Shown: piece after piece, positions 1-33,336 of the stretch
How the letters are laid out: every line of letters starts with the position of its first letter
Position numbering within the stretch: position 1 is the stretch's first letter
Source: an uncultured SAR86 cluster bacterium
GTDB taxonomy: Bacteria; Pseudomonadota; Gammaproteobacteria; Magnimaribacterales; AG-339-G14
Direction: 5' to 3'
Assembly (NCBI GenBank): GCA_902522825.1
Contig: CABYXE010000009.1
Span: 1 to 33,336 of the forward strand
Length of the DNA stretch: 33,336 nt
Position numbers and translations under genes: made by a program
Notes under the pieces: model-generated
What the model was told of the DNA's origin: nothing
The model's input: only the letters and a program-made list of their open reading frames with translations
Databases searched by the model: none

Positions 1-749
1 ATGGCGATAAGCATATCGGTGGCTGGAAAAATAGATATATGCATGGAAAGGGAAAAATCATTTATGAAAATGGAGATTCTTTTGAAGGCCTTTTCGAGGT
101 AGGCGAATATGTAGACGGTGAATATAACTGGATTAATGGCGACAAGTATATCGGTAGTTGGAAAAATGGACTTTTACATGGAAAGGGAAAATACTTTTAT
201 GCAAATAAGGAAGTTCTTGAGGGCTATTTTCAAAATGGATTCGCAGAAGGGCTAGGAAAACTTACATATCAAGATAAAAACTATATTGTAGTAAATTTTA
301 AAAAAAATTTAAGGAATGGTTTTGGTAAAACTTATTTCTCAAATGGTGGAAGATTTGAAATTAATTACTCCAATGATAATCCTTATGGAATGGGAAAATA
401 TTTTTATGCAGATGGAGATATTTTTATTGGAAATTATAAGGAAATAGGCGACGGATCAAAAAGAAATGGGGAAGGTAACTTTTATTATAGAGATGGCAAA
501 CAATTTATAGCAGAATGGAAAAACGGAGAAATATGGCAAAGAACTGTTTTGTTCTCTGAAGCAGGAGAGATTTTGGATGATAGTTGGAATCAACTTAAAC
601 ACAAAGAATATGTAGAAAAATTAAATAAAAATTCAGTTAATTCGCAGTTTGAAGAAATAGAGTTAAGAACTACAGAATTATCTAGGACAAGCATAACTAT
701 GAAAACCAAAAGAAAGCCCAAGGCTAAGAGGGCTAAAATTACAAAATAA
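1..749 (+). CDS. MORN-repeat protein, 5' end cut by window edge
   Basis: The frame is open from base 3, upstream of the first ATG at 39, and the upstream codons already spell a MORN unit (GDKHIGGWKNRYMHGKGK), so the gene starts outside the window. About eight MORN-type units of roughly 20-23 residues follow, with the usual G-(D/N)-x-Y/F-x-G-x-(W/F)-x-N-G-x-x-x-G-x-G pattern; later copies are degenerate. The last 60 or so residues are not MORN: they are polar and end in a Lys/Arg-rich tail (KTKRKPKAKRAK). MORN repeats form elongated beta-hairpin stacks that act in membrane or protein binding; no catalytic domain is visible in the part seen. It converges with the protease gene with only 4 bases between the stop codons. 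The substrate or partner cannot be told from sequence. Confidence 0.85.
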   Translation, partial: GDKHIGGWKNRYMHGKGKIIYENGDSFEGLFEVGEYVDGEYNWINGDKYIGSWKNGLLHGKGKYFYANKEVLEGYFQNGFAEGLGKLTYQDKNYIVVNFKKNLRNGFGKTYFSNGGRFEINYSNDNPYGMGKYFYADGDIFIGNYKEIGDGSKRNGEGNFYYRDGKQFIAEWKNGEIWQRTVLFSEAGEILDDSWNQLKHKEYVEKLNKNSVNSQFEEIELRTTELSRTSITMKTKRKPKAKRAKITK

Positions 750-753
750 ATAC

Positions 754-1755
754 TTATTTTAAGAGTAAATCTAATTCTTTTTGATTTTCAGGATAATTTT
801 CATTGAACCAATTATAAAAACCAATAAATTTTTTTTTATCTAATTTTGGGAGAAATCCTTTGATGAGTTCATCTTCAAACAAACTTCTTGAGGTGTCTGT
901 AAGAGATCTCTCTAATAAGGTATCTGCACTGATCGCATAGTAAAATCTCCCAACATCAATATCCATCAAGCTCTCTTCTGAATGGCTATGAAAATAACAA
1001 TCCCAAGAAAAATAACAATTTCCACTGCTATCATTTTTTGATTTAGTGCTTGATGCTTCTGTTAGACCGTTAATTCCAACTAATTTTCCTTCTTTATTGA
1101 CTAATGGCCCGCCACTCATGCCAGACTTCACAATCGCGTCATGAGCAATGTCATACCAAGCAGTCGAATTTAGAGATTTTTCATCATAGATAAAACTATT
1201 TATTACCCCTGAGGTCATAAAAATGTTTTTATAAACATATTCCTTTGGATTACCCACCGCATCTGGATAACCACTAGCAAAAATTTGGTCCAATTCCCAA
1301 GAAACAAAATCTTCGTCCAATAAAGATGCTAATTCTAGTGGAACGAACTCAATCTGCACTTCTTCAAACTCTTTTTGGTCTATTTCAATACTAATAATGG
1401 CAAGATCATCTTCTTCAAAATAAATATAATAGTTAACTAAATATTCATTATCTAAATCTGGATGTGTTGCATAGATAGAAATATCGTCCTCATATTCCAA
1501 ATTTTCACAACCAGTATTGGATAAATTCAAACCGCAGGTTTCTTTTAAGATAACATGTGCATTGGTTACAAAATAATACTTATTTCCATTTTTATTGATT
1601 AATGATGCGCTTCCCCAGCCAATTTCATTGCTTTCAGAGTCTGATAAAAGTATCTGAAAAGTCGAATAGTACAACTTTTTTGCTATTTCTTTGTTCTCAA
1701 GTCCAAAAGCAGAAAAGCTAAAAAAAAGAAAAAATATTAAAAAAATTATTCTCAT
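754..1755 (-). CDS. Exported trypsin-like serine protease
   Basis: 333 residues. The N-terminus is a clear signal peptide (MRII, about 14 hydrophobic residues, then SAFG-LE), so the protein is exported to the periplasm or beyond. The chymotrypsin-fold triad is readable: His67 in TNAHVIL, Asp117 in EEDDLAII, Ser214 in SGMSGGPLVN, followed by the typical GKLVGING strand. No PDZ domain follows, which separates it from DegP/DegS; residues from about 235 to the end look like a family-specific helical tail. Four cysteines (C74, C83 and a pair near 247-253) could form disulfides. An AAGG sequence lies about 12 bases before the ATG. It is divergent from the small repeat-protein gene and ECF sigma operon, so a role in processing envelope proteins or in signalling is possible, but that is inference. 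Confidence 0.85.
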   Translation of the reverse strand: MRIIFLIFFLFFSFSAFGLENKEIAKKLYYSTFQILLSDSESNEIGWGSASLINKNGNKYYFVTNAHVILKETCGLNLSNTGCENLEYEDDISIYATHPDLDNEYLVNYYIYFEEDDLAIISIEIDQKEFEEVQIEFVPLELASLLDEDFVSWELDQIFASGYPDAVGNPKEYVYKNIFMTSGVINSFIYDEKSLNSTAWYDIAHDAIVKSGMSGGPLVNKEGKLVGINGLTEASSTKSKNDSSGNCYFSWDCYFHSHSEESLMDIDVGRFYYAISADTLLERSLTDTSRSLFEDELIKGFLPKLDKKKFIGFYNWFNENYPENQKELDLLLK

Positions 1756-1786
1756 AAGATTATTTAACCTTATTTAAAAATATTTC

Positions 1787-1811
1787 GTAACATTTTTAAA
1801 AACTTCTCGTT
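1787..1811 (+). promoter_or_regulatory. Possible ECF-type promoter for the repeat protein
   Basis: GTAAC at 1787-1791 and TCGTT at 1807-1811 are separated by 15 bases, resembling the AAC...CGT arrangement of many ECF sigma promoters. It lies 56 bases before the ATG of the small repeat protein and about 370 bases before an ECF sigma gene. The region is very AT-rich and a sigma70-like TATTAT follows at 1815-1820, so this is only a candidate. Confidence 0.25.
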
Positions 1812-1824
1812 AAATATTATAGGT

Positions 1825-1845
1825 GAAGCATAAAGCTTCTTTTTT
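1825..1845 (+). terminator. Short GC-containing hairpin followed by T run
   Basis: GAAGC (1825-1829), loop ATAAA, GCTTC (1835-1839), then six T residues. It has the form of a weak intrinsic terminator read on the plus strand, yet no plus-strand gene ends just upstream: the nearest is the MORN gene at 749. It sits in the leader of the repeat-protein gene, 23 bases before its ATG, so it may instead be a leader hairpin that stabilises or attenuates that mRNA. Confidence 0.35.
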
Positions 1846-1867
1846 AAACTAATAAATTTTTAAAACT

Positions 1868-2113
1868 ATGAAAAATATTTTTATTATCCTCACAGGCATA
1901 TTTCTGTCTTTTCAAGCAAACTCTAGCTCTTATAGCTCCTATCAGATAGGAGAAAGTACTTTTTATAATGGCACTATAAATGGTCAAAACTTTAATGGCT
2001 CTTCGTATCAAATAGGAAACTCCACTTTCTACAATGGTTCAGTAGGAAATGATTCGTTTAATGGATCTTCTTATTCAATAGGAAATAGTACTTTTTACAA
2101 TTTTTCAGAGTAA
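1868..2113 (+). CDS. Small secreted protein of 22-residue repeats
   Basis: 81 residues. Residues 1-18 form a signal peptide (MKNIFIILTGIFLSFQA), and the rest is built of three units: 23-44, 45-66 and a shortened 67-81. The shared core is SSY(Q/S)IG(N/E)STFYN, and the first two units end in FNG. The mature part is rich in Ser, Asn, Gly and aromatic residues and has no charge apart from one Glu in unit 1, one Asp in unit 2 and the last residue. This suggests a short beta-rich, possibly surface-exposed or self-associating peptide. I do not know a named function; small exported proteins with similar aromatic/Gly repeats occur in other Gammaproteobacteria. The gene is 64 bases upstream of and co-directional with an ECF sigma gene. 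No clear Shine-Dalgarno is visible. Confidence 0.7.
   Translation: MKNIFIILTGIFLSFQANSSSYSSYQIGESTFYNGTINGQNFNGSSYQIGNSTFYNGSVGNDSFNGSSYSIGNSTFYNFSE
1934..2110 (+). repeat. In-frame 66-base tandem repeat, 2.7 copies
   Basis: Units at 1934-1999, 2000-2065 and 2066-2110 encode the 22-residue repeats of the secreted protein. The DNA copies differ at many third positions (for example agctcc, tcttcg and tcttct for the two leading serines), while the peptide core is nearly unchanged. That pattern indicates old duplication with selection on the protein rather than recent slippage. Confidence 0.8.
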
Positions 2114-2177
2114 TTTTTATAGTCATTATCAATATATTTTGCTTTTTAAAAATTATTTTTTTTGTTTTAATTAATTC

Positions 2178-2726
2178 ATGGATAGTGACAGTAAAAAGAG
2201 TTATTCAAACTGGGATAATTTAATTAAAGAAAATTTTGAAAATCCCAAGTTCCAAAGTCTTATTTCTTACTACGCATGGAAGTACGCAAGAATTTGGGGA
2301 TATTATGAAGACAGGCAAGAAGCGGCTAATGATTTAAGACAGGACGCCTTTCTGAAAGCTTGGGAAAAGCGTGATTCTTTTGACGGAAAATACTTCTTTT
2401 CTTGGGTGCGTCAAATTATGGAGAATAGAGCAAAAGATCTATCAGATCAGAAAAAGATTAAGCCTCAAGATCAGAAAGGGAAAATGCCTGATTTATCTGG
2501 AGAAAAAGCATTTGATACTCACGAGTATGTTGATTTGGTAGCAAGAGCAGATCAATGCTTGGAAAAACTTAAAACTGAAAATCAAGAAATAATTTTAAGA
2601 AGAAGGTGTGGATATTCTTATGAAGAAATTAAAGATATTTTGGATCAAAATTTTTCAGTTGCAAATCTAAGAAAAAAACACTGCGAAGCTAAATTAAGTT
2701 TTAAAGGATGTATGGATGAGGTTTAA
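2178..2726 (+). CDS. ECF-type RNA polymerase sigma factor
   Basis: 182 residues, the usual size for an extracytoplasmic-function sigma factor. Region 2 is visible at about residues 25-90, including DLRQDAFLKAWEKRDSFDG and FSWVRQIMENRAKD. A linker with Pro/Gly follows, and region 4 occupies about 115-178 with the helix-turn-helix YSYEEIKDILDQNFSVANLRKK. There is no region 1.1 or 3, as expected for ECF factors. The gene is followed after 6 bases by a gene for a single-pass membrane anti-sigma factor, the standard arrangement, and preceded by the small secreted repeat protein. Inference: it is held at the membrane and released by an envelope signal. The target regulon is unknown, and the subgroup cannot be assigned without a search. 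Confidence 0.87.
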   Translation: MDSDSKKSYSNWDNLIKENFENPKFQSLISYYAWKYARIWGYYEDRQEAANDLRQDAFLKAWEKRDSFDGKYFFSWVRQIMENRAKDLSDQKKIKPQDQKGKMPDLSGEKAFDTHEYVDLVARADQCLEKLKTENQEIILRRRCGYSYEEIKDILDQNFSVANLRKKHCEAKLSFKGCMDEV

Positions 2727-2732
2727 AATTTT

Positions 2733-3425
2733 ATGAACGAAAAAGATAAAGAATTAATTTTTGCATTTCATGAAAATGAATTGAATTCCAAAGATGATGA
2801 GTACGTAAAAAATCTCTTGAGCAGCAATAATGACGCAAAAATTTTTTTAGAAAAATTATCTTCAGCAGATGAAACTTTGGATGCTTACTTTTCTTATATA
2901 GAAAAGCCTGAAGTTAGCGAAAGTTATTCGCAATTTATTAAAAAAAAGATTGAGGCTATTAACTTTTTAGATAAAACATCCAAGACTGAGAAATATAATT
3001 TCATATCTCAAATAGTTAGTTTCTTTCAATACAAACCTGTTTTGCAATATGGATTATCTTTTGCCCTGCTTCTATCTTTAACGACAAACTTTTATTTCTT
3101 TAATCAAGATAACGAAGAAATTTCTGGATTTAATAACTTGGTTTTTGAATCAACAATTGAAAAACCTTTTAAAGCAGCCAGCGCAAGAAATAGCATTAAT
3201 CAAATCGAAAAAGAGGTAGAAAAAATTATTCCGCAAATGATTAATGAGAAAAATTTATTAGGCAAATTAATAATTGATAACCAAATCATAGATATTAAGC
3301 TTAGCTCTAAATCTTTTTCAGCAATGGATTTAGAGTGTTTTTCGGGAAACTATTTTTTCAATTCAAACAAGAAAACTTTTAATTTTTGCCAAAGCTCTGA
3401 TAGTCAGTCAATTATATTCAATTGA
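2733..3425 (+). CDS. Putative transmembrane anti-sigma factor
   Basis: 230 residues. The N-terminal 55 residues look like an anti-sigma domain (ELIFAFHENELNSKDDEYVKNLLSSN, then a second helix). It lacks the HxxxCxxC zinc motif: there are no cysteines in this half, so it is a non-zinc type. A single membrane helix lies at about 103-123 (VLQYGLSFALLLSLTTNFYFF). The C-terminal 107 residues would be periplasmic and hold the only two cysteines, C202 and C219, near the end, which could form a disulfide. Spacing of 6 bases after the sigma gene implies co-translation and a cognate pair. It meets tatC with only 1 base between the stop codons. The family assignment rests on context and topology more than on a strong motif. 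Confidence 0.75.
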   Translation: MNEKDKELIFAFHENELNSKDDEYVKNLLSSNNDAKIFLEKLSSADETLDAYFSYIEKPEVSESYSQFIKKKIEAINFLDKTSKTEKYNFISQIVSFFQYKPVLQYGLSFALLLSLTTNFYFFNQDNEEISGFNNLVFESTIEKPFKAASARNSINQIEKEVEKIIPQMINEKNLLGKLIIDNQIIDIKLSSKSFSAMDLECFSGNYFFNSNKKTFNFCQSSDSQSIIFN

Positions 3426-3426
3426 A

Positions 3427-4137
3427 TTAACTTTTTATTAACTTTGCTCCCAATAATCCAAACTCAAATAAAATCCAAGTTGGAATAGCTAATAAAGTTT
3501 GTGAAATTACATCTGGTGGAGTGAGAAGCATTCCAAACACAAAACAACCTATGACCACATAAGGCCTTGCACTAGAAAGTGTCTCCACTGAAGTAATTCC
3601 ACTTTTAACTGATGCAAAAATTACGATGGGTATTTGAAAAGCTAAACCAAAGGCGACTAAAAGTTTGATTACAAAATTTAAATAACTAGAAATATCTGTC
3701 ATTACCGCAATTCCTTTGGGAGCAGCATTGATAAAGAAAGAAAAAATTAAAGGAAAGACTATATAAAAAGCAAAAAAAGTACCTAGGTAAAATAAAAGGG
3801 TGCTCAGGCCAGTTAAGCCAATTGTATAAACTTTTTCTGATTTAAAAAGACCCGGAGATGCAAATCTCCAAAGTTCAAACATTAAAAAGGGCATAGCAAC
3901 AAAGATCGCCATATAAAAGGTTAATTTCAAAGGAGTCAGGAAAGGAGAGGTTACCTCAGTCGCTATCATGGAAGAGTTATCAGGCAGGAATCTTACTAAT
4001 GGCTCGGAGATTGTTAAATAAATGGCATCTTGAAAAAAAGCTAAACAAATAAATATAAATATTGTTACTCCTAAAACTCTAAGAAGTAAGTTTCGAAGCA
4101 ATCCTAGCTGCTCTAACATAGAGCTTTTTTCACTCAT
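3427..4137 (-). CDS. tatC: Sec-independent protein translocase subunit TatC
   Basis: Six-helix inner-membrane core of the twin-arginine translocase, which binds the Tat signal peptide with TatB. I prefer the ATG at 4137 (236 residues) to the one at 4146, because GGA lies about 10 bases upstream of it and it overlaps the tatB stop by 8 bases (ATGAGTGA). Similarity to E. coli TatC runs end to end: SPFLTPLKLTF, FASPGLFKSEK (F92, E101), FGMLLTPPDVISQTLLAIP (D209). Two usually conserved positions differ: the N-terminal HLxELRxRL motif reads QLGLLRNLL, so His and Glu (E15 in E. coli) are replaced by Gln and Leu, and E170 of E. coli is Gln168. It is the last gene of the ubiE-ubiB-hisE-tatABC run. 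Confidence 0.95.
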   Translation of the reverse strand: MSEKSSMLEQLGLLRNLLLRVLGVTIFIFICLAFFQDAIYLTISEPLVRFLPDNSSMIATEVTSPFLTPLKLTFYMAIFVAMPFLMFELWRFASPGLFKSEKVYTIGLTGLSTLLFYLGTFFAFYIVFPLIFSFFINAAPKGIAVMTDISSYLNFVIKLLVAFGLAFQIPIVIFASVKSGITSVETLSSARPYVVIGCFVFGMLLTPPDVISQTLLAIPTWILFEFGLLGAKLIKS

Positions 4138-4324
4138 CTTTTTCATCTTCCTTTTTTTCGAAACCCTCGGAATAAAATTCCTGCTTAAGACGATTAATGC
4201 TGTTACGGCTTTTTACAAAAAGCTCTTCTAAAGTCGTAATAAATTGAGGGAGTCTCGTGGGCCCTAAAACCAATAAAGAAATTACGCAAATTATGAGAAG
4301 TTCAAAAAACCCAATGCCAAACAT
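4130..4324 (-). CDS. tatB: Sec-independent protein translocase subunit TatB
   Basis: 64 residues, far shorter than the E. coli protein (171). The N-terminal MFGIGFFELLIICVISLLVLGPTRLP is the TatB signature: a membrane helix with Glu8 and the G-P hinge, followed by an amphipathic helix (PQFITTLEELFVKSRNSINR) and a short charged tail ending EKKEDEKDE. The long C-terminal region of enterobacterial TatB is missing, which is usual in reduced genomes. TatB sits with TatC in the receptor complex. Its stop overlaps the tatC start, and it lies 12 bases after tatA. Confidence 0.92.
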   Translation of the reverse strand: MFGIGFFELLIICVISLLVLGPTRLPQFITTLEELFVKSRNSINRLKQEFYSEGFEKKEDEKDE

Positions 4325-4336
4325 TTAAACCTTAAA

Positions 4337-4567
4337 TTAGGAATTATCCTCTTCTTTCTTTGCTGTTTCTGACATAACTTCAGCAGCATCTTCAACTGCG
4401 GAAGGAGACGAAGAACTTTCTGACTCCTCGTTGACAGCTTTTTTGAATCCTTTAAAGGCAGAACCTAAGTCACCACCCATATTTCTGAGTCTCTTAGTTC
4501 CAAAAATTAAAATGATAATCGCTAAGACTATCAATAATTGCCAAATACTTATTCCACCAAATCCCAT
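4337..4567 (-). CDS. tatA: Sec-independent protein translocase subunit TatA
   Basis: 76 residues. [20 protein letters not shown] matches the TatA membrane helix with the polar Gln at position 10, the FG hinge and the amphipathic helix [19 protein letters not shown], followed by an acidic Ser/Glu-rich tail. TatA oligomerises to let folded proteins cross once TatBC has bound the substrate. The start ATG shares its first base with the hisE stop (TAATG), and a strong GGAGG ribosome site (4573-4577 on the complementary strand) lies inside the hisE tail, so translation is probably coupled but strongly initiated. High TatA relative to TatB is the usual stoichiometry. Confidence 0.95.
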
Positions 4568-4896
4568 TACGACCTCCTCGACTTTTCTTCTATGCCCGAA
4601 ACTCCTTCTCTACGTTCTAATTCTTTTAAAATTTCCAAGGGATTAATCTCATTAAAAGCTAATAATACCATGGTGTGGAACCAAAGATCGGCTGCTTCAT
4701 GAATGATTTCCTGATTTTTAATGGTATCTGCTGAGCCTGCTTCGATTAATTCGTCAGCCTCTTCTTTAATTTTTTCTAAAATTTTAACGCTACCTGCTTT
4801 GTACAGTTGGGTTGTGTAAGAGTTATCTCCCGTATCGTCTTTTCTCTCAAGCAAGAGATTACTTAGTCTCTCAAGAATGGTTTCTTTTTCTTTCAT
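4567..4896 (-). CDS. hisE: Phosphoribosyl-ATP pyrophosphatase HisE
   Basis: 109 residues, the length of a free-standing HisE. It removes pyrophosphate from phosphoribosyl-ATP in the second step of histidine synthesis. The all-alpha NTP-pyrophosphatase metal motif is visible as EEADELIEA and [14 protein letters not shown], and the start [11 protein letters not shown] is typical. HisI is not fused and is not in the window. The gene overlaps ubiB by 4 bases (ATGA) and tatA by 1. hisE next to tatA is a known order in pseudomonads and relatives; here it sits between ubiB and tatA with no functional link to either product. Confidence 0.93.
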
Positions 4897-6437
4897 AAAA
4901 AAATTATAGTAGAAATTATAGCGATAACTACTGCAGTTGATGAAATAAGCATAAATTTCGAATTCTGTTTTTGCGAAGAGATATCTTTTCTAAGATTTTT
5001 AATTTCATTATTAAATTCGTTTAGATTTGCAAGATTATTAAATATTGTCTCTAGTTTTTCAGGAAGTTCATAAGCTTTTTCAGCGAAATCACCGGTATTA
5101 TTTTTTAGTTGTTCCAATAAATTCTTAGGGTTGTAACGTTTCGAAACCCAATTTTGTATAAAAGGTTTTGCTGTAGTCCATAAATCTAAGTCGGGATAAA
5201 TCTGTCGTCCTAAACCTTCAATATTGATCAGCGTTTTATGAAGTAATAAGAGCGATGCCGGCAAGGAAAGTTCATAAGATCTCGTTTCTTCAAACAAGAA
5301 AAGTAACATTTCACCAAAATTAATTTCACTAAATGGTCTTTCAAAAATTGGATCAATCGCGGTTCGAATAGTTACCTCTAATTCAATGGGTTTTGTCGAG
5401 CTCGAAACCCAGCCTGCATTAATCATAGTTTTCGCAACACCTGCATAATTTCTGCTGAACATATCTGCCAACATTTTTCCTATTAATAGTTGCTCTTTTT
5501 CAGACAAACTTCCACAGATGGCATAATCAACAGCAATGTAAGTAGGATCTTTTGGATTCTCAGCATTTACAAAAATATTTCCGGGATGCATATCCGCATG
5601 AAAAAAATTATCATCAAAAAGTTGCTTAAAGAAAATACTTACACCTCTTTCGGATAATTTCTTTAAGTCTACTTCTTTCTCTTCTAAGGTTTTTATATCT
5701 GTAACTGGGATTCCTTTAATTTTTTCTAGAGTCAATGTTTTGCTGGCTGAATATTCAAGATAAACCTTTGGGATATAAAGCAAATTAGAATCTTCAAAAA
5801 ATTTTGCAGTTTGAATTGTGTTGCCAGCTTCTTTTTTTAAATCAACTTCTGACTTAATTACGTACTCGTATTCTCGAATCATTTCTAAAAGTTGCAGTCT
5901 TCTAGCATCGGCATCAAAAGTATTAGCTACTTTTCCAAGCATTTTTAAGATAGAAATATCATCCTTAATTTTTTTTTCTAAGTTAGGCCTCACAACTTTA
6001 ACAACAACTTCTTCACCGCTCTTTAAAGTTGCTTCGTGAACTTGTGCAATAGAGGCGGCTGCCAAAGGCAAAGAATTAAAATCCGCAAATAATTCATTTA
6101 TTGGACGACCCAAATCTTTTTCAATTATCTCCATAGCCTCTTTCGAAGAGAAAGGCTTCAGATTATTTTGAAATCTTTGCAGTTCTTGAATTATTTCTTC
6201 ATCCAGAAAATCTGGTCTGGTTGAAAGTAGTTGCCCAAACTTTACGAAAATTGGCCCCGCAGTTTCTAAAGCCTCAGCTAATCTAACTCCAATTTTCTTA
6301 TTAGTTGGTATTAAATTAAAAGGCGATAGAAAAAAAATTACTTTTAGCCAAAAGGGTAAAACTTCTTTTGGAAATATTTCATTCAATTTAAATTTTAAAA
6401 AAATAAAAACTATTCTGATCAGTTTGATGAAAGGCAT
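4893..6437 (-). CDS. ubiB: Ubiquinone biosynthesis ATPase/kinase-like protein UbiB
   Basis: 514 residues, close to E. coli UbiB. An atypical protein-kinase-like (ABC1/COQ8) fold needed for ubiquinone synthesis. Family signs are the KxGQ motif (KFGQ, 66-69), the Ala-rich loop PLAAASIAQVH (124-134), the lysine of VVVKVVRP (K147), the catalytic stretch HADMHPGN (280-287) and the metal-binding Asp304. That last motif reads D-Y-A where E. coli has D-C-G, a variable site in the family. A hydrophobic C-terminal anchor covers about the last 20 residues. It abuts ubiE with no gap; ubiJ, which lies between ubiE and ubiB in E. coli, is absent. Confidence 0.95.
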   Translation of the reverse strand: MPFIKLIRIVFIFLKFKLNEIFPKEVLPFWLKVIFFLSPFNLIPTNKKIGVRLAEALETAGPIFVKFGQLLSTRPDFLDEEIIQELQRFQNNLKPFSSKEAMEIIEKDLGRPINELFADFNSLPLAAASIAQVHEATLKSGEEVVVKVVRPNLEKKIKDDISILKMLGKVANTFDADARRLQLLEMIREYEYVIKSEVDLKKEAGNTIQTAKFFEDSNLLYIPKVYLEYSASKTLTLEKIKGIPVTDIKTLEEKEVDLKKLSERGVSIFFKQLFDDNFFHADMHPGNIFVNAENPKDPTYIAVDYAICGSLSEKEQLLIGKMLADMFSRNYAGVAKTMINAGWVSSSTKPIELEVTIRTAIDPIFERPFSEINFGEMLLFLFEETRSYELSLPASLLLLHKTLINIEGLGRQIYPDLDLWTTAKPFIQNWVSKRYNPKNLLEQLKNNTGDFAEKAYELPEKLETIFNNLANLNEFNNEIKNLRKDISSQKQNSKFMLISSTAVVIAIISTIIFL

Positions 6438-7190
6438 TTAAGATTTATCTCCGTAATGAAGGGCTACGATACCGCCAGTCATATTTTGATATGCTGTGTT
6501 AACAAATCCAGCATCTTCCATCAGCTTTAAAAATTCTTTTTGATTAGGGTGCATTCGAATAGATTCCGCAAGATATTCATAACTGTCAGAGTCGCCTGCA
6601 ATCCACTGTCCTAAGTGAGGTAAAACATTAAATGAATAAAGATCATATAAATCTGACACTAGACTAGATTCAGGTTTAGAAAACTCTAAAACCAATAATC
6701 TTCCATTCGGTTTTAAACATCTATTAAATTCTTTTAAAGCCTTGTCTTTATTAGTAACGTTTCTGATACCAAAAGCAATTGAAATACAGTCAAAAGAGTT
6801 ATCAGGGAAAGGCAAATCTTCAGCATCAGCAACTAGAGTTTTAACATTTAATAAGCCGGAATCTAAAACTCGATCACGACCAATTTCTAACATTTTCTCA
6901 TTTATATCAGAGAGAAAAACTTTCCCTCTTTCTCCAACAATTTCAGAAAATAAAATTGCCAAATCTCCCGTGCCACCAGCGACGTCTAGAACGGTATCAT
7001 TTTTTTTGAGATTGCTCATTTGAACAGTAGCTTTTTTCCAAAGCCTATGAATACCGACAGACATTAGGTCGTTCATCAAATCATATTTATTTGCTACAGA
7101 ATCAAAAACTCCTTTCACCAAATCAGGTTTTTCATTAGGATTAACCTTTTTATAACCAAAATCGGCTTCTTTTTCAGTTTTGTCGTTCAT
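6438..7190 (-). CDS. ubiE: Ubiquinone/menaquinone methyltransferase UbiE
   Basis: 250 residues. A class I SAM-dependent methyltransferase that adds the C-methyl group to the benzoquinol ring in ubiquinone synthesis. Diagnostic parts are [17 protein letters not shown] (28-44), the SAM-binding loop [10 protein letters not shown] (68-77), [20 protein letters not shown] (the next SAM-contact region) and [13 protein letters not shown]. It is first in the minus-strand run that continues through ubiB, hisE and tatABC and is divergent from orn across a 37-base spacer. The run groups respiratory quinone synthesis with the Tat system that exports many respiratory cofactor proteins. Confidence 0.95.
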
Positions 7191-7215
7191 AATATTTAAT
7201 TAGATAGTAGTATTG

Positions 7216-7221
7216 TAAAGT
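7216..7221 (+). promoter_or_regulatory. Candidate -10 box, leaderless orn start
   Basis: TAAAGT preceded by TTG, ending 6 bases before the orn ATG. No Shine-Dalgarno is visible between it and the ATG and no good -35 is seen. Only 4 of 6 bases match the consensus, so it is weak on its own; it is listed because the same spacing recurs at coaD, the DUF2244 gene, the thioesterase and mpl. Confidence 0.3.
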
Positions 7222-7227
7222 AATCAC

Positions 7228-7773
7228 ATGGAAAAAAAATTAATCTGGCTAGATTTAGAAATGACAGGCTTAGATCCAAATGCTGAAAGAATCATTGAAA
7301 TCTATACTTGTGTTACCAATGAGGACCTCACAGAGATAACTGAGGGACCAGGAATGGTTATTTCTCAATCAAGAGAGCTCATTAATGGAATGGATGAGTG
7401 GAATCAAGAACATCACTCAGCCTCAGGATTAATAGATGAAGTTTTAGAAAGTAAAATTTCGGAAAAAGAGGCGGAACAAAAAACTCTTGAGTTTATCAAA
7501 CAGCATGTGGGCAAAAATGAATCACCACTTTGCGGAAATACCGTTTGGCACGATAGAAAGTTTTTAAGTTTATACATGCCTGAGTTAGAAGACTACTTTC
7601 ACTATCGCTGTATCGACGTAAGTTCCGTTAAAGAATTAACAAAAAGATGGAGACCAGATATTAATATTAAACATGCTCAAAAAAATGCTGCTCACAGGGC
7701 AGAAGCCGATGTTTATGAATCAATAAACGAACTAAGGTTTTATAGGGATACTATCTTTGCTCAATCTAGCTAA
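7228..7773 (+). CDS. orn: Oligoribonuclease
   Basis: 181 residues, the family length. A DEDDh 3'-5' exonuclease that degrades 2-5 base RNA, and pGpG in c-di-GMP turnover, to mononucleotides. The acidic residues are in place: D9 and E11 (LIWLDLEMTGLDP), D109 (WHDRKFL), and H156/D161 (AAHRAEADVYES). The segment MPELEDYFHYRCIDVSSVKEL is highly characteristic. It is divergent from ubiE and 42 bases before miaB. Orn is essential in many Gammaproteobacteria, which fits retention in a compact genome. Confidence 0.96.
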   Translation: MEKKLIWLDLEMTGLDPNAERIIEIYTCVTNEDLTEITEGPGMVISQSRELINGMDEWNQEHHSASGLIDEVLESKISEKEAEQKTLEFIKQHVGKNESPLCGNTVWHDRKFLSLYMPELEDYFHYRCIDVSSVKELTKRWRPDINIKHAQKNAAHRAEADVYESINELRFYRDTIFAQSS

Positions 7774-7788
7774 TATCTGGATATTCTT

Positions 7789-7794
7789 TATAAT
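7789..7794 (+). promoter_or_regulatory. Candidate -10 box for the miaB run
   Basis: A perfect TATAAT in the orn-miaB gap, 21 bases before the miaB ATG, which would give a leader of about 15 bases. No TTGACA-like -35 is seen at 16-18 bases, so the call rests on the -10 alone. Confidence 0.35.
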
Positions 7795-7815
7795 CCTGCT
7801 CTCGAATTTTAAAAA

Positions 7816-9156
7816 ATGAAAAAAGTTTTTATTAAGACACATGGTTGTCAAATGAACGAATACGATTCAGAAAAAATGCTGGATATGCTTTCGTTGGAAG
7901 AAAAGTTTATTCAAACTACCAATCAAGAAGAAGCAGATTTATTAGTTCTAAATACTTGCTCGATTAGAGAAAAAGCGCAGGAAAGAGTTTTTCATCAAGT
8001 AGGAAGATGGAAAAAACTAAAAGATAAAAATCCAAAGTTAAAAATTGCAATTGGAGGTTGTGTAGCTAGCCAAGAAGGTCAAAAAATCTCCAAAAGAGCT
8101 CCGGCCGTAGATATAGTTTTTGGTCCACAAACTTTGCATAGACTGCCTAAGATGTATAGGAATTCAGTAATAGAGGAAAAAAATCAAATAGATATATCTT
8201 TTCCGAAAATAGAAAAATTTGACCATATTCCTGATACTAAGACTGATGAGCCAACGGCCTTTGTTTCCATTGCTGAGGGCTGCAATAAATATTGTTCTTT
8301 TTGCGTAGTTCCCCATACAAGAGGTCACGAAGTTAGTAGACCAGTCCAAGATATTATCGATGAGATTAAAAAGTTAGCCGATCAAGGAGTAAGAGAGATT
8401 AATTTATTGGGTCAAAATGTAAATAATTATAAAGGCCTAGAAAATGGAGAAAAAAAATCTCTAGCTTTCTTGATAGAAAAAACTGCAAAAATAGACGGCA
8501 TAGACCGCATAAGATACACCACAAGTCATCCTTTCGAGTTTCGCGATGACTTAGTTGATTTGTATGCAGGTTTGCCAGAATTAGTAAGTCATGTACATCT
8601 TCCAATTCAAAGCGGCTCCGACCGAATTCTAAAGTTGATGAGACGCAGATACACGGTAGAGAAGTACTTAGATTTAGTTTCGCGAATAAGAAAAAATAGA
8701 CCTAATATAAGTTTATCTTCTGATTTCATTGTGGGATTTCCAAATGAGTCAGAACAAGATTTTCAGGATACCTTGTCGATTATAGATGAAATTAAGTATG
8801 ACGAGTCGTTTAGCTTTATTTATAGTCCAAGACCAAACACTCCTGCTGCTGAGATGGAAGATAATGTAAGCCCGCAGGAAAAAAAGGAGCGACTAACAGT
8901 CTTGCAAGAAAAACTTAATCACCATGCATTTAATATTGGAAGAAAAATGGTTGGAACTGTCGAAAGGTGTTTAGTAACAGGAGTTTCCAAAAAAAACCCG
9001 GGAGAAATGCAGGCTCGTACTGAAAATAACAGAGTAGTTAATTTCCCTTCAAGTGCTAAATTAATAGGTGAGTTTGTGGATATTGAGATCGTAGATCAAT
9101 TAACTAATTGTTTAAGAGGTAAAATTAAATCTGAAAGTAATTTATGCCAAAATTAA
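7816..9156 (+). CDS. miaB: tRNA-2-methylthio-N6-dimethylallyladenosine synthase MiaB
   Basis: 446 residues. A radical-SAM methylthiotransferase that converts i6A37 to ms2i6A37 in tRNAs reading UNN codons. The N-terminal UPF0004 domain carries the cysteines of the auxiliary 4Fe-4S cluster: C11 ([11 protein letters not shown]), C48 (LNTCSIR) and C82 (GGCVAS). The radical-SAM cluster is C156-xxx-C160-xx-C163 ([17 protein letters not shown]). A TRAM domain closes the protein. Its 3' end overlaps phoH by 13 bases. The order miaB-phoH-ybeY-corC is the conserved gammaproteobacterial arrangement. Confidence 0.97.
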
Positions 9157-10115
9157 AATTTAAACTTCCTGCTATAGAATCTGAAAACCTTTCTCTCCTC
9201 TGTGGACCCGTAAATACAAATCTGAATCAAATAGAACAATCTCTAGAAGTGAAAATAAAAAGTAGAGGGAATAGTTTTTCTATTTCTGGCGATAAAAATA
9301 ATGTTATGAAAAGTAAGTTAATAATTGAAGATTTAGCTTCATTGGCTAAATCTAGAGACTCTGTTAGCGCTGACGAAGTACACTTTTCTATAAGAAGGGC
9401 CTTAAATGGAGCAACCAAGGATAGTAATGGACAAATTTTTGAACTAAAAAAAGAAAAAGATTTAACAATACAAACACCTAGGCTTTTCGTTTCACCAAGA
9501 AATAAATCTCAAGCTGAATTCCTCTCTTCAATAAATGAAAAGGACATTGCATTTGGAATAGGACCTGCAGGAACAGGAAAAACCTACCTAGCTGTTGCTG
9601 CAGCTGTAAATCAATTTATGGAAGATAAAGTGAATAAAATTATTTTGACTAGACCAGCGGTCGAGGCTGGCGAGCATTTAGGTTTTTTGCCAGGAGATCT
9701 TTCAGAAAAAATAGATCCTTATCTCAGACCTTTATACGATGCCTTGTACGAAATGATGGGAATTGAGAAAGTTACTCGTTTAGTTGAAAACGGAAAAATT
9801 GAAGTAGCACCTTTAGCTTATATGAGAGGAAGAACTTTAAATGATGCATTTTTGATTTTAGATGAGGCGCAAAATTGTACTCCCGCACAAATGAAAATGT
9901 TTCTTACCAGAATAGGGTTTGGTTCCACTGCGGTAGTTACTGGAGATGTTACTCAAACAGACTTACCAAAAGGCTCAGTATCGGGTCTTTCCGATGCAAT
10001 TAAAGTTTTGGAAAAAGAAAAGGGAATTTCATTTTTTTATTTTCATCCAGAAGACGTTGTAAGACATGGTCTAGTTCAGAAAATCATCGAAGCATATGAA
10101 AAAAATTCTTGGTGA
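9144..10115 (+). CDS. ybeZ: PhoH-like ATPase (YbeZ)
   Basis: 323 residues. A PhoH-family P-loop NTPase, linked to RNA metabolism through its partner YbeY. The Walker A motif is GPAGTGKT (140-147) and Walker B is FLILDEAQN (near 231-239), followed by the Q-rich [11 protein letters not shown] and [11 protein letters not shown] sensor segments. About 110 residues precede the ATPase core, as in other YbeZ proteins. It overlaps miaB upstream and shares an A with the ybeY ATG (TGATG), so the three are translationally coupled. The gene name rests on synteny with E. coli ybeZ. Confidence 0.94.
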
Positions 10116-10570
10116 TGAAAATTTTTCTAAATAATTTTAAAAAACTTAATTCCCCGATGTCAGAAAATCAAATTTCAAAAATATTAAATAGAGTTATTGA
10201 AGCTGCAGGACTCAAAATTGAAGATTTTGAAAATAAAGAATTGAGCATATCTTGCGTTTCAGAAGAGGAAAGTAAAGTTTTAAATAAAAAATATAGAGGA
10301 AAAAACAAACCTACAAATGTTTTATCTTTTAATGTGAATGAGCATTTAACAAAGAATCTCTTAATTGGAGACATAATTTTGTGTACAGAAATAATCAAAA
10401 AAGAGGCAAAAGAGTACTCAAAAAACTTTGAAAACAGACTAAAACATATGATAATCCACGGCTTCTTGCATCTTTTAAGCTTTAATCATGAAGAAGATCA
10501 TGAAAGAATAAAAATGGAAGAACTTGAAAAAATAATTATGAATAAGATATCTGCGGGAGAACCTTACTAG
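10115..10570 (+). CDS. ybeY: Endoribonuclease YbeY
   Basis: 151 residues from the ATG at 10115, which overlaps the phoH stop; in-frame TTG and GTG codons just upstream are less likely starts. YbeY is a zinc-dependent endoribonuclease for 16S rRNA 3' maturation and ribosome quality control. The zinc site HxxxHxxxxxH is H115, H119, H125 (HGFLHLLSFNH); the usual GYDH part reads SFNH here. A second family mark is KPTNVLSFN at 65-73. It stands 3 bases before corC. Confidence 0.93.
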   Translation: MKIFLNNFKKLNSPMSENQISKILNRVIEAAGLKIEDFENKELSISCVSEEESKVLNKKYRGKNKPTNVLSFNVNEHLTKNLLIGDIILCTEIIKKEAKEYSKNFENRLKHMIIHGFLHLLSFNHEEDHERIKMEELEKIIMNKISAGEPY

Positions 10571-10573
10571 TTA

Positions 10574-11455
10574 ATGAGAGAAGAACCTCCAAGTACAGAG
10601 GCTCAACCTGAATTAAAGTTGGGCTTAATACAAAAAATCAAAAATTACTTTAGAGAGCTTTATATAAAGCTTTCCTTTAAGCCTTTGGATCAAGAAGAAT
10701 TAACTTCTGTGTTAAGAGATGCAGAAGAAAATAACATAATAGATAAAGGCATCTTGGGAATGATTGAGGAAACAATTGAGTTTTCATCCATTCCAGTGAG
10801 AGATGTAATGGTGCCGAGATCGCAAATGGTATTGATAAATAACAATGATTCTTTAGATGTTTTATTAAAGAAAGTAGTTCAATCTTCTCATTCAAGATTC
10901 CCTGTTCTAGAAGAGGCTAAGGATAGTATTACTGGCATTCTACTTGCCAAAGATTTATTAAAATTTGCACCAGGTTTGATAAAAGAAGAATTCGATAGCC
11001 AAGAATTTGAATTGAGCAAAATTATAAGACCAGTTAAGCATATACCTGAAAGTAAAAAAATTAATATTCTTTTAGAAGAGTTTAAATCGAATAGAAGTCA
11101 CATGGCTTTGGTTGTAGATGAATTTGGAGAGGTAAGTGGTTTGGTAACAATTGAAGATGTTTTAGAAGAGATTGTTGGAGAAATAGAGGATGAAACTGAT
11201 CAAGCTGATGACCAAAAAATTATACAAATTTCAAATCGTGAATATAGTGTTTCGGGACTTACAGAAATAGAGGAGTTTAATGAAAAATTTGATACTTCTT
11301 TTGAGGATGACGATTTCGATACTATTGCCGGATATGTAATGAATAAATTTGGAAAATTTCCAGTCGTAAATGAATCTTTAAAAATTGAAAATATAAAATT
11401 TACTGTTTCCTCTGCTAATAAAAAACAAATTAATAAATTAAAAGTTAAAATTTAG
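10574..11455 (+). CDS. corC: CorC/YbeX-like CBS-domain protein
   Basis: 293 residues. Two CBS domains are visible: the first starts at [12 protein letters not shown] and contains [23 protein letters not shown], the second contains [34 protein letters not shown] CorC_HlyC transporter-associated domain forms the C-terminus ([18 protein letters not shown]...). There is no membrane DUF21 domain, so this is the soluble YbeX/CorC type, associated with Mg/Co efflux and, in E. coli, with ribosome maturation. It ends the miaB-phoH-ybeY run. lnt, which follows in E. coli, is not here; coaD follows after 76 bases. Confidence 0.93.
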
Positions 11456-11519
11456 GTTTCTTTAAGCATTACAAAATCAATTTCATTTCAAACCAACGCA
11501 CCGCAGAGTATTTTTAGAA

Positions 11520-11525
11520 TATAAT
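11520..11525 (+). promoter_or_regulatory. Candidate -10 box, leaderless coaD start
   Basis: A perfect TATAAT ending 6 bases before the coaD ATG, so transcription would begin at or next to the A of the start codon. There is no Shine-Dalgarno in the gap. No TTGACA-like -35 is seen at the expected distance. Confidence 0.4.
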
Positions 11526-11531
11526 ATTTAT

Positions 11532-12011
11532 ATGAGTCAAAGAGCAATTTATCCAGGAACGTTTGATCCAATGACAAAAGGGCATGTAGATCTTATTGAG
11601 AGAGCATGCCAACTTTTTGATGAAATTGTTATCGCTATAGCTGCGAGTGAAGCAAAGAATCCACTTTTTACCTTAGATGAACGAATACAAATAGCTGAAA
11701 AAATTTTTGAAGGAAATGACAAAGTAAAGGTCATTGGATTTTCTGGGCTTTTAGTTAATTTGGCAAAGGATAACGATGCAAAAATTCTGATACGTGGATT
11801 GAGAGTAGTGGCAGATTTTGAGTATGAGTTTCAACTTGCCAATATGAATCGAGCAATGATGCCTGAATTAGAAAGTGTTTTCCTGACTCCTAAAGAACAA
11901 TACAGTTATATCTCTTCTTCCTTAGTAAAAGAAATTTGCAAAATGGGTGGAGATGTCTCTAAGTTTGTCGATCCTATTTCTCTATCTGAATTAAAGAGAA
12001 AGTACGGCTAG
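11532..12011 (+). CDS. coaD: Phosphopantetheine adenylyltransferase
   Basis: 159 residues, the family length. It transfers AMP from ATP to 4'-phosphopantetheine, the penultimate step of coenzyme A synthesis. The nucleotidyltransferase motif is YPGTFDPMTKGHVDLI, with T10 and H18 for ATP binding. The second motif (ISSSLVKEI) appears near residue 126-136, and IRGLRVVADFEYEFQLANMNR is the typical hexamer-interface and substrate stretch. It stands alone after corC and converges with mutM; the two genes share CTAG (12008-12011), so both stops are inside one self-complementary tetranucleotide. Confidence 0.96.
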   Translation: MSQRAIYPGTFDPMTKGHVDLIERACQLFDEIVIAIAASEAKNPLFTLDERIQIAEKIFEGNDKVKVIGFSGLLVNLAKDNDAKILIRGLRVVADFEYEFQLANMNRAMMPELESVFLTPKEQYSYISSSLVKEICKMGGDVSKFVDPISLSELKRKYG

Positions 12012-12829
12012 TTCTGACAGTTTGTGCAGTAAACAGTCTGCCTATTAGATTGACGAATTTCTTTCAATATTTTTTTACACTTCAAACAATTTTCTCCGCC
12101 TCTATCGTAAACTTTTAGTTCCTTTTTAAAATAACCTGGAGCTTCTTTTGCATTCGTATAATCTTTTAAAGTTGTTCCGCCTGCCTCAATAGCGTCTTTT
12201 AAAGTAATTACAATTGAATGGCTCAATTCTTCATATTTACATCTAGAAATTAAGCCTGATTTTTTTGTTGGCCTAATCCCTGCCAAATACAAAGCCTCGT
12301 TAGCGTATATATTTCCTACTCCGACAACAATTTTAGAATCCATGATGAAATTCTTAATGGGCAAAGTTTTTTTTCTAGATTTTGCAAAAAGATATTCTCC
12401 ATTAAATTTATTACTTAATGGCTCAGGACCTAAATGTTTAATCAATACATGCTTATTAGGATCTTTTTTGGTTTTTAATAAAGCACCAAATTTTCTTACA
12501 TCGGTATATCTTAAGGTCCATCCATCATTGAAATTTATATCCCAATGTTCGTGTTTTACTGGAGATTTTAAATCTTTTGAAATTCTTAACTTTCCTGACA
12601 TGCCTAAATGGATTAATACAGATCCCTTTTTATCAGCTAAATTTAGAATAATATATTTCCCTCTTCGATAAGCATTCTCAAAAGATTGATTTTTCAAGAA
12701 AGAGCCCATGTCGGCGGGGATGGGCCATCTTAATCTTTTATCTCTGCAATCAAAAGATCTAATCTTTTTGTGGAGAATTCCTTTAGATATACCTTTTAAT
12801 GTTGTTTCTACTTCAGGAAGTTCCGGCAT
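12008..12829 (-). CDS. mutM: Formamidopyrimidine-DNA glycosylase
   Basis: 273 residues, full length. A bifunctional glycosylase/AP lyase that removes 8-oxoG and FaPy from DNA. The N-terminal PELPEVETT gives the catalytic Pro2 and Glu3, and IHLGMSGKLRI carries the conserved beta-clamp lysine. The C-terminal zinc finger is intact: C248, C251, C268, C271, with Arg263 in the QSNRQTVYC loop. Its ATG shares one base with the tolC stop (TAATG), so it is read from the tolC promoter unless it has its own inside tolC. The pairing with tolC is not one I recognise as conserved. Confidence 0.96.
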   Translation of the reverse strand: MPELPEVETTLKGISKGILHKKIRSFDCRDKRLRWPIPADMGSFLKNQSFENAYRRGKYIILNLADKKGSVLIHLGMSGKLRISKDLKSPVKHEHWDINFNDGWTLRYTDVRKFGALLKTKKDPNKHVLIKHLGPEPLSNKFNGEYLFAKSRKKTLPIKNFIMDSKIVVGVGNIYANEALYLAGIRPTKKSGLISRCKYEELSHSIVITLKDAIEAGGTTLKDYTNAKEAPGYFKKELKVYDRGGENCLKCKKILKEIRQSNRQTVYCTNCQN

Positions 12830-14181
12830 TATTTAGTCATAAAATTGCTTAAGTCGTAAACGTCTCTGGGCGATAAAGAACCCGAAGCAATTTTTAAAGC
12901 AAATTCTGACAAAATAAAATCATACCTAGCTGAATTTAAATCTCTTTGTGCTGAAAAAAAACTCTTTTCAGCATTTAGCAAATCAACAATATTTCTAGTA
13001 TCAGATTCGTAACCAAATCTTGTTGCCTTCAATGCCAGCTCTGAAGATTTCAATGCTTGCTTTCTAGCTTTTACATTAGCCAAGTTTGTTAATACAGAAG
13101 AAAATCTTGATTTAACATCTCTTATAGTGGAGCGTTCGGCTAAAGTTTCTTCTTGTTTCGCTTTTTCTAGCAAAGCATATGCTTCTCTTCTTTCTGAGCT
13201 AACTAATCCACCAGCCATTAAAGGCCATGAAAATTGTAAGCTATAGCGGGTGTTTTCTATTTCACTTTCATCAAAACTAAAACCATTTGCATCAAAACCA
13301 GAAATATTTCTGTTAGTATTTCTCGTAATATTTCCGACTAAATCAACGTCGGGAAGATGATTTGATAGTTTGCTTTGGGCGTTTCTTTTTGCAGCCCGAG
13401 TAGACAATTGTGCTGCTTGCAAAAGAAAGTTATTACTAAGAGCAAGTCCGACCCATTCTTCTTGCGATTTCGGATTAGGAGGACCAACTGGATAATCTTC
13501 GTTTAAGTCAACAAGTCCAGGAGCTTCCCCAATAATTGCAATCAGTGCTTCTCTTGAAAACTCAAGTCGACCTTCGCCAGCAATTGTCGATACTCTTGAA
13601 AGATCATAATAGGCTTGAGCTTCTTGAAATTCTGTTACCGAAGATACTCCTTCTTCAAACAAGCGTTTCGATCTGTCGCGTTGTTTTTTTATTGCAGCTT
13701 CTTCGGATTTAGCTACTTCTAAGTCTTTTTTAGCCTCGAGAAGATTAAAATAAGTTTCAGTTACTCGTAAAATTGTTTCTTGTTGAGAGTGGCTAAATTG
13801 AGCTTTAGCAATTTTACTCATTGCTCTACCTTGGCCAAATTGAAACCATCGATCAAGCCTAAAAATGGGCTGAATTAGGTCTGCTGAATAAGAGTACGAA
13901 TTAGTTCCTTTACTTCCTTCTTGATCATAAGTTGCACTGGCACCTTTAATGACTTCTGACTCATTCCAATTAGTTGTCGCTCTAGTTGTGATAGTAGGTA
14001 AAAGACCAGCTATACCTTTAGCTTTTGCTTCTTTATTAGCCTTATAAGTCGCTTGGGCAATTTTGAGTTGAGGGTCTTCTTTTAAAGCAATTTCATAAAC
14101 TTCTGCAAGAGTTAGCGAAGTTGAAAAAATATTAAAAGAGAAAACTAATAAAAGTGGTGAAAAAAACTTAAAAAATGTCAA
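12829..14181 (-). CDS. tolC: TolC-family outer-membrane channel protein
   Basis: 450 residues, starting at TTG with a GGGG ribosome-site sequence 7 bases upstream; a TAA lies seven codons before, so no ATG alternative exists upstream. Residues 1-25 are a signal peptide (FFSPLLLVFSFNIFSTSLTLA). Two outer-membrane-efflux domains follow, beginning VYEIALKEDPQLKIAQATYKA and, after residue about 245, LALSNNFLLQAAQLSTRAAKR. The second half contains YSLQFSWPLMAGG and FGYESDTRNIVDLLNAE, both typical of TolC. It forms the trimeric exit duct for tripartite efflux pumps and type I secretion; no pump genes are next to it. The mature part looks complete. Confidence 0.9.
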   Translation of the reverse strand: MTFFKFFSPLLLVFSFNIFSTSLTLAEVYEIALKEDPQLKIAQATYKANKEAKAKGIAGLLPTITTRATTNWNESEVIKGASATYDQEGSKGTNSYSYSADLIQPIFRLDRWFQFGQGRAMSKIAKAQFSHSQQETILRVTETYFNLLEAKKDLEVAKSEEAAIKKQRDRSKRLFEEGVSSVTEFQEAQAYYDLSRVSTIAGEGRLEFSREALIAIIGEAPGLVDLNEDYPVGPPNPKSQEEWVGLALSNNFLLQAAQLSTRAAKRNAQSKLSNHLPDVDLVGNITRNTNRNISGFDANGFSFDESEIENTRYSLQFSWPLMAGGLVSSERREAYALLEKAKQEETLAERSTIRDVKSRFSSVLTNLANVKARKQALKSSELALKATRFGYESDTRNIVDLLNAEKSFFSAQRDLNSARYDFILSEFALKIASGSLSPRDVYDLSNFMTK

Positions 14182-14242
14182 CTTTAATCCCCGTAAATGT
14201 TAAAAAACTAATAATATATCTATATTAATTTTTTAAAGGTAA

Positions 14243-16054
<1,812 letters not shown>

Positions 16055-16063
16055 GAGGTTTAA

Positions 16064-16543
16064 ATGATTGAAATCGGAAAGAAATTGCCTAACGCATCGC
16101 TTTTTAAATTAGGAGAAAAAGGTATAGATGAACTAGATTCATTAGAATACGTTTCAGGCAAGAAAGTTGTTTTAGTCGGAGTTCCTGGTGCATTCACGCC
16201 AACTTGCTCTTTAAAACAAATGCCTGGTTTTGTTGAGAAAGCCGATGAAATTTTATCCAAGAATGTCGATGAGATTATTTGCGTTTCTGTAACTAATCCT
16301 TTTGTTATGAATGCTTGGGGTAAAAGTCTATCAGTCGGAGAAAAGATTACTATGCTCGCAGATGGAAATGGAGCTTTTGCAGAAGCATGTGACCTTAAAT
16401 TGGATCTTTCCGCGATGGGAATTGGGGAGGTTTCCTCTAGGTATGCAATTATTCTTGAAGATGGAATTGTAACCTCCTTGTTAGCGGAAGAAGGCGGAGC
16501 TTTTGCTGTAAGTAGCGCAGAAAATATTTTAGAAAAACTTTAA
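16064..16543 (+). CDS. Peroxiredoxin, Prx5-like
   Basis: 159 residues. A thiol peroxidase of the Prx5 group: the active-site loop is VPGAFTPTCS with the peroxidatic Cys48, followed by LKQMPGFVEKADEI. Further signs are CVSVTNPFVMNAWG and FAEACDLKLDLS. No glutaredoxin domain is fused. Two other cysteines (about 74 and 111) are not in the usual resolving position, so it may be regenerated by glutathione or glutaredoxin; that is inference. The SD-like AGAGG before the ATG is good. It lies between thiC and parE in a co-directional run, with parE beginning 2 bases after its stop. Confidence 0.92.
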   Translation: MIEIGKKLPNASLFKLGEKGIDELDSLEYVSGKKVVLVGVPGAFTPTCSLKQMPGFVEKADEILSKNVDEIICVSVTNPFVMNAWGKSLSVGEKITMLADGNGAFAEACDLKLDLSAMGIGEVSSRYAIILEDGIVTSLLAEEGGAFAVSSAENILEKL

Positions 16544-16545
16544 AA

Positions 16546-18441
16546 TTGGCACCTTCAGATTATACTTCCGAGTCAATAGAGGTCTTAACGGGGTTAGAAC
16601 CCGTTCGAAAAAGACCTGGAATGTATACTGATACCGCCAGTCCAAACCACCTAGTAATGGAAGTTATCGACAATAGCGTCGATGAAGCTCTAGCTGGTCA
16701 TGCCAAGGAAATTTCAGTTAACTTACATAAAGATTTTTCTGTAACGGTTGAGGATGACGGTCGGGGGATGCCAGTTGACATTCATCCAGAAGAAAAAGTA
16801 CCTGGCGTAGAATTAATCTTTTCAAGATTGCATGCTGGAGCAAAATTTACTAACAAAGAATATACATTTTCAGGCGGTCTTCACGGAGTTGGAGTTTCAG
16901 TTGTAAACGCTTTATCAAAAAAATTAAAAGCAGAGATTAAAAGAGACGGTAAAAAGTACGAAATTTCTTTTGCTGATAGCCTTAAAAAGAAAGAGCTCAA
17001 AGAAATCGATAAAGTTGGTCAAAGAAATACAGGAACAAAAATAACCTTTAAACCCGATGAAAGTTTTTTTGATACTGAAAAGATATCTTCAAAGTCGTTG
17101 TCTTACTCTTTAAGAGCTAAAGCAGTTTTATGCCCAGGATTAAAAATAAAATTTAAAAATGAAATAAGTGGTGAGAAACAAGAATGGTGTTTTGTTGATG
17201 GACTGGGTGATTATTTAACAACAGAGTTAGGAGAAGGAGTCTATATCCCTGGAGAGCCTGTAATTGGTGAATACGCAGATGCTGAAACAGCATTATCATG
17301 GGCTGTAATTTGGGAGCGCGGCGACAGAGAAAGCATCCACGAAAGCTATGTAAATTTGATACCAACATTACAAGGCGGAACTCACGTTGCAGGAATGAGA
17401 ACAGGTATTACAGATGCAATTAAAGAATTTTGTGATTACAGAAAATTAATTCCAAAAGGAGTGAAATTGACACCAGACGATGTTTGGAAAAATTGCTCCT
17501 TTATTTTATCTACTAAATTAAAGGATCCCCAATTTACTGGTCAGACAAAAGAAAAATTATCCTCAAAAGATTTCCAAAATATCGCATCATCAATAACTAA
17601 GGATTCATTTTCCATATGGCTTAATCAAGAAACTCAAGCTGCAGAAGAAATTGCCTTTTTATGTATAGAAAACGCACAGGCAAGAGCTAGAGCGAGTCAA
17701 AAAGTTGAAAGAAAAAAAATTACCAAAGGTATTACTTTGCCTGGAAAGCTATCAGATTGTGTGTCCTCTGATGTTGGCGAAACTGAGTTGTTTTTGGTTG
17801 AAGGAGAATCAGCTGGAGGTTCAGCTAAACAGGCAAGGAACAGAAATTTTCAAGCTGTGATGTCCTTGAAAGGGAAAATCTTAAATACTTGGGAGGTAAA
17901 TACTGACGCAGTTACCCAATCGCAAGAAGTAAAAGATATAGCTATGGCAGTTGGGTTGGATCCTGGATGCAAAGAGTTAACCGGATTAAGATATGGAAAA
18001 ATTTGTATCTTAGCTGATGCAGATACAGATGGTGCTCATATTGCTACTTTAATATGCGCTCTTTTTCTAAAACACTTTAGACCGCTTGTTGAAAAAGGAC
18101 ATTTATTTGTGGCTCAACCTCCTTTATTCAGAATAGATCAGGGCAAAGACGTTTTTTATGCTCTTGATGAAGATGAGAAAGATCAAATAGTTAAGCAGTT
18201 AACCAAACAAAATAAAGTAAAAAAAATAGAAATCCAAAGATTTAAAGGTCTAGGTGAGATGAATCCCTCTCAACTGAGAGAAACAACCATGCAAATTGAC
18301 GGAAGAAGATTATTAAAATTAACTTTAGAAAAAGGAAACACCGCTACATCGATGATGGATAAACTGCTATCCAAGAAGCGGGCAGCCGATAGAAAAGATT
18401 GGTTAGAAACAAAAGGTAATTTAGCAACAATAAATGAGTAA
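16546..18441 (+). CDS. parE: DNA topoisomerase IV subunit B
   Basis: 631 residues, equal in length to E. coli ParE, starting at TTG (16546). The ATPase subunit of topoisomerase IV, which decatenates daughter chromosomes. GHKL ATP-site motifs are [26 protein letters not shown] and [15 protein letters not shown]; the transducer has [16 protein letters not shown]; the TOPRIM domain has [15 protein letters not shown] and DADTDG; the end has [17 protein letters not shown]. The sequence follows ParE rather than GyrB throughout (for example no GyrB insert after TOPRIM). EGESAGG replaces the commoner EGDSAGG, a conservative change. It overlaps parC by 8 bases. Confidence 0.97.
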
Positions 18442-20671
18442 AGAAGAAAGTCTGCCCATAGGCGGATATGCAGAAAAAGCTTACTTGGAGTACTCCATGT
18501 ATGTCATCTTAGATAGAGCTTTGCCTTTCGTGGGTGATGGACTAAAACCAGTGCAAAGAAGAATTGTCTATGCAATGTCTGAGCTTGGATTGAAGTCCAC
18601 TTCTAAATTTAAAAAAAGTGCCAGAACTGTTGGTGACGTAATTGGTAAGTTTCATCCTCATGGAGATGGAGCGGCATACGAGGCAATGGTATTGATGGCG
18701 CAAAACTTTTCTACTCGATATCCTTTAATAGAGGGCCAAGGTAATTTTGGTTCTTTAGATGATCCAAAGAGTTTTGCTGCAATGCGGTATACAGAATGTC
18801 GACTATCGGCATATGCTCAAACTTTATTGAGTGAAATCTCTCAAGGGACAGTCGATTGGATGCCAAATTTTGATGGTACTTTAATTGAACCAAAATTTCT
18901 TTCATCTAGATTGCCAAACGTTCTATTAAACGGAGCTTCTGGTATTGCTGTGGGTATGGCTACAGATATTCCACCACACAATCTAACTGATGTTGTAAAA
19001 GCTTCTATAGCTTTAATAGACAATCCAAAAATGACAGTCTCTGATTTAATTTCTTACATTCCTAGTCCTGATTTTCCTACAAAAGCAGAAATTATATCTT
19101 CACCAGAAGAAATGCTTGAGATGTATTCGACTGGACGAGGTTCAGTAAAGCTAAGGGCTACATATGAAATAGAAGATGGTGAAATTGTCATAACTGCACT
19201 CCCTTATCAAGTTTCAACTTCAAAAATACTTGAACAAATAGCGGCCCAAGTTGAGTCAAAGAAAATAAATATGATCGATGATCTTAGAGATGAAAGTGAC
19301 GAAGATAATCCTTCAAGAATTATCGTGGTGCCACGCTCCAACAGAATAGATAAAGAAGCTTTAATGAGTCACCTTTTCGCAACTACTGATTTAGAAAAAA
19401 ATGTGAGAGTTAATATCAATGCCATAGGTCTAAATGGTAAGCCGCAAGTATTTGATTTGAAGACAATTCTTAAAGAGTGGCTCAAATTTAGAACCGATAC
19501 TGTCAAAAGAAGATTGCAGCATAGATTAGATTGGCTGAATGATAGGCTGCATATCTTGGAGGGATTGCTAGTTGCCTATTTAAATATAGATGAAGTGATA
19601 AAAATAATTAGAACTCACGATAAGCCAAAAAAAGAGCTTATGAAGAAATTTAAACTCTCTGAAATTCAAGCAAATGCCATTTTGGATATAAGGCTAAGAC
19701 AGCTAGCTAAATTGGAGGAAGAATCAATTTTATCTGAAAAACATGAACTCTCTTTAGAAGCAAAAGATATTGAAAAAACATTGGGTTCAGCAAGCAGACT
19801 AAAGACTTTGATTAAGAATGAACTCAAAGAGGATTTAGAAGAGTTTGGCGATGAAAGAAATAGTACTCTGACGGAAGTAGAAGAATCAAAAGCTTTTGAT
19901 GAGAAAGAATTGATTTCAAATGATCCAATGACGGTCGTGTTATCACAGAGGGGATGGATTAGAGCAGCAAAAGGACACGATGTTGATGCGGAGGCTTTGC
20001 AATATCGGGAAGGAGATGGATATTTATCTTCAACAAAAGCTAGAAATAGTCAGAATGCTGTAATTTTAGATAATTTTGGTAAAGCTTACTCACTGCCTAT
20101 ACACAAATTACCTAGCGCCAGAGGTCAAGGCGATCCAGTATCGGGGAGCATTAATGCTCAGTCTGGTGCAACTTTTCCAGGTGTTGTCGCAGGCAATGAT
20201 GAAGAGTTATGTATCTTAGCTACTGATGCCGGGTACGGTTTTATAGCCAAGATTATCGACTTACAGACCAAAAATAAGTCTGGTAAGGCTGCAATAAATG
20301 CCAAAGGCGCAAAACCGCTGGATCCCAAAACAATTAAATCGATTGAAGACTCTTTTATTGTTTCTATATCGAGCGAAGGAAAAATGCTCCTCATTGAAGC
20401 CACTGATTTACCAATTTTGTCAAAAGGGAAGGGAAATAAAATAATTTCTATAGATAAAGGCAAGCACGCTGCAAATGAAGATAGCCTTCTTTTCTTATCG
20501 GTTCTTCCAAAAGGAGCATCTTTAAAAATCTCCAGCGGCAAACAGCATTATGTTATCAAACCAAATGATTTGACTAACTTTGTTGGCGTCAGAGGAAGAA
20601 AAGGTAATTTCTTGCCAAAAGGGTTTAGACGGGTAGAGAACGCCGAGGTTCTTTTACCTGACGAAGGATAA
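18434..20671 (+). CDS. parC: DNA topoisomerase IV subunit A
   Basis: 745 residues, close to E. coli ParC (752). The DNA breakage-reunion subunit: the active-site tyrosine is Y119 ([12 protein letters not shown]), and the winged-helix segment is [25 protein letters not shown]. In the quinolone-contact region the residue equal to E. coli Ser80 is Gly79, while Glu84 is kept as E83. Further family stretches are [18 protein letters not shown] and a C-terminal beta-pinwheel region shorter than that of GyrA, without the GyrA box. It overlaps parE, so the two subunits are made together. A VOC gene follows after 35 bases. Confidence 0.97.
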
Positions 20672-20706
20672 TTTGATATCATTTTAAGCTGATATATGGA
20701 GATTTA

Positions 20707-21411
20707 ATGAGAGAACCAGTTTTAGACAGAAGTCGTTATCAAAATTTCAAAGCGGAAGGAGCTCCGGATGATTTTCATCATGTGGCATGGAAAACAATGA
20801 AATACGACGAGATGATAGACTTTTATTCAAGCTTGTTTGATTGCAAACCACTTTATACCAGTGAGGATTTAACTTTTTTAACATTTGATGGAGAACATCA
20901 CAGAATAGCTATTGCAAATACCTCCGCAGTTTTATCCAAATTAGGTTTGTTTCCTAAACTAATGATCAATGCTTTAATTTCACTGAGAAATTTTGTGAGT
21001 CATATAACACCCAACCTAGTCGGCTTGGACCATATTTCCTACAAAATGGATTCTATTGAAAGTTGGTTTAATTTTTATCATAAAGCCAAAGACAAAAACT
21101 TACATCCCGCTTGGACAATTAATCATGGCTGGATCTCAGGAATATACTACAGAGACCCTGATGGACATTTAGTTGAAGTTTTTTATGAGCATTTTAGATC
21201 GGCTGAAGAATTTAGAACAACTGATGCCATTTCTCCTGATTTTGCTGAAGAGCCTATTGGAACCAATATGGATATAGATGTTTTATATGAAATGTATAAA
21301 AGTGGCACGCCTTTTGAAGAATTAATTGTCAAAGGCAATACCGTGCCAAAAGGGAAAAGACCCGTATTTGGTATGGAAGCAGTTATGAATATGAGGAAAA
21401 AATTTAAATAA
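20707..21411 (+). CDS. VOC-family (type I extradiol dioxygenase-like) protein
   Basis: 234 residues. Two beta-alpha-beta-beta-beta units of the vicinal-oxygen-chelate fold. The metal site fits the type I extradiol pattern: H24 (DFHHVAWKT), H109 (LVGLDHISYKM) and E157 (DPDGHLVEVFYEHF); DPDGHxVE is the usual third-ligand motif. The length is that of a single two-module protein, somewhat shorter than classical biphenyl-diol dioxygenases (about 290). The ring substrate cannot be told from sequence, and no aromatic-degradation genes flank it. A good GGAG lies 6 bases before the ATG. It follows parC and precedes an M48 peptidase. Confidence 0.8.
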   Translation: MREPVLDRSRYQNFKAEGAPDDFHHVAWKTMKYDEMIDFYSSLFDCKPLYTSEDLTFLTFDGEHHRIAIANTSAVLSKLGLFPKLMINALISLRNFVSHITPNLVGLDHISYKMDSIESWFNFYHKAKDKNLHPAWTINHGWISGIYYRDPDGHLVEVFYEHFRSAEEFRTTDAISPDFAEEPIGTNMDIDVLYEMYKSGTPFEELIVKGNTVPKGKRPVFGMEAVMNMRKKFK

Positions 21412-21419
21412 CACAAATA

Positions 21420-22172
21420 ATGATTAGAAAAGTATTTCTTTCATTTATTCTTTTTTTTCTTATTAGTTGTGTTGCACCAGGCACTAAGTTTGAAGATCTA
21501 GACCAAGCTCAAATCGACGAAGCTGTTGCAATTATTAAAAATACGGAACTGGCTAAGCCGGTAGAAAGGTCTAGAAAAGAATCTGTCATTCTTGTCGAAG
21601 ATATTATTGAAAAAATTACACCCGCCGCTAATCAGTGGTGCAAAGAAAATAATATTCCTCAAGCAAGGTGTAGTTGGAAAGTAAATTATCTAGACGATGA
21701 TATGTTTAATGCATTTGCTTCTGGTAGGAATACTATTACATATACGAAAGGACTGATGAATGGCGTAGCATCAGAAGAAGAGGTAGCTTTTGTTATAGCT
21801 CATGAAATAGCCCATCACCTAGGCAATCACATAGCTAATGCACAAAGAAATATTTTGCTGGGAAGTCTTGCGGGCAGAATTTTGGGAACCGTAGTAGATG
21901 GATCAGATGATTTAATTTCTCAAACCACTGATTTAGGAGCAAGGTTTGGGTCTTTAGTATTTTCTAGGGACCAAGAGAAAGAGGCTGATTTTTTTTCTCT
22001 ACTTATTTTAAAAGATTCTGGATATGATTTATTAGAAGCTAGAAATATAGTGATTAGAATGGCTCAAAAATCGGAGAGAGAGGATCGATCAACTTTTTTT
22101 GATACTCATCCAACAGGACCAGAAAGACTAGCTAGTTTTAATAAAACTTATAAAGAGTTTTTAAAGAATTAA
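21420..22172 (+). CDS. M48-family zinc metallopeptidase, lipoprotein
   Basis: 250 residues. The N-terminus is a lipoprotein signal with lipobox LISC (Cys17), so it is anchored in the envelope. The zinc site is H128-E129-xx-H132 (IAHEIAHHLGNH) with the third ligand Glu188 (QEKEADFFS), the classic M48 Loi/BepA/YcaL layout. No TPR domain follows, unlike BepA, so it resembles the short LoiP/YcaL peptidases that take part in outer-membrane protein quality control. The FDTHPTGPERL motif near the end is also typical. It converges with argD, and the two share TTAA (22169-22172) as overlapping stops. Confidence 0.9.
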   Translation: MIRKVFLSFILFFLISCVAPGTKFEDLDQAQIDEAVAIIKNTELAKPVERSRKESVILVEDIIEKITPAANQWCKENNIPQARCSWKVNYLDDDMFNAFASGRNTITYTKGLMNGVASEEEVAFVIAHEIAHHLGNHIANAQRNILLGSLAGRILGTVVDGSDDLISQTTDLGARFGSLVFSRDQEKEADFFSLLILKDSGYDLLEARNIVIRMAQKSEREDRSTFFDTHPTGPERLASFNKTYKEFLKN

Positions 22173-23362
22173 ATTAAATTTTTTACCGCTTTTTCAAATC
22201 TTTTAAATCCTTCTTCAATTTCAGATTCATCAATTATCAAAGAAGGAGCCAATCTTATCGTCTTATCACCTGATGCCTGAACAAGAATTAATCTTTTTTT
22301 ATAACATTCATTAATAAAATCAACCGACTTAATCTTTTTGAAGTCGCAACAGATCCATAGCCCTGCCGATCTAATATCTTTAAATAAATTATATTTATCA
22401 GAAAGTTTATTTAGCTCCTGATTGAATCTAATGGTTTTTTTTACAACGCCAGTTAAAACTTTTTTGCTAGAAATTATTTCAACAACTTTTTTAGCAACCT
22501 CACAAGCCAAAGGATTTCCGCCAAAAGTGCTGCCATGCGTTCCTGGTTGAAACGCTTGTGCTATTTTAGTTGTTGTTAAAGTTGCACCGATTGGAATGCC
22601 TCCGCCTAAACCCTTTGCTAAGGTCGAGATATCAGGAATAACCCCGTATCCCATATATGCCATCAAAGAGCCAGTTCTGCCAATACCACTTTGTACTTCA
22701 TCAAATATCAGAAGGCAATCATTGTTATCTGCTAGCTTTCTAAGACCTTCTAAAAAAGGATTTTCAGCTCGTATGATGCCTGATTCACCAAGGATGGGCT
22801 CAACAAAAATTGCTGCTGTTTTTTTTGTTAAAACTTTCTTTACAGACTCTAGATCATTAAAAGTAGCTCTTTTAAATCCCTTAAGAAGCGGACCAAAACC
22901 AGTTTTCTGAATTTCAGAATCTCCAGCTGTAATATTGAGCATTGAGCGACCGTGGAAAGCATTAGTAAAAACTATAATTTCGTGTTTTTCAGGTTTTCTT
23001 TGGTCGAAATAATATTTTCTAGCCAATTTAATAGCAGCTTCATTAGCTTCATTTCCAGAATTTGAGAAAAAAACTTTGTCAGCAAAAGTTTTTGTAGCAA
23101 GCATCTCACTAAGTTCTAAAGCTGGCTTATTGTAAAGATAATTACTTACATGCCAGAGCTTTGAAGACTGTTCTTTAAGGACTTTATTAAGAGATGGATG
23201 AGAATGCCCTAAACATGTGACAGCAATGCCTCCTCCAAAATCTATATAGTCTTTACCTTTATCATCCCAAAGAATGGATTTCTTCCCTTTTACTGGAATG
23301 AAATCTGCAGGGGCATAATTAGGCATCAATGCCGTTCTATCAATAGAATTATTCTTTTTCAT
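22169..23362 (-). CDS. argD: Acetylornithine/succinyldiaminopimelate aminotransferase
   Basis: 397 residues from the ATG at 23362; a TTG at 23365 would add one residue and is less likely. Class III PLP aminotransferase. The PLP lysine is K250 (TLAKGLGGGIPIGA), with the cofactor Asp221 in LIFDEVQSGIGRTG, and SGNEANEAAIKLAR and NAFHGRSMLNITAGD binding substrate and cofactor phosphate. These stretches and the length match ArgD/AstC, which makes N-acetylornithine for arginine and often also acts in lysine/DAP synthesis. A close relative with another omega-amino donor is possible. It is divergent from the DUF2244 gene across 55 bases; a 14-base AT palindrome there (23364-23377) does not resemble an ARG box. 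Confidence 0.88.
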   Translation of the reverse strand: MKKNNSIDRTALMPNYAPADFIPVKGKKSILWDDKGKDYIDFGGGIAVTCLGHSHPSLNKVLKEQSSKLWHVSNYLYNKPALELSEMLATKTFADKVFFSNSGNEANEAAIKLARKYYFDQRKPEKHEIIVFTNAFHGRSMLNITAGDSEIQKTGFGPLLKGFKRATFNDLESVKKVLTKKTAAIFVEPILGESGIIRAENPFLEGLRKLADNNDCLLIFDEVQSGIGRTGSLMAYMGYGVIPDISTLAKGLGGGIPIGATLTTTKIAQAFQPGTHGSTFGGNPLACEVAKKVVEIISSKKVLTGVVKKTIRFNQELNKLSDKYNLFKDIRSAGLWICCDFKKIKSVDFINECYKKRLILVQASGDKTIRLAPSLIIDESEIEEGFKRFEKAVKNLI

Positions 23363-23405
23363 CAAATAAATTTATTTTAAAAATAGTCATAATAACTTTT
23401 TAAAG

Positions 23406-23411
23406 TAATAT
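23406..23411 (+). promoter_or_regulatory. Candidate -10 box, leaderless DUF2244 start
   Basis: TAATAT ending exactly 6 bases before the ATG at 23418, with no Shine-Dalgarno between. The match to TATAAT is 4 of 6 and the region is AT-rich, so confidence is low alone. Confidence 0.28.
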
Positions 23412-23417
23412 TAAAAC

Positions 23418-23906
23418 ATGGTTATAGCAGATCGTCTTAAATCTGATAATTCTTTTAGAGTTTCAATCACTCCAAATCGTTCGATTTCATGGCGAGGTAA
23501 TTTATTATTTGTATTTTTAGTTTCTGTGCCCTTAACCATAATAGCCCTAGGTTTCTTGTATGCCGGAGCACCTATAATTTTACCCTTTGCTGGCTTAGAA
23601 ATTTTGTTAGTACTTACAGCTTTATATTTTGTTTTCAAAGATGCTAACAGAAAAGAAATTCTCACTTTCACCCCTGAAAAACTTATTATAGAAAAGGGTA
23701 GATTGCGACCAGAAACTACTACTGAATTCGTTCGAGAATGGGCTTACGTATTTGTTGAAAAAGCAACTCACCCTTGGTATCCACTCCATATTATTATTTC
23801 TTCAAAGGGCGAAAGGGTACCAATTGGAGATTTTCTTACTGAAGACGACAAAAAAATTCTAATTGAAAAAATGGATGAAATTATCCAAGAGTTAAGAACG
23901 GTATAA
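23418..23906 (+). CDS. DUF2244 integral membrane protein
   Basis: 162 residues. The opening (FRVSITPNRSISWRGNL) followed by two adjacent membrane helices (about 28-46 and 49-70), a charged turn (KDANRKEILTFTPEKLIIEKG) and a C-terminal soluble part with REWAYVFVEKATHPWYP are the marks of DUF2244, found in Proteobacteria, often near cytochrome-oxidase genes. Its function is not known to me. The topology predicts both termini in the cytoplasm with a soluble C-terminal domain of about 85 residues. Here it lies between argD and an acyl-CoA dehydrogenase, not near oxidase genes. It converges with the latter with 2 bases between stops. Confidence 0.82.
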   Translation: MVIADRLKSDNSFRVSITPNRSISWRGNLLFVFLVSVPLTIIALGFLYAGAPIILPFAGLEILLVLTALYFVFKDANRKEILTFTPEKLIIEKGRLRPETTTEFVREWAYVFVEKATHPWYPLHIIISSKGERVPIGDFLTEDDKKILIEKMDEIIQELRTV

Positions 23907-23908
23907 CT

Positions 23909-25075
23909 TTACTTTGCTCTTTGGTTGAATCTTCTGCCAATCATTGCTGAAGCTATGTTAACTTTTTGCACATCGATTGTGCCGCCGGCAATTCCCCAAC
24001 CAAAAGAATCTCTCACTTTGCGTTCCATGCCATATTCTTTATTAAATCCATAACCACCCATTAATTGCATAGCAGTTGTGGTCACTTCCCTGGAAATTTC
24101 GTTAGCAAAACATTTTGCTGAGCTTGATTCTAAAATATCAGGCAAACCATTTGCAGCATTAAACACAGCACGATGAATTAATAGACGCGAAGCTTCTACT
24201 TTCATTAACATGTCAGCCAATTTGATTTGCACTGCTTGAAAATCGACAATAGGTTTTCCAAATTGCTCTCTTTCTTGAACATAATTTTTGACATACTCCA
24301 AAGCCGACGAAGCTTGAGCCAACGCCATTGTGGCATTTCCACATCTTTCCAAATCAAAAGTTTCCATTAATTTTTTAAAACCATCTTCAGGTTCTACTAG
24401 AAGATTTTCAATCGGTACCTCAACGTTATCGAAATAAATATCTGCGGAAGGGATTCCTCGCCAGCCCATGAGATTTTCATTATTTCCAAAAGTTAGACCA
24501 GGAGTACCGATATCTACGAAAACTGCTCCAATCCCTTTTGCGGCTGGCGCATCTGACATTCTTGCATAAACCACATAGCCATCAGAATGACCGGCACCAG
24601 AACACCAACGCTTATTCCCATTGATAATAATTTTATCGCCTTTTATTTCTGCCTTAGTTTTCAAGTCAGTTAGTCCTGTTCCAGCACCTGGTTCAGACAT
24701 ACTCACGGCGACAACCATTTCACCGCTACAAACTTTAGGTATCACTCTTTCTTTTAAGGCGTCTGTAGCAAAATGCTGAAGAACTTTTACAGGTCCAGCA
24801 TTTGCTTCAAAAACTGGCCAGCCAACCGCAGAAGAAATTTTTCCAAATTCTTCTAGAATAATAATTGCTTCTAAATTCGTGAGACCTTGACCGCCATATT
24901 CGGTAGGAGTGTTCACTCCTAGAAAACCCATCTCTCCAATTTTCATTAAAGCATCTTGAGGAACAGGATCGCCTGTCTCTTCTAATTCATCGGCTAAAGC
25001 TGGTAGCTCATTTTGGGCATACTCGCGCGCAACTTTTTGTAGTTCTAATTGTTCAGGTGTTAGTTTAAAGTCCAT
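23909..25075 (-). CDS. Acyl-CoA dehydrogenase family protein
   Basis: 388 residues, standard length. FAD-dependent alpha,beta-dehydrogenation of an acyl-CoA. Family marks are SMSEPGAGTGLTDLKTKAE (FAD loop), GNKRWCSGAGHSDGYVVYAR, QEREQFGKPIVDFQAVQ and QLMGGYGFNKEYGMERKVRD. The site of the usual catalytic Glu in the (Y)EGT motif is Gly364 (IAGGT). A Glu is present instead at 243 (FDLERCGNA), the place of the base in isovaleryl- and long-chain acyl-CoA dehydrogenases, so catalysis is probably of that type. The substrate is unknown. It is divergent from a hotdog thioesterase, which suggests a shared acyl-CoA theme. Confidence 0.93.
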   Translation of the reverse strand: MDFKLTPEQLELQKVAREYAQNELPALADELEETGDPVPQDALMKIGEMGFLGVNTPTEYGGQGLTNLEAIIILEEFGKISSAVGWPVFEANAGPVKVLQHFATDALKERVIPKVCSGEMVVAVSMSEPGAGTGLTDLKTKAEIKGDKIIINGNKRWCSGAGHSDGYVVYARMSDAPAAKGIGAVFVDIGTPGLTFGNNENLMGWRGIPSADIYFDNVEVPIENLLVEPEDGFKKLMETFDLERCGNATMALAQASSALEYVKNYVQEREQFGKPIVDFQAVQIKLADMLMKVEASRLLIHRAVFNAANGLPDILESSSAKCFANEISREVTTTAMQLMGGYGFNKEYGMERKVRDSFGWGIAGGTIDVQKVNIASAMIGRRFNQRAK

Positions 25076-25096
25076 AATTTTTTAAATTTGCGAGCA

Positions 25097-25102
25097 ATTA
25101 TA
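25097..25102 (-). promoter_or_regulatory. Candidate -10 box for the acyl-CoA dehydrogenase gene
   Basis: TATAAT on the minus strand, 21 bases before the dehydrogenase ATG, inside the 49-base divergent gap with the thioesterase gene. No clear -35 is seen. Confidence 0.4.
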
Positions 25103-25112
25103 CACATTGAGT

Positions 25113-25118
25113 TAAAAT
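25113..25118 (+). promoter_or_regulatory. Candidate -10 box, leaderless thioesterase start
   Basis: TAAAAT ending 6 bases before the ATG at 25125; no Shine-Dalgarno in between. TTGCGA at 25088-25093 could be a -35, at a long 19-base spacing. The two divergent -10 boxes are 10 bases apart, so the promoters would overlap and compete. Confidence 0.35.
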
Positions 25119-25124
25119 ATCTAT

Positions 25125-25538
25125 ATGCCAGAAGAAAATAATTATCCCACTCCAGAAGGATACGAACCTATTAATCAAACCGAACATCACATTCGGCATA
25201 TTGGGGATGGTTTTCATAGGCGCGATGAAGAAGGTAATTTGATAATGGCATTTTGGATTAAAAAAGAAAATTGCAATTCAGCTGAGGTTGCCCATGGAGG
25301 CATGCTAATGAGTATTGCAGATTATTCGTTGGCTTCGGCCTCGATGCCTTCAAGAGATAACTATGTGGCAACAATAAGCTTTAGATCAGAATTTATTGCT
25401 CCTGCCAAAATCCATTCCTTAGCCGAAGTTCATACCTCAATAACTAGAACTACTAAATCTTTAGTTTTTGGCGAGGGAAAAATATATTGTCAGGGAGAAA
25501 TTGTCTTTAGTTTCAGTGGAGTTGTAAAAAAAATATAA
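25125..25538 (+). CDS. PaaI-like hotdog-fold thioesterase
   Basis: 137 residues. Single hotdog domain with the PaaI-type active-site loop AHGGMLMSIADYSLA (H57, G58, G59, D66), followed by YVATISFRSEFIAPAK, the usual substrate-channel strands, and GEGKIYCQGEIVFSFSGVVK. Proteins like this hydrolyse acyl- or aryl-CoA thioesters. The divergent acyl-CoA dehydrogenase suggests that it recycles CoA from related intermediates; that is inference. A strong bidirectional terminator follows 25537. Confidence 0.88.
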   Translation: MPEENNYPTPEGYEPINQTEHHIRHIGDGFHRRDEEGNLIMAFWIKKENCNSAEVAHGGMLMSIADYSLASASMPSRDNYVATISFRSEFIAPAKIHSLAEVHTSITRTTKSLVFGEGKIYCQGEIVFSFSGVVKKI

Positions 25539-25565
25539 AAAAGGCTTCTTAAAGAAGCCTTTTTT
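25537..25565. terminator. Bidirectional intrinsic terminator
   Basis: Perfect inverted repeat AAGGCTTCTT (25541-25550) / AAGAAGCCTT (25552-25561), flanked by A runs on the left and T runs on the right, so a stem with a U tract forms on either strand. It serves the thioesterase (plus) and the exported duplicated protein (minus), the only convergent pair in the window with a gap of more than 4 bases. Confidence 0.9.
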
Positions 25566-25572
25566 AATTGGA

Positions 25573-26358
25573 TTATTTAACCCAAGGTTTCCCTAATCTA
25601 ACTCTTTCCATCTGATAAACTCTAGGGCTATCACAGCTTACAATTGAACCATAGGTTTCTAATTGTTTTAGTGGACCACCATTATTTACAAATGTTTGAG
25701 TTTCACTCCCCCTTTGGCTCCAAGAAGAAGATATATCCATCATTTTAAAGTCAAAAGACGCATCTTGAGGCATTCCGGCTGTTGGAATAAGTCTAAAAAC
25801 TGGGTCTTCTTTTCCTAGTTTTTTTAAAAAAGCGCTATATTTTGCATCTGCTTTCAAAAGATCGGCATACGTAACACCTTCATTAATTGAACAGTCCGAA
25901 AAAGAAAAAATTTCAGAAGCTCTAGGACCTTCGTGTTTGTCTTTTCGGTTTTCTTCATAAGTAGTAAGACTCGCAACAAAAGCATGACTATTGCACTTCC
26001 AAACAGAATTGAAATCTTCTGCTATTTCTGTACCGTTGTTGTAATAATTCTCTAAGCTATTTCCCATCCCTTCAAAATTATCCCAAGCACCCATCCAGAT
26101 AAGGGTATTTTCAAAATCAACATTGCTTGCCGCAATTGGCGTTAAAAGAAATGCTGTATAAGAATTATCGTTTGAACGATCGTTAAATTTGTTCCATTTT
26201 TCAATCACTTTATATAAATCAGCTTTGGTTTTGCCTGGTTGAAATTCACAACTTGAGTAAAATTCCATCGGCGTAACATTTGGTTGTTGCTGAGCAACTG
26301 AAATAGAAGAAATTAATAAGAGCATTATAGGTAATGCAATTTTAAAAATATTTTTCAT
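25573..26358 (-). CDS. Exported protein with two homologous halves
   Basis: 261 residues. The signal peptide is MKNIFKIALPIMLLLISSISVA, with cleavage before QQQP. The mature protein consists of two related halves, about 36-134 and 155-254. Each starts with a Cys motif (SCEFQPGKTKADL / DCSINEGVTYADL), has a helix with KYSAF/KWNKF, a strand near LLTPIA/RLIPTAG, a W-containing segment (GAWDNFEG / SSSWSQRG) and ends with a second Cys (VWKCNS / IVSCDS). The pairs C37/C122 and C156/C242 are 85-86 residues apart, so each half probably holds one disulfide. The layout suggests a tandem ferredoxin-like (dimeric alpha/beta barrel) fold. I do not recognise the family. AGGAG precedes the ATG. Confidence 0.75.
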   Translation of the reverse strand: MKNIFKIALPIMLLLISSISVAQQQPNVTPMEFYSSCEFQPGKTKADLYKVIEKWNKFNDRSNDNSYTAFLLTPIAASNVDFENTLIWMGAWDNFEGMGNSLENYYNNGTEIAEDFNSVWKCNSHAFVASLTTYEENRKDKHEGPRASEIFSFSDCSINEGVTYADLLKADAKYSAFLKKLGKEDPVFRLIPTAGMPQDASFDFKMMDISSSWSQRGSETQTFVNNGGPLKQLETYGSIVSCDSPRVYQMERVRLGKPWVK

Positions 26359-26497
26359 TTTCTCTCCTAAAAATATGCTGTCCTAATAATTTAGAACGTT
26401 AAAAAGATTAGCACCTAAGTTATTAAAAAAAAATACTTTAAAACATATTTTTAACGATAGTCTGTCGTATAAATTAGAAACCTCTCAAATATAAAAA

Positions 26498-27748
26498 TTA
26501 AAAACTTTTTAACTTTTTCTTTACTGAATATTTTTTAAGAGACGCTACGTCAGGAATTCCATTTTTATAGAAGCAAGGTGCCTCTCCAACAATAAGTGGA
26601 CTTAAATATCTTTTCCCTGACGAGGTAATTTCAAAACCATTTTTTGAAATAAACTTTTTTGGCATAGTTTTTTCAACATTCGCTATATTTTTAAGGGGTG
26701 CAGTTTCTATTTTCCACTTGTAAGGGGCGTTACTTATTCTTTTGATAACAGGCATAACAGCAGTCTCGCCAGAAATTGCAAGTTTAACAGCGTGTTTTCC
26801 AACCGCGTAAGCCTGATCTAAGTCGGTTTTAGAAGCGATATGTCGAGCAGAGCGTTGTAAGTAATCAGCTACTGCCCAATGGTTTTTTAAACCAATTTTT
26901 GAAATCATACTTGCTAGCACTGGAGCAACACCTCCTAATTGCTTGTGTCCAAAGGCATCTGTTGATCCTGAGTCTGCTAAGAATTTACCATTTTTTGTTT
27001 GAGTTCCTTCTGAAGCAACAATTACGCAATAACCATTTTTTTTTACAGTTTGTTTGACCTGAGAAATAAATTCACCTTTTTCAAAAGGCACTTCTGGTAA
27101 TAAAATTATGTGAGGCGGATCACCAGCCTTCGCCGCTGCCAAACATGAAGATGCTGCTATCCAACCGGTATGACGACCCATGACTTCAAGAATGAATACT
27201 TTAGTAGAAGTTTCAGCCATGCTTTTGACGTCTAATCCAGCTTCTAGAGTTGAAGTTGCAACATATTTTGCAACCGAACCAAAACCAGGCGAACAATCTG
27301 TAAAAGGTAAATCGTTATCAACAGTTTTTGGAATGCCAATGCATTGAAGAGGAAATTTAAGCTTTTTAGCCATTTGAGAAATTTTGTAAGTAGTATCTTG
27401 GCTATCACCTCCACCATTATAAAAAAAGTATCCGATATCATGTGCTGCGAATACTTCAAAAAGACGTTCGTACTCTTTCTTTTGCTTGACTGGATCTTGC
27501 AATTTAAATCGACAGGAACCAAAAGCGCCACCGGGCGTATTTTTTAATTTTGCAATAGTAGTTTTTGATTCTTTCGAGGTATCAATTAAATTTTCATTTA
27601 ATGCCCCAAGAATGCCATTCTCACCGCAAAGTACTTTATTGATTTTTTTTGATTTAGCAGCCGTTTCAACGACACCACAAGCAGAAGCATTAATTACCGC
27701 AGTAACCCCACCTGACTGAGCATAAAAAGCATTCTTTTTTGAATTCAT
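26498..27748 (-). CDS. pfp: Pyrophosphate-dependent 6-phosphofructokinase
   Basis: 416 residues. Phosphofructokinase fold: FYAQSGGVTAVINAS is the phosphate-binding start. The donor-site motif reads GGGDSQDT (112-119), with Asp115 at the position where ATP enzymes have Gly, and GIPKTVDNDL (138-147), with Lys141 instead of Gly; both changes mark PPi-dependent enzymes. EVMGRHTGWIAA contacts fructose-6-phosphate. The reaction is reversible and so serves both glycolysis and gluconeogenesis, saving ATP. It is divergent from mpl and 139 bases upstream of the exported duplicated protein on the same strand; no terminator is visible after its stop. Confidence 0.9.
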   Translation of the reverse strand: MNSKKNAFYAQSGGVTAVINASACGVVETAAKSKKINKVLCGENGILGALNENLIDTSKESKTTIAKLKNTPGGAFGSCRFKLQDPVKQKKEYERLFEVFAAHDIGYFFYNGGGDSQDTTYKISQMAKKLKFPLQCIGIPKTVDNDLPFTDCSPGFGSVAKYVATSTLEAGLDVKSMAETSTKVFILEVMGRHTGWIAASSCLAAAKAGDPPHIILLPEVPFEKGEFISQVKQTVKKNGYCVIVASEGTQTKNGKFLADSGSTDAFGHKQLGGVAPVLASMISKIGLKNHWAVADYLQRSARHIASKTDLDQAYAVGKHAVKLAISGETAVMPVIKRISNAPYKWKIETAPLKNIANVEKTMPKKFISKNGFEITSSGKRYLSPLIVGEAPCFYKNGIPDVASLKKYSVKKKLKSF

Positions 27749-27788
27749 GAAGAGAAATATAACTGAAAAAAGTAGTTCTGGAAAAAGA

Positions 27789-27794
27789 TATAAT
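27789..27794 (+). promoter_or_regulatory. Candidate -10 box, near-leaderless mpl start
   Basis: A perfect TATAAT ending 7 bases before the mpl ATG, with no Shine-Dalgarno in the gap. No clear -35 at 16-18 bases. Confidence 0.4.
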
Positions 27795-27801
27795 CAGCAA
27801 G

Positions 27802-29148
27802 ATGAAAATTTATGTCTTAGGAGTTTGCGGAACCTTCATGGGAGGCCTTGCACAATTGGCGGTTCAAAAAGGTTATGAAGTTGCTGGCTGCGATGAAAAT
27901 GCCTACCCACCGATGAGCAACGTTCTGGCAGAACAAGGCATAAAAGTAGATCAGGGCTTTACTGTAAGAAATATAGCTGATGATATCGACCTTTTTGTTA
28001 TAGGAAATGTTGTCTCCAGAGGAAATCCGATGATGGAAGAGATCTTAAAAAGAAGGCTTAAGTTTGTCTCTGGCCCACAATTTTTAACGGAATCAATTTT
28101 AGAAGATAGACATGTCATAGCAGTTAGTGGAACGCATGGCAAAACTTCTACATCTTCCATGCTGGCTAAAGTTCTCATTGATGCGGGTCTAGATATTGGC
28201 TATATGATTGCTGGACGTGCAATAGATTTAGATTCAACAGCTTACCTTGGTACAGATAAATATTTTGTTATTGAAGCTGACGAGTATGACACTGCTTTTT
28301 TCGATAAACGCTCTAAGTTCATTCACTATAGCCCTTCAACTTTATTGATAAATAATTTGGAATTCGATCATGCCGATATCTTTGATGATTTGGATGCGAT
28401 AAAAAAACAATTCCATCATTTACTGAGAATATTACCTAAAGATGCAAAGCTGTTTTATCCGGTAGATGATTCAAACATTAAAAAATTATTAGAGATGGGT
28501 GTTTATTGTCAGGAAGAGTCGTTTGATTCGGTTGGTAAAAATAAAGGCTGGCACGTCAAAATTAAAAACCCAGAGTGTTCAACTTTTGATATATATCAAA
28601 ACAAAAAACTTAGAGGCTCTATAAATTGGAATTTAATTGGAGAACATAATAAAAAAAATGCTCTAGCGACGTTCGTTATGGCTATTTCTTTAGGCTTAAA
28701 AGGTCAGCAAATTTCAAAATCTTTGTCAGCCTTTAAAGGAACTGCAAGAAGAATGGAAATGATTGGAGAGAAAAACTCTATTTCAGTTTATGACGATTTT
28801 GCCCATCACCCAACCGCTATTAAATACACTTTAGATGGTTTAAGAAAAAAAGTTGGCAGTCAAAAAATAATCTGTTTGTTAGAGATGAGATCAAACACAA
28901 TGTCCTCTGGATATCACGATAAAGCAATACCAAAATCTTTAGAAGATGCTGATAGAGTTTTTCTATTTTCAAAAAATCAAGATCAGATTAAAAAAATAGC
29001 TAAAAGAAGCAAAAAGTTTTCAACTTGTTCTGGCACTCGGGAATTTTTAGATTTATTGCCCAAATTAAATGAATCTAATACTCATATTATATGTCTATCA
29101 AATGGATCATTTGATCAGATACATCACGCTATCTTGGAGAGGCTTTAA
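27802..29148 (+). CDS. mpl: UDP-N-acetylmuramate:L-Ala-gamma-D-Glu-meso-DAP ligase
   Basis: 448 residues. A Mur-ligase family ATPase that joins the recycled tripeptide to UDP-MurNAc in peptidoglycan recycling. The N-terminal MKIYVLGVCGTFMGGLAQLA is diagnostic for Mpl as opposed to MurC. The P-loop is SGTHGKTSTSSM (109-120), and EADEYDTAFFDKRSKFIHY, NNLEFDHADIFDDL and YDDFAHHPTAIKYTLDGLR are the usual central and C-terminal motifs. It is divergent from the phosphofructokinase gene and converges with typA, sharing TTAA (29145-29148) as overlapping stops. The organism thus recycles its wall despite a compact genome. Confidence 0.96.
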   Translation: MKIYVLGVCGTFMGGLAQLAVQKGYEVAGCDENAYPPMSNVLAEQGIKVDQGFTVRNIADDIDLFVIGNVVSRGNPMMEEILKRRLKFVSGPQFLTESILEDRHVIAVSGTHGKTSTSSMLAKVLIDAGLDIGYMIAGRAIDLDSTAYLGTDKYFVIEADEYDTAFFDKRSKFIHYSPSTLLINNLEFDHADIFDDLDAIKKQFHHLLRILPKDAKLFYPVDDSNIKKLLEMGVYCQEESFDSVGKNKGWHVKIKNPECSTFDIYQNKKLRGSINWNLIGEHNKKNALATFVMAISLGLKGQQISKSLSAFKGTARRMEMIGEKNSISVYDDFAHHPTAIKYTLDGLRKKVGSQKIICLLEMRSNTMSSGYHDKAIPKSLEDADRVFLFSKNQDQIKKIAKRSKKFSTCSGTREFLDLLPKLNESNTHIICLSNGSFDQIHHAILERL

Positions 29149-30932
29149 AAGGTGAAAGATTTTTTTCTAAGTCTTATTGCACTTGGGGTTACCTCGACCA
29201 ACTCATCGTCTTCTATAAATTCTAATGCTTGTTCTAAAGAGTGTTTAATGTGTGGAGTCAAAATAAGATTTTCATCTGTGCCAGAAGCTCTTACATTGGT
29301 TAGTTGTTTTGCTTTAGTAGGATTAACGGGCAGGTCGTTATCTCTAGAGTGTAGGCCTACAATTTGCCCTTTATAAATATCTAACCCGTGACCAACAAAT
29401 AATTTTCCTCGATTTTGAAGGTTAAATAACGAGTAAGACAAAGTTTTACCATTTGTCATAGAAACCAAAACCCCATTTTGCCTATTTGTAACTTCTCCTT
29501 TTTTAGCTGGACCGTAATGATCAAAAACGCTTGTTAGGATTCCTGAGCCACTAGTTAATGTCAGAAAATGTGATCTAAAACCAATCATTCCTCTAGAAGG
29601 TGCTATAAATTCAAGTTTTATTCTTCCTTTTCCGTCGGGCTGCATATTTTTTAGTTCCGCTTTTCTTAATCCCATTTCTTCCATAATTGCACCTTGATGT
29701 TCTTCTTCAAGGTCGATGACAATTTGCTCGAAAGGTTCATGAATTTCTCCATTTACTTCTTTTTGAATTACTTCGGGTTTTGATACGCCTAGCTCAAAAC
29801 CATCTCTTCGCATACTTTCTATTAACACAGACAAATGTAATTCTCCTCTGCCTGATACTTTAAATTTGTCTGACGATTCTCCTGGCTCAACTCGAAGCGC
29901 TACATTACTTAATAGTTCTTGTTCTAGTCTTTCTTTGATATTTCTAGAAGTGACAAATTTGCCATCTTGCCCAGCAAAAGGGGAATCGTTAACCTGAAAA
30001 GTCATGCTTACAGTTGGCTCATCTACTGACAAGGGGGGGAGAGCTTCAACTTTTTCAGGATCACATAAAGTATCTGAGATATATAAATTTTCTATGCCTG
30101 TGATGCAAACAATATCTCCTGCTTGCGCCTCTTCAACTTCTATTCTTTCCAATCCGTCGTGACTCATGACTTGTAAAATTTTTCCTTTTCTTTGCTCCCC
30201 CTTAACATCGACTATGACTACTTGATCATTTGGTTTTAGCTTTCCACATGTAACTCTTCCAACGCCAATAACTCCTACATAACTATTGCTATCTAAAGCA
30301 CTAATTTGCATTTGGAAGGGTTTTTCAGTGTCGACTTTTGGAGCATTAACTTTTTTTAAAACCAAATCTAGAAGCGGAGACATATCTTCTTCAATTTCTT
30401 CTAACTCATTTCCTGCCACGCCATTTAAAGCAGAGGCATAAATTACAGGGAAATCCATTTGCGTATCGTTTCCTCCAAGCCTATCAAACAAATCAAAAAC
30501 CTGATCCAAAACCCAATCAGGTCTTGCTCCTGGCCTATCAATTTTATTTATGACCAATATCGGATTAAGGCCTTGTTCAAATGCTTTTTCAGTAACAAAT
30601 CTTGTTTGAGGCATTGGCCCATCAACTGCATCTACAAGCAGCAGCACAGAATCAACCATTGATAAAACTCTTTCAACTTCCCCTCCGAAATCAGCATGAC
30701 CGGGCGTATCAACTATATTTATTTTATGATCTTTCCACTTTATGGCTGTATTTTTTGCCAAGATTGTAATGCCTCTTTCCTTTTCCTGATCATTTGAATC
30801 CATGATTCTTTCAGAGCCAATATCTTTTCTATCCAAAGTTCCTGATTGCTGAAGTAGCTTGTCTACTAAAGTAGTCTTCCCATGATCAACATGAGCAATA
30901 ATTGCGATATTTCTTATATCTTTTGGATTCAT
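29145..30932 (-). CDS. typA: Ribosome-binding translational GTPase TypA/BipA
   Basis: 595 residues, full length. GTPase motifs: G1 AHVDHGKTTLV (13-23), switch region ERGITILAKNTAIKW, G3 DTPGHADFGGEVERV, G4 NKIDRPGARPDWV. Domain II, the EF-G-like III and V, and the TypA-specific C-terminal domain (MTNGKTLSYSLFNLQNRG, then LTNVRASGTDE) follow. BipA helps 50S assembly and acts under stress and at low temperature. It lies 66 bases downstream of rpmE2 on the same strand, so both ribosome-linked genes may share a transcript. Its stop overlaps the mpl stop. Confidence 0.97.
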   Translation of the reverse strand: MNPKDIRNIAIIAHVDHGKTTLVDKLLQQSGTLDRKDIGSERIMDSNDQEKERGITILAKNTAIKWKDHKINIVDTPGHADFGGEVERVLSMVDSVLLLVDAVDGPMPQTRFVTEKAFEQGLNPILVINKIDRPGARPDWVLDQVFDLFDRLGGNDTQMDFPVIYASALNGVAGNELEEIEEDMSPLLDLVLKKVNAPKVDTEKPFQMQISALDSNSYVGVIGVGRVTCGKLKPNDQVVIVDVKGEQRKGKILQVMSHDGLERIEVEEAQAGDIVCITGIENLYISDTLCDPEKVEALPPLSVDEPTVSMTFQVNDSPFAGQDGKFVTSRNIKERLEQELLSNVALRVEPGESSDKFKVSGRGELHLSVLIESMRRDGFELGVSKPEVIQKEVNGEIHEPFEQIVIDLEEEHQGAIMEEMGLRKAELKNMQPDGKGRIKLEFIAPSRGMIGFRSHFLTLTSGSGILTSVFDHYGPAKKGEVTNRQNGVLVSMTNGKTLSYSLFNLQNRGKLFVGHGLDIYKGQIVGLHSRDNDLPVNPTKAKQLTNVRASGTDENLILTPHIKHSLEQALEFIEDDELVEVTPSAIRLRKKSFTF

Positions 30933-30998
30933 AAAAAAATTTTTATCTAAAAAGAATATTCTAAAAACCGAACAGCTTTAATCTGAATTTATTAAGAA

Positions 30999-31394
30999 TT
31001 ATTCTTTTTCTTTTGGAGTTTCTTCTTCAGTTGTTTCCGCTTTGGCATCTTCAACAACTTCTTCTGCCGGAGCTTCAGCTGTTTCCGCCTTTGCATCTTC
31101 AACAACTTCTTCTGCCGGAGCTTCAGTTAGTTTTTCTTCGACAACAGGTGCTGATTTTGCAAAACGTTTTTTAAATCTATCTACTCTTCCACCTGTATCA
31201 ACAATTTTATGTTTTCCTGTGTAAAAGGGGTGAGATGCCGATGAGATATCTAAAGGGTAATAGGGATAAGTTTTACCATCTTCCCACTCTTTAGTTTGAT
31301 CTGTGTTTAAGGTTGAAGGAATGAGAAAATATTGATCCACGCTGGTGTCATGGAACAGAACTTCTCGATATTCTGGATGGATTTCTTTCTTCAT
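30999..31394 (-). CDS. rpmE2: Type B ribosomal protein L31 with acidic C-terminal extension
   Basis: 131 residues from the ATG at 31394 ([11 protein letters not shown], which aligns with other L31B starts). A GTG at 31421 would add nine residues but coincides with the likely -10 box. The first 85 residues are a normal type B L31: [50 protein letters not shown]. There are no cysteines, so it is the zinc-free form. The last 45 or so residues are an added Glu/Ala-rich tail containing a 16-residue tandem duplication ([14 protein letters not shown]). Zinc-free L31 lets the ribosome work without the zinc ribbon; no zinc-type paralogue is visible in this window. Confidence 0.93.
31033..31128 (-). 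repeat. 48-base tandem duplication in the rpmE2 tail
   Basis: Units 31033-31080 and 31081-31128 are nearly identical (about four differences) and keep the frame, encoding two copies of the 16-residue acidic unit. The near-identity at silent positions points to a recent duplication by slippage or unequal recombination. Confidence 0.9.
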
Positions 31395-31419
31395 AATTGT
31401 TCTTAAAATATGCTGGCGC

Positions 31420-31428
31420 ACTATACCA
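31420..31428 (-). promoter_or_regulatory. Extended -10 promoter of rpmE2
   Basis: On the minus strand TGGTATAGT forms an extended -10 element (TGnTATAnT), followed by a GC-rich stretch GCGCCAGC just before the likely start of transcription near 31413. A GC-rich discriminator is typical of ribosomal promoters under stringent control. The -35 position reads TTTCTT, a weak match, as is usual with an extended -10. Confidence 0.55.
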
Positions 31429-31455
31429 GAAGATTTTTTTTTAAGAAATAGAATT

Positions 31456-31890
31456 TCACTTCTTATTTTTCTTTAGAGCTTTGCTTTTCTCAGAAATATT
31501 TACCACTTTTTTTATACCATAAGGCTCAAGGTATTTTTTTCCGTCCAAGTAATAAAAGCCCTTATTTTTGACATACCATTTTGATATTTCAAGCTTATTT
31601 TCTTCTTCTACCCAAGATATGTCATACATTGACTCTTTTATTGAATTTGTTTTTTCTTGATTGTTGTAAATGAAGGGACTTCCTTTAAGTTTGTGTGCTT
31701 TTGAAAGCCATGCATTTAGAAACCTTCTAACTCCTCTTTTAGTTTTTCTTCTTGAAGGGTTAGCCTGACACCATTCTTTGGCTGCATTAATCTCATGAAA
31801 AACATTACATTCATGATAAGTCCTCTGCCAAGATATTAAATCATTTTGATCAATTTCATAGTAGGAACCGTCTTTTAAAATAATTTCCAT
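31456..31890 (-). CDS. Small protein with phage-type basic [12 protein letters not shown] motif
   Basis: 144 residues. Residues 19-66 ([22 protein letters not shown], then [19 protein letters not shown]) closely resemble the C-terminal segment of many phage and prophage replication or helix-turn-helix proteins, where W-x(n)-AxxW(C/L)xANPxxRKTxRGxxRFxNxWL is a common signature. Here the motif is N-terminal, after a short strand region ([14 protein letters not shown]). The remaining 75 residues contain several W/Y residues and a lysine-rich end (SKALKKNKK). The net charge is strongly positive, so nucleic-acid binding is likely. Its cellular function is unknown. It is divergent from the MazG-like gene and upstream of rpmE2. 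Confidence 0.65.
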
Positions 31891-31958
31891 TTTTTATTTG
31901 TATAACTGAAATAATACAGAAGAATTTTAAGAAAAAGTAATTAAGTAAAGGAGAAAAA

Positions 31959-32327
31959 ATGTCATATCAAAAAGATGTAGAAGATTTCATGACAGCGGGA
32001 GATCAACCAATTAAAAAAGAACTTTCTTTAAAAGGAGAACAACAAAACCTATATATGAATTTAATCACTGAAGAATACAGAGAAACTATAGAGGCTTTTG
32101 ATAATGACGACTTAATTGAAGTAGCTGATGGACTAGCAGATATGGTTTGGGTGATTATGGGTATGTGTTCAAGCTGTGGAATAGATTTCAATAAAGTATG
32201 GGAAGAAGTTAAAGCATCCAACATGAGTAAATTTGTTGAAGGTAAGGCGATAAAAAATAAAGCAGGAAAAATTATGAAGCCTGAAACTTATTTCAAACCA
32301 GATCTAAAAAAAGTTTTAGGGATTTAA
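31959..32327 (+). CDS. MazG-like nucleotide pyrophosphohydrolase
   Basis: 122 residues. All-alpha NTP-pyrophosphatase superfamily: the metal motif ExxE...ExxD is visible as TEEYRET (E38, E39, E42) and EVADGLADMVW (E54, D57, D61). The N-terminal KDVEDFMTAGDQPI and the end VEGKAIKNKAGKIMKPETYFKPDL match the phage and bacterial phosphoribosyl-ATP pyrophosphohydrolase-like family, which hydrolyses (d)NTPs or related nucleotides, often as house-cleaning. It is distinct from HisE, also in this window. A strong AAAGGAG ribosome site lies 6 bases before the ATG. It converges with tsaE with a 12-base overlap of the coding ends. Confidence 0.85.
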   Translation: MSYQKDVEDFMTAGDQPIKKELSLKGEQQNLYMNLITEEYRETIEAFDNDDLIEVADGLADMVWVIMGMCSSCGIDFNKVWEEVKASNMSKFVEGKAIKNKAGKIMKPETYFKPDLKKVLGI

Positions 32328-32759
32328 TTCTATTTTGCACTTTCTTTCATCTTCTGCAGAATGTTTCAAAGAGATTTTCATATCAAATTTCTTTAAAAAG
32401 CCATAACTATTTTCAGGCCATTCTATAAATATTATTGCATTTGGTTCGTTTATGTATTCTTCGAGGCCAATAACGCTTAATTCGGAAGGAGTATTAATTC
32501 TATAAAGATCTATATGATAAATATTTCTTGAAACCATTTCGTAAGGTTCAACAATAGTAAAAGTAGGACTTTTCACTGGAACGTTAATGCCAAATGCCGA
32601 GATAATTTCTTTCACTAAAGTTGTTTTGCCTGTCCCCAGATCGCCACTAAGAAAAATAATAAAAGCTTTGTCGCTTTCTTTTTTTAGAATTTCATTGGCT
32701 AATTCAGATCCTAAATTTTTAGTTTCTGCTAAAGATTTCAAGGTTAAATTGTTCTTCAT
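32316..32759 (-). CDS. tsaE: tRNA t6A synthesis ATPase TsaE
   Basis: 147 residues. P-loop ATPase needed with TsaB, TsaC and TsaD for N6-threonylcarbamoyladenosine at tRNA A37. Walker A is GDLGTGKTTLVKEI (39-52), the switch motif is KSPTFTIVEPYE, followed by YHIDLYRI and FIEWPEN, all typical of YjeE/TsaE. It lies 6 bases after nnr on the same strand, the conserved nnr-tsaE order of Gammaproteobacteria. With miaB, two enzymes that modify tRNA position 37 are present in the window. Confidence 0.96.
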   Translation of the reverse strand: MKNNLTLKSLAETKNLGSELANEILKKESDKAFIIFLSGDLGTGKTTLVKEIISAFGINVPVKSPTFTIVEPYEMVSRNIYHIDLYRINTPSELSVIGLEEYINEPNAIIFIEWPENSYGFLKKFDMKISLKHSAEDERKCKIELNP

Positions 32760-32765
32760 TAGTTT

Positions 32766-33336
32766 TTAAACTAGTTCTTTCACAATTTCTAATACATCTA
32801 TAGGGGTTAGACCATTTTCTCCAAAAAATTCTGCATAAGTATCTCCGGCTTCCGCATGCAAATCTACACCTAAACAAGCAGCGTTTAATGGGGACATTTT
32901 TTGGGCTATAAAACTGCTAATTATTCCACTCAAAACATCACCCATTCCTCCAGTTGCCATCCCAGGATTGCCTTTGTCACAAACAAAGTATTTGTCTTTC
33001 CAACAAATAATTGAGTTTTTCCCTTTTAAGACCACAATTGCAGAATATTTTTTAGAGATTCTAATGGCGCTTTTTAGTCTATTTTTTTTAATGTTTTCCT
33101 TAGAAGTATTCAAAAGTAAAGAGGCCTCACCAACATGCGGTGTAAGAATAATTTTTTTAGGCAAAGGTAATTTTTTTGAAAATTTAGGCAAAAGATTTAA
33201 GCCATCTGCATCTACAAGTATGGGTATGTTTCTTTTTTTTGCTGATTCCAAAGACTTATATATTAATTGTTCAGACCAATAGTCTTGCCCGAGGCCAGGA
33301 CCTAAACAAAATACTGAAGGAGTATCTAAATATTTT
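32766..33336 (-). CDS. nnr: NAD(P)H-hydrate dehydratase domain of Nnr, 5' end cut
   Basis: The minus-strand frame is open to the window edge. The residues before the first possible internal start spell FCLGPGLGQDYW, the GPGLG motif of this family, so the gene continues outside. The visible 189 residues are the ADP/ATP-dependent (S)-NAD(P)H-hydrate dehydratase (ribokinase-like) domain: VDADGLNLL, LTPHVGEASLLL and NPGMATGGMGDVLSGIISS, with the catalytic Asp in GGMGDVL. In Gammaproteobacteria this domain is usually the C-terminal half of the bifunctional YjeF/Nnr protein that repairs damaged NAD(P)H; whether the epimerase half is fused cannot be seen. tsaE follows after 6 bases. Confidence 0.93.
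   Translation of the reverse strand, partial: KYLDTPSVFCLGPGLGQDYWSEQLIYKSLESAKKRNIPILVDADGLNLLPKFSKKLPLPKKIILTPHVGEASLLLNTSKENIKKNRLKSAIRISKKYSAIVVLKGKNSIICWKDKYFVCDKGNPGMATGGMGDVLSGIISSFIAQKMSPLNAACLGVDLHAEAGDTYAEFFGENGLTPIDVLEIVKELV

Follow-up and report, generated by a model that had tools for sequence, protein, structure and literature searches.

What is switched on by the ECF sigma factor encoded near one end of this SAR86 contig, and what would release it from its inhibitor? The window, by which we mean the whole 33,336-nucleotide stretch analysed, is contig C9 of a 1.11-Mb genome with 33% GC (here G000). From the letters alone, a preliminary description had seen in it a possible envelope-signalling module of four genes: a divergently transcribed protease lacking a PDZ domain, an 81-residue repeat protein, an ECF sigma factor and a non-zinc anti-sigma factor. 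All four genes lie where that description had placed them. The promoter, the exported MORN-repeat gene at 1–749 and the hairpins on either side of the repeat gene had escaped it. The features of the locus are these:

1–749, plus strand: MORN-repeat gene with an exported product (Pfam MORN, E 1.5e-17).
754–1,755, minus strand: exported trypsin-like serine protease of 333 residues (Trypsin_2, E 2.9e-14), divergent from the repeat gene.
1,787–1,810, plus strand: putative ECF sigma promoter, GTAACATTTTTAAAAACTTCTCGT, of AAC-N16-CGT architecture; the sole GTAACA-N15-CGT in the 1.11-Mb genome.
1,825–1,839, plus strand: small leader stem-loop (GAAGC/GCTTC), in the window not better than shuffled sequences (z -0.56).
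1,868–2,113, plus strand: exported 81-residue protein with 22-residue repeats, the first gene behind the putative sigma promoter.
2,108–2,158, plus strand: A/U-rich hairpin, then a U-run, between the repeat and sigma genes (-6.1 kcal/mol; z -1.26, weak).
2,178–2,726, plus strand: ECF sigma gene, 182 residues (TIGR02937 above cut-off; Sigma70_r2, E 3.6e-8).
2,733–3,425, plus strand: membrane anti-sigma gene without a zinc site, with a C-terminal cysteine pair (C202/C219).
3,427–4,146, minus strand: tatC, the right flank of the insertion, which adjoins fba in the congener G002.

The sigma/anti-sigma pair is real by homology, since profiles built without the window recover the sigma factor (E 3e-17) and the anti-sigma factor (E 3.4e-17) as the best matches among 7,459 genome ORFs. 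The sigma factor is small and has regions 2 and 4 only, as in the ECF class (group IV), with the Sigma70_r4_2 match (E 0.0012) below that model's own cut-off; autoregulation of the operon through a matching two-part promoter, also typical of the class, is seen at the level of sequence. SigW is among its nearest solved structures. A pattern scan of the genome contigs with the window sigma factor returned nothing, and no close copy was found in seven relatives of the same genus, where the only matches were about 30% identical and resembled RpoE orthologues. Neither Pfam nor NCBIfam has a family that the anti-sigma factor matches above cut-off. C202 and C219 are its only cysteines, hence it lacks the zinc ligands (HxxxCxxC), and its relatives give weak, sub-threshold matches to zf-HC2. 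Its transmembrane helix falls below the hydropathy threshold, AF2 places a helix at 106–123 with low confidence, and the transmembrane segment is clear in two homologues. Gene order and predicted helices would fit a transmembrane class I anti-sigma factor, a type with an N-terminal helical sigma-binding domain, one transmembrane helix and a gene beside sigma; Pfam identifies no such domain in the protein, and model confidence is low. A fold search with this low-confidence model gave no significant match.

The sigma-E-type locus of G000 lies elsewhere (L064, on contig C1) with its own anti-sigma factor and a DegP-type protease, so the window locus is a second, accessory ECF system. In the congener G002 the cassette is absent and fba and tatC are separated by 2 bp. 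In G000, contig C14 ends with fba and then the 5' part of a MORN gene, which supplies the signal peptide and first repeats missing from the window; C9 continues with the partial MORN gene, protease, repeat protein, sigma, anti-sigma and tatC. We infer from these contents, and from the adjacency of fba and tatC in G002, that C14 and C9 join within the MORN repeats, the join itself being unsequenced, and that the whole insertion between fba and tatC comprises five genes (MORN, protease, repeat protein, sigma, anti-sigma). The assembly break between the two contigs falls inside the MORN repeats. The insertion varies within the genus, being present in the window genome with the site empty in G002, in a comparison among genomes that are incomplete single-cell or metagenome assemblies.

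A profile of five sigma factors, run over 203 genomes of the order, gave 24 matches at E 1e-48 or better, the next standing at 1.5e-24. Within this family two types of anti-sigma factor can be distinguished. The first comprises the window, L060 (AAA168-P09), L059 and L073 (AG-464-M18), and in all four the C-terminal cysteine pair is invariant; the sister type has a different C-terminus and is usually followed by a conserved gene of 225–232 residues. By its anti-sigma factor the window locus is of the first type, the profile of the three other first-type proteins matching that protein far better (E 3.4e-17) than the sister-type profile (E 0.64); in the sigma tree the window sigma factor takes no firm position. 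Among 369 gammaproteobacterial genomes the first-type anti-sigma factor was found in the window only. The order short-repeat gene, sigma, anti-sigma recurs at L060 and L073, in marine gammaproteobacterial genomes (SCGC AAA168-P09 and the SAR86 genome AG-464-M18). This recurrence in two other SAR86 genomes, together with the single promoter site in G000, bears out the earlier view of the genes as one module. An integrase-like gene lies near L060.

The chief finding is a readable promoter for the sigma family, GTAACA-N15-CGT. In the window it lies 58 bp before the repeat gene, and it also stands upstream of the repeat genes of L060 and L073. The looser GTAAC-N16-CGT, scanned over G000 as far as the final 1,011 bases of one contig, has three matches, the two others inside genes; a control spacing, GTAACA-N16-CGT, has two matches in the genome and none at the cassette. 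The strict motif also clusters at three related SAR86 sigma loci, each holding a large share of its genome's matches: 3/3 in G047, 4/5 in G040 and 4/9 in G099 (binomial P 1e-6, 2e-8 and 2e-6, respectively); these genome-wide counts are of strict motifs only. When the spacing in GTAAC-N(s)-CGT was varied from 10 to 22, the first-type loci gave 12 matches at s = 16 and none elsewhere, and 21 sister loci, which had played no role in the discovery of the motif, gave 39 at s = 16 against 0–3 at other spacings. Most of the sister-locus matches are found no more than some 130 bp ahead of either sigma or the conserved 225–232-residue gene. Where the repeat gene is absent (L059 and several sister loci) the promoter stands directly before the sigma gene, which indicates that the repeat gene sits between the sigma promoter and sigma. 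The single genome site, the clustering in relatives and the constant spacing thus mark the repeat gene as almost certainly first in the sigma operon and the main target of the sigma factor. That the sigma factor would drive its own operon with the repeat protein as first product is well supported.

The repeat gene contains three in-register copies of a 66-nt (22-residue) unit. AF2 without an alignment predicts a six-strand beta meander, with pLDDT of 85–89 over most of the repeats; neither a Pfam family above cut-off for the 81-residue protein nor a significant match of the model among solved structures was found. The protein thus shows 22-residue repeats and predicted beta strands with no curlin match in Pfam. 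The repeat proteins of L060 and L073 are clear homologues of each other (58–71% identity), and all three share the 22-residue period, gene position and promoter. Genes for 22-residue-repeat proteins do accompany the sigma pair at L060 and L073, as the preliminary description would predict, but homology of the window protein to these two is suggestive only: a profile without the window row scores it at E 0.07–0.25, and 2.5% of shuffles that keep the period score as high. An order-wide match of the window protein was discarded as circular, the window row being part of the profile. Elsewhere in the order the only matches were two marginal ones, which we do not trust. The C-termini are variable and acidic, ending in YNFSE in the window and in SSWIID and WWTID in the relatives, and none carries an activating C-terminal YxF peptide (NFSE, WIID and WTID are the ends). 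YNFSE had been loosely likened to the aromatic termini that DegS senses, a likeness that these differences and the protease's lack of a PDZ domain do not support. Of the two roles offered earlier for the repeat peptide, that of signal is not supported, for the same reasons, and that of main target is supported by the sole strict promoter site upstream of its gene and by the shared gene order.

Potential hairpins flank the repeat gene in all three loci, those of the window being weak. The leader stem-loops of L060 and L073 stand at the same place as that of the window and are stronger, and between the repeat and sigma genes both relatives have strong hairpins (z -5.3 and -6.9, respectively). 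The hairpin at this position in the window (2,108–2,158) is a possible partial terminator.

The window protease has a signal peptide and the catalytic motifs TNAHV, EDDLAI and GMSGGP at residues 64, 115 and 212, the last of them holding the active-site serine, residue 214. Pfam finds no PDZ domain in it; the DegS-type models TIGR02038 and PRK10898 score far below cut-off, as do the HtrA/DegP models of the Do family, which align just to the part of the protease domain near that serine. An exported protease is present at 4/4 first-type loci against 0/21 sister-type loci, in which 6 kb around sigma held none of the protease types concerned; like the locus comparisons in general, these counts are post hoc, the gene set having been gathered by looking beside sigma genes. 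The kind of protease differs: trypsin-like in the window, trypsin-like plus a MORN-caspase at L073, CHAT at L060 and two CHAT at L059. At L060 the reading frames of the CHAT protein and the anti-sigma factor overlap, at the 3' end of the latter. At L073 the trypsin-like gene is the third and last of an operon behind a sigma-type promoter, with the conserved membrane proteins M1 and M2. The trypsin-like proteases of the window and L073 are weakly similar, the latter being closer to another protease of G000 (on contig C4), and tblastn with three CHAT queries found no CHAT protein in G000. Three kinds of protease and this weak similarity indicate a link by class and not by descent. MORN and trypsin-like genes recur beside the repeat–sigma–anti-sigma trio at two loci, the window and L073. 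The earlier proposal of a protease partner is supported for the class (4/4 against 0/21). For the window protease itself no sigma-type promoter was found upstream on its strand, so nothing ties it to the regulon.

We propose that the cassette is probably a mobile, self-regulated envelope-response system of SAR86 bacteria, in which the anti-sigma factor is cut by a protease and the repeat protein is the output. The ECF sigma factor would recognise GTAACA-N15-CGT and transcribe a single operon of repeat protein, sigma and anti-sigma, a step for which the promoter evidence argues strongly; owing to the hairpin between the repeat and sigma genes, the repeat protein would be made in the largest amount. 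The anti-sigma factor, whose periplasmic domain carries one cysteine pair, would hold the sigma factor at the membrane. An envelope cue would lead the exported protease (trypsin-like here; caspase and CHAT in relatives) to cleave the anti-sigma factor within its periplasmic domain. This cleavage is plausible, given the genetic linkage and the precedents of DegS–RseA and Csx29/Csx30/CASP-sigma. General intramembrane and cytoplasmic proteases would then complete removal of the anti-sigma factor and free sigma; regular expressions gave no site-2 protease candidate in G000, patterns so crude that this is not evidence of absence. Freed sigma would produce an abundant, small, beta-rich repeat protein in the envelope, predicted to be a structural or protective output and not a signal. 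More tentatively, the sigma factor may serve this single output, the 22-residue-repeat protein, in a mobile cassette type where interchangeable exported proteases (trypsin-like, MORN-caspase or CHAT) act on the anti-sigma factor, as a periplasmic counterpart of the CASP-sigma switch.

The same data could be read with the sigma/anti-sigma/repeat operon as the whole unit, the protease and MORN genes being effectors or passengers of the insertion with no role in activation. The protease would then trim exported proteins, perhaps the repeat protein, and activation would come from another site-1 protease or from redox change of the cysteine pair, whose invariance in four anti-sigma factors suits such a sensor. 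The divergent transcription of the window protease with no sigma promoter before it, and the other kinds of protease at other loci, agree with this; its position inside the insertion, the overlap of the CHAT and anti-sigma genes at L060 and the confinement of exported proteases to first-type loci do not, and we regard it as rather unlikely.

Protease-cut anti-sigma remains our preferred reading, and a conflict or defence island appears improbable. Here caspase, CHAT and trypsin-like proteases in the periplasm would be switched on by an ECF sigma factor, as in the CRISPR-associated CASP-sigma system. These protease types are common as defence effectors, the insertion varies within the genus, an integrase-like gene is near at L060, and a CHAT protease with a sigma inhibitor and sigma factor is a precedent (PMC10028731). 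PADLOC gives the proteases weak matches to defence models, in their trypsin-like and caspase components, but these span the protease domain only, and the proteases carry signal peptides. No CRISPR, nuclease or sensor genes were recognised (CRISPR genes were sought around the four first-type loci), searches of plasmid and phage records with the repeat protein, anti-sigma factor or M1 yielded no match, and viral contigs none to the repeat protein. Least probable of all is a DegS-like scheme with the exported repeat peptide as the signal and its C-terminus sensed by a protease that cuts the anti-sigma factor: every partner is exported, their genes are linked, and an autoinducing or feedback role for the repeat protein is still conceivable, but such sensing is unlikely with neither a PDZ domain nor a conserved terminus, and transcription of the repeat gene by the sigma factor itself suits an output more than an input.

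The cassette resembles E. coli sigma-E/RseA/DegS in its ECF sigma factor, membrane anti-sigma factor, exported trypsin-like serine protease and autoregulated operon. It differs in that the protease lacks a PDZ domain, the anti-sigma factor carries a domain with a cysteine pair and gives no RseA match in Pfam, and a very small repeat protein would be the main product; the genome, moreover, has its own sigma-E-type locus. B. subtilis SigW-type promoters are of the form TGAAAC-N16-CGTA; the AAC-N16-CGT architecture is alike, whereas the -35 element of the cassette (GTAACA) and its one-site regulon are distinct. In the CASP-sigma system cleavage of Csx30 by the CHAT protease Csx29 lifts the inhibition of CASP-sigma (PMC10028731). 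Here too a gene for a protease, of CHAT type in relatives, is linked to an ECF sigma factor and a protein inhibitor, but the cassettes have exported proteases, a membrane anti-sigma factor and no CRISPR, and the window protease is trypsin-like; the type III-E CASP set (Cas7-11, the TPR-CHAT protein Csx29, Csx30 and CASP-sigma) was not found at the four loci. ECF54 sigma genes also have CHAT neighbours, besides subtilases and carboxypeptidases, and are proposed to work without an anti-sigma factor (PMC8999054), whereas the SAR86 loci have a dedicated one after the sigma gene.

The cassette is apparently an undescribed envelope-response system. SAR86 bacteria are abundant in the ocean; their genomes, near 1.1 Mb, encode very few regulators. 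Against that background it is unusual for a sigma factor to have its single strict promoter site at the gene of one small exported protein. The promoter is defined well enough for direct testing without culturing SAR86. To date, protease switching of a sigma factor has been demonstrated for a CHAT protease encoded with CRISPR genes. With that precedent, the recurrent pairing of ECF/anti-sigma genes with exported caspase, CHAT and trypsin-like proteases raises the question of whether such switches also operate in the envelope.

SAR86 also holds a sister family of about 20 related sigma loci (L062, at 4622-6595, L067, L068, L075-L083 and others), in which an ECF sigma gene and an anti-sigma gene are usually accompanied by a gene for a conserved membrane protein of 225-232 aa. 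The C-terminus of the anti-sigma factor differs in this family from that of the first type, and was judged by eye to be LysM/FimV-like. The promoter motif of the first-type loci, GTAAC-N16-CGT, precedes the membrane protein gene and often lies upstream of the sigma gene too. Near one sister-type locus, a further short exported repeat protein is encoded (L083, 7541-7867), with units resembling IGNTTFYSDGS.

Beside three of the four first-type loci, and behind the sigma-type promoter motif, lie genes for a pair of membrane proteins that are conserved but unannotated. M1 has about 520 aa and includes a coiled coil; M2 has 211-300 aa. The positions are:
L073, 8034-10501, M1/M2 genes
L059, 94-2312, M1/M2 genes
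L060, 10759-12960, M1/M2 genes
Neither protein was found in the window genome. At L059 a DUF4258 gene (6659-6972), divergent from the sigma gene, also has a sigma-type promoter upstream.

The window genome encodes a second small trypsin-like protease (contig C4, around 70740), which the L073 protease resembles more closely than it does the window protease. The assembly break falls within the MORN-repeat gene (contig C14, 1-219, and window 1-749), and C14 is probably joined there to C9, the contig of the window.

About 4 kb upstream of the L060 repeat gene lies an integrase-like gene (850-2097; Pfam matches below cut-off), whose presence would fit a mobile origin.
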